A stretch of 64,000 bases of DNA from Eucommia ulmoides (lineage: Eukaryota > Streptophyta > Magnoliopsida > Garryales > Eucommiaceae). This document shows, one piece after another, positions 1 to 64,000 of this stretch; position 1 is the first letter of the stretch; the number at the start of each line of letters is the position of its first letter. The notes under the pieces were generated by a model. It ran no database searches. It was not told where the DNA came from and saw only the letters and a list, made by a program, of their open reading frames with translations. A program made the translations under genes and the position numbers. The stretch lies in the NCBI GenBank assembly GCA_016647705.1, contig CM028335.1, forward strand, positions 23,228,905 through 23,292,904, given 5' to 3'.

Positions 1-109
1 AAATTAACTAACAATTCATTTTAAAACAATATATTAAAATTTTCATTTAAATTTTATTTTAATTTATAATGAAATTGAAAAATCTGTATCGGCTACGTAT
101 TTGTTACAA

Positions 110-212
110 ATTAAACTCGTGAGAATATGGCCATGGTAGAAGCAAAAAAGATTTTTTTTTTGCTTCTGCCATGGCCATATTCTTGGCTATGTTCTTCTTT
201 CACGAGTTTAAT
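110..212. repeat. Near-perfect inverted repeat (hairpin/foldback)
   Basis: Two pairs of arms fold on one axis. The outer arms, 110-122 and 200-212, are exact reverse complements of 13 nt. The inner arms, about 123-149 and 154-182, pair through GAATATGGCCATGG and the following AGAAGC plus an A/T run, with a single G:U-compatible mismatch and a loop of only a few bases. The right arm carries an unpaired 17 nt bulge (183-199). This could be a small foldback or MITE-like element, or a hairpin RNA source. No TSD was identified. Confidence 0.7.
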
Positions 213-413
213 TAATTAAAAAAACATGCACTTTAGCCCCTTAAAGTTTGACAAATTAGAAAAATTTAAAATAGTAAACTTATATAAAATAATATTTGAA
301 AATATAAATTTTATTTATCAAATATATTTAACGAATTTAAGTTGTTAAAAATACATAACTGATGCAGGTTTTTAATTTTTTTATTTTTTCTTGTGAAATG
401 ATAGCCTCTTGAA

Positions 414-967
414 ATGGATTACGTTCGATTGTTATTGTATTGGGGAGGTAGAATATTGGAAGGTACCGAATTCGGGGTTTGTTACAGTACATCAACTGTA
501 AAATCTTTGGTTGTCCGTAGGGGAACAACCTTAAATGAATTAATCGAGATGCTAAAACCGTGTGTTCTTGAGGATAGGGCTACTGGAAACTTGATACTGA
601 AGTGTAGGATGTCGATGGCTCTGTTCGGGGCGAATTATAAATATACATTACTTTCTATCGGGGATGACTCAGCATTAAACCAAGTGCTTGAGTTACCTCT
701 TTACATACCATCATTTTTTGCTGTTGAGGTGTATGTAGAGGTAAAATGAGCATTTGATGATGGTCCCAATTTTCCCCCCAAAGTGATCATTTTACGAACT
801 TAATGACTCAGAGTTTTAATCCGTACAGTACCTAATCTGAAGGGCAATATCAAGCAGTCTAGTGTAATTACATCGTACTACCCTCTTATATTCCAGAACA
901 AGATCATTCCCACAGTACTCCCATACCGCACCCCCAATTACTTGAGTCTAATTACACTGTCCCCACT
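414..967 (+). pseudogene. MULE-like transposase N-terminal ORF, interrupted
   Basis: An ATG at 414 opens 111 codons beginning MDYVRLLLYWGGRI and ending in a VEVYVEVK-like strand at 749. The layout (hydrophobic strand, WGG, charged helix, final EVYVEV strand) resembles the PB1-like N-terminal domain found before plant MuDR-type transposases and related proteins. I infer this from pattern memory only. Downstream sequence keeps short coding-like stretches such as YIPEQDHSHS (about 889-918) up to the LTR element at 968. A very similar peptide, YITEQDHSHS, resumes at about 6316 on the other side. No transposase catalytic region is visible in the window, so this is a fragment or a decayed gene. It could also be another PB1-domain gene. 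Confidence 0.4.
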
Positions 968-2622
968 TGTACGACGAAAGGATTCTACTATCCTTCACGT
1001 ATATGACTACTTGCAAGTGTACGAGGTCAAAGTTTTAGTATAGTGTGATCGTGAAAGATCGGGTTATCGTATCCACAGGGATTGGTGTCGTTACTATCGA
1101 ATACCACGTTTGTCGTGACCTAACTTTATCTAGGCGAAAAACAAATGTATTTAATTAATTAAACTAATACTAACATATCCTAAATTAACTACACTAATAT
1201 ACTAATATGTTTTAGGGTAAAGAATTGCCTAGGGATTAACATGTTTACAAATACATGTTCGATTTCGATTTACTCACGTTTATGGTGTTCGACTTATTTG
1301 ATAACCTCGGTACGTAAACTCCACCGCCACCTTTCCTAAGTGTAAGATGGGGGAATACATGATTTCGATTCAACGAAGAAGTCCCCCTCAATGTCTTAAC
1401 GACCCTAGGTCACGTGAGTCTCGCCCAACGTCATTGATTGCACATAGTCCAACTCTCTCTCGGGTTATTGGATCGTACGTTGAATTTACCCTATCGACAA
1501 TCTCCGTTCTAAAACTCCTTTGCCACCTCTCCCGAGTGTAAGACGGGGGATATAACGCAACTTCAAGTCAATGAAGAAGTCCCCCTCAACGTCTTAACGA
1601 CCCTAGGTTGCGTGAGTCTTGCCCCAACGTCATCGATTGTCCATGATTCAAACCCCAACCAGGTAATAGAATCGTGGTGTTTGTTTACCCTAATTTGAAT
1701 CCGGGGTTTGTCAAAATCCTGTATTCTCCATTTATCAATCTAGGCATGATAAACAAAAAATACGATAAATACAATCAAACTACGAAGAACAATCACAAAC
1801 GAAACACCAAAATCATCCAAATAACGTATTTATAAATTATATGTTAATCCCTATACAATCCATGTTTAGCTATGGCCTTAGCCACATTTACAATGAAACA
1901 ACAAGAAAAACATTCTCACATGATCCTAATATAAATAAATAAGGAAAAAACAATTGAAGAACTTAGCCTCGTTCGAAGATAAACCGCTAAGAACGCTCAA
2001 TGATCGATTCACCGTCTTCTCCACTTCGGGATGTGAGCTCCACCTCTAAAACTCCTAAAACCTAGCCTAAATATGGCCTAAGGTTCCCAAATAGCCAGGG
2101 GGTTCAAGAAAGAGGGAGAGGGGATGATATTTATAGCCAAAATATCTCAAAATATCTAAATAAATATCAAGGCTGTGCAAAGGGTTTCCGACTAGGCGAA
2201 GGAATTTCCGCCTAGGTGGAGTTAGGTCGTTTCGGATGATCACCTAGGTGGTTAAGTAGGTGGTGGACGTGGAAGAACATTCTTCTGGATTTTCGCCTAG
2301 GCGGAGGAATTTTCGCCTAGGTGGTGGGCTGTCAGTAGCCTATCTTTGATTTCTCTGCTGGATTTCTGCCTAGGCGATGGTCTGGATGCCTCGGCGGTGG
2401 GCCTGTTTCATAATTTAGCCTCCGAGCTTGTTTATCCACCGTAACTTCGTGCGCTTTTGGTTCAATCTCATCGTTTTCACTTCAGTTTCCTATCTTTTTG
2501 CCCCACACACCTTATTTATACAAAAAGTAATAAAACTAATTCAAACATAATAAAATAATATATAAACGCTCAAAAACAAACTTAATTCGGTTTGGACATA
2601 CGTAGGTAGATCATACCTATCA
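968..2622 (-). repeat. 3' LTR of the LARD-like element
   Basis: This is a direct copy of 4601-6307 with scattered, mostly transition differences and small indels. It ends TG/CA. It includes a TATA box on the minus strand (2129-2136) and a cluster of CCTAGG-centred palindromes upstream of it in the sense of transcription. Confidence 0.85.
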
Positions 2623-2634
2623 AATACCCCCAAA
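2623..2634 (-). promoter_or_regulatory. Polypurine tract
   Basis: The minus strand TTTGGGGGTATT abuts the left LTR, as expected for the plus-strand primer of reverse transcription. Confidence 0.6.
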
Positions 2635-4576
2635 CTTGGAATTTAGCTAGTCCTCGAGCCAAACACACATACTAAAATGAAAATATACAAACGAATTAAA
2701 TAACAAACAACCTAAAAACAATCTAAACATAAATACATGCGAGTTTTAATTTATTCTAATGGCCTATTTATTTTTGTCCCTCAACAACCGCCAATCATAT
2801 CGAGTTCAGGCGGTAACACACACCATGTGATGTTCTAGATTTTCGACATGCAATAATGGTGAACTCTATTCTAGATCATATAAACGTGTTAGTACGAGAC
2901 TCAATAATATAACTATACAACGACCGGATTGGATTACCCCCCAACGAAAGTCATGACGTAGACCGTAAAGGACTAGGATTTTCATAAGCTTGATTGGGGG
3001 TCCACTCTCCACTAATGTAGGTTTAGTAGTTCAAAAAGATTAGAAGGACTTGGTGCAGTTTGGAATATTTGGCCAAGGGTATTTCGAAATAGAAAACGGG
3101 TTAACGTTGCTAACTTAACGTTACCCAAGGCTTAATGCTTGGCACATTCACTCTCGAACCCCTATATAAAAATTGGAAACAATTCTGAACAAGCAACTTA
3201 AGACCGACGTACTCACTTGTCAAAAAAAATGGAAATAAAAATCGTATTTACATTTGATTCTTTTTTTTTTCTATTTTTTTTTCTTTTCTTTTCAACGAAC
3301 ACATTCCCAAACTTATTTGATTATCACAATTGAAGGGGTGTGTGAAATACAAACGAAAAATAACAAGTGAGTACTCGAATACCGAAGCAATTGGAAGTTC
3401 GCCCTAAACCCAACCACTCACATCAAGTAGCATTTGTAACTGCTAACTTGATTCACTCAAATGTGCCTTTAAATTCAGTGATTAAGGTTTGGAAAAAAAT
3501 CTACTGGCTAGGGTATTTGTTTATGTGTTCAGAATTGAATTTGCATTTAGGCTTTCGACAAGGTAACGAGGGGTAATGATTTAACAAGGTTGGCTTAAAA
3601 AGGCTTAAGCAAGAAAATGAATGCCTAAATTATGTCTTCCGAATTACCTCGCCTAGGATTTCTCCTCAAGCTTCCCCTCAATCAAGTTCTAGAATCCTTA
3701 ATGTGTCATGAATTTGACTAATCGATAATAGTCCTCTAATCATATGAATAGAAATACATTGAGTGTATGTGCTCGTGCAAATTAGGATCTACAATAATTT
3801 TTACCAAAAAGTATAGTCAAGCACACAGAATCACACATGCATGGGTATTACCCTTGACCTCGAAAACAACCAGGGGTAATTTTCATCATCGGGTAACGGC
3901 TCGGATGAACACAAAACTCAGCATGCAACACAACAACACAAAAACATAAATACATTCTAACCTAAACACATATGCACACAAGAAAACAATAACACATAAA
4001 CTAACATACTACATACTACACATTACTTTCGAATTCAAAACAGATAGTGTTCTCAGTGATCCCAATCATCAATCTCAACATATGAAATTTAAAGTATGCT
4101 GACGAAGGGTGTTTAGAACACTTACCTGGGAGGCGAGAGGATCTTGCATCCCATTCAAGTCAGATGTAACGGATTTAACTTATTTGACCTTGGGTTGCCT
4201 CCCAAGAAGCGCGTGGTTTAATGTCCTCGGCCCGACATTTTCAGAATGCCCTCAAGATTGGCGAAGTTTTGCTTTGGATGGCTCAATCTTTTAGCGAAAC
4301 ACCTCACCGGCTTATGTGCTTGGCTAAGCAACATAAAACAACTTGGAATCCCATCGAAAGGGATGCATCAATACCCAACGATCTAATATCGCCACGTACG
4401 CTACATAAGAAACAAAAACAAAACTACAAACAAAATTATACACAAAGAAATGCCTAAAGTAAAATTAAGTCATGTATACACAATATCGACAATAAATGAC
4501 AAAACACAATCTCCGGCAATCGTTACCAAAAAATTGGTGGTGATCGCCAGAAACAGTGAATTCGCCTAACGACCAA

Positions 4577-4594
4577 TCCTCGGCAACGGCGCCA
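4577..4594 (-). promoter_or_regulatory. Primer-binding site matching tRNA-Asp
   Basis: The minus strand reads TGGCGCCGTTGCCGAGGA, complementary to the 3' end of plant tRNA-Asp apart from one position. It starts 6 bp from the LTR border. It is not a tRNA gene, because only the 3' 18 nt are represented. Confidence 0.85.
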
Positions 4595-5760
4595 AAAACT
4601 TGTATGGTGAAAGGATTCTACTATCCTTCGTGTATATGACTACTCGCAAGTGTATGAGGTCAAAATTTTAGTATAGTCTAATCGTGAAAGATCGGGTTAT
4701 CATATCCATAGGCATTGGTGTCGTTACTATCGAATATCATGTTTGTCGTGACCTAACTTTATCTAGGCAAAAAACAAATGTATTTAATTAATTAAACTAA
4801 TACTAATATATCCTAAATTAACTACACTAATATACTAATATGTTTTAGGGTGAAAAATTGCCTAGGGATTAACATGTTTACAAATACGTGTTCGATTTCG
4901 ATTTACTCACATTTACGGTGTTCGCCCTATTTGACAACCTCAGTACGTAAACTCCACCGCTATCTCTCCTGAGTGTAAGACGGGAGAATACATGACTTCG
5001 AGTTAACGAATGAGTCCCCATAACCGTCTTAATGACCCTAGGTCACATGAGTCTCGCCCGACGTTATTGATTGCACACAATCCAACTCCTTCCCGGGTTA
5101 TTGGATCGTGCGTTGTATTTACCCTATCGACAATATCCGTTCTAAAACTCCCTCGCCACCTCTCCTAAGTGTAAGACGGGGGATATAACGCAACTTTGAG
5201 TCAATGAACAAGTCCCCCTCAACGTCTTAACGACCCTAGGTCGCGTGAGTCTTGCCTCAACGTCATCGATTGTCCATGATTCAAACCCCGACCGCATTAT
5301 AGAATCGTGGTGTTTGTTTATCCTAATCCAAATTTGGGGTTTGTCAAAACCCCGTATTCTCCATTTATCATTCTAAGCATGATAAACAAACAATACAATA
5401 AATACAATCAAACTACGAAGACCAATCACAAACGAAACACCGAAATCATCCAAACAACGTATTTATAAATTATATGTTAATCCCTATACAATCCATGTTT
5501 AGCTATGGCCTTATCTACATTTACAATGAAACAACAAGATAAACATGCTCACATGATCCTAAGATAAATAAATAAGGAAAAAACAATTGAAGAACTTAGC
5601 CTCGTCTGAAGATAAACTATTCAGAACGCTCAATGATCGATTCGCTGTCTTCTCCACTTCGGGATATGAGATCCACCTCTAAAACTTCTAAACCCTAGCC
5701 TAAATATGGCCTAAGGTGCCCAAATGGCGAGGGGGTTCAAGAAAGGAGGAGAGGGGATGA

Positions 5761-5768
5761 TATTTATA
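5761..5768 (-). promoter_or_regulatory. TATA box in LTR
   Basis: TATAAATA on the minus strand lies within the 5' LTR about 540 bp from its start. The same motif occurs at 2129-2136 in the other LTR, so it predates insertion. It is the likely core promoter of the element. Confidence 0.6.
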
Positions 5769-5814
5769 GCCTAAATATCTCAAAATATCTAAATATATAT
5801 CAAGGTTGTGCAAA

Positions 5815-6085
5815 GGGTTTCCGCGTAGGCGAAGGAATTTCCACTTAGGTAGAGTTAGGTCAGTTTGGCTGATCGCCTAGGCAGTGAAGTAGGCAGTGGA
5901 TGTGGAAGAACATTCTGCTAGATTTCTGCCTAGGCGGAGGAATTTTAGTCTAGGCGGTGGGCTGTCAGTAGCCTATCTTTGATTTCTCTACTGGATTTTT
6001 GCCTAGGCGGAGGAATTTCTACCTAGGCGGTGGTCCGTCAATAATATTTGCTCTTTTCTCAGCTTCTTCACCACCTAGGTGGTGG
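5815..6085. repeat. Cluster of CCTAGG-centred palindromes in the LTR
   Basis: Repeated units related to CGCCTAGGCGGAGGAATTT, each nearly palindromic, occur several times here and at about 2180-2400 in the other LTR. They lie between the LTR start and its TATA box on the transcribed strand, the position of U3 enhancers. Confidence 0.7.
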
Positions 6086-7467
6086 TCCTGTTTTATAATT
6101 TAGCCTTCGAGCTTATTTATCCACCGTAACTTCATCCGCTTTTGGTTCGATCTCATCGTTTTCACTTCAGTTTCCTATCTTTTTGCCCCACACACCTGAT
6201 TTATACCAAAAGTAATAAAACTAATTAAAACATAATAAAATACTATATAAACGCTCGAAAACTAACTTAATTCGGTTTGGAAATATGTAGGTAGATCACA
6301 CCTATCACCACCCCCTATATTACAGAACAAGATCATTCTCATAGTATGATCGACCGTGATCATGGCACCAGCTCTGCTCTTCCACATTTCCATTATTTTC
6401 CGAGTAGTTTACTGCAAGAGAACACACGTTGTTAATCCTAAGATTTTAATGGACAATTAAAGGTTGATGTTTTTTATGGAACTAATGATTTTATTGAGTA
6501 TTTTAGTTTATTAGTTCCAGTGATGAAAATGATCATGAAGATATTGTGGCAATGCCAAAGATGATGACAAAGATGATGAAAGATTAAGAGTTTGAAGAAA
6601 TTGAAGAATCTAGAGAAAACAACTCAGATTAAATTCTAACTCTTAATATCCCAATTAGGATCACACATAACACAAAATGATTTTTATAAATATGTGTTTT
6701 TTTATAGGATCCTTGTTAGTTAAGTTATTTGCTCCTATGTGTAATTGAAAAAGAAATATTGATAATTAATTAAAATTGAATTTAAGAATCTAGTAGAGCT
6801 AACTGAGAAAAGAAATCGGTTAAATGGGAGAAAACGTTGAAGAAAATGGATTAAAAATGAATTTAGAAGAGGTTCCCCACATTGACAAGTCGACAGGTTA
6901 GTCGATCGGAGCATAGAAGGTGAAGTTGCTGAATCTCTCGGTCGGTAGGTAGGTCGACCTAAGCTTAAATGGTGAACTCTCTGAATCGATCAGTCGACAG
7001 GGAGGTCGACTTGTAACCAAAGGTGAAACTCTCTGAATCTCTAGGTCCATAGATAGGTCGATTGATGGCCGAAGAATATTTGTCTTGGCTACATCCTGAA
7101 TTGATCAGTCGACAGGTGACCCTTGGTTAATCGACTTATGGGACTGTTTCAGGATTTTGTGGAATTCCGAATTTTATTCTAAAAGTAGCCATTACTAGCC
7201 CTTTTTTTGTTAGGATCTCTGAGATATCTTAGGAATCTAAAGTGTTTTTAGTTATTCAAATGATATCTAAGTATTCCTATAGATATGGTTCGAGTATTTT
7301 CGATGTTTCTCAATTTGGTATGTATAATTCTTTCAATCCTATTTAATTATGTTTGAAGAAAAATTTTGAGAGACTTAATTGAAAGTTTTAAAAGATATTT
7401 TTAAGTGAATTATATCATAAATGAATCATTATGATATAGAGGGTCTATTGGTGCAATTAAATATCAT

Positions 7468-9523
7468 TGTTGATCCTAAGATTTTGATGAACAATTAAGT
7501 ATTGATGTTTTGGTAGAACTAATATTTTATTGAGTGTTTCAGTGATTTAAAGTTTCAGTAATAAAGATATCAAATTGAATGGATGCTAAATGAATATATT
7601 AAGATGATGAAGAAGTATTAAGAGTTTGAAGAAATTAGGGAAAACAACCCAGGTGAATTTTAACTCTTAATATCCTATTTAGGAACACACACATGGCACA
7701 AAATGAATTTTATCTTTTATGTGTATTTTCGTTAAGTGAAATTATTTTCTTATATGTGAATTGAAGAAAAATAATCTTGAATGACTAAAATGAAATATAA
7801 GAATATTAGTGGAGCTTATTTAAGAGAAAAAATGGATTAAGGGGCAAGATTGTAAAAGAAAGTAAGTAAAAAACGAGATCAGAGAAAAGATCCAGAAGGG
7901 AGCAGTCGACTGAAGAGTCGAACGGCCAATGGTGGCTAAACTCTCTGAATTGAAGAGTCAACCGATAGGTCGACCGGTGAAAACAACCAAACTCTTTGAA
8001 TCGAAAAGTCGATCGAGCGGTCGACTGATGAACTGCATGAACTACTTCCAGAATCTTCCAGTCGACTGGGCAGTTGACTGAATGCACCGTTTCAGGACAC
8101 TATTTGATCCGAGTTTAAATCCAAAAGTAGCCATTTTTTGTTAGGATTTGAGAGAGATTTAATGGATATTATCTATATTTAAGATATGGTTCATATACTA
8201 ATTAAATCCTTTTAATATGGTTCATTAAATATTAATGTTTCTCAAATTGGTACTTGAAATAGATTCTATACTAATTTATTTTGATTGTGAAATACTTTAG
8301 GGGTTTAATTGAGAGATTTGAAAGATGTTTTTAAGTGAAATTGAACCTAAATGAAGTTCTTATGTTATAAGGGGTCTATAAGAGCTTTTTATTGTCATGA
8401 CACTTGTAAATTAGCCGTTAGAAGGCTGATTACATGTTCCTTTAAATAGACCTGCGAATTTTATTAGAAAAGCTAATAATTCTAATCATTTTATGTCATT
8501 TTGAGAGAGCTTTTATAAGATTTAGTAATCTACGTTATTGTGAGTTACTCTAAGAGTGATTTTGATAATCAATTGCGATAAATTTTTGCTGATACTGGAT
8601 TTGAAACTACATTGTTCTAATAATTATTTCTGTGGATTCCGGGTGAGATCTTTCCATATTGCTTGCTGCTTGTTTATTATTTTATATTTGAAAATTGATC
8701 TTAGAAATTGTTTCTGATTTTTTAAGAAAATATTTTTATAAACAATTTCTTAAATCTGATTACGTGCTCCAATTTGCTACCCATATTCTTGTTAAAATCA
8801 GATTTTTGTATCTCACATATTTCTATCACTAGTTGAGATATTAATCGAGTTATTATTTATCTGGGGTGGTAGAAGCTCCGAGTGAGATTTTCTTCCTATC
8901 AATTTTTGTATTAGTGAGTTGTGACGGGTTAAATACCATTTGGGATATTTAACCAAGGGTAGTTGGGTTCCAGTCTCTTCATGTAAAGAGATTGAGGTAT
9001 TAATTCTTCTTCAATAGAATTCGTGTGAGTAATTTGTAAAGGTTCCATCATTACCTGGTAAAAGAATAGTTGGAGTGTTTGTGAGAGGTTTTGATTCTTG
9101 AGCCTTAGTGTTAAAAATAATTAGGTTATTCTTTAGCTTGCAAAAAGTAGAGGTTCTTCCTTAGTTTGGGAAAAGGATATTGTAAAGGTTGATTCTGAGC
9201 TTGTAAAAGAATCGGTGTGTGGGTTTGGTTCCTACCTTTAAAGGCATCTTGAGAATTAGTGGATGTGAATCTCCATGGGGCTCGGAGGACTGGACTAGCT
9301 AAGAGTAGCTTGGTGAACCAAGATATATCTTGGTGTGCTGCATTGTTAATTTGTTTATTTTTGCTGTTTGGGTGTGCACGTAAATTAATTATAATTTTGC
9401 TGTGGTATAAAGATAATAATTGATTTAGGCATAAAATTAATTATTTGATTTATTCAATTTTTATTCTGATATATTTTAATTACCCAATTCACCTCCCCTC
9501 TTGGGTATTCTATTGGGCTAACA
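7468..9523 (+). mobile_element. Solo LTR (copia family), nested in a related LTR
   Basis: The LTR starts TGTTGATCCTAAG and ends GGGCTAACA. Flanking pentamers are ATCAT (7463-7467) and GTCAT (9524-9528), a TSD with one transition. Comparison with the copy at 23198-39794, which is uninterrupted at this position (AAATGTCATGACA near 37468), shows the pre-insertion site. No internal domain is left, so it arose by LTR-LTR recombination. Confidence 0.85.
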
Positions 9524-10690
9524 GTCATGATTAATGAGAACTAACCGTTGGAGGGCTTGTTTTATTTTCTTTTATATAGACCTGCGTTTTTTCGCATTTG
9601 AGAGATACATCTAGAGAATTATTCTGAGTTATACAACTTTTGAGCTTTCTAAGAGTAATCATATTGATTGAATTGTGAGATCTTTACTGAGAGTTATTCT
9701 TGAGAAATATTTGTTGTGGATTATTGCTACTACCAATCTGAAGTTTAATTGCTATCTCTAATCATTATTTTTTCGGTAGAATCCTAGTGAGATATTTCCA
9801 ATTTACTTTCTATTAATTGTTGCTTGATTATATTTGTTATTTGGAATTTGATCTTTAAAATTGTTTTCTGATTGTTTATTGAAAAATATTTCTAAAACAA
9901 TTTCTTGAGAAAATCTGATTACGTGCTCAATTATGTGCTACGCAATTTTTGTTTAAAATCAGATTTTGAATATCTCAATTTTCTATCACTAGTTTTTGGA
10001 TATTAATTGAGTTCTAATTTATTAGGGGTAGTAGAAGTTTCGAGTGAGAAAAATCTCTTATCAATTTGTAATTGGTGAGTTGAGTGACAGATTGAATACT
10101 ATTGGGAGTATTTAATCAAAGGGTAGCTGATTTCAATCTCTTCTTGTAAAGAGATTGAGGTAGTAATTCTTCCTTGATTGAATTGATTTGTGAGCAATTT
10201 TTTAACGGTTCAATCCTTATCGGGTAAAAGGATATTTGGAGTGTTTGTGAGGTTTTGATTCTTTAGCCTAAGGTAGAAAAAGAATTAGGTTATTCTTGAA
10301 ACTGTAAAACGTAGAAGTTATTCATGAGCCTGTGAAAATAAAGTTGTAAAGGTTGATTCTGAGCCTGCAAAAAGAATCATTATGAGGGTTTGGTTCCTAC
10401 CTTTAAAGGAACCTTGAATTTAGTGGGTGCGACTCTCCATGGAGCTCGGGGGACTGGATTAGCCAAGAGTAGCTTGGTGAACCAGTATAAATTTCTGGTG
10501 TGCTGCTATTTTTTATTATTTATTTTTGTTATTTGGTGTGCACCTAGTTGATATTATATTTTTGATGTTATATAAAGATAATAATTAATTTAGGATTAAA
10601 ATTAATTATTTGATTTTTTGAAGTATTTTTCTCTGATAATGTTTTATCTATCCAATTTACCCCCCTCTTGGGTAGCTCACTAGACCAACA

Positions 10691-10704
10691 ATTGACATCA
10701 GAGC
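10691..10704 (+). promoter_or_regulatory. Degenerate initiator-Met tRNA PBS
   Basis: ATTGACATCAGAGC directly follows the LTR end. It differs from the usual TGGTATCAGAGC iMet PBS at two positions. Confidence 0.65.
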
Positions 10705-10749
10705 TGGTTTTAGCTCGATATACTTCACAGTATAGCTAAATACGATCAC

Positions 10750-11745
10750 ATGGAGTGTCTTGATTTTGAAGTTATGTGTACTACTGTTGATTCTACTTCT
10801 TCTAATAGTTATTGTTCTACTCTTGAGACTGATATAATTTGCAATGATGAGAATGCAGATAAGGCTATTGAGATGCTTATTGCTCTTACGTATGTTTTTT
10901 GAAAAGAGAATTTTAAACTAGAGCAAAAAATTGCAACTCTTGAAAATAAGAAGTTTAGTATTGTCAAATCTCTCAAGAAAAAGAATTTGGACAAATATTT
11001 TGAAACTGTTGAGTTTAAAAATGCTTTATCTGAAATTAGTAAGTTGTGTGAGAAAATTGAGTCTTTTGAGGATGAGATTGAAATTTTGAAAAATGATTTT
11101 TATGATCTTCAACAGAATGAATTTAAAAGGAAAAATCTTGAAACCTTGAATGAGACCTTGAGCATTGAATTGGACAATACAAGGTGTGAGCTTGATAGAG
11201 CTCGTGTCAAAATCCATTCTGCTAAAAATGAGTGCCAAATTTTAAGAGTGATATTGAATTTATACATAAAAAGAATTTTGGTCTACAGGTAAACGTTAGC
11301 ACTAATGAGCGATTACTTGAGAAGACTCAAAATGAGCTTAAAAAAGTAATGGATAAATTTAAGGATGTTGAGAGTACCAAACCTGTTGAAAAACTAATAG
11401 TTACTAAGTTGTTTCTCAAAATCGCAAACAATATTATACTCCCGTACGAAACACTGACTATTCAAAGAAGCGTGCTAACAGTATTAAGTATTTTTATTGT
11501 GGCAAGTTTGGTCATTATGAAAAGTCTTGTTATTTATTACATGGTTACCTTGTCGGATCCAGAAACAATTGGACACTAAAAAGAGAAAATTTTGGTGGAG
11601 TCAAAGGATACCAAGTCAGAAATTAGTAATCCACCAATGGTACACATACCACTTGCTCCCAAAGATGATCAATGTAGTAAAAAAAAATTAAAGTTTAAGT
11701 TTATTAATTTTGTTAGGAAGACTGAGCCTATTCATTTTGAAATTT
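10750..11745 (+). pseudogene. Copia gag remnant, coiled coil and zinc knuckle
   Basis: An ATG at 10750, 46 bp after the PBS, opens a lysine/glutamate-rich coiled-coil protein. An in-frame TGA lies at 10900-10902, the frame continues to a stop near 11292, shifts once near 11235 (11232-11579 is the next open frame) and shifts again before a zinc knuckle at about 11489-11527. That knuckle reads YFYCGKFGHYEKSC: the first Cys of the CCHC set is Tyr (TAT at 11489-11491). The Leu-His-Gly-Tyr stretch that follows and the coiled coil are typical of Sirevirus-type gag. At least one stop and two frameshifts make it non-functional. Confidence 0.65.
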
Positions 11746-12016
11746 AGATGTTCGTGATATATGTGTATGTGTGTGTTTAAATGTGTGAGTAATTAAATTT
11801 TTATAAAATATATGTGGATCAAAATAAGAGGTAAACAATTGAGCTAAGTTGATCAAATTAGGATTTGAATGCACTAAAAGTCAAACAGTTCAGAATGGTC
11901 AGTCGACTGATAATGGTTCATCAGTCGACCGACAGTAACAGGCTGGAAAATAGAGAGAGGCATTGCATTCATCTGGCAACCGACTCTAAGTTGGCAGTCG
12001 ACTGGTCGTTACGGGA

Positions 12017-12024
12017 TATAAATA
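12017..12024 (+). promoter_or_regulatory. Candidate TATA box
   Basis: TATAAATA lies about 300 bp upstream of the ATG at 12318, followed by a C/T-rich leader. Just upstream are several GTCGAC-containing motifs like those in the copia LTRs. It is probably the promoter of the transposon-derived ORF that follows. Confidence 0.4.
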
Positions 12025-12317
12025 CCCTTGACTCATTTATTTCATTTCATCTGAATCTAAAACCCGCTTCTCTTCAAAACCCTTTCTTTCCCAAGTCTAT
12101 TAACTCCTAAATCTCACAAAAGCAGTTTATTTTGGTTTGGATTTGAAGATCTTTGGGTCAGATCTGAAGGCCTAGGACTTGGATTCAAGATTTGGTAACT
12201 GTTTCCTTCGAAAAAAAGGTTGGTTCTCTCTCTATTCTCTAGGGTTTCAATTGGTTCTATGATTAGGCTCAATTTCTTGAGTTATCTTGGTTGATTTGTT
12301 TTAAATTTGTGTGAAAA

Positions 12318-13590
12318 ATGCCTAAAATCAAGAAGCGTGCTCAAAGGGTTACGTATGATAATGAATATTTTCAAAAGAAGAAGGATGAGAAAAGATATAA
12401 TCAAGAGTTTGTCAACCGAAAGGTTATAGGTTGCAAACCCACAGATTTTGTAAGTTTAAGAGAGAAAAATATTGATGTTGAAGGATATTTTAGAAATTTG
12501 GGGTGGACCAATTTTGTCACCCAAAGGAATGAGTGAATGCTGGTGTGGGTGAGAATGTTCTATAGCAATCTCACTTATAATAATGTTGGATTACATCCTT
12601 TGTTAAAGGAAAAGAAATCTAGTTTAATAGGGGCTTATTATGCGATATTTTGGAATTACCTAGAGGAGACGTAGTTTCGTACAATATCCCCTCACTGGCT
12701 TTCGATAAATTTCAATAGAATAGAAATTGCTGAGAAATTTGACTTGGAGGGCAATAAAGCATGATCACTATCTCTTGAGCATAGGTTCATTCACTTAGTG
12801 CTAATCTATACGGTTGTACCTATAGGAGGAAATCATGCTAATGTGAATGATTTTGATTTGTATTTGATAAATGAGATTATCAAGGGTAGAAAATTGGACT
12901 TGGCACATATCATGATGGATAATATGAAATATCATGTTCAGAAACCTTTTGGAGTGTTACCCTATGCTGATGCACTTCAAAAGTTGTTTGATCATTTTGG
13001 AGTTGAAACTGATCATGATGAAGAAAAATTCATAACAATCATACCCGGATGGATTAATGTCAATAATGCTTCGTTAATGGGATATAAGTACAGAGGAAAC
13101 AAATGGGTAAAAAAGAGAAATCAGAAAAGGCAAAGAGTACAGGCTGTGAGCGAAGAAGGAGCTGATGAGAAAGAAATGAGCGTTGATCAGAAGATGGATT
13201 TTCTTTGAGAACAGATTGATGATCTACGGGTACATGTGGATATGATGGATGATCGGATGGCTGGGTTAAAAAATAAAATGGTCCAAATGAATATGAATAT
13301 GGAAGCTGGATTTAGGAAAATCATGAGGAATCTGGAACAAATGTTTCAGTTTATGCAGTTATCACATCATGGATACCAGTAGCAATATAGTGCTCAGCCA
13401 CACTTTACATAACATCCTATGTTTAGAGCAAAACAGTCATTTGGAGAACCATATGCTGCAGGGCCATTTGGAGCAGGACCGTCAACGCCGTTTCATCAGC
13501 AAATAACTCCAGGATCAAGTGCTCAGCCAAGAGTTTAGTATCCTCAGCAGCCAACCACTAGTTTAATGGGACTATATTATCATTTTTCTG
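12318..13590 (+). pseudogene. Decayed gag-like 'putative plant transposon protein'
   Basis: The ATG at 12318 starts a basic N-terminus (MPKIKKRAQRV). Coding similarity continues past stop codons at 12534-12536 and at further points up to the segment 12798-13208. That segment has the pattern of the family of unknown function often called 'putative plant transposon protein' (a helical domain ending near KPFGVLPYADALQKLFDHFGV). After 13208 a coiled-coil stretch (MDDRMAGLKNKMVQMNMNME, about 13243-13300) and a Gln/Pro-rich tail (to about 13590) follow, with additional stops. Such ORFs sit in non-autonomous LTR elements. Domain assignment is from memory of the family pattern. Confidence 0.5.
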
Positions 13591-13931
13591 GATAGAGTCC
13601 TCATTGAGTTTATCTTCTATTCTCTTTTTGAATACGTTATCTAGACAAACTCCACAATTAATATTTTGGTTTGTAATAGCTAATCTAGGTTAGTTTTGTG
13701 AAACTTAACTTTTAGTGTACGGATTTTGATGGATTAGCTAGATTTGATCTATTTAGTTAGATTTTTTTTTTTTATCCCTAATGATGATCCACATGGTATT
13801 TGTTGAAAATTATTTTTGTGCTTAAAGTTGATTTTATGGGTTGATTCTATGTGTTTTTAAAGAGTTATATATATAAATATTCTGATTTAATTACTTTGGG
13901 TTTATTCTTTCAAAGTATATTATATATATGC

Positions 13932-15374
13932 CTAGAGTAGAAAACAGCACAGATGAGCCTTTAGTTCTAGTTTGTTGTGTTTATGTGGTTTGAGAAGAAC
14001 AAAACAAGTGCAACCAAAGACTCTGAGTTCAGAGCAATCGGGAGGTTTACCAAAAAGATGCTCAAATGGAGACTGGTTTTGGATTATAGCGGAAGGGACA
14101 CGATTTATTATGTAGATGGCTGTGAAGTCAACATCACCCCTAAAAATGCTCAAGGCATGATGAAGAAATCAGGAGAGCACGAACTGTGTCAAGAATATGT
14201 CTATGTTTGTGTTCGGCTAGTCCATTTTATTGAGATGTATTAGGACACGAGCGATGGGAGAACGTGCCATTTTTGCGAAGCAGGTTAAGAAAAGCACAAT
14301 CCTTGTATTTTATTGCATTATCTGAGCAGAAAACTTTATTATTTCTAGAAAATTGGGTTTGAACCATAGAAGAAAACTCAGAATGTATTTGGAATAGTTC
14401 GGATTGATGTTTCATAAGAAACAACAATGTATATCAAGAGTAGTCGTCCACAAAGATAACAAAATAACGATAACCACCCATCGAGGCATAAGGAGAAGGC
14501 CCCCAAATATCAGAATGAATTAGATCAAAGGGTGCAAGAAAAATAGACTGACTCTCTTTGAAAGGTAGGGCTGGTTGTTTTGTAAGTTGGCAATGGATAC
14601 ATTTGAAGGACTCATGCTGAACTGAACCTAACTGACCACTAGAGATAAGCAATTTGAGTCGGCTAGATGAAGTGTAGCCAAATCGAGCATAACAAAATTG
14701 GGATAGGGAGAAAAACACTAGTGGTTGTGGAGATAAGGATGAGAATGAGGAAGAAGATACTGGCGGTGGTAGTGAGGTTGCACAAGTTGATGAAAGGATG
14801 GTTGTGGTAGTAGTGGAGTTGGAGATAGAAGGTGCAAACTGACAAGTTCAAATAGGCGTCCAACCTTACGATCAGTCCCAAGAGTTTCTCTTGTCCGAGG
14901 ATCTTGCACGCGACAACCACTATTAGAAAATATGACTTCAAATCTCAATTCACAAAATTCCCCAACAGACAAGAGAGTTAAGGTGAGTTTTAGAATAAAA
15001 TATGTGTCAGGAATAGAAAGATAGGAAGTAAAAACCTGACCGGTATGGATAACAAGTATTTAAGAACCATCAGCAGTATAAATACTAGGGATATTCATCG
15101 CGGAAAGTTTGGTTGAGAAAATATTGGGATCAGATGTCATGTGATTACAACAGGAAGAATCAAAGAACCAAGAAGAGTTACCTGTAGTGAGTGAGAGAGT
15201 AGGGGAAAGATTTGTACCATTACCATTTTTGGAGAAGATATGAACGAGAAATAAGGTCAAATCTACAATAGACATGGTGACAATAGTGGAGGTAAGATTC
15301 GAACCCTTTTTTGCATTCATAATGAGCGAAGAACCCACAAACATCATTGTTGAACCTAAAGAAACTACTATCAC
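13932..15374 (-). pseudogene. Copia protease-integrase remnant
   Basis: Segments read on the minus strand: 15374-15060 contains the aspartic protease site as FDSSCCNHMT (15164-15135), where the Gly expected after Asp-Ser is Ser. 14972-14718 resembles the linker and GAG-pre-integrase. 14718-14434 has the HCQLTKQPALPF zinc-binding tail and HSDIWGP with the first catalytic Asp kept. 14427-14227 has CSDNA with the second catalytic Asp. 14153-13932 has the integrase C-terminal part (INRVPS...LRVFGCTCFV). The third acidic residue falls in a degenerate stretch. No reverse transcriptase follows. The segments lie in different frames, so it cannot encode a polyprotein. Confidence 0.8.
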
Positions 15375-16210
15375 GGATGAATTCAGAACGCTAAAATTCT
15401 TCAGAAACCGATATTAAATCTTCAAGTACTAGGTGAAAATCGGGTGAACCGGTGTAGGAACCACACGGATATAACAAAAAGTACATTCTGTAAGCCTCAA
15501 GCTACAAAACGAAAGTTGGAATCAGAATTAGAACGTTAAAAAACTCAGGAACCAGTCCAACTTTTTAGAAAACCCATCTAAAAACGCTTGAATCGGTCAA
15601 AGAAAGTTGTCTAAAAAAAATGGTGACGTGGCGGTCAACTGCTAACGTGTTAGATGATGAGACGGTCAATTCCTAACGTGACGCTGGCTTATTATTAACG
15701 TGGCACTTAAAGTGGAGTTGACTGGGTGCTGACTAGACAGTTAGGGTTGATGTGGCAAGGGAACCTCTTTGTAGGCATGTGAATCTGAGAGTAGAATAGT
15801 GCAGAGGATAAGCGTCGCCCGTGAGGGTGTATGAGACTTCGTACGATGCTGATTTTTGCGTGGTTTTAATCGACTCGTCGAGACGGTCCCAATGACATAT
15901 CGTGAGGTGGATTTAGTGCCCTGGTTGAGGTAGTAGAGCCAAAAATCTGAGACGGCGAGGGATAGTGGTATTGCGGGCTGTTGAAAGCGCGTGAGAGTGC
16001 GTCTGGGCTCCGGTGGAGGTGATTTTGGTGGCGTTGTGTTCGTCTCTACAAGACAAAGATGTTGCTGTGGTGGTTGTTGATACCGGAGTAGTGATGAAGC
16101 CTACAGTAGCGACGAAAGTCTCGGGAGAATAAGGAAGGCGACAGTGAAAGTTTTAGGGTTGCAAAAATTTTAAGAAAAGTAGGACCAAGAAAGACTTACT
16201 CTTAATACCA

Positions 16211-16371
16211 TGTTAAGATGATTGAGAAGTGAGAGAATGAATCATATATTGATATGTAAGAAAGAAGTACAGGTTTACAAACACCATATACACAAGTATA
16301 TATAGGGGAAGAGGGGGTTAGGGTTTGCCCTAATGGGTTTAAGTGGGCTTAAGCTCATTATCACATTAACA
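16211..16371 (-). repeat. Short (161 bp) copia 5' LTR
   Basis: The termini are perfect inverted hexamers, TGTTAA...TTAACA. A TATATATA-type box lies inside (about 16295-16302). The PBS complement TGGTATTAAG adjoins at 16201-16210. Confidence 0.8.
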
Positions 16372-16839
16372 TCATTCATGTATTTATCTCTGTTTTCCAA
16401 TCGAGTTGACAATGAAATGTTTTTCTTACAGATTTGTAATCATGGGTTTGAAGTAAAATTTATGATTTCTATTATGTTCTTGTTTTGCACACTTCAAGTG
16501 TATGTTGATTTGTCTAAATGAACAATTTTTTCCTTGATATTGTTCCACATCATCCTCTATGCATTTCTCTTTATCCAGTTCAGGTTACATGCTATGCTTC
16601 AGAATGAACTATGACACTGCGCTTATGAGAAACGCATTAGTTGTTGGTATTTGAGATTGTAAAGTATTTTCTCATATGCCAGTCTATGTTCTTTTGCATA
16701 TCATAAGGTTTCATTATATCTTTGATCTTTTTGTTACCTCGTTATATTGTCTTGTCTCACACCTCATTCATGTTTTGTGAAATGATTGTTAATTCATTAT
16801 TGATTATATGATTTGCTTCATGTTGGAATACACAATACC
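16372..16839. other. Unassigned interspersed DNA
   Basis: AT-rich sequence between the copia LTR and the GC-rich minisatellite. Open stretches such as 16333-16521 are short and hydrophobic with no recognisable domain. I see no supported gene. Confidence 0.5.
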
Positions 16840-17040
16840 CCATAACAGAGGTGACACACCCCCTGCAACAGGGGCGAAACACCCCCTATTGCTTAGGGAG
16901 TGAAACCTCCCTGCAATAGGGGGTAAACTCAAGGGGTGAAACCCCCTGCAATAGAGGGTGTCACCCCCTTATTGTAGGGGATGTTTCAACCCCCATAGGC
17001 ACCTCCTGTTACGGGGGTGAACCACCCCCGAGGGGGAGAG
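16840..17040. repeat. GC-rich hairpin minisatellite
   Basis: About six degenerate units related to GGGGTGAAACCCCCTGCAAT occur in both direct and inverted register. Runs of C5 and G5 alternate, so each unit can pair with the next (CCCCCTGCAATAGGGGG forms a stem). It abuts a GA-rich tract (17030-17076). Confidence 0.75.
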
Positions 17041-17076
17041 GGAGGGAGGAAGAGAGAGAGAAAGAGAGACGGAGGG

Positions 17077-18223
17077 TATAACAATCCGGTTTCTCAGGGC
17101 CGCCACTTGGTTTCTCCTATAGAGAATTTTACTTTATATATTTTACCATTTATAAATAAATTAGAAATATTAATAATTCTGCTCTAATACCGCTCTATTA
17201 CGGCCTGATTTTCCAAGGCCAACATGCGGTTTCTCAAGTTGGAGAATTAAAACTAGCACCGAACGACCAATATTTCATGCTATAAAATTCGATAAATTTT
17301 ACAACAACCATAGTTTATACAAATATTATAAAAAGAATAACTTAATATTGAATCCCAATATATGGAGTCAATTATATTCCTAACATGTTGATATGTTCAC
17401 ATTGAAACCCAAGGGACCAAACCAAATGTTTATCAAACTTCAAGAGTAGAAGTGTCAAAAGAAAGACCCAAATTAATGAAGATCCAAATTTCCAGTGACT
17501 TATCAATTGATTATTATAGTTATAAATATCGAATATGAAATCTGGGACCTAAATTTAATTATCGATACTTTCCACTATTTTATTTTATAAAAATCTTAGT
17601 TTTTTTTTACAATCTACGACAATCGTTATAATTATCGATTTATCGAGTCAATTTTACAATGGTAAATAATAAATACAATTATTGCAAATTTAATAGAAAT
17701 ACATTCAAATAAATTTTCGTCGCCATTTCACTCTTACCGGCTCTGCAATCAAAACTGTAGGAGTTGTGAGCCAATGATCAGTAGAATTTCGATCTCTCTA
17801 ATACGTACATTTATGTAATACAACCAATAAAACACATAGACATGATTTCCACAAATTTTTTCACATAAACACAATTATTTTATGAAAATTAACAACTATA
17901 ATCCAACGACAATAATGATATAAATCTCACAATAGATAAATTAAATACATATATTAGAAGAGTTAGAAATTCTACCTGAAATCCAAAGTCGAAATCTAAA
18001 CAGGAATATCTCAAAATATTCTCATAAGTGTATTTAATCATTTTGATTTCATTTTTCATCCCCATTTTTGCGGCTCCATTTGTTCTCCGCTCCCCCAAAT
18101 ATATCTTTCATATTTATCCTCTCTTATTCTGATATTAGGCTTAACATTATAAGATGATCACTTATTTATTTATTTTTTATTATTCTTCTCCTCCCTATAC
18201 ATGTGTAAGCTCCTTTATTGTTA

Positions 18224-18259
<36 letters not shown>

Positions 18260-18636
18260 CAATAGTTAATACATGTGTAATGCACTTCAAGATTGATGTT
18301 TTTTTTTTAATTCACGGTCACAATTCAATTTATTAATAGTTAAGATTAAAAATTACACTTAACTTCCATAATTATGAAGTAATTTATATTAAATCCAATA
18401 ATTACATTTATCCCTCCAAAATTATCAAATATTTATTATAAATTTTTATAATATACAAAGCAACCCAAAAACATTGCACTTATATAAAATATTATTTTCA
18501 AAAATATAAATTTAACATTTAACTTCAAAAATTATAAATTATATATGTACACCATAAATTTACAAAATCATCTCCAAAAATATTAAACTTATATAAAATA
18601 ATATTTTTTAAAAATATAAATTTTTGGGGTATTACA
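17077..18636 (-). mobile_element. Gypsy-type solo LTR
   Basis: On the minus strand it begins TGTAATACCCC and ends near GGATTGTTATA (last bases mutated from CA). Exact TSDs GAGGG lie at 17072-17076 and 18637-18641. The interior has no coding domain. TGTAA(C/T)ACCCC starts are common in chromovirus LTRs (established knowledge, applied by eye). It contains a (TTA)n microsatellite at about 18225-18257. Confidence 0.8.
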
Positions 18637-18899
18637 GAGGGAGAGAGGGGGAGAGACAGAGTTAAGCGGGAGAAATGAAAAAGAAAAAAGGAAAAAAAAA
18701 AGAAAAAAAGAATGATTAAAAAATTAAAAAAATATATATATAAATTTCTATTTTGTCCCTTCATTCTATTACTTTGGACGGAATTTTTGACAAAATGACT
18801 ATTTAAAAACATGTTAATATGTAAAAAAATTAAAATGAAATGCTCAAATTTAGAAGAACTACTTAGAAATGTGTCAGTAGTTAGAGGGTTTAAAATGTA

Positions 18900-19225
18900 T
18901 TTTTCCCTTCAAATATATTAGGACACAATATTGTGGCCTAATATAATTTTTTATTTTAGAACACAACTTTTAGTCCTTGTATATTATATATAAATATTAT
19001 TTTTTGTTATTACTAATTTAATTTTATTGGGGCACTATTTTTTGTCCTGTGAAGATTAAATTATACATTAAATTTAACAAAAATAATAAGAATATGATTG
19101 TTAAAAATATACATTTGATTTTTAAGTGACACTTCCAATTTTGTGCCTCGAAAAACAAATTTATAGGACACATTACATGTAGTATCTAAAAAAAAGTGTC
19201 ATCATAGACAGTTTTTGTTGTAGTG
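18900..19225. mobile_element. CACTA (En/Spm) transposon terminal fragment
   Basis: The sequence ends TTTTTGTTGTAGTG at 19212-19225, the reverse complement of the CACTACAACAAAAA terminal repeat of plant CACTA elements. It is preceded by subterminal motifs resembling TAGGACACA, GTCCT and GTGTC in both orientations (from about 18920). The opposite TIR was not found, so this is one end only. Confidence 0.6.
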
Positions 19226-19370
19226 ATTATTTGCGTGTGCATTTAAAATTCACTTTTCCCCATATTAACAAGATGAAAACCGCTTAGGGAATTTGAAATT
19301 ATTTGTTATTTTTTAAACTATCTAATTCACCTCTCTCTTAGGTAGATCTTTGGGCGAGCACGCCTAATTA
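19226..19370 (+). repeat. Possible copia LTR 3' end fragment
   Basis: The stretch around 19315-19350 (CTATCTAATTCACCTCTCTC followed by TTAGGTAGATC) resembles the last 50 bp of the copia LTRs ending at 9523 and 10690. Only a short match is visible. Confidence 0.35.
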
Positions 19371-19374
19371 AAAA

Positions 19375-19800
19375 TAATTTTTCCTAATTAATATATGAAA
19401 ATTATAGAAATAGCTCCCCTAATTAATATATGGATAGAAATAATTATAAAAAAGTCTAATTTCCCTTAATTTGAAATAATTCTCACTAGTCAATATACAA
19501 AAATTATAGAAATAACTATAGAAATTTATAATTCCTTCTAATTAGAAATAATTCTCCACAATTAGAAATAATTCTCACTAATTGATATACAAAAGTTATA
19601 GATATTTATAATATTCCCTAATTAGAAATAATTTCACATAATTAGAAATAATTTTCACTAATTAATTTACAAAAATCAAAAAATAATTATAGAAATTACT
19701 AATTTCCCCTAATAGAAATAATTTCCCATAATTAGAAATAATTTTTGCTAATTAATATACAGAAATAATAGGAACTAATTTTAGACCAGCATAATATGCG
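19375..19800. repeat. AT-rich ~60 bp degenerate tandem repeat
   Basis: Repeated phrases TAATTAGAAATAATT, CTCACTAATT and ATATACAAAAATTATAGAAA recur in the same orientation about six times. Related units reappear at 21130-21255. No coding content. Confidence 0.6.
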
Positions 19801-20940
19801 GGTATAGAAAAAATCATATCAGTATATATTTTTTATTTGAATATTACACGTACAACAATTGGTCATTTAATTTTATATTTAATTTATCTTGTGAAAGTAT
19901 GGAAAAAAAAGTTAATGCTGAAAAATAAAAATAAAATTGTAAGATAAAAAACAAATAATGTCAATCTCTAAAATAATTATTGTTCATCACTCATATTTAT
20001 TTTTAGAAAATAATATTAATATATATATATATATATATAATATGTAAATAATCTCTAGAGGATTTTTAAAATTTTCTATTTTCTTTAAATAATAGTTTTA
20101 AAATAAGCTAATAGGTCTTTTTTATATTGTTTAAAAGTTATATATAATTAATTAATGGAGAGAGAGAATTTTATTTTATTAAATGGTTGGAGAGGGAGAT
20201 GGAGATGAAGATATAAGGTTACATATAATTAGTTATAATGAAAATAATCTTCAATTAAAATATGTATAAATTTCAGTGAAAGTTTTAGTCATTGTCATTA
20301 GAAAAACTTACAATGATATCCCCTATCATTTGAAAATATCTTTGACTCTCATTTTCTTTGATATTAAATATAAAATTACATATTTATCTTTGATACTATA
20401 TTATTAAAAAATTAATTAAAACTATCTAATAAAAAATTACTCTTATAATATTACAATTTTGGTTTTTAAATTATATTTATGTAAATATATTTATAATTTT
20501 TTAATACTATTGGGATCAAATAATGATTGCTACATTTTTTAAGTATTTAAAAAGTACTTCGTGCTGATTGTTTTAGAATTTAAAATTATTATGAGAATTA
20601 AAAATTGTTAATTTATATAATACATTTTCTATTCTAACTTTTTTTTTTCTTTTTTGGGATCAAACGATAGTTTTTTGTGTTTTTTGAGTACTTAAAGAGT
20701 ACTTGCTGCTGAAATTTTTAAATTTAAAATTACTCTAAAGTTAAATATTTTTTTATCTATGAAATTTAATTACACTTTATATATAAGTTGTTTAATTTAG
20801 TTTTTTTTTTTTGAATTATTTGGTGAAGTTTTCATATGAGATTTTATTTACTAATACTTTTACTTGGTTAAAAAAATATTAGGCTTGTGGATTTTCTATT
20901 TGTAATTATAACTATTTTTTAAAATTACAATACTTAGAGA

Positions 20941-20943
<3 letters not shown>

Positions 20944-20986
<43 letters not shown>

Positions 20987-20989
20987 TAT
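20944..20989. repeat. (ATT)n microsatellite
   Basis: About 15 uninterrupted trinucleotide units in an AT-rich interval. Confidence 0.9.
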
Positions 20990-21259
20990 TTTGTGTGAAA
21001 TTTTCAAAAGACTTGAAGGAGGCTTATTGATGAAAAAAAAAATATAAGAACTTAAAAAGAGGTGGTAAAAATTAATGAAAAAAAATGAAAACTTACTGAA
21101 AGCTTCTCTCTCCTTCCACTTTTATATATTAGTATTAGATAGTTCTCCCTGATTAATATATAGAAATTATAAAAATTAGAAATTTCTAATTCCTCTTAAT
21201 TATAAATAATTATCACTAACTAATATATAAAAATTATAGAAATCTAATAAGAAAGACTA

Positions 21260-23197
21260 AAATTGGAAGGCCTATGAATGAACGACGGTTCTCCAATGTC
21301 TAATCTCTCTCTTTGGGTTTCTCTTACCCTCTTCAAATGATTTAATTGCCCCGTGTCATTTATCTATCTCTTAACTCAACCTTCAATGTGATTTTCAATT
21401 CAATTGAATTGATTATTAAATGCTTAATTCAATTCACATCTTGGTGTCGGTGTGAATTCCGACTCCTCAACTTCTTCGTACATTTCCCCTTCAATCGATT
21501 TATTAACGCCAGATGTACATTCATTTTTTTTATCCTCGATTTCATCCGCCTAATATTGCTCACCATCATTCTCTTTTGTTGCTGTAATGAAACCATATCG
21601 CCTGCTTCGGTATTCCCTTACAATTCCTGCCTTCAAATTGTTTCTATCTTAGGATTCAAATGTTGTTTTGTTGTAGTTCTTCTACTCAATTACCTGGCAA
21701 AATGTTCAAGGTGGAGTCTTGATTTCATTACTTTTAGTCTAATTTATTTTAATAACTTATTTATTCATTTTATTTCACAATAGATTGATTCCTATGTTAG
21801 TCTTTTCATTCCACGCACTATTTTCAATTTACTTATTTTTTTCATCGTTACTTTTGTAATGCAATTATTTTTACCTTTGGTTTTTCATTTTATATTTAAA
21901 TTATATTAATTCACAATAGATTTCTCATTTCAGATTTTCCATTCTATAAATTATTTTGTAATGCAATCCAAATGCTGTTTAAATAAATTCTGTTTGTTGT
22001 TATCAGTTTTTCAAAGGAATATTTTATTTTTTCTGCTGCAAATTTTGTTTCTAAAGAGAACTTCCATTATTTTTCACTCAAAATTTTGTAGATGTCTTTA
22101 CGGAATTCAGTCGATTGATTGGTTTGTTAGGTTTTGAAGTTTTCACTATGAATCAAGGACTGAATGATAGATCAATCAATTTGAGAGCAAGGTGTAGTGT
22201 CGATACTCTTTTTATTTGTCTACTCGAATGTTCCCAACTTTCTGAAATATGAAGAGAACTCCAAAGAATTATAATACCTTTAAGTCTTAACCATTTTTAA
22301 GTAAATTTTTGTTTTTAATAAAAAAAGTACCTAAATTTAAAAGTAGTATTCCTTTTGAACTTAAAAAATACTTTAAAAAAAATGTAAAAGCAAAAGATAG
22401 TTGTTTTTGTTTTTGTTTTTGTTTTTATATTTTTAGAATTGATGGAAATCGATGGAGTAGCATCTCCCTATCCACTTTGTTAAACCAATTATAATTTCTT
22501 TCAGATTTAGAAATCATTTGTAGGGATTATACTAAAATACCTCTCTACACAATCAAATACACAACTTAATATTTTTGTTTTTACTTTAAGCAAAAGTATT
22601 TTTATTTTCAAATTAAAATTTAAAATTTTAAAAATACTTAAAAAAACATTATCGAGTGCCTAAACATTTATAATTTTTTACGACATTTATGACACTAAAT
22701 GATAAGAAGAGAGATTTTATGTTCCAAGAAATGGATAAAACTAATGCTGAATTATCTTTTAGAAGACGTGGAATAAGAATTTTGTGAATAGTATCTTCTT
22801 GGAGAATCGAATGGGCTGAATCTTGAGAATATGATAATGGCGATGCAAATAATTAACAGATTGATGATATTGAATTACCTCAATGCAAGATAGAAAAGAT
22901 GAAGATTATGATATACTAAATAGGTGGGATGAGTATGATGAGAAGATACATATTAATTGTGAGATATGCAGTATACATTAAAAATATCTTCAATCCTTTT
23001 CTTTTAGGAAAGGGGGTAGAGGCAATTACTGAGCCATCCCATGTAGATATGGAAACTACCGAATGAACCCAAGAGATTTTGTTTGCACCTACCAGTCATG
23101 GAAATTTGCTGATAAATTTGCCCTTATTAATGAATTTACACTTTCCATACATATTATCACCCTTACAAACGTGTAACAAAATATGGTAATAAACTAC
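21260..23197. other. Intergenic DNA, no supported gene
   Basis: A 145-codon open stretch (21346-21783) starts at TTG, is Phe/Ile/Leu-rich and lacks motifs, so I do not call it a gene. A GTTTTT microsatellite lies near 22402-22426. Short phrases (ATGTTCCAAGAAAT) recur here and near 35028, suggesting shared repeat ancestry. Confidence 0.5.
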
Positions 23198-24217
23198 TGT
23201 TAATCCCAAGATTTTGATGAACAATTAAGTATTTATATTTTTTGTGGAACTAATGGATTTGTTGAGTGTTTGTGTTGTAGTTTAAAAGAGTATCATTCAA
23301 GATCAAATCATGAATTAATTATGAAGGATGCAGAGATGATATTATTATGAAGAAATTGTTGAAGATGCTAAAGATGCAAAGAGACTAACAAAGAGACGAG
23401 CATTAAGAGACCGAAGATTTTGAAGAATCTAGGTGAAAACAACTCAGGTTAATTTTTAATCTTAATGTATCCCGATTAGGATCACACACGACACAAAAAT
23501 AATTTTATATTTATATGTATTTTTATTAGGATCTTAATTAGCTAACATAATTGCTCCAATGTGAAATTGAAAAAAAAAATATGGACTTTAGAAAGATTAG
23601 TATTTAAAATTGATTAATAATGTCAACCGAGAAAACAAATCGGTTAGAGAAGCAAAAACATCGAAGATTGGAATTAAAATTAATTAAGAAATAAGAGTTA
23701 CAGTAGGATTGGTTAACTGACCAACATGGATTGGTCAACCGATGAAGAAGTGGCTGGGAATGATACAGTCTCAGGATCGATCGGTCAACCTGTAGACACG
23801 ACATTTTGATCGTCTCGCAAAAAAAATGTGCTTTATTTTATTTTCAAAAAAATAAAAAAAATAGAGAAAAAAGAAAATAAAAAATAAAAAAAGGATAAAA
23901 AAATACAACTGAAAAAAAAAATGGAAAAGAAAAGGTTTCCTTGTCAAAATGGGATTAGGTTTCCTTTTCCATTTTATTTTATGTTTTGTTTCATTATACT
24001 CGTCGAATTGGGACTAATATAGAATCACCAAGCCAACCGAATTCATGTTAGTGACATCTTTCTCCCCTTACGATATAATTTTGGGCCGACCTTGGCTACG
24101 TGCTATAAGTACCGTCACTTTGACTTTGCACCAGTGTGTCAAGTAAACCAATCCTGTAGAAGTTTTGGTCATCTGAGGTGATCAGGTAAATGCACGAGAA
24201 TGCCTTGCAATCGCAAT

Positions 24218-24620
24218 TGACACACCCTGGATTTTGATTGCAGATAAAGTAGAGATCGAGAAGAAAAGAAAAACTAAGTTTCCATTTCTCCCCCTCGAAG
24301 TCCTCCAAATTCGTTAATTTTGAAAATAGTTTTTCAAAGGCTTTTCAAGGCTTCAGTTTTGAAAAATTTCTTGGGTCGAGATTTTATATTTAAAAAGGAG
24401 TTTCCACCTTGCATGGGGTTAAATGGTGTGCTAGGTCAATGAGATTTTAGAAATTCATTTTTTAATTAGGAAATGGCCCGTGTTTCCACTCTTAAAGGTC
24501 TTGTACCAGAGATTTTCTTTAAGTTCGAGGGTTGGTTATGCTCGGTGAAAGTTTTATGCACCCCAAGACACTCGTCCGTAAACGGTACCTTAGTCTAAAT
24601 GAATATTCACTATTAAACAA
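24218..24620 (-). repeat. Inverted copy of the composite's right LTR end
   Basis: Read on the minus strand, this block ends like the 36540-36870 segment. Shared phrases in inverted order include CACCCCAAGACAC, GGTTGGTTATGCTC versus GGTCGGTTATGCTC, and GGTTAAATGGTGTGCTAGG versus GTTTAAATGGTGTGCTAGG. It starts TGACACACCCTGG, matching the complement of the GGGGTGCGTCA terminus. Confidence 0.7.
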
Positions 24621-24879
24621 CACTCAAGTAATTTTCTTTGATTTACTTAACAAAACCAAAAAAAAAAAAAATCATTGTTTAAAGTTTTTTCCTTTTTAAT
24701 GCATTTTTATATGTAATATAAAGCTGGTAAAGGTTAAATTATCTATTATGCAACTACAAATAAAACAGATTGAAAATAAAAATATTTTTGTATTTTTTTT
24801 TATGTAATGAAAGCAAGTAAACTACACTAATCTAAACAGCGACAACCCAAAAGTAGTATATAAGGTACAAAAATATAAA

Positions 24880-25075
24880 TGACCGAACCTTATAAAGGCT
24901 TCCTATATATCCCTATTTGCACAGGAAATCAAGTCGACATGTAGTTCCAATATGCAAACTATATGAAATGAAATATTTTTTCTTATTTTTAAGAGACTGA
25001 ACGTTCTAAAGGTTGCCTACATATTCTTGTTTTCACAAGAAATCAAGTCGACATGTAGTTCCAGTCCACTAGCCT
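24880..25075. repeat. Two-copy direct repeat
   Basis: Two copies about 110 bp apart share CAAGTCGACATGTAGTTCCA and a preceding block resembling GGCTTCCTATATATCC / GGTTGCCTACATATTC. Such blocks are familiar from plant LTR-element leaders. Confidence 0.6.
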
Positions 25076-25079
25076 AAAG

Positions 25080-26274
25080 ACTTAGTGTCAAGCTATGATC
25101 CTCATGTTTAGCATAAAGTAAGTAAGTTATTAACAGTTATATGGTTGGATTAAATGTTAGTCAGTGTTCAGTTTGAAGCGTTCATGAAAGAATCGTAGAG
25201 ATTCTACACAACTCATGGTGTGATAGATGCTTTGTTTGGATCTTCACATGTTCATAGATTATTTGGGTCCTCACATGTTCTTAACATATTATTGGATGTT
25301 GTTGATGTTCTTGATATGATTTTATGTGATTTAGACATACTTTGATGATTATAACATAAATTAAAAGTTTTTTGGTTGATTATGGGTTGTATGTGTTATA
25401 TATATGAAATTAAAGTATGGATACTATATGATTATGCTATGTACAAGAAAAATATATAAATTTATGACAATATTGAAGGATTTTCAAGAAACATACCTAG
25501 TTTAGAGGAGTGGTCTTTCGTTAAACAAATACATTCTTCTCCATCTTGATCTTTTCAGTTTGTACTCGATCGGTTGCCCTCAACTTCTTGAGTTCTTGCT
25601 CCAAGAACCTCAAGAACTTTCTTTGTAACTGAGTTTTAGTAGAATATTGAGGTGTTATTGAAGACAAATGGTTGGAAACCCTAGGACCCAAGAGCACTGC
25701 CCAGGATTAGAGAGAGAAAGTCTAGGTTCCAACCCCTCAAATTATGAAAACAGACCCATATATATAGGCCAGGGATCCTGCGCATTGGCCCATGTGCAGG
25801 ACAATCTAGGCTCCTCCCTGGGGTCTGTTTGGTTTAGGGGTCATGTTCTCTTGTCTTGATCTTAAATTGTCTTGAATGAATTTGGAAGATTGTGTAAGAT
25901 TCTCAAAGATTTAGTAATGATTACCAAATCTTTGGAAGATTCTAGCAACCATTAGTAATTATTGGAAATAATAAGAAATCATTACACAATCTTTAATGTC
26001 ATTGGTTGGACATGAGTGCATTAATGGTACGAAGTGACACTTCCGGTTCGGTTTAGGGGCTAAGTACCTGTTAGTTTCACTATTTCGGTTTGGTTGTCAT
26101 TAATGTTTCCAAGGTGCATTGAACTTAATCATGATGAGTCATTTTTTATTTAATGTTTGGTGATAACTCATGATGGGATGGGCTTGGATTTGGTTGGATT
26201 TCAATCGAATTGGATTAGTTTGCCTTGTAACCGATAGTTATGTTATATCGAAGATTATTAACCTAGCCACTACT
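25080..26274. other. Unassigned DNA inside the composite
   Basis: No open reading frame with a recognisable domain was seen. A TATATATA stretch (about 25760) occurs near a GC-richer segment, possibly part of another LTR. Confidence 0.4.
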
Positions 26275-26279
26275 GTTGT

Positions 26280-28140
26280 TGTCACGACCCGCCTCGGACA
26301 CCCGTCATCTCAGGGCCGGCGTGACGACAACATGATATCACCTATTACACATATATTACTTCTTATACATCAAAAAGTGCATACATTACTATACAATTGT
26401 ATAATCAAGACATACATAATCTTTGTTTTAACATGGTTTACCTCTGACAACTCAAGTCAAATTATTCCCAGATGACTCCACCTAATGCCAGTAGGGGACC
26501 GTCTCCTAAAAGATTCACCTACGAGTGTACTGCCTTCTTAGTAAAAACCATTTTTTTTACATAACAATAATACATTCTAAATAATACCACATTTAAATGA
26601 ATCAAGCGTAAATATATATTCACCACACAGTTGGTAAAATCTCGAGTATCAAATAAGCAGTGAAAGTAAAGCAGTATAATTAAGTTTCCAAACACCATAA
26701 TCAACAATAAATCACCCAATATAAGTAAAACACCACATCTCACACACATCTCAAACACACCACTCCACCACAACATACACTGACTAGTCGTAGTGATCGT
26801 TTTAACCTCACGATCGGGAGTTGCAACGGTACCGTAACATCCGTAGGAATGCCTTCCTACGAAATATCCACACCCCTTTTTTGGGGAGAAATATAATCCA
26901 CACCCCTTACGGGGAGAAACATCCATATCTCTTGGGAAGAATCCACACCCCTTACGAGGAGAATATAAACCACACCCCTTTCGGGGAGAATTTCCAAAAT
27001 CATATTTTTCACTATTCTTTTCAAAAGTACCACCCATATTCAACAAAAAATATTTTTAATCCTTTTGTTTAGAAACCAACATAATTCCTCGGAAATTCAT
27101 TTTACTAACTCACCCCAAAAACCTGCTTGATCCATATCATTTATGAAATCGTACAGTGTAAGTAAACACATATGTCATCATATATACATAGAAAATAGTT
27201 TGGCAAGAAGACAGTACACTCACCTGATTATCCATTTTCGAAAACTTTAATCGCATATTCCCTACTGGTACTTCGGTGCCTGCGAACCTAATAGTGGCAG
27301 GGCCTAAATTAATATTTTATGTAAAATACCCTAATCATGCAATGCAGGCCCTAAGTTTCGAGTTTTCCTAGATTTCATTGGGGAAAAATATTATTTTATT
27401 CGTTTCGTTACGTTGATATTCACCGCACCAATTTATTTAGATTGGCGATAAATAAAATATTACTACGATTATGAAATTTCTAATACTAACAATTTAGTTT
27501 AACAAAAATAATACCTGATTAAAAATTTTACCTGATTCCGAATCTCCCGCCAGCCGCGAATTGGGTTTTTAGATTCTACTGGGGTGGTTTGCGTATTTTT
27601 TTTCCTTTTTCTTCCTCTTTTTTTTTTTTTTCTTCCTTCTCTGTTTGCATTTACTGTTTCTGCTCTCTCCGCACCGCGTCAATACCGACCGACACTCACT
27701 CCTCTCGTCGATCTTCACCGCCAACAGTCTGAACACACACACGGCACACAACACACACACATACACGACAAACACAACGATACCACCGCCGGATGATCAA
27801 CACCTCTGCATCACCGGAACATCGTCGTCCCTCTCTCTCTATCTCCGTTTTTTGCTTCCACTACCTTTCAACCAACCAACGACGACACCCTCTCACTCAC
27901 ATCATGACGACAACGATCACCGATCACACATACACAAAACCAAAATCGAACCCACCTTCTCTCTCTCTCTAACTCTCCGTTCCGGCAACGACGGCGACCA
28001 CACCCACACCGCAACCATTGAATACATACACTCACACAAACCGACCATCGTCGGACCCATTTGAACGACAACACGGGCACACACACACTGACGAGACCCA
28101 CAAACCCATCGCCGACGCTGCTTTATCTCTCCTTCTTTCT

Positions 28141-28173
<33 letters not shown>

Positions 28174-28540
28174 CTGTTTCTGTTTCGTTTTCTCTATTTC
28201 TGCTTCCCTTCTCTTGCGTGTGTATAATTGTGTATATATATATATATATTGACAAACAAGCCACCGACTTCCTTCTTCCATTTTCTCGATCCTTCGGCTG
28301 AGCTCATGGCACACGCACGATCTGATATATAAATATCTTTGTTTTAATTACACTAACCCCCCCTTCTTTTTAGTTAGGAAATTAGTTAAACCCATTCTCA
28401 ATTTTTAATGTGTATAAAAATTATAATTTGACCCCTAAATTTTGAATCATATGATAGTTGACAAAATCTACCCCCGTTATATCCGAAATATTTTAAAATA
28501 CGACTAAAATTATACGTATATCAAAGATCGAGGTCTTACA
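26280..28540 (-). repeat. 3' LTR of the gypsy element
   Basis: 2,261 bp, a direct copy of 32817-34999 with a few differences per 100 bp by eye, most of them transitions, plus length changes in a poly-T tract (28141-28173) and a short CT-rich block. Confidence 0.9.
26864..26991. repeat. LTR-internal tandem repeat (CCCC...GGGG units)
   Basis: About five units of 20-33 bp related to CCACACCCCTTACGGGGAGA, each able to form a CCCC/GGGG stem. The second LTR holds the same array at 33399-33526. On the minus strand they encode a repeated SPRKGCG(L/F/Y) peptide inside an open frame of about 170 codons. Confidence 0.8.
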
Positions 28541-30449
28541 ATCTTCCCTCCTAAAAGAAATTTCATCCCGAAATTTTTGTCAAGCTTCTAATACACCGAA
28601 GTCGCATCACAATGTTATGTTCGTTTCACGCGAATCTAGAAAAACTATTTCCCTTGAATGGTCTCATACTCACAAATCGCCCAAAGTTTATAACCAATAA
28701 CTTTTTCGTTAAATCATATCCCTCAAATGCAACATTTTCATTTGCAGTGATCAATATTATAACCAACATCCAACAACAAAGTGCATTTAGTCGGTTACAC
28801 TTAATACGGACAACCAACTAGCAAAGAATCTCATGTTTCTAACTGCTTTCACTGCGCTACTCTGATAAAAAAAACGATCAACAACAATATATATGCTTAA
28901 AATATCGCAGTAATCTCAGTTGATTGGGCCTATTTCATTCCGACAATTTTTTTTTTTAATTTATTTATTATTATTTTATTTTATTTTCATAACCAATACT
29001 TATCCATTCAACATTTAAACCAACAATACTCACCACCAAGCGCATAAGCGATCTCATAAGTACAGATAGCCCAAAATCATCAACTTCAAAATCTACCTTA
29101 GAACTTCAATTCTCTTATAAACGTTTTCTAATATTACCGTTAAATTTTCGCAATGTACCTAAATCATATAAATACGTTTTAAATTACGTCCAAAACATAT
29201 CAATGTCCCTCAAAACACATAGATATCATCAAACCACATCACTACGTCTCAAAATACATCAAACGAGTCATCTATTAAGAATTCTTTTCATGTCTCCACA
29301 TTTAATTAAGTCCCTGACAAGGTCACACGCTTCCTTCTGTTTCAATCTACCTAAACATGCTTCCAACATATATCTACGTATAATTATGAATCGAAGGACA
29401 TAGATACGTCCCAACTACAAAAATTCGATACATCACAAAAGTTAATAGTTACTGACTGTAAAATATTATACCTCCATGATAATTCAAATTATTCTATCCT
29501 TATGAAATCTCAAAGATCCCCTACATGCCGACTTCCCCTAAAATTAGTAGTGGATCAATACATCTAATTGAGTTCTTTTTATCAACTCCGTTTCTCAATA
29601 AAAATATAACCATACCGAACCGTCTCCAACACTCGATAATTTCCCATTCCCCCATCTCAGTTTAGTCTATTTGACTGAAGTCATGCATCCTTTTCATACA
29701 ACGCGTATACAATGCCACCTTGCTCACAAAAAAAGTAGCTATTATTGTAAACACATTCCATTAGCGCCACAAAATCCTCCTTGCTACCAGAAAATTCCCA
29801 AAACGCAACTCTCAACATATCCTCCAACATTTGTATCGCACTACTCGATTGAACGCAAATCTACAAATAAAATGAGGCACCAACTTCTTGGCACCTCAAA
29901 GTGATAGGGAAATTCGATTAGAACGTCAAAATAAATATCAGCTCCGGGTACTACTGTTTCTTCTATATAGTTTCTCCAATAAAGAATTTTATTTTTTTTT
30001 ACCTGGAATTAGCTACCCGACTTTTTATATTTACAACATGTCGATTTCTTACGACGGTAATTATTTCATATAAAACTCACATTTTAAGATATCATCATTC
30101 AATACAGCATTTCAAATTTCTCTGCGGACTGTTCATACAACAACGACTTAATTTGTTTTGATCAAAATTATCTTCCATTTATAGTACGGTGGCAACACTT
30201 CCAAATTAACAATTCAATTTATCAAAAATACGGTCAATCTATTTATCCTAGAGCAACTATCAATTATCGAGCGAATAAGTCAACAACCAATTTTTACCAC
30301 ACTGGTATCTTATCCCAATTTTTTTTTCGACACTTACATTGAACTGGTGCCTTATGCAACCGAACAATTCCATCAATATGCACTTGACATACGAATCAAG
30401 ACTTTCCTTTCCATTCTAGAATAGGTAAAGGCTACAATAACCCACCTAG

Positions 30450-31560
30450 ATATTAATGCTCGACCTGAATTTTGCTAACACACAAGACACTTAACAACAA
30501 ATTCTGCGATTTCTCATTCTCCTCCAAACTACCAATAATGCTTACGCAATCTTGATACAGGTCAATACTATCGGGGTGCATTGCATATACTGAACCATGC
30601 ACTTCCTTCGAGGTATCTTTCATCAAATGGGTATCATTAGGAACACACAATCCATTTTTAATCATTAAAACTTTATCCTTTTTTCGGACACAATAGTCAG
30701 TTCTACTACCATTTTCCACTTCGTTTCTAATATTTTCCGTAATGAACATCCAACTTCTACGCTTTTACAACATGGTCGATCAATGTCGGTTTTCAAAAAT
30801 GAAAATCTCAAACAGCGTTGTCATCTGACCAACCGTCCACTAAACTCACAAAGGTCTCTACTCAATACATAAATTAATATGAACAACTTGGATGTGCGCA
30901 ACCAAACTTACCGATTTCCGACTCGAAGTATTTGTTACAACATTGGTCTTTCCCAAATAATAATAGATGGTACGACTGTAGTCTTTGATCAACTTTATTC
31001 AATGTCTCTACCTTAGATTTAGCTCCTTTTTGAATAAACAATTATTTCGAACTCTGGTGGTCGGTGTATATCCCATATGTCTTGTCATGCAGATAATGTC
31101 TCCACAATTTCAAGGCAATCACAATCGTTGCCAACTCCAATTCGTGCATCGGGTAATGACGCTTACATTTATCAGTCTTTTCGATTTTAACTTTTTTGTG
31201 GTTTAATCAGATCAACGAAACGGCTGTAACAAAGAATCCCTGCACCAATCGATAATAGTAACCCGCCAATCCCCAAAAAGTTTTGAACTTCGGTTACACT
31301 TTTCAGTCTTCCCCTTCAAATCACAACTTCGACTTCCTTTGGATTCACCTGAATGCCATCTCCCAAGTCACATGTACCAAATTTACCACTCGATCCAACC
31401 CAACTCTCATTTATTGAATTTGGCATGCAATCGCTTCTCTGGAAATCGTCAGCAACATAGTCTGGAGATGCTTTGCATACTTTCTTCTACTCTCGACCGG
31501 AATGTCAATTTCGCCACGTCACTATCTCTAATCTCCAACTGGTGCTATACTAATCGAAAA
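30450..31560 (-). pseudogene. Gypsy RT-RNase H-integrase remnant
   Basis: Minus-strand reading: RT C-terminal region at about 31500-31215, with an SVTEVQNFLGIGG stretch near 31300. RNase H at about 31162-31010, with HYPMHELELATIVIALKLWR and IYTDHQSSK. Integrase H2C2 region at 30749-30453, with a CVPND...YAMHPDS stretch. Stops and frame changes separate the pieces, and the RT catalytic dipeptide region was not found. Integrase core and chromodomain could not be recognised between 28541 and 30450, where the sequence is badly eroded. Non-functional. Confidence 0.75.
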
Positions 31561-32800
31561 TCTATTTGGGAAAACACCCTGGTTTTTTTTTTTTTTTTTT
31601 TCTGCAGCTAATCGAACAAATCATCAATCCTACATCATGGGTATAATAATTTTACCCGAACACTCTTCCTAATAACACCAAATTTCTATAGAGAGAAACA
31701 TCGGGTCTCTACTATAATCGCCGGTTAACAGATCTTTCAATTTCGACAACTCGGTATATGCCCTATAATGGGGTGGAATTTATATAAGAACAGGTCCTAG
31801 AAGTAACTCGATAGTGTTTACTGGCAACCCTGATAATTCCGTTGGGACATACATCAATACAATCTCTCACTACTGGAGTATCCGCCATCTAAACGTTGTT
31901 TTGATTGGTGCCCATCACCGGCGTAAGGTATCCCTGACATTCTTCCAACAACTTTTGACCTCCCTAACCAAAAATCAAATTAACTGGGGTAATGATTACA
32001 TCTCCCAAAGTACAAACTTTACCACTTCTAAGATTCAGAAGATAACTTATTTTTGAAACAAACTACCAACAACTCCAACGACACGGACTATGGTTATACA
32101 CACTTACATCATCACAAACTTACAATTCCTCGGCTATCTTCTACATATCATTCATTAGTAAGTTTGTTGTATTTACTAGTTTCACAAATTTTTACTCTGC
32201 CTGCGGGCCAATCCTAGAATGTACTACCAAATTAAATCATTTCTAATATTGCCACAGTTTCTCATATCTTTAGTTCCAACTAATTTCAAACTCTCCTTTT
32301 GATATTTTTTTTTTTTTTTTTCCAGATTCCCTTAGTCTTGCCTAAAAGGCAGTTTTATACTCATCTTGGATGTCGTTTCATATTCCAACTTAAGTGTGTT
32401 CTACTATACTATCAATTGTTTTAACCACTATATATTAGGTGTTATCAATAATTGATCCCAACATCTAGTAATACCCATATGATTGTTTATCAGTTATATT
32501 CTAACATTCCCAACTACTCGTATCCCAAAATCATGATCCACCTATTACCACTACCCAGAATACCACACCACCCAAACCACCTACAAAGCAAAATCACAAC
32601 TTTATCGCACCCACTAATTACCAACAAGACAACCAATCATGCACTAACTAATATAATGAAACAACTACCATTTACGTGCCGAACTCACCTATCGACACCC
32701 TATCTTATGTCCCCTACTGACTAAACGACTGGCACGTCTTCTTATCTCATGGTCCTCTACTGACACCACAACTAGCAAGTCTACAGAACTTATAACCTAG

Positions 32801-32812
32801 GCTCTGATACCA
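32801..32812 (-). promoter_or_regulatory. Initiator-Met tRNA PBS
   Basis: TGGTATCAGAGC on the minus strand, four bases inside the LTR border. Exact match to the standard plant retrotransposon iMet PBS core. Confidence 0.9.
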
Positions 32813-32816
32813 AAAT

Positions 32817-34999
32817 TGTCACGACCCGCCCCGGACACCCGTCATCCCAAGGCCGGCGTGACGACAACATGACATCACCTATTACACATATATTACTTCT
32901 TATACATCAAAAAGTGCAGACATTACTATACAATTGTATAATCAAGACATACATAATCTTTGTTTTAACATGGTTCACCTCTGACAGCTCAAGTCAAATT
33001 ATTCCCAGATGACTCCACCTAATGCCAGTAGGGGACCGTCTCCTAAAAGATTCATCTGCGAGTATACTGCCTTCTTAGTAAAAACTATTTTTTTTTACAT
33101 AACAATACATTCTAAATAATACCACATTTAAATGAATCAAGCGTAAATATATATTCACCACACAGTTGGTAAAATCTCGAGTATCAAATAAACAGTGAAA
33201 GTAAAGCAGTATAATTAAGTTTCTAAACACCATAATCAACAATAAATCACCCAATATAAGTAAAACACCATATCTCACACACACCTTAAACACACCACTC
33301 CACCACAACACACACTGGCTAGCCGTAGTGATCGTTTTAACTTCACGATCGGGAGTTGCAACGGTACCGTAACATCCGTAGGAATGCCTTCCTACGAAAT
33401 ATCCACACCCCTTTTTTGGAAAGAAATATAATCCACATCCCTTATGGGGAGAAGCATCCATATCTCTTGGGAAGAATCCACACCCCTTACGAGGAGAATA
33501 TAAACCACACCCCTTTCGGGGAGAATTTTCAAAATCATGTTTTTCACTCTTCTTTTCAAAAGTACCACCCATATTCAACAAAAAATATTTTTAATCCTTC
33601 TGTTTAGAAACCAACATAATTCCCCGGAAATTCATTTTACTAACTCACCCCAAAAACCTGCTTGATCCATATCATTTATGAAATCGTACAGTGTAAGTAA
33701 ACACATATGTCATCATATATATACATAGAAAATAGTTTGGCAAGAAGACAATACACTCACCTGATTATCCGTTTTCGAAAACTTTAACCGCATATTCCCT
33801 ACTAGTACTCCGATGCCTGCGAACCTAATAGTGGCAGGGCCTAAATTAATATTTTATGTAAAATACCCTAATCATGCAATGCAGGCCCTAAGTTCCGAGT
33901 TTTCCTAGATTTCATTGGGGAAAAATATTATTTTATTCGTTTCGTTACTTTGATATTCACCGCACCAATTTATTTAGATTGGCGATAAATAAAATATTAC
34001 TACGATTATGAAATTTTTAATACTAACAATTTAGTTTAACAAAAATAATACCCGATTAAAAATTTTACTTGATTCCGAATCTCCCGCCAGCTGCGAATTG
34101 GATTTTTAGATTCTACTGGGGTGGTTTGCGTATTTTTTTTCCTTTTTCTTCCTTCTCTGTTTGCATTTACTATTTCTGCTCCCTCCCCACCACGTCAACA
34201 CCGACCGAGACTCACTCCTCTCGTCGATCTTCACCGCCAACAGTCCGAACACACACACGGCACACAACACACACACACGGCAAACACAACGATACCACCA
34301 CCGGACGATCAACACCTCCGCATCACCGGACCATCGTCGTCCCTCTCTCTCTATCTCCGTTTTTTGCTTCCGCTAACTTTTAACCAACCAACGACGACAC
34401 CCTCTCACTCACATCATGACGACAACGATCACCGATCACACGTACACAAAACTAAAATCGAACCCACCTTCTCTCTCTCTAACTCTCCGTTCCGGCGACG
34501 ACGGCGACCACACCCATACCGCAACCATTGAATACACACACTCACACAAACCGACCATCGTCGGACCCATTTGAACGACGGCACGGGCACACACACACAC
34601 ACACTGACGAGACCCACAAACCCATTGCCGACGCTGCTTTATCTCTCCTTCTTTCTATTTTTTCCCTTCTCTTGCGTGTGTATAATTGTATATATATATA
34701 TATATATTGACAAACAAGCCACCGATTTCCCTCTTCCATTTTCTCGATCCTTCGGCTGAGCTCACGGCACACGCACGATCTTATATATAAATATCTTTGT
34801 TTTAATTACACTAACCCCCCCTTCTTTTTAGTTAGGAAATTAGTTAAACCCATTCTCAATTTTTAATGTGTATAAAAATTATAATTTGACCCCTAAATTT
34901 TTAAATCATATAATAGTTGACAAAATCTACCCCCGTTATATCCGAAATATTTTAAAATACGACTAAAATTATACGTATATCAAAGATCGGGGTCTTACA
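32817..34999 (-). repeat. 5' LTR of the gypsy element
   Basis: 2,183 bp, adjoining the PBS at 32801-32812 (minus TGGTATCAGAGC). It includes CA/GT-rich and CT-rich blocks and a (TA)n tract near 34690-34707. Confidence 0.9.
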
Positions 35000-35004
35000 G
35001 TTGT

Positions 35005-35297
35005 GATTGGGACTAATGGAGGCAACATACATGTTCCAAGAAATCCACAAAGAAGTATGCGAAAACTACCAATGATGATGCACATTGGCTCATAAGGATG
35101 TTATAATAGGATACTATTGATCGAAAATGAGAAATGACTCACTGAAATACATCAAACGGCATGTTAATTTTAAAAGTTGTTCCAGAGATATCAAGGTACC
35201 GGCTCAACCTCAAACCCCCATACAGAACATGTATGTTTTCTGATTTTTAATTCTTTTTTTAGTTTATTTTATTTTCTTCGTAATTTAAATTCCTGTA

Positions 35298-35347
<50 letters not shown>

Positions 35348-36860
35348 TGTCCGATGACTTGATGAAAAATGTCAGGATAAGGTTCCCTATTCTCGATCTA
35401 AATCTTTGAACGTTTAGACGAGGACACTCGTATATTTTTATTTTTTTTTCTACATTTTTTTATTTTATAATAATAAAAAAGAAAAGCTAAAAAAATAAGT
35501 CGTCCGATGATCCAATCAAAACACCGGCGTGGGTTTCTCGCACTTAAACCTAACTCCGAACGTTAGGTAAAAGATGTTTTATTATTTATTTTGCTGCATT
35601 TTTTTTAATTTTAATTTTTATTTTATTCTTCTTATCAAAACCATAAAAAATCAAAAAAATAAAAAATAAAAAAATTTAGAAAAAAATAAAATATTTTATT
35701 GGTAGGAATTAATTCTTACGAACCTTAAGTTGAATCCGACGATTCAATAAATCGTGGAGAGTTTTTCGCGGCCTCGTTTCCATTCCTTGACCCGAGTGGA
35801 ATTTAGAAACGAATGGTTTTAGGAAATCTCTTCCCTTGGTAGATTTTTCGTGGGATTTCGTTTAAGTTTCGGAAAGATTAATTTCAACTAAATTGTTTCT
35901 GCGAACCTCCCTCGATTCTCATATCCATAAAATTTGAGGAAATTTCAAATTAGGATTTCTTTGAATTAATTGGGCAAACTTAAAATTAATTTTTTTTGCA
36001 TCTATCTAGCATGTTTAGTTCTTGCATTACTTAGAGGGCATGTTTAGTACACTTTCACACTTTTTTTTTCTCCATATAATTTTTTTGATTTCATAAATAC
36101 ATGCTACTTTTTCATATCTAGTCACGACATATTTTTTTATATAATTAAATCATTGTCATATATAATCAGGTTAATTCACATAATATTCACACCAGTTTGC
36201 ATTGACATATTTAAATTAAACCATTTAGTTTTTTTTTGTCACTTTTGCATATAAAATAAAATTCATATAATCTTAGTTTTTGCATTCATATTTTCATATT
36301 TATTCACTTATTTGAGTTCGCCTATTTAAAGTAAAGAAATCTTTAAGAAACATATATAAATACCCCCCCGGGGACCATCTTTGTCGAATTATTAATATTC
36401 GATAAGAGGTTACATCGGGGGAACATTCCCAAAAAATCAAAAAACTTGTCCCACCATATTTTTAAAAAACACCAAAAATATTTTATAAGGAGGAAAAGAT
36501 TTTAAAATAAAATAAAACGTTCGGACTTAAATTAATTGGACTTAATTGGACATAAGGTGTTGTTTTCGGATGGGTGTCTTGGGGTGCCTAACACATTCCC
36601 TGAGCATAACCGACCCCCGAGCTTTTAAATGAATATTTGATTTGATCGTGTTTTTGGAGTCAATTTTTACTTAGGCCTTTTAAATTATTTTTCTAAAAAT
36701 TCGATAACCTAGCACACCATTTAAACCCAATACTAGGTGGCGACTTCTTATTTTTTAAAACAACCTAAGTTTTTTTTTTTTGAAAAAAACTGGCGCTTTA
36801 AAAACCTCTCTCTCTTTAAAATTATTTATTATTTAATATTATTTTCCTTTCGGAAAATCG
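35005..36860 (+). other. Right arm of the composite insertion
   Basis: AT-rich, with a long poly-T (about 35299-35345). A TATATAAATACCCCCCC promoter-like site is near 36352 and a GTCTTGGGGTGCC block at about 36569. It is read as the 3' portion of an LTR. No coding region seen. Confidence 0.5.
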
Positions 36861-38501
36861 GGGTGCGTCACAACCGATTGAAGAGAGATTGGTCGACCTA
36901 GGCCAAAATCTGAACTCTCTGAATCAATCGATCGACAGATCATGAGGGATTTGTCGACCTAAGGCCAATACTTGAACTCTCTAAATCTATAAGTCGACAG
37001 ACCTAAGATAATCGATTGACCGACCATAGCTAAAAATTAGCCTGGGGAGCATCCTGAATCGATCGGTCGACAAACCATAGAGTAGTGGTCGACCGACTAG
37101 AGAGACGTTTTGGCTTGGGCTACAACATGAATCAATCGATCGACCTATGAACTTTGGTCGGTCAACCAATGGTTCAATTTCAGCTTTAGAGAATTTCGTG
37201 GATTTGATAAAAAACTAGCCGTTATTTGTTTACTTGATTGAGAGATATTAGGGATATGAATATTTTAAAGATATGATACTCCCATTTGAATATCCCTATA
37301 GATACGGTTCATATAGTTTAATTATTTCTCAAATTGGTACATTTAATTCTTTTTATCCTATCTATTTGAGATGGAAAAATATTTGAGCGACTAATTTGAA
37401 TGGTTTGAAAGCTATATTTAAGTCAAATATCCCAGAAATGAAAAGTAATGATATATAGGGTCTATATGAGCAATTAAATGTCATGACATGTGGGAACTAG
37501 CCGTTGGAAGGCCTGTTTCAAATCTATTTAAATAAACTTGCATTTTTTAAAGATGAGAGATTATTCCATCACAAACTATTCAATTCCTGAGCTTTCTGAG
37601 AGTTATCATTCTGATATTATATTGAGATATTATCATAAGATCCTTCTTGTGTTGGAATTCTTGAGTTAAAATGCAAATTCATTTGACATCACTGATCTAA
37701 GCTGACTAGCGATCTGATATGCATTCTTTCGGTGTTTTTTTGGTGAGATTGTTCCAAACTTATTTTTTTATTGAGTTAATTATTATTATTACTTGCTTGG
37801 TAATTCGATCTTGTGAAATCATTTTTGAACTTTAAAATACTTGAAAATATTTTGAAACGATTTCTTGTGAAAATTTGATTACATGTTAAATTGTGTGCTA
37901 CCCATCTACATCAAAATCAGATTTGATATTATCACTTTATTTCTATCACTAGTATATATTGGGTTATTAATCGAGTTTAAATTTAATCTGAAGTGGTAGA
38001 AGCTCCGAGTGGGAAAAAAATTATCAATTTTGTAATTGGTGAGTTGTGTGCGGGTTACATATTATTTGGAATATCTAATTAGGGGTAGTTGGGTTTCAGT
38101 CTCTTCAAGTAAAGAGATTGAGGTTTGATGTTTACCTAGAGTATAAAAATATTAGGTTACTCTTTTCCCGTGAAAAAAGATAGGTGCTAATTTTTCCTAA
38201 ATAGAATTAGGTTTTGAGTGAATTTATAAAGGTTCCATCCTTACCTAGAAAAATGATACTTGGAGTATTTTTGTGAGGTTTGATTCTTAGCCTAAGGTAT
38301 AAAATAATTATGTTTGATCCTTAGCCTGTAAAAAGATTAGGTTAGTCTTGAGTCTAGAAAAAAATTAAGGTTAGTCTTGAGCTTGGGAAAAAGATAAGGT
38401 TATTCTTGAGTTTGGGAATAGGAATTGTAAAGGTTGATTCTGAGCCTGTCAGAAGAATCATTATGTAAAGATTTGGTTCCTACCTGTTTAAAGGAATCTT
38501 A

Positions 38502-39498
38502 GGTTGCGTTTGGGTAAGGTATTTGATAAATACAAGTGATTTATAAAATGAAGGGATTTCAAAATCCTGGATTTTAAAATCCTTTTATTTTACAAATCTC
38601 TTATTTGGATAACTATTTTAGCTGAAGTACTTAATCGTGTAATTTTATAATTTCTTTGTTTGGATAAATAAAGTATTTGGACACAGAATTATCAAAATAC
38701 AGTATCAAAATAACAAAGAACCAGTTCATTGCTCATTTCATTGGCAACTTGACGAAAATAACATTCAAATCAAGTCAAAATGGATTGGATAATCAAAATT
38801 CAGGTATAGGCAAAATTGAAAGAAAAATAAAAATCAACAACCAATTCAACTCCCAACCTTTGAGGTGATTTCGTAGTTCAATCATCACTTTTTTTTACCC
38901 CATCTTTCACGAAAATCAACCGTAGCAAACAATCGTCGATCGAGGGTTCCAATGAAGAAGCAGAAAGATGACGAACCTAATCGTCGATTGCGAACACTAA
39001 TCGCGAGAAGGAGGAGTTCTTGTCGGCAAAAGAGGAGCTCTCGTCGGCGAACCTAATCGTCGATTGCGAACCCTATAGTGAACCCAGGAACGATTGCGTC
39101 GGCGGTCGTTGAGAGAACGGGGGTCTGCGGCGACGGTCATCTATAGAAGGAAGGTCATCGACGGCAGTTGTTGCGAGAGTGAGGGTCGGCGGCGGTGGAG
39201 AAGGGGTTGTCTTCGTCGCTAGAAGGATCAGTGGAGAAGAACAGATGAAATTTGCGAGTTGCTCAGTCGCAAGAGTTCTCAGTCACAAAAGAGGGATGAA
39301 TTTTGTGAAATCCTCATTTGAATGGATTTGTCAAATGCAAGTTCTCTCAAAAGGATTTCCAAATCCATCATTTGAAGCTTCAAGAGATTTGTGAAATCAA
39401 TCCCCTCAACATCTAAACAAAGGATTTATTAAAAATGGATTTTGAAATCCTTCCCCCAAATGAAATCCCTCTTGGAAATTCCTTATCCAAACACAACC
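38502..39498. mobile_element. PIF/Harbinger-like MITE (997 bp) with internal GC-rich segment
   Basis: Terminal inverted repeats GGTTGCGTTTGGGTAAGG and CCTTATCCAAACACAACC (two mismatches) are flanked by TTA on both sides (38499-38501 and 39499-39501). A 3 bp TTA duplication is characteristic of PIF/Harbinger. It interrupts the copia solo LTR. The interior (38930-39260) is GC-richer than the ends and holds the phrase GAACCTAATCGTCGATTGCG twice. A gene-fragment capture is possible. No transposase. Confidence 0.75.
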
Positions 39499-39899
39499 TT
39501 AGTGGTTTTGTGGGTGTGACTCTCCGTGAGGCTCGGAAGACTGGATTAGCCAAGACCAACAGTTTGGTGAACCAGTATATATCTTTGTGTGTTATATTGT
39601 TACTTTATTTATTTATTGTTGTTTGGGTGTGCTCCTAGTTTATATAACACTTATCCACTGGTGTGAAGAAATAATAATTAATTTAGGATTAAATTAATTA
39701 TTTGATTTTTTCAAGTATTGAAAGAAAAAAATTTGTTTTAATTTTTATAACTACCCAATTAACCCCCCCTCTTGAGTAGATCACCGGGCCAACAACTACT
39801 ACTGAAACTAAAAACGAAGCCTACAATTTAGCTCAATTGTGATTGTTGTTCAATGATTTTTTACACAACAATTGTAATGACCTGGTCTCCCCGGGCTGC

Positions 39900-40013
39900 T
39901 ACTTGCATGCTGAATCAACCTATCAACCCCCTATCTTACGGTCCACTACTGATGAGACAACTTGACAAGTCTACAAAACCTATAACTTAAGCTTTAATAT
40001 CAAAAACATATTG
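39900..40013 (-). repeat. Gypsy leader fragment
   Basis: Matches the PBS-proximal leader of the gypsy element at about 32690-32815 (shared CAAGTCTACA, ACTTATAAC-like and degenerate PBS CTTTAATATCAAAA). It is joined here to a gag fragment in an order not expected from an intact element, so a rearrangement or deletion occurred. Confidence 0.5.
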
Positions 40014-40023
40014 GGCCCGCGAT

Positions 40024-40664
40024 AGGATAGTCTCTAACGAAGTAATCCGGTGATCCACATCTATAGCATATGGCAGTCCTAATTTGGATAGATGTTTGAC
40101 CCCTACCCTGCCCTTGCTGACATGATCTTTGTCCAAGTATATTTTGTCGTCTCTCAGAATATGATTGTCATTTGCCTAGGCTCCTAGCCGATTGGTTGAC
40201 TATCGGAGCCCGAGAAAATTGCGGTCGAGGGCTAGATCCCTGAGATGTGCCACCTGGGTATCTACTAGATGACTCAAATCTACTCTCCTTGTATCGTTCA
40301 TGATTCTGGGCACTTTCAGCACATCTTTCTCTATTAATTTCATCATGTTCACAAGTTCAGCATAACTTTTGATTTGTCGGCCAGTCAACCTTGAACGTAT
40401 TTGCAAATCTAATCCTTTTTTGAATCTTCTACATCTCGTTTTCTCGGTCTTTACCAAATCAGGAGAAAATCAGGACAAGGCATCAAATTTAATTTCATAT
40501 TGTAGAACTGATATCATCCCCTGTTTCAGTAGTATAAATTCTTTCTCTATCTCAAATTGATAGGATTCAGGGAAATAGTTTTCATCAAATACTGCCACAA
40601 ATTGATCCCTAGTGATCTCCTGGTCTAGAATTGAAATTAACCTCTTCATTTCAGAATAAAACAT
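40024..40664 (-). pseudogene. Ty3/gypsy gag fragment with zinc knuckle
   Basis: Minus-strand segments 40664-40470 (WDEFV-like: ITRDQFVAVFDENYFP, then EFILLKQGMISVLQYEIKF) and 40457-40200 (FKKGLDLQIRSRL) match the retrotransposon gag domain pattern. A stop separates them and a frame change lies near 40200. The zinc knuckle, about 40068-40027, reads CYRCGSPDYFVRDY. Both the His and the last Cys of CCHC are Tyr, each a single C-to-T or G-to-A change. No protease follows. Confidence 0.75.
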
Positions 40665-40669
40665 CTACA

Positions 40670-43640
40670 TTTAATAAATCTACTAATCAAAATGCTAATA
40701 ATATCATTCAAATAGTATTGGTGCAATAGAAGCGTGATGATGGATTGGTTTGTCCTTTACCTTTACTTCTTCGTAAAAATAAAAGGGAGAAATTGAGTGC
40801 TGACCCTGGGAGATTGGGTTATTATAACAATGATATATAACATTATGATCTTGAAAATGAGATATTAATCTCTTTTTTTTTTTTTTTTTTGAATTCTAGA
40901 TTAAGATGCATGAGAATATTATATATAACATTAACTATGATGTTAATATTATATACATTATAATTTGTGTGCCCGTGAGTGGTGAATATAACATTCAATA
41001 TAATAAAAATAACATGAATTAATGTTGACAATAACACAAATTATATGAACGTGTTGAGTACATCATGACTTACTGATAAAGGTGGTTTGTATGTTGAATG
41101 TAACTCTCAACAGTGTTTTGATAATGTATAAGACCGTGTTAATTGTAACACGAATGTGAAAACTGAAATTTCTTGAAGTACGATGTTGAATGTATTATGA
41201 ATATAAAAACTAAAAACTTTTGGAAGTACCATGTTAATGTAACACGAATCTGAAACTAATGAAAAAATAGTGAATGTGATATCATTTTGAAAATATTATT
41301 TAGACAAATTCGAATATATAATTATTTTGAGAAAAAAATGTGTACAATAATAGTTATTTTAATTTTAATAAAAGGATTTTGTGTGAAATTTAAATATGAA
41401 AAATTTCAATCCCACAAATCACCTAGGGGTAAATTAGTCATCCTAATTTTTTGCATTTTTTGAAATTGGGATTAAATGGTTCGAAATATCTGGAGAACAA
41501 GATAGTTTGATTCAAACTTAAACACTTGTAAACAATTGGTAATTACATTATTAATTTAGGTCCACTCTCGGTAATTTCCCCCTTTCTCTATGTGTGTCTT
41601 TTTTATACCTCCAATTTGTGCAAATTAATAACTTAATGTCTAACTCTTCCATTAACAGATTCTAAAAAAACTAATTTGTTGCTGTGATTCCTTTCCTCTT
41701 AGCACCATTATATTTTGATCATATAGACTTCATTACTTCAATTCCTTATACTCTTTCAGTGAAAACCTTTAATTACCAAATGTATTATTTTCACAATACT
41801 TTCTTCTTTATTTCAATAAATTAAGAAAGTTAGGATGTCCTGAATGTATTTATTTTTTCAAAAAGATAACATCATAAAGCTCTAATTTTTATGATACATA
41901 TTCTGTAATTTATTGTTTTGTGATACATATATATTTTGTTCAGGTTTGCCTTTTGAATTCAAAGTTGTTGCATTTGATCCAATGCACAAGGTGACTATTT
42001 TTTTTGGTTTTGTTCTATATTTTTGTATTTATATCTTTAATATATCATCAACAAAGTAGTTCTTGAAATTCGTTCAAGGAAAGATATATTTGATGATTCT
42101 GATTTAATATAGGTTGTTGTTGATGCAAAGACAGAATATGATATGATCCAAAACCATAGTGAAACAAAAATGTTTTAAATTACGAAGGGTTAATTTTTGC
42201 CAATTCAATATGTTTACTCATTAACTCAATCTTAAAATCTCCTCATGTAACTATAATCTAAACACAATATTTGATAGAACCATTCAAAATATAACTTATT
42301 TAGACTAAATTCACAAAATAAAAAATTATCACAAAAACACTTAAGAAAAGTTCAACACGTCTTTTGATTTATTTAGTAGCATTAAATTTAAATAGATCAA
42401 TTGAGACTAACATATTTAAGCCAAGAACATAACAAACAGCTAAAATAAAATATATTAATTAGGTCAAAATATACAAATGACTAAACTAAATGGTTCGTTA
42501 AGAAAAAATTGTAGTAATACATGGATAAAAAAGGAAAAACACACTATTTTTCAATAAAATAAACATTTCAAATTAAAAAACAAATCAACATTTAAAAAGT
42601 ACTAACGCGGGTCAAAAACTAGTAATATTTAAATTTCGTCTCTCTCAGCTTCTATTAGAATCGGTTAAAGTATAAATTAAAATCTCATACCGGCTATGAT
42701 CATTATCTATCACTCTTAAATAGAGTTCTCTTACCGGAAGTAACCCTACGTCAATCGTCATTTAACTCACAGTCAATCAGGTAACAATAGTTCCCAGGGG
42801 CAATCTATAGAATTTGTTGGAGTTGAGTTAACTACACAAGTTTTTAGTCATGATCAATTATATGTTGATTTATCAAGATGTACATCATTTTAATCAATCA
42901 AGTGTACTTCTCTCTAAGTACGAGTCTCTATCTAGGACATTATTTATTCAGAAGTTCTGTTGTGAAGATCTCAATTGAAATATTAATACAATAATTCAAT
43001 TCGTAATTTATTTAGTTGTTTGATTATAAAAAACTTTATCATTAATATTTCATTACTTAAGTTATAGGAATTGGTCAAAAAAGTTCTACATTAATGGGGA
43101 TATTATTATGAAGTAATTGAATTATTGATATTATTTGAAAAGAATATTTGAGAATTTGAAAAAATTATATAAACAAATGGAATTATGTCCAAAAAAATAA
43201 AAATAAAAATCAACCAGCTGAATTCTTAAAGTATTATTGTTGGTTTTATTAAAAAAAAAAAAAATTAAGAAATTAGGAATATCGTATAGATAAAGGGAAT
43301 TTTGTATTTTCTTTAAATTTTTTGGAATTTCATAGTGAAAGTGTATTGTTCATTTGAAAATATGTATTATAAATAAATTGTTGATTATTGATTTTTATGT
43401 TTTTTTTTTTTTGTGGTTGACTTGTACTCTCTAATGATTTTTTTTTTTTTGGATCTTTTTGAAAACATGTGTTAAAACTATGCTAATTATTGATTTTCAG
43501 ATTTGTTAGTTTGAGTGATTGATTTCTATTTTCTAATAAAAATTTTGTTGTTGAATTCGTTGATTTTTTCATTTTAATGTCTAATTTTTTTTTTTTCATC
43601 TATACTTTCACGCACAAGCTCTACGTGTTTATCATTACTA
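40670..43640. other. AT-rich intergenic DNA with exon-like scraps
   Basis: No supported gene. A 60-65 bp unit (GAATATAAAAACTAAAAAC / GTAACACGAAT type) repeats about twice at 41140-41265. At 41943-41989 a short open stretch (LPFEFKVVAFDPMHK) is bounded by AG and GT, and another at 42114-42177 follows an AG. These could be gene remnants but are too short to name. Confidence 0.4.
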
Positions 43641-43645
43641 ATTAT

Positions 43646-43654
43646 TATAAAATA
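43646..43654 (+). promoter_or_regulatory. Candidate TATA box of GH18 gene A
   Basis: TATAAAATA lies 151 bp upstream of the preferred ATG (43797). A short upstream ORF (ATG at 43681, stop at 43699-43701) lies between. Confidence 0.45.
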
Positions 43655-43796
43655 AATCCAAACATAAAAATTTGCAATTATGACGACAAAATCAAGATAA
43701 GAGTATCGTCAAAATCATAGTTTCCTTGATCACATTTTGACGTTATATGTAGATTTCTTTGATTATGTGAGCGGCGAAGGATCAAATCATCCAATC

Positions 43797-45804
43797 ATGG
43801 AGGCCCAAACGTTTTCTTCTCTCTTTTACGCCGTCGTTCTCATTTCCGGCGCCATAACTTCTCTCTCCTCCGCCTCTACGGCCGTCTCTGCTCCACCTCC
43901 AGACCCTCTGGAGCCAGCTACTGCAGCTCCGTCACCGTGGACTTCCCCATCGCCACCATCTCCACCAGCAAAACCTCCCTGTCAGGCAGCGGCGCCATCT
44001 CCGTTTTCGGTACGACGGCGATCTCGCGGCATCAAAGGTGGGTATTGGCCTTCGTCGCTTGCCCAAACGGTGCCGCCGTCTTCTATTCCGACTTCGTATT
44101 TCACCCACGTTTTCTACGCCTTTGTTCAACCCGATCCGACTAGCTACCAGCTATCCATAACACGACCCGACGAGCAATGGATGCCGAATTTCACGGCCAC
44201 ACTCCACGCCGCGGATCCTCCGGCCAGGGCCTTCCTCTCCATCGGAGGCGGCGGCTCCAACTCCGAAACTTTCTCAAACATGGTCAGCAACCGAGACAAC
44301 CGCGCCGCCTTCATTAATTCCGCCGTCGTCGCCGCCCGGAACTACGGATTCGACGGTCTAGACCTCGACTGGGAATTCCCCAACAGCCCGCAAGACATGA
44401 TAAACCTTGCGACACTCTTCTCTGAGTGGCGCACCGCCATCAATTCCGAATCCATCGCCTCCGGCGAACCCCGAATCCTCCTCTCCGCCGCCGTCTATTT
44501 CGCCTCGAGTTTTTTCTTGTCGGGGCTTCCCCGGCACTACAGCAGCGAATCGATCAGAAAACACGTCGACTTCGTGAGTCCGATGTGCTTCGACTATCAC
44601 GGCGCGTGGGACACCTCCGTCACCGGAGAGCACGCTCTCCTCTTCGACAAGTCGAGCAATATCAGCACAAGCTACGGAATCTCAACGTGGAAAGGGAGCG
44701 GCATGCCGGGGAAGAAGCTGGTTATGGGAATGCCGGAGTACGGAAGGACGTGGAAACTGAAGGATCCGAATATCAACGGCATAGGAGCTCCGGCTGTCGC
44801 GACTGGACCGGGAACCGAAGGGGTGATGGCGTATACGGACATAGTGGATTTTAATTGGGGTAGAACTGCGACTGTGGTGTACAGTAGTGAAACGGTGTCT
44901 ACCTTTTCGTATTCGGGTACGGATTGGATCGGGTATGATGACCCGATATCGATCCGAAACAAGGTTATTTATGCGAAGGCTCAGGGACTTGGCGGGTATT
45001 TCTTTTGGGCAATTGGAAACGACAGGAATTGGACCCTGGCCAGGACAGGTATGCATCCCTTTTTTTTATTTTTATTGTTTTCAATTTTTAAAAGCATAAC
45101 ATTCTGTCCGTACCCCTCTATTTTTTAAAATAAATGGAGAAATATATTGTCACAATAAATTCTTTTAAAATAAATAAAGAAATATATTCTCACAATAAAT
45201 TCTAATTATGAACTCAACTACCTTGTTATGAATATACAACCATATGAGTGATTTACCCAAGAGATGTTAATTCAATTGGTAAAAAGAGGTACATTTTTCC
45301 TTATCAACTAGAGTTCAACTCTTTTTAGAGATTACTTCAAAAATTAAATCTTGAATGGACCAGACCGATACAGGTAAATGTAACCTTAAGATTATCTGGA
45401 GAAATGATTAATCGAGTTACGTGTAAGTTGACTCGAACACACCTACTGTATAATCTAAAAAAATGATGAGTTATTTTTAAAAGGTATATGGCTTTTAAGT
45501 TAATATTTTTGTTTGTAGTTTTTTATTTGCTATTTATGTTTTTAATATTTGGATACATATATATGTGTGTGTTTATTTCTAAACTTCCAAGATAATTTTT
45601 TGGGCATACTTTAATTTATTTTTTAAAAAAAAAATAAAAAATGCAAAACATGACAAAAATTTATTATTAGTTATCGTATTATGTCTTGTTATATGATAGC
45701 TTCGACTAAAAAAAAAATGCAAAACATGACAAAAATTTATTATTAGTAATCTTATTATGTCTTGTTATATGACAGCTTCGATGGCATGGGACGGCAAGAA
45801 GTGA
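43797..45804 (+). CDS. GH18 class V chitinase-like protein (gene A), two exons
   Basis: Secreted GH18 hydrolase-type protein expected to act on chitin or related GlcNAc polymers. Exon 1 is 43797-45048 and exon 2 is 45776-45804, joined in phase 1 over a GT-AG intron of 727 bp, giving about 426 residues ending ASMAWDGKK. I prefer the ATG at 43797, since it is followed by a hydrophobic signal peptide (FSSLFYAVVLISGAI); an in-frame ATG at 43737 would bury it. Residues about 33-75 are a Pro/Ser-rich spacer not usual in the family. The catalytic domain starts at IKGGYWPS. It has FTHVFYAF, SIGGGG, the intact signature DGLDLDWE (acid/base Glu codon 44373-44375), MCFDYHGAWD, YGRTW and GYFFWAI. Codons are GC3-rich compared with the surroundings. 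Convergent with gene B. The intron contains a duplicated acceptor. Confidence 0.9.
45641..45785 (+). repeat. 76 bp tandem duplication spanning the 3' splice site of gene A
   Basis: Copy 1 (45641-45716) and copy 2 (45717 to about 45785) share ATGCAAAACATGACAAAAAT and the following AT-rich run up to TATATGA(T/C)AGCTTCGA, with only a few differences. Each contains an AG acceptor, at 45698-45699 and 45774-45775, exactly 76 bp apart. Confidence 0.95.
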
Positions 45805-45993
45805 TATACTCAATGTTGAGGTCGCCGTCTGTTCACTAATTACTTGACTAATACTTAAATAATGTTGGATCAATCTTAACATATACAAGATTATTTATTT
45901 ATTTTTGTCCTTTTATTATTTGAAGGTATATGTAATAACATATACGTACAAGTCATTCATATATGACCATGTACATGATAACAACTGCTGAAG

Positions 45994-46024
<31 letters not shown>

Positions 46025-46454
46025 AAGAAAAAAAGCAATTGCTTCTATATTAAAATAAAAATATAAAAACAAAATAAATTTATTTTTGTTCTGACATTTT
46101 AAGAATAACATTTGGATGCATATCAAAATAGTTTCTAGATTAAGAACAAAAATATGAGAACAAACACCGCCCAACTTTCCAGCTAAATTAACTGAATCAG
46201 AGGAAGTTCTTCTCTTTCATAATTTTAAATGTTTTTCAAGAAAAAAGGAAAATAATAATCCGAAAAAATTTCTTACAAACATCTATGATCCAAACACTAG
46301 AAAAAGAACATTCTTTTTTGTTTTCTTCTGCATGTATTATCGGTTTCATGCATGGGAACCATAACCGACGTGCAGCTGACTTCCTAAGTACGTACCCACG
46401 CCTTGGAAGCTGCAAAGAATAGCGAGAGGATAGATTAGGAAAATGATACATTTA
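45805..46454. other. Gene A downstream region
   Basis: AT-rich 3' flank with a (TA)n tract at about 45996-46020. No gene seen. Confidence 0.5.
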
Positions 46455-47305
46455 GAGCATCTACAATAAGTATTGTTATAAGATATGTCAAAAAATTTAG
46501 TCATATTTTTTAATTAAAATTAAACTCCAACAAATGTATTATTTAGTGCACCAAAATGGCATACTCCTCTCGTCTAAGTCATATTTACCACACTTACAAG
46601 CCTAATAAAAAAATTAGAGAGAAGACTGTTGGAAGTAGTTGTTGCTCCAACCGTCATCAAACTAAAAATAAAACACAAATTAAAAAAAAATAAAAAATTG
46701 TTCATTTTATTTTATTTGGATTGAATTTGTTTGTTACTTGTGTTTTATTTGTGTTAATTATAATTTATTAATTGAGTTAAGTTGCAATTTAATTTGAGTT
46801 AATTTAAATTCTAATTCACCTGATTTATTTAGTTTAATTTGATACATGTGGATTTAGATCTAGTCATTAATTTGATACATGCAGATGCAGATACATAATA
46901 TTAGTTCAAATTCAAATTTAAAAAAATAATTTCACATTAAAATTTTTAAAATTTAAAAAATAAATAAATTGGAATTTAGCAGTTACTTAAAAGATTTATT
47001 CAATTTCATTTTTATTTTTAATTTTAATTTTAATACAAAATAATTTTAAAAAATAGCACATTATTTTTAGTAAAATTTTTTTAGAGGTCCCAAAATTTCA
47101 AAAATCACTTTCTAGGTCCCATCTCAAATATAAAAAAATTATTATTACAGGACACCCATAAAGTGGTGTTTTTATAGGATGGAACTTTTGGAGGAATTTC
47201 CCTTATTTTTATTACAACTGTTGAAGTGCTCATTTTAGATTACATGTGCCATATCTCACAAATAACACACTAAATTTGACACATATATTGGAGATATTCT
47301 TATAT
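46455..47305. mobile_element. Possible MITE between the two GH18 genes
   Basis: The left edge (GAGCATCTACAATAAG followed by ATATGTCAAAAAATTTAG) and the right edge (AATTTGACACATATATTGGA followed by GATATTC) are approximate inverted complements, as in short non-autonomous DNA transposons that begin GAGCATCTCCAA. TSDs not resolved. Confidence 0.35.
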
Positions 47306-47614
47306 TATCTTATTTTTGTGTATAATAAAATTTGCGTTGATTTTAAAAATAAAACTAAATATTTTTTTTTTTTTGTGCAATAGAACCTGAATACCTCATT
47401 GTTTAGTGTCCTCCATACAAATCCCAGAGCAGTAATGGAACATGCATGCCCGTGAATGGAGTATATATATGACGGTTAAAATAATTAAGTTGATTCTTCT
47501 ATTGTTAAGCAATAAATTTAATTTTAACTTTTAAACTAAAAGGGCTAACGTTGACTCCATAAATGCATGAAAAATAATTAAATAAATAATTAAAAAAAAA
47601 AAAAAAGTCATTAC

Positions 47615-49573
47615 CGGCTCTTGAGATCTGCCAGCGATAATCTCCATTGACCGCCCAAAAGAAATACCCGCGGAGCCCAAGCCCCTGAGCGTACGCTACC
47701 TTCGCCGCCGTCGATCTCTCGTCATCGTACCCAATCCACGTCATCCCCGCCACCGAATACACCGACACTGTCTGCTCGTCGTAAACCACCGTCGCGTTGT
47801 TCTTCGCGTTAAATTCCTGCAACTCCGCGTACCTCAAAACCCCCTGGTCGCCGGGGCCGAGCCCGACTGCCGGCGCTCCGATGCCGGAAGACATTCGATC
47901 CCTGAGCGTCCAAGTCTTCCCGTAGAGCGGCAATCCCATGACCAGCTTGTTCCGAGGGGCGCCGGCATTGATCCATGATGTCAGGCCATAGCTAGTGCTG
48001 ATGTTGGTATTCGGGTCGTAGAGGGCGGCGTGGGCCCCGGTAATGTTGGGCTCCCACGATCCGTGGTAGTCGTAGTTCATGACGTTGATGAGGTCCAGGG
48101 TTCGGCCCATCAAAGCCGCCGGGAAAGCACGGTAGACGTTGGCGAGGAAGAAGTCGGAGGCGAAGTAGACGGCGGCGGTGAGTAAGAGAGGAGGCCTGTC
48201 GTGGCAAGAATTTCATGATTAGGAGCCTGACTTTTTCCCGGATAATGTTATAAACACCCTCTAGAAACTTCAACAATTGCATGATAGCCCCTCAAATTTA
48301 TATTTATAAATGATAAATACCACATAAGACTCCTTATTTTCAACCAAATATTCTCAATTGAAATCCCAAAGGTAACCTCATGCTATGGAAGAAGAAATAC
48401 TTAATCTTGAAATTAGTATAATCCATTCAAGATTTTTCGTACTTTATATCATACTATTATTTTAGTTTTTAAAATTAATTTTACCCCCAAAATTAATTTT
48501 TAATGCTCAAATTTTGTTATTAAAAGTCAAAAACAAAATAATTTTTGATGAATCTCGAGAAAAGAAAGAAAAAAAAATAATAGTCAAACACCAATTCCAC
48601 ACCACAGAATGGAGGAATGGAGTAAGAACATTAGAAGGTAATTTTTGTAGGGTGATTTTAGACTTCTTTCAACCTCAAAAAATAGTTCATGAGTGGGGTT
48701 TTCCTAACACTTATAACTTAACCATTGACTTTTTCTGCATTGAATGTGGGATAAATCTAACAATCTCTCCTCACACATCGGGCCTTTGGTAAGTAAATCC
48801 TTAACCAATTTCTCCTTCTATGATTATTGGATCAGAGTTATTGTAATATGAACTTTGATACTAATAGATGGTGGTTTTGGATCTCTCTAAATAATAAAAA
48901 CTATCTCATGAGGTAAGATTTTTCTTTACCATTTATAATCTGACTACTAACCCCTTCCACATCTAGGATAAATCTAACACTTTTTGTAACACTTTTTGTC
49001 GTCTGAAAAATAAAATTGGGTGTTGGTCAAGTTTTAAAAAGTGAAGGGGGTTAAACGAAACCTGCGTGTGGCCCTGGCCTCCTTTTGAACTTCGGCTCTC
49101 CATTCACGCAGCAAAATTCCAAAATCTTCCATCTCTTTCGGATCTTTCGGCGATTCCCAATCCAAATCCACCCCGTGAAACCCGTATTTCCTCGCCGCTC
49201 CGATGCTTGACAGGATAAACCTCTTCCGGGACTCCGATTCGGATGCCATCTGTGCGAAAATCGCCGGATCTTCGCCGGCGCCTCCGACAGAAAAGAGCGT
49301 TTTGACCGGTGGATTCTTGGAGCGGAGGGTGGAGGTGAAATTCCGAAGTGATTGGGCGGTGGAAGCGGAGACGTCGAATTCGAAGGTGGTGGTATTGGGG
49401 TTGAGGAATGCGTAGTAGATGTGAGTGAAGAGGTCGGTCCGGATCGCCGATGGTGGCAAATGGGATTCGGACCATGACGGCCAGTAAGTGCCTTTGATTG
49501 GTTGGGAGGCCATGGCGGAGGAAATGGAAAGGATGAGGAAGAGAGAGGAGAGAGAAATTCTTAGAATTGCCAT
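47615..49573 (-). CDS. GH18 class V chitinase-like protein (gene B), last exon uncertain
   Basis: Minus strand. Exon 1 is 49573-49062 and exon 2 is 48195-47615, joined in phase 2 over an 866 bp GT-AG intron. This gives 364 codons plus one base before a donor (GTAATG) at 47614. Residues 1-22 are a signal peptide ending SSAMA. Then come IKGTYWPS, FTHIYYAF, SVGGAG, the signature as HGVDLDWE (residues 133-140, catalytic Glu140 kept, first Asp changed to His), MNYDYHGSWE, YGKTW, WIGYDDE and GYFFWAV. The phase-1 donor falls at the same place as in gene A, but an intact terminal micro-exon was not found. A probable relic lies near 47400-47436 without a clean acceptor. Gene B is likely secreted. Its catalytic competence and 3' end are uncertain, so it may be a recent pseudogene. 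Confidence 0.8.
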
Positions 49574-49634
49574 TTCTTTTTTATTGAGTTAGTTGGCCTA
49601 ATGCTTTCACAAGTATGGTCCATTTTGCTCTCTC

Positions 49635-49642
49635 TATATATA
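49635..49642 (-). promoter_or_regulatory. Candidate TATA box of GH18 gene B
   Basis: TATATATA lies 62-69 bp upstream of the ATG, within a CT/GA-rich core promoter. Confidence 0.6.
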
Positions 49643-49649
49643 GGGAGAG

Positions 49650-51305
49650 ATGTAGAGAGAGAAAGCTTTTGTTTGTTTTACTGGTGTTTCTGCATTCTGA
49701 TCAGATTTTGTCTTTGTGAATAAAAAATTTAAAACAAAACTAGAAGTTTGACCAATACATGTGTGGGTGTTTATGTTTACTTTTAATATTATTTTGTTTG
49801 AAAAAAAAAACCAAACTTGTATTCTTCTTGAATTACAGTTTTTATTTGTAAGTCTGTAGAAATGAAAACATTAATATGTGAAATAAACACGCGGTTAGTA
49901 TTTATTAGAAGGTTTTAAGTTTGTTAATATATGTATATGGGTCTTGACTTAAATTCTAGTTTCACTAGAAAAATCATACTATAACTATACAAGAATAATC
50001 TTGGTCGCTCCCTATATATAGACTCTTTATAGTAAAAATATTTTTTTTTAAATATCAATACAATCGCTCAACGTTCTTCCAATCTTTCAATTATTCTAAT
50101 AGTCTAAAATGGAATATATAACTCCTTTGACATATATCGTGGTTTACGAACTCTCAAGTGATCGATGTGGGATACGAATCAAACATCCACCCTTAACTAC
50201 AACCCCTGATTTGTAAGGATGATTTGACTATGAAAGAATGATGAGAATTGTGCAACCTTCATTTTATACGAATGATTTAATTACGAGAGAATAAGAAACA
50301 AATTCCTATAATCTTGGTTTTAATACCATATTAGAAAGTTTGACTTATACAGTAATTTGATAACTCTCAGTGATATTTGAGATCAATGTGGGACATGAAT
50401 GTAATAGTGTTTTCTGGCAAGTAAATTGAGAATTGTAACATAAATTTTATGAACTCAAAAATTAGTTTAAAAACATCGTGAAGCAGGACATAATTTTTTT
50501 TTTTCTACGTTTTTGGTTTTGATTAAATTACACTTTGCACTAGTAAAATATATCATTTGTTACTCTAAGCACGGTAATATTTAATTAATCATTTTGATAT
50601 GTATATTCCAACATATACATATCACCAAACACCAAGTGGAGGCACATCGCACATTATTTGGCAATGAAACAGCTTCCTCCTTCCTCGGGAAAATGGAAGG
50701 ACAACGACAAATTCAGAAATTCGACTTCGATAATGTATATAATGATAAAAGCACTCATAATTGCTTAATGGAGCACTTGATGATGGAAAACTGATTATTT
50801 TTCCGTAAAAATGCTTGGTTGAAAAGTTTGTGGCATTGTAGGCCCGTTTTGTTACCATTTCCGTTTTGGTCTTAAAATTTTTTGAGATAATGTATAAAAA
50901 TGTGTTTAGTAAATATATTTTTATTCTTAAATTTTTAAAAATATTTAAAAATATTTTTTGAATTAGTTAAGAATCTAAAAATATATAAAAAAATATTGAT
51001 TTATATTTATATTTCCACAAAACTATTTCCACTATAACCCCGCCGGCCACTACCATCATGCCGGCCACCATACATTTAAACAAAAAAAGAACAAATGTTG
51101 TAACTAAATATGTTTTTTGTTTCTGTTCTCATAAATAAAAAGAAACAATTTCAGAACAATGGTCGTTACCAAACATGTTTCAATTTCTAAAATACTCTAG
51201 AACAAAAACAAAATTCTCATCCTAGTTTATTGGAAGTATAGAAAAGCAAAAACACTAACCAAACGCTACTGTAGTTATTTGTATTGTTTATGCTTTCATA
51301 CATAG
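49650..51305. other. Intergenic DNA, no supported gene
   Basis: AT-rich upstream region of gene B. Short open stretches (for example 50594-50794) carry no recognisable domain. Confidence 0.5.
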
Positions 51306-51971
51306 TGTTGAACCTTAGGTTTTGATAGACAATTAAGTATTGATATTTTTTGTAGAACTAACGTGTTTGTTGAGTATATCATAAAAGAGTTCCCTATAAT
51401 TGTTTAAGAAGAATATCTCATAAAGAAAGCATAAAGGGTGCAAAGAAGAACGCAATAAAGAAATGAAGAGTGTTGAAGATCTTGAAGAAAATTAGGTGAA
51501 AATAACTCTCTACTCATATACTTTTAATGCAACCCGAATTAGAATCACATACGACACTTTGAATGAGTTATTTTTACGTCTGTCTTGATCTGAAATGATA
51601 GAGTTAAGATTCAAATTAAAGATTTTGCATATGCTCCTTATGTGAAATGAAATTAATAATTGACCTAATTGGAAAACATGGTTTAAAGTATAAAAAGTTG
51701 TATTTTCGGGTCAATTCGGTCAACCGAGAAAAACAATTGGTTAACTGAATAAAACAGTGTGTTTTGGAGCGAAAATGAGGTGCTATTGATCCAATCGGTC
51801 AACCAAATTAAAGAGGTTGAAACAGAAGTAGACTAACCCGTATCATTCAGTCAATCAAATGGGGTTAGTGAACTGATTGGCCTAAAGGTCTAGGATGTGT
51901 TTCGGCTCTGAATAATTCAGTTAATCGAATTTCTGGGTTCGGTCTACCAATAGTGTCGGTTGTAATTTCGT
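51306..51971 (+). repeat. Truncated copia-family LTR
   Basis: Starts TGTTGAACCTTAGGTTTTGA and follows the family pattern, including a GGTCAACCGA-rich cluster (51715-51950), up to AATTTCGTG. Similarity then breaks. The 3' two thirds of the LTR was not found downstream. Confidence 0.65.
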
Positions 51972-53430
51972 GTGACTTGGTAAACTACTATCCGTTTTTT
52001 AGAATTCCAATGGAGAGATTTAGGAGAGTTCAATTCACAAAAAAACAGATTCTTTGGCCTTCGCCCTGGTGTGAGTCGGAGGTTGGGAAGATAGGACACC
52101 ACTCTGAGAAGTTTGTCCCTACTCAATGGTGGAGCTCTCCTTGGCCCCAGTCTTCCTCTTAGCAGCAACTTTCCTCGACAGTGCAATGTTATCTATACCT
52201 GTCAATAAATCACAACTCAGGATATTAAACATCAGACATGAAAAATGGACGATCAGAAAAATCCTTACTATTCTCAAGCCTCAACGGAAGCTTAGCAGGA
52301 GGCACAGACGGGGCTCAGTAGAAGTGAATGTCGTATAGAGTCATCAACAACCCGTTTAGTTAGTTTAAAAGTTCCCTCAAGATCCTATCTCTCAGCACAA
52401 TGATTTCAGGACGGAGCTCCTGTGCCTTGTGCGACTTCTTGACTTGTTTCTCACCATCTATAAAAACGAGACAGGAACCTAGTAAGTGCAATTGACTAAA
52501 GCACTGTTCTAAACCACCCCTAAGATTTCCTTACCAATTCATGCCCAGTGTCGCTAAACAGGAATTAAGTAATCCTCCTCGTCAATATCGAACTCCCAAC
52601 CGTCGCTACCAAGGTAAAAGTACTTTGGTTTCCATTTTCGCATGCAAGCATTCGTGTCAGTTAGGAATGCTGACCTAGAGGACACATAGCACCCGGCGAT
52701 AGGGACTTGGTAGAAAAAAGAACACGAAAAAGTTCCAGACTCGGCTCAATCCTCTCCGCCTTGAACATAATGTAAGCTGCTATCACTGTCTTCATGATGC
52801 CCAGAGCCAGTTGTGACAGGTACAAATCGAGACCCTTATAGATCATTGAGACCTAGGGGTGAATGGGAAAGTGGAGTCCAACATCTAGCTGGTGAATAAA
52901 CTCTGTAATGAAGCTCGGGGGTAGTTGATGTGCCATCTGGTCAACATTAGGGATCTTCGTTACGACGGAACTCGGGAAGGTGAATAGGCTGTGAGCTTTC
53001 ATCAAATATTTCTTGGTTACGTTGGACTGAAGATCCCAGAGAGGACTCTGGACGGGAATAGCAAAGTACAGAATCTTGGGTCCCAGACCGTAGACAGGCT
53101 ACGATACCAGGGGAATTGCTCTGAGAAACACCGTATCTGTTACATGATTCTTCTACTCCAGAATGGCTACAAAGACGGGCTCCTACAAGGAACCTTCTCC
53201 GTTGTCCCCGCTAGGGTAACTGACCATAAACACCAAGTTGGCCAAGGAGGGTCTTTCCCTTGGCGAGGGTATCCGAAGCACCGAAGAAAAAGATGAGGGA
53301 AAGCTCGGAGCGCTTGTGCGCCGTACGGTATCCCCAAAAACAGATGAGGCTTACTTCGACGCGCTAAGTCTTGAGCTGCTCCCAGAGGAAGAAGAATATT
53401 CAGAGCTAGAAATGCGAGAAAATATTTCGA
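51972..53430 (-). pseudogene. Decayed gag-like ORF of a plant LTR element
   Basis: Minus-strand phrases SFITEFIHQLDVGLHFPIHP (about 52944-52885, then a stop), LELFRVLFSTKSLSPGA (about 52741-52691) and MRKWKPKYFYLGSDGWEF (about 52645-52590) recall the N-terminal 'putative gypsy-type transposon' domain of plant elements. They lie in more than one frame with stops. A TATA box (TATAAATAG) at 53516-53523 on the same strand could be its promoter. Family assignment from memory. Confidence 0.45.
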
Positions 53431-53515
53431 AGTAAAGAAAAAATACCATACAGAGAGATTTCTTAGAGAGAACGTCCAGAGAACTTGAGTGCATTTGAAT
53501 GAGACCCTAAGTCTC

Positions 53516-53523
53516 TATTTATA
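53516..53523 (-). promoter_or_regulatory. Candidate TATA box of the gag-like element
   Basis: TATAAATA on the minus strand, about 90 bp upstream of the acidic gag-like region. Upstream (53580-53790) are repeated GGGCCAG / CTGACCCTAG motifs in both orientations. Confidence 0.4.
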
Positions 53524-54035
53524 AGAAAACAGGGCCCCAGATCGACGAGTTCGAATGTTGGACCTCGATAGGAGTGCTGAGCGCGCATGTGTGCCTTCTG
53601 GGTGTGTCGGCTGACCCTGAAGCTGGCCCCAAAGAGGGGCCAGTGTGGCGCTGACCCTAGGGGGCTAATGCCAACTGGCCCTTGGGCTAGTAGTAGGACT
53701 GGCCCCAATTGGGCCAACACCACGCTGACCCTAGCCAAGTAGCATATCCTGCCTGACAGTGGTTGGCCCGCCCATTGGCTAGCTGGCAAGGGTGTCGGGC
53801 GCTCTCAGATGCGTTCCCTACTCGACCCTCTGTTCACTTGCAGCGTTCATTCCTTTGGGACATGACTTTATTTTCTCCGCAGTAAAGGTCAGTCCGTACT
53901 CGGGATTTATTCGCAGTTCAAATGAGTATCTCCTTGAAAATCGTAGAAATTCGAGGTCACTTTCTCGTGCTGCCTAACCCCGGACCCCGGCTGTTTGGGG
54001 ACCTATCTTGAATTCACTCCCCAAAAAAAGTTAAT

Positions 54036-55184
54036 TGTTGGAAAAATATCAACTAGAGGTATTTCTCGTACTTCGAAGCCTCAAGGATGCCCGTTCTAGC
54101 CAAGAATTGATACCCCAGACCGTTTCGCTCCGCTCGTCGCACAGGGCTAGAGGGCAACTGATGAGGGTATTTTCGGGCACCACTGAGTCAATACTTGGGA
54201 TCCAGACACGTGTCCATCCTCATAGTGACATGGACGCATTCTGGAATCTGTAGTACCACGCTAGAACATACGTTAACCACGGCTCCACCCTGAAATCCAT
54301 TTTACAGCCAGGGAGGAGCACGGTACCCCCACGGGGACGTGCTGCCTTGGGCTCTACGCCGTGCCCTAGACGGCCATGTTCAGGGACTCACCCATTCACC
54401 TCGACCGGCTTCTCATTCCAGCTCCCTTCTCCTCTAAGACTTCACGGACTCTCCTCTACCAGCTCACCACTACAGGCCTGAAAGAGCCCTGCGGGTTTTG
54501 CTAAATGGACCCAAAAGTCCAAGCTTAGTGATTATCTTCCAAATGCCCAGGATTATCGTATAAACACATGGTTTCATCTAATGAACCATGTTTAGGCCCG
54601 ATTAATCATCTCCAACGCCTATATATACCAGGGGCTATGCAAACTCGAGTTACGCTTTATTACGCTCATGCATTAAGTTCACTTACTTACTTAACACATT
54701 TCTATATCTTTTCTCTTTGAACTTTTATTTTCACGTCGGATGAGTTTTATTGGGACAAATCTCGGTTTAAGCCTTCTGCAGGTATCGCTCCCTAAGGAGC
54801 AGGACTCTGGACACAGCAAGTCAGTCATCCCAGGACCCCGTACTACTCACCTAAAGAATTTTCAACCATTAACTCTATCTCAGCAAAGAGACATTTGTCA
54901 CTTGCTCGGACCATACTCGAGGTATGGACCAATTTTATACACCAACAATTTTAAATTCACGGATTTGAAACTCAGGCCTCAGGTAGTCCAAATGTCAGGC
55001 TTTGGGTCAAATTTTCCTAAAATATACAAAGTCCAAGCCCAAACGGAAGCCTTGTCGGCTTGGGCCAGTCAGACCCAATTTCGAGCTTGATCCGAGCTAA
55101 GCCCAACGGACTTCGGGTAGTCCATGGGGTTTGGTCTTTTTGGAGAGGTCTACAGTGAGGCATGTCTGGACCAAATTACGCACA
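54036..55184 (+). mobile_element. Probable solo LTR
   Basis: TGTTGGAAAAATATC...AAATTACGCACA with flanking TTAAT (54031-54035) and TTAAC (55185-55189), a TSD with one transition. Contains TATATATA at 54620-54627. GC-richer than its surroundings. No internal domain. Confidence 0.5.
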
Positions 55185-55189
55185 TTAAC

Positions 55190-57760
55190 TAATTATCTTT
55201 CCAAGTGATATTAAGGGCACAGTTCTTTACATTTATTTAACTCTCTACATCTATTTAGTGCATTCAGAATTAAATTCAAAATTTATTTTTTTAAATGCTT
55301 TCGAGGACAAACAAACCCAAGGGGAGAAAAAGAATATCTTCTCTTGTGAACACCTCTTGGTTGACATGATCATCTGAAAATGTATGTTATTGACAATTCG
55401 AAAATGTCAACTTACCTTCTAGAGATATTCTTACATCAAAATAAGAGCATGGATATTTGTCAAAGCGGTTTAGTGGAGTAAAGAGTTCCACATATTTGTT
55501 TTGGTTATGATATGAAAAAAATGGTTTTTCTCTTTGACTTGCGGATAAAGGCAGGTGGCTTAAAGGTCAATATAGCTCGTGGTCCTCGATGAAAGGTCAA
55601 AAATTGTGGCTTATTTTGTTTTTTATTTTTGTAAGATTTTGCTCCATGTGAAATTGTGAATATTAATTTTTTCACTCGTACTTGATTAAAATTTTATCTT
55701 ATATGATTTTTTTTTTTGTTTTTATGTAGATTGGTGTCTTCTTGTTTTATGTAAATTCTTGTCCAATTATTGACAAGTAAATAATCCAATATTGGTATAG
55801 TTTTATTTTTATCCTTCGGTACCATTGAATATTCTGTTATCGAAAATTGGTGCGTCAACATTCAACAAACAATGAGGTCGACAATCACTTTATTGCTTCA
55901 AAAAACTTGCACATGGCAGAGTTAGCGCCAACTTAACCCTTATAGGATAAGAATCAATAATCTAAATATATTGTGATAGAGTAATCTACCTAAAAAAGAA
56001 TATTTTACCTAATACTTGCATGAGGATGTTAGAAGGATGACCACTGCGAACCCCGTGGAACGTGAAACCCTCAAGGAGTATTTTCAGTCGTGATTTACCT
56101 TTCTTAAGACATGTACCTTGAATTTCTCAATCTATAAAATTACTAATTCTACTAAAGCTATTGCAATAACAGTGCGAGAAATCTACCAACCCACTATTTT
56201 CAGTTCCCACTAGTTTGAACTGGGTAGAGGAGAGTGATCGACTAGAAACCTGGGGTGAACTCCATCGACCGACCATAAAACGTACAAGAAGTGGTCGGTA
56301 CGGCGATGGCCTGAAAAACATTCCTATAAATACAATAATACTTGGATGCACCCCGACATGCTAGAATCACCCGAGCCAGGGGCCAGGAGAGGAGGCCATC
56401 GATATTCTTCAAAGTAATCTCCCATTGTTTCTACTTAGAACCTCAGTTTGACCACAAATAAGGATTAGTTTGGGGTTCAAGGTCCTACTATATATATCTC
56501 CTTTACGTGACCCTACTTCTTATACAAAATTTCAGCCATAACATAAGAAGAAAGCCAAAGATTTTTTTTTTTTTTTTTTATTCATAAGGGAAAAAGGAGT
56601 AACCCTCGTACATAAAACAAAAAATAAATTAAAAAAAAAAAAAAGAACAAAGAGAAGAAAATCTCTTTCTTTTCTTCTTTATCTTCATCAGACAAAATGA
56701 GGAAAATTTCACTGAGCAAGGGGAGCCTCCTCATTGGTAAAGGAATAACTATCCACCTCTACATATTGACCGAGCCGCTCGAGGAACTTCCAGAAAAAGA
56801 ACTATTCCAAACGGAACAGAATAAAGAAAAATAAAAATAAAAGAGATTATTGGCTTGATCCGTTGGAGGCGACAACATCCTCTAGTTCCAGCATGGGAGC
56901 GTGGACTATTGGGCCTTTGAATGCTACCTTGGCTATCCTGAAATGGGCATAATGTAATTGCCAACCCCAAGGTAATCGATGATATCTTGAGCAGTTGGCT
57001 CGGCCAGGAGGAGAAGAAGTTGAGGCTTGGCCCCAATGTCCAAGTTAATACCTAGAAGGTGGATATCCGAGAAATCTACCTTGGGATATTTTGTGAGGGC
57101 CTGACCCTTGGCATCCCTGAATCCCCAAGTTAGAAAATCTACTCGTTTATCCTCGATAAGATTGTCGTACTCCACAGTTGACTTCTAGTGGTAGCTGGTC
57201 AACGGTGAAGAAGACCAAGGAAAAAAAAAAAGCTATAAAGAAAAAGAAAAATATAAAAGCTAAAAATAAATAAAAATAAAAACAAATGGAAAAAAAAGAC
57301 CAAAATATGCCTGCTAAATGTGATGTGCAATGCACATGATTATTTCTCATACTTTTTAGATATAAATGTTAACATAAGGACTATTTAAGATTAAGTGCAT
57401 ACTTAGAGGATTTATACTGAAACATATTAAACTTATTGGATCACATAAAAGTATGTCAGTAATTAGAGGACTAAAAATACAATTTGCCCTATTTGTAATC
57501 ATCAATCTCCTTGTAACACGCCACTTAACGGCGCAATCTAATTAAACATATTTTTCCATTAATGTATCAACTGTTAATTTTCTCCTCGATTGTTGCTTTG
57601 CTTTTCTTCTTGGCCTATTTATAGCATGTGTGTGTTTTGTTTCAACACCAAGCTAACTATTCTCTGCGACCTTCTTATTTATTTTTACTTTGTTTTAGAG
57701 AAAAAAATGTTTGGTTACATCACTATTGAAGCTTCCAAGAGAAAATAGAAGATGAATTGT
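55190..57760. other. Degenerate transposon-derived DNA
   Basis: Contains a minus-strand open stretch at 57175-56933 (DNLIEDKRVDFLTWGFRDAK) that looks like a retroelement ORF relic but could not be assigned. Otherwise it holds poly-A/T tracts and no recognisable gene. Confidence 0.4.
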
Positions 57761-57793
57761 TACCACTTCAATTCCCCTATTCAAAACGCAAAA

Positions 57794-58066
57794 ATCGAGC
57801 ATAGAGATCATCCTCGACTCCGAATGCTGGAAGAGGCCTACACTTTGTAATATCCCCTCGATGCTGTCTATTACGCTTTCGTCTTTGAACTAATCGAGGT
57901 GAAGGATAAGATGGAGGACAAAGTTGAGGATTTCGATGACTGTGAGGCCCAATGGAAGCAGAGCTACAAAGAGGTGGAGGAATTGGAGGCTTAGGTGATT
58001 GCCAATTGTCGCTGCGAAAGGTTGTGGGTGCGGAACGAGTTGAAGAAGATGAGGGTAAAAGATTAT
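57794..58066 (+). pseudogene. Coiled-coil gag-like ORF, split by a copia insertion (5' part)
   Basis: One plus-strand frame reads LRMLEEAYTL, stop, YPLDAVYYAF, then an acidic coiled coil (VKDKMEDKVEDFDDCEAQWK), a second stop and a basic helix ending VRNELKKMRVKD at the copia LTR. The acidic tail EFMEVDDFSFSDYDESPPQF with a stop at 63087-63089 continues on the far side. It looks like the C-terminal half of an LTR-element gag-like protein. The family is not recognised. Confidence 0.5.
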
Positions 58067-58412
58067 TGAGAAAATGAAAAGGATGAAGAAAGAATATGAC
58101 AGTCATGGTAATTGAGAAATTCAGGTAATTCTTTATATCAAAACATCCATACAAAGCAATGTGGTATTTATAGTGTATACCAATTGTACAAAAAATACAG
58201 AAAGTAATTGGAGAAGTAATTCTGTTATACATAACAGATTTAGCATCCAATCTAACAGAATCTAACAAATTCTTTAAGCTGGAATATTCTGATCTTAATA
58301 CACACACATATTGCATGACTTGACTTTCTTCTTATTTCGTTGTTAAATGTCTTCTTCTTCTTCTTCTTCTTCTTCTTCTTCTTCTTCTTCTTCTACTGTT
58401 GTACTGTTATTA
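58067..58412 (-). repeat. 3' LTR of the copia element
   Basis: About 346 bp. Its first dinucleotide is TA instead of TG (one G-to-A change). The (CTT)n tract at about 58349-58393 is expanded relative to the 5' LTR. Confidence 0.9.
58349..58393. repeat. (CTT)n microsatellite in the copia 3' LTR
   Basis: About 15 units. The corresponding tract in the 5' LTR (62958-62984) is shorter and interrupted. Confidence 0.9.
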
Positions 58413-58424
58413 GCCCCCCGCAAA
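58413..58424 (-). promoter_or_regulatory. Polypurine tract
   Basis: TTGCGGGGGGC on the minus strand immediately before the 3' LTR. Confidence 0.65.
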
Positions 58425-61400
58425 CTCACGATTGGGTTGCCCATTTTGAGTTTGTGTTGGAGAAACACAAATTGATTTGTCGCAAGAGCTTTGGTTAGAA
58501 TATCAGCAATTTGGTCATGAGAAGTAACATAATCAACTCGAATTTCACCATTAAGAACCTTTTCCCTAATAAAATGATAATCCACTTCAATATGTTTTGT
58601 GCGAGCATGAAAAACTGGATTATATGCTAGAGACAAAGCTGACTGACTATCATACCATAGCATAAGAGTAGAATTGACCTAAATTGTAAGATCCTTAAGT
58701 AGAAAAGAGACCTAAGTTAATTCAGAAGCTGTTTGTGCCATAGTTCTATATTCTGCTTCAGTAGAGGATCTGGAAATAGTTGGTTATTTCTTTGAAGACC
58801 AGGAGATAAGATTAGAGCCCAAAAAGACACAATATCCCCCTATAGATCTTCTATCAATTGGACAACCAGCCCAATTAGAGTATGAATATGCATTCAGTTT
58901 AAAAGAACTAGAAGTAAACTAAAGACCATAAGTTGTAGTGCCTTTAAGATACCTAAGTATCCTTTTTACAGCTGAAAAATCCTTATTGCTTGGATTATGC
59001 ATGTGTTGACAAACACTGTTGACAACATATGTAATGTTTGGTCTTGTGTAGGTTAAGTACTGTAATGCCCCAACAATACTCCGAAAATGGGTTAGATCTT
59101 CATAGGGGTGTTCATCAAATGCTGTTGGAGTAGTGTATTTTATATAAGTGGGAGTAGGAGCTGGTTTGCAGCTTGTCATGCCAGCTCTGTGAATAACATC
59201 TGTGCAATATTTCCTTTGATGTAAAAGAAGACCAGTGTTATTGTACTCAACCTCCAGGCCTGGGAAATAGGAAAGTTTACCTAGATCCTTCATAGCAAAC
59301 ATTGTACTCATGTCTTTGATAAGATGAGAAATCTGATTTGAGTTACTGTTTGTAATGAGAATATCATCAACATAAACAAGTAGGAAGATCACACCTTAAC
59401 CAAGATTTTGGATGAATAGAGAAGTATCGGTCTTGCTAGCTTGAAACTCCTTCAAAGTTAGGTAGGATGAAAGCATGGAGAACCAGTTTCTAGGGGCCTG
59501 TTTAAGTCCATAAAGAGACTTGTTTAACTTACAAATATAAGTGGGAAAATCAGGATGAACAAAGCCTTGGGGTTGAGTCATATAGACTTATTCTTCTAGA
59601 ATTCGATGTAGAAAGGCATTGGACACATCCAGTTGTTTGATATCCCATTGTTGGTGAAATGCTAATGAAAGGAGAACTTTAATTGTAGGATGCTTAGCTA
59701 CAGGACTAAAAGTTTCAGAATAGTCAATACCAAATTGTTGATGGTATCCTTTAGCTACTAATCGAGCTTTGTATCTAGCTATAGTTCCATCTGAAGCCCT
59801 TTTGATTTGGATCACCCATTTACACCCTATAGGTTGTCTATCTTGAGGGAGATGAACTATGGTCCAAGTTCTTTGTTTGAGCAAAACATTGTTCATTGCA
59901 TCAACCCGCTGTGGACATTGAGCAGCCTCAGCATAGTTAGTTGGTTCATTTTCAACATAAGAAGGTGTCAAATTAGCATACTTGGGATTAGGCTTGTATA
60001 CTCCCAGTTTGGACCTGGTAATGATTAGATGAATTGGTGATATGAGGTTTAGTAAAGATGAGAGAGTGTGAAATAATTGATGTGAAGAAGTTAATTGTGT
60101 GAATGAGACATTCTGTGAGGTTGTTGTAATAGAATCTATTTGAGTTGAGGATAGTGGGGAAGATGATATCTCTCAGGTGTTTGATGAAGAAAGAAAGTGA
60201 ATAGGGGTGATGAAGTTAGGTTGAAAAGAGGAGTGAGACAGTAGTGTGGATAAGAACATAGAATCAACAGATTGAATGGAGAATTCTTGGGCTTGAGGTT
60301 TAGGTTGCTGGAGAGGAAATACATGTTCATAGAACTTAACATGTCTTGAAACATAGACTTTTTGAGTTTTGACATCCAAACATTTGTATCCTTTAGTGGT
60401 TGAGCAGTAACCAAGAAAGATACACTCAGTGGATCTTGGTTGGAGTTTATGATGCTGGTATAGTCTTAACCAAGGAAAACACAGTGATCCAAAGACTTTA
60501 AGATGATTATATGAGAGAGTAAATTTGTAGAGACACTAATAAGGAGACTAAAACTGAAGAATTGGTTTGGGAAGCCTATTAATTAGATAATTTGCAGTAG
60601 ACACAACATCTAACCAATAAGAAGAGGTAAGATTAGCTTGTTGTAACAATGCTATTGTTGTTTCAACAAGATGTCTATGTTTTCTTTCAACCAAACCATT
60701 CTTTTCAGGTGTATGAGGACAATATTTTTGATGCTCAGTGCCTTGAGATTAAAGATAGGCTGCAAATTCAAGGATTAGGTATTCTCCTCCATTATCAGTT
60801 CTAAACTTCTGAACCTCGGTTTTAAAATGTGTTTTGATCATGGTGGTAAAATGAACATAGGATTTGTAGACTTTAGACTTATGTTTAAGAGGATACAACC
60901 ATGAAAATCTTGAGAAATTATCAATTAACACAATATAGTATCTAAAACCTTTAAATGATGGAATTGGGGAAGGACCCCATACATATGAATACACAAGTTC
61001 AAACTCATGATCTGTTTTAGACATTGAAACTGGAAAAAGAAGTTTGTGGCTCTTGGCTGTTGCACAAGGCACATATACACAATCTTTTGAAATAACTAGA
61101 ATCTGGAGAGATTTTGCTAAGTTGTTGCAGACTTCAACAGAGGGATGTCCTAGTCTTAGATGCCACAGTGGTGGATGAGGTTCTTTGAACACCACAGCAG
61201 TTGTACCAACTTTATTGGAGTGAAATGGTTTGGTTGATTACAGTAGATAAAGACCATACCTAGAGCGGCCCTGAAATAGAAGCATCTTGGTTGAATTGTT
61301 CAAAATTTGAAATCCCTTGGAATGAATCATAATTGAACAATCATTATCAGTTGTGAATTTATGAACTAACATTAGATTAGATGCAATTGATGGAACATGA

Positions 61401-62658
61401 AGAATGTGACTGAGAAGAAAATCATGTTTAGAGGTATGAAGCTTACCAGATCTATAGTTTTGTATAGATAAACCTTTTCCATTTCCAACATGAATTTGAT
61501 CTGATCCTTGATATGGTTGAGCCAGCTGCAAATTTTCTAATTCATTGGTAATATGGTTATTTGCTCCTGAGTCAAGTAGCCATTCTTCTGGATAATTCAC
61601 TGTACTGGTATGTTCAACTGTGGCTGTATTGTTTGCTTGGGGCTGTGACATTGTGTTTTGTTGAGATTTAGTGTTTTGGTAACTATGATCATGTCTGTAC
61701 CAGTAGTCTAAGGTACTGTGATTGGGTTTACCACAAATTTGGCATATCAGTCTTGCAGAATTTTGAGTCAAATTGTGATTATATCCTCCTCTATTACTTC
61801 TTCCTCCTCTACCCCTATTATTGTAAAATTTTCCTCTTCCTCTTTGATTTTCAGTTCTTCCTCTATTATGCTGCTGATAAGATTGAAAGGCTGTGAACTG
61901 TTCCTCAGCAAAATTTGCAGTTACAGATGGTTGAACATGATCTTTTTTATCTAGCAGTCTTGAGTTAACTTTCTCAATAGAGAGAGATTTCTTTTTAGAT
62001 CTAATGTATGTTTTAATAGAGTTATATTCCTTAGGCAGTCATTTAAGAGTGTAATACACTAGGTCTAAATCATCAAGGGCAGTGGGTTTGACTGACTGAA
62101 TGCTCTCTACAATGTTCTTTAACTCAGTAATGTATTCAAGCGTAGTTGAGGTACCTTTAGTTAATGTTTGAAGTTTGTGAGTGAGCTGATGCACATGAGA
62201 CATGGAAACTGGATTAAATATTTTCTCTAGAATTTGCAGAACATCCATAGTGTGAGGTAATCTTCTGACCAGTGGAAGCACCGCTCCTGCGATGGTACTC
62301 ATAATGTAGGTTCGTAGATGCTTATCCACTAGGATCCATTTGGCATACTCTGGATTAGCCACTGTCAAACCTTCAACGTTTTTCACTTCTGATTCTGGGA
62401 AGGGTTGTTTACCAATAGCTAACTCAAGAGGATTATTGGTGTCAAGTGCATTCATCACTTGTGACTCCTACATAATGTCATTTGTAGCATCTAATATGAC
62501 ATTGATTAGAGAACTGAGATTTGAGGCCAGAAAACTACATTTTGGTGGTATGTTTGCCATGGCTGATTTTCTGTGTATTAGTGCTGAATTTTGTGGATTA
62601 TTGAACAGGTTGTAGCAGTGAAATAAATCATGCATCAAAGCTCAATGAAGAGTCAAGA

Positions 62659-62670
62659 GCTCTGATACCA
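62659..62670 (-). promoter_or_regulatory. Initiator-Met tRNA PBS
   Basis: Minus strand TGGTATCAGAGC, three bases from the LTR end. Exact iMet PBS core. Confidence 0.9.
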
Positions 62671-62673
62671 TAT

Positions 62674-63003
62674 TGAGAAAATGAAGAAGACGAAGAAAGA
62701 AGATGACAGTCATGGTAATGGAGAAATTCAGGTAATTCTTTATATCAAAACATCTATACAAAGTAATGTGGTATTTATAGTGTATACCAATTGTAAAAAA
62801 ATACAGAAAGTAATTAGAGAAGTAATTTTGTTATACATAACAGATTTAGCATCCAATCTAACTGAATCTAACAAATTGTTTGAGCTAGAATATTTTGATA
62901 TGAATACACACGCGTATTGCATGACTTACCTTTCTTCTTATTTTGTTGTTGCATGTCTTCTTCTTCTTATTCTTCTTCTTCTTCTACTGTTGTACTATTA
63001 TCA
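62674..63003 (-). repeat. 5' LTR of the copia element
   Basis: About 330 bp, TGATAATAG...TTTTCTCA on the minus strand. Nearly the same as 58067-58412 apart from scattered transitions and (CTT)n length. Confidence 0.9.
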
Positions 63004-63089
63004 GGGAGTTCGTCAATGGGCTCAAAGAGTTCATGGAAGTGGATGACTTCTCATTCTCTGACTATGATGAGTCCCCACCTCAGTTCTGA
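63004..63089 (+). pseudogene. 3' part of the coiled-coil gag-like ORF
   Basis: Plus-strand FVNGLKEFMEVDDFSFSDY then DESPPQF and TGA (63087-63089). Acidic C-terminus of the ORF whose other part ends at 58066. Separation is due to the copia insertion. Confidence 0.5.
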
Positions 63090-63424
63090 TGCTGGTCTCC
63101 TTGTTCCTGGTCCTGGTCATCGCCCCCCCCTGAAGAAGAATATCACATAAGGAAAATCCCTCCTTTTCTGTTTATGTATATTTTTTGTATTGAAACATTA
63201 TATGAATGGAAATTACCCTCTGGGTTTCTTACGTTTACCTCTTGTGATGTTTTATTTTGCTATTTGGCCATTCTCTTGCCCCCTATGGCTAATTTTGTTT
63301 ATCTAAATGGATGAACCACTAGCTTCTGTGCTTTTAATTTGATGGGCATTACTCGAACCTTTTTTTGTGATCAGTTTTATATCCTTGTAGGGAAACTATT
63401 TTAATGCATGGTTTTGGCCTTATT

Positions 63425-63790
63425 TGTCGAATCGCTTTTAATGAACATATTTAGCCTTCGTAGGTTTACCTTGTGATAGGAACTACCGAACTATTTGATG
63501 AACAATTTTGTATTTGGTTGCTGAACCTTTTTAATGAACAGTTTTAGCCTTAGTAGGTTTACCTTGTGATAGGAACTACCAAACTGTTTGATGAATAATT
63601 TTGTCTTTAATTGGCAAACCGCTTTTGATGAAAAACTTAGCCTTAGTAGGTTTACCTTGTGATAGGAACTACTAAACTATATGATGAACAATTTTTTCTT
63701 TGGTTGGCATTTTAATGAACAATTTTAGCCTTGGTAGGTTTACCCTGTTATAAGAACTACCAAACTGTTTGATGAGTAGTTATTTTTTAG
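63425..63790. repeat. Four-copy ~93 bp tandem repeat
   Basis: The phrase TAGGTTTACCTTGTGATAGG occurs at 63461, 63554, 63647 and, diverged, 63735, giving periods of 93, 93 and 88. Units also share GATGAACAATTTTG. Downstream of the gag-like ORF, as in the spacer of some plant LTR elements. Confidence 0.9.
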
Positions 63791-64000
63791 TTGGTGATGA
63801 TGAGGCAAAATATATGAGCAAAACTCGAAATCACATTAATTGAAATGGTTGAAATGAGAATACAAAATGGGAAATATTAAAGAAAGCAAATTGAACTTAA
63901 AAAGACCATTTAAATGAAATATTTCCTCAAATGTTCAATGTTTTAGGGCCTCGGGATTGGTGATCCTTCTAGGTCCCCAACAAATATGTTCCTGTTCGGT
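63791..64000. other. Window end, unassigned
   Basis: Non-repetitive AT-rich sequence continuing the host element. No gene seen. Confidence 0.4.

Follow-up and report, generated by a model that had tools for sequence, protein, structure and literature searches.

Duplicated and tandem acceptors in plants

A tandem duplication across an intron/exon boundary has been described in the potato RdRp gene PGSC0003DMG402000361 (PMC4974935). The duplicated segment in that gene, like that in the gene described here (gene A), consists of an intron's 3' end, with a putative branch site, a pyrimidine tract, and CAG, together with some exon sequence. The two copies differ at 10 sites in potato RdRp and at 4 in gene A, and each gene carries a further intronic tandem duplication (83 bp in the first intron of potato RdRp, and 40 bp in the same intron as the duplicated acceptor of gene A). 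According to PMC4974935, a GTAAG donor was recruited in potato and a new intron was formed, as confirmed by 106 RNA-seq reads. In contrast, the exon piece retained in gene A, CTTCGACT, contains neither a GT nor a GC donor, and gene A gained a putative alternative acceptor only. Since this piece lacks GT and GC, no new intron is expected, and we rejected intron gain as in potato RdRp. With the GC at 45719 or the GT at 45746, both downstream of the retained piece, an intron reaching to the distal AG would measure 57 or 30 nt, respectively, which is below plant minima.

The NAGNAG acceptors of Arabidopsis (PMC2375911) resemble gene A in that two in-phase AGs lie near one exon, with TAG upstream and CAG downstream. 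However, the sites in gene A are 76 nt apart, derive from the duplication of a segment, and each have their own upstream module. The alternative reading of gene A also carries its own stop. The duplicated acceptor in gene A is another instance of an already known class of mutation. Among the literature matches listed (title and start of abstract), none described gene A or a class V chitinase gene whose acceptor is duplicated.

A class V chitinase gene with a duplicated intron end

The window analyzed is a 64-kb stretch of a 43.8-Mb contig, in a genome of 947 Mb in 391 contigs; the closest GH18 proteins and the structure of the genes point to a plant. Gene A and a convergent paralog, gene B, are located in it as follows.

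43797-45048, plus strand: exon 1 of gene A (Pfam PF00704, E 3.1e-69), encoding DGLDLDWE
45049-45775, plus strand: last intron of gene A with the distal acceptor, 727 bp (GTATGC...TGACAG, from the sequence)
46384-49573, minus strand: gene B, convergent GH18 paralog (predicted exons 49573-49062, 48195-47615, and 46409-46384)

The PF00704 catalytic domain of gene A scored 234.5 bits against a Pfam cut-off of 29.6. Its translation contains DGLDLDWE, a match to DxDxE, the active-site motif of plant class V (GH18) chitinases. The closest solved chains were 3alf/3alg ('Chitinase, class V'), followed by 4mnj and its kin ('Chitinase A') and 3aqu ('At4g19810'). Judged by its sequence, gene A is a plant class V (GH18) chitinase, and it is predicted to hydrolyze chitin. 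Exon 1 is open over 417 codons, the donor is the GT at 45049 (the intron opens with GTATGC), and the last intron is identical in position and phase to the introns of two paralogs, gene B and locus L002 (contig C6). We also noted that approximately 50 extra residues, rich in proline, precede the GH18 domain in gene A relative to gene B (window positions 43878-44027). Part of this stretch may be common to L002, whose match begins at residue 58.

The end of the last intron is duplicated in tandem. Both copies were delimited by repeat searches and a base-by-base comparison.

45632-45707, plus strand: upstream copy of the 76-bp unit, with the proximal acceptor TAG ending at 45699
45708-45783, plus strand: downstream copy of the 76-bp unit, with the distal acceptor CAG ending at 45775

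Tandem Repeats Finder (TRF) reported an array at 45632-45781 (period 76, 2.0 copies, 94% matches, score 272), and a repeat search found 2 copies of 74 nt at a spacing of 76 that were 95% identical. When the copies were compared base by base, 70 of the 74 aligned bases were identical and 4 differed; the final 2 bases of the 76-nt period also differ, which brings the differences to 6 in 76. The match of one copy to the other (E 2.8e-29) is far beyond chance. From gene A, the unit takes in the last 68 intron bases and CTTCGA of the last exon, and the sequence at the junction of the copies is CTTCGA-CT-AAAAAAAAAATGC. The original prediction of a repeated 76-bp unit, with an AG and CTTCGA at both sites, was borne out by TRF, the repeat search, and the base-by-base comparison. 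An internal AG (TTATTAG), absent from that prediction, is also doubled by the unit and ends at 45670 and 45746; therefore, the region contains more than two AGs. The divergence of 4 in 74 bases suggests an age of a few million years, a rough figure based on the plant neutral rate. The duplication is probably recent and, as we infer, neutral.

Tandem duplication of short segments is a common background. TRF found several other arrays with periods of 29-186 bp in the window. Our scan (unit 30-200 bp, at least 90% gapless identity, low-complexity sequence removed by a 3-mer entropy threshold) kept only two tandem units in the 64-kb window, the 76-bp unit and, in the same gene A intron, the 40-bp unit listed below.

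45123-45203, plus strand: second tandem duplication in the 727-bp intron, 40 bp x 2, 92% (TRF and scan)

We rejected the spread of the 76-bp unit as a transposable element within the window and loci L001-L008, since these contained no further full copy besides that of gene A (which is itself locus L003). The other matches at E <= 0.01 were 30-37 nt long in the window, several of them inside simple-sequence arrays, and 17-24 nt long in L002 and L007, with short self-matches in L003.

Reading tails and strength of the two acceptors

The AG of the proximal acceptor ends at 45699 (GTTATATGATAG/CTTCGA) and that of the distal acceptor at 45775 (GTTATATGACAG/CTTCGA), which gives two alternative last coding segments.

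45700-45746, plus strand: last coding segment with the proximal acceptor, tail ASTKKKMQNMTKIYY, including the stop (translation)
45776-45804, plus strand: last coding segment with the distal, canonical acceptor, tail ASMAWDGKK, including the stop (translation and family tails)

Splicing to 45700 would produce a protein of 432 aa with the C-terminus ASTKKKMQNMTKIYY and a stop codon ending at 45746, while splicing to 45776 would produce 426 aa with the C-terminus ASMAWDGKK and a stop codon ending at 45804. Translation placed both acceptors in phase with the donor at 45049, as originally predicted, and the predicted coordinates and both tails all proved correct when followed by translation and base by base. 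The description of ASMAWDGKK as family-like also stood, on the evidence of two paralogs and four solved plant proteins. The proposed competition between the acceptors, with two C-termini, holds only as a potential of the sequence.

The acceptor of gene B, TTTGCAG/CTTCCAAGGCGTGG, leads to the tail ASKAWVRT, and that of L002, TTGGCAG/CTTCAAGAGCATGG, to ASRAWGY. Both paralogs have the intron at the same codon as gene A, in phase 1 and ending in CAG/CTTC. This comparison covers gene B and L002, 2 of the 6 paralogs fetched; the C-terminal introns of the more distantly related L001, L004, L005, and L006 were not resolved by simple patterns and lie outside it. The loci come from a search in which 24 GH18 matches were listed and 8 were taken as loci. 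The tails of four distinct solved plant proteins are ASQTW (3alf, which we take to be a tobacco protein), ASRAW (4uri, a chitinase-related agglutinin), ASQAWDA (3aqu), and ASDTWGG (4mnl/4mnj, of which 4mnj is presumably a cycad protein). W422 of gene A corresponds to a W at the same position in 3alf/3alg, 4uri, 3aqu, and 4mnj/4mnl. With its GH18 domain and AS-x-(A/T)-W tail, the distal isoform would resemble 3alf, At4g19810 (3aqu), 4mnj, and 4uri. A tail of this form after the phase-1 intron was found in gene A with the distal acceptor only; the proximal tail has only AS in common with the family and loses the shared Trp. When the proximal tail was used as the query, the best alignment to the chains of these four plant relatives ended at residue 40 or 41 of 53 (TAS or TAST). 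The number of distinct solved chains matched was 42 with either query. With the proximal-tail query, the alignments of 4a5q and 3oa5 (CHI1) ran beyond the junction, as far as residue 47 of 53, but these matches were weak (E ~0.003) and were given no weight. Since the tails of the paralogs and solved proteins fit ASMAWDGKK and not the proximal tail, the distal site is, by this comparison, the ancestral exon's continuation; it is the upstream copy that has come to lie in a new context.

The 4 mismatches over the 74 aligned positions comprise 1 in the A-rich start (45635) and 3 in the final 30 bases of the splice module. At position 45697, the -3 position of the acceptor, the proximal copy has T and the distal copy has C (TAG versus CAG). 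The -3 C is present in both resolved paralogs, gene B and L002, and this was the sole difference that could be polarized. The differences at 45672 and 45676 coincide with GTAAT and CTTAT, branch-point-like motifs that occur in the distal copy only, at distances of 26 and 21 nt, respectively, from where the AG ends. TTTAT, of the YTNAY type and at a distance of 36 nt, is common to both 76-bp copies. Branch-point patterns are weak predictors. All three differences in the splice module look as if they weaken the proximal copy; however, the chance that three of three changes weaken one copy is approximately 1 in 8.

Base composition also differs downstream of the two sites. Over the 29 nt after the acceptor, GC was 0.28 for the proximal site, 0.55 for the distal site, 0.52 for gene B, and 0.45 for L002; over 50 nt, the values were 0.20, 0.50, 0.54, and 0.40, respectively. 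Exon-like GC follows only the distal acceptor of gene A. According to PMC4974935, citing others, introns are richer in A + U than exons, and this contrast is held to aid splicing.

Published Arabidopsis data bear on the choice between such sites. The preference at the acceptor -3 position was reported as C >= T > A > G (PMC2375911). For four TAG,CAG tandem acceptors tabulated in the same paper, the predicted upstream use was 7-25% and 0 of 22 ESTs were upstream; these figures apply to sites 3 nt apart, as against 76 nt in gene A. PMC2375911 also cites U11-35K, in which alternative splicing at a TAGCAG acceptor is functional. The rank of the [N]4AG hexamer explained approximately 66% of acceptor choices within 50 bp of the site (PMC12480690, Table 2), a range shorter than the 76 nt between TGATAG and TGACAG in gene A. 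For the species covered by PMC6581728, the presence of a branch site was reported to have no significant effect on alternative acceptors.

Use of the two acceptors

In our preferred reading, the tandem duplication placed a further intron end, made up of a branch region, a U-rich stretch, and an AG, together with 6 exon bases, directly upstream of the original exon. The original distal CAG would still join exon 1 to the conserved AS-x-(A/T)-W tail, and the upstream copy, now intron-like and ending in the weaker TAG, would most likely be skipped or little used. We consider it probable that gene A carries a recent, neutral 76-bp duplication with the distal site as the main acceptor and the proximal site as a weak decoy. 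Predominant use of the distal acceptor appears likely because of the TAG against the CAG, the branch-like motifs missing from the first copy, the lack of a GC rise, and the loss of Trp. We place it no higher than likely because the agreement of three changes may occur by chance, because of the first-AG preference, and because the evidence is that of the sequence. A minor proximal isoform may be produced.

Spliceosomes often select the first suitable AG, and the duplicated-acceptor experiments of Lang and Spritz in 1983 and of Reed and Maniatis in 1986 reportedly favored the upstream copy. This general first-AG preference is the main argument against distal use; under it, a branch point in the first copy or further upstream would favor the proximal site. 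If the first AG prevailed and the proximal site dominated, gene A would mostly make the altered tail, perhaps as a step towards loss of function. The proximal module does keep TTTAT 36 nt upstream. However, its weaker TAG and branch region, the intron-like composition downstream, an exon 1 open over all its codons, and a domain score well above the Pfam cut-off make this outcome very improbable. Appreciable use of both acceptors, each at 10% or more, would yield two chitinases with different C-termini. The two AGs have nearly identical 68-nt upstream modules and are both in phase, and with the stop of the proximal reading in the last exon, NMD via a downstream junction would not be expected. 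In the species covered by PMC6581728, the two major types of plant splicing include alternative acceptors, whose likelihood grows with junction size. However, according to the same source, it drops with distance from the authentic site, which is 76 nt here. The first copy also appears weaker at three positions, GC does not rise after the proximal site, and the shared Trp is absent from the new tail. We consider such dual use rather unlikely. That the proximal site is used appreciably and conditionally, and provides a defence-type chitinase with a lineage-specific, in-phase alternative C-terminus in a natural duplicated-acceptor experiment, is quite doubtful. An assembly artefact, with the 76-bp unit single in the real genome, is hardly credible: the two copies show 4 mismatches in 74 aligned bases, unlike a simple duplication by an assembler, and the size of the contig is that of an apparent long-read assembly.

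If both acceptors are used, gene A would offer a clean natural test of how the plant spliceosome chooses between near-identical 3' modules 76 nt apart. If they are not both used, gene A would be a plant gene that tolerates a duplicated acceptor with a weaker upstream copy.

The predicted product of gene B, whose last-exon acceptor reads TTTGCAG/CTTCC, is open and 372 aa long. An extra GT-AG intron of 866 bp (49061-48196) interrupts the catalytic domain of gene B, at a place where the matches of gene A and L002 are unbroken. GH18 matches were found at six places on C11, the contig of the window, between 23.27 and 24.65 Mb (gene A, gene B, L001, L004, L005, and L006); these six places within 1.4 Mb are a local chitinase-like cluster. 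At 58919-62458 on the minus strand of the window, open reading frames resemble pieces of a Ty1-copia-type retrotransposon, as judged by eye.
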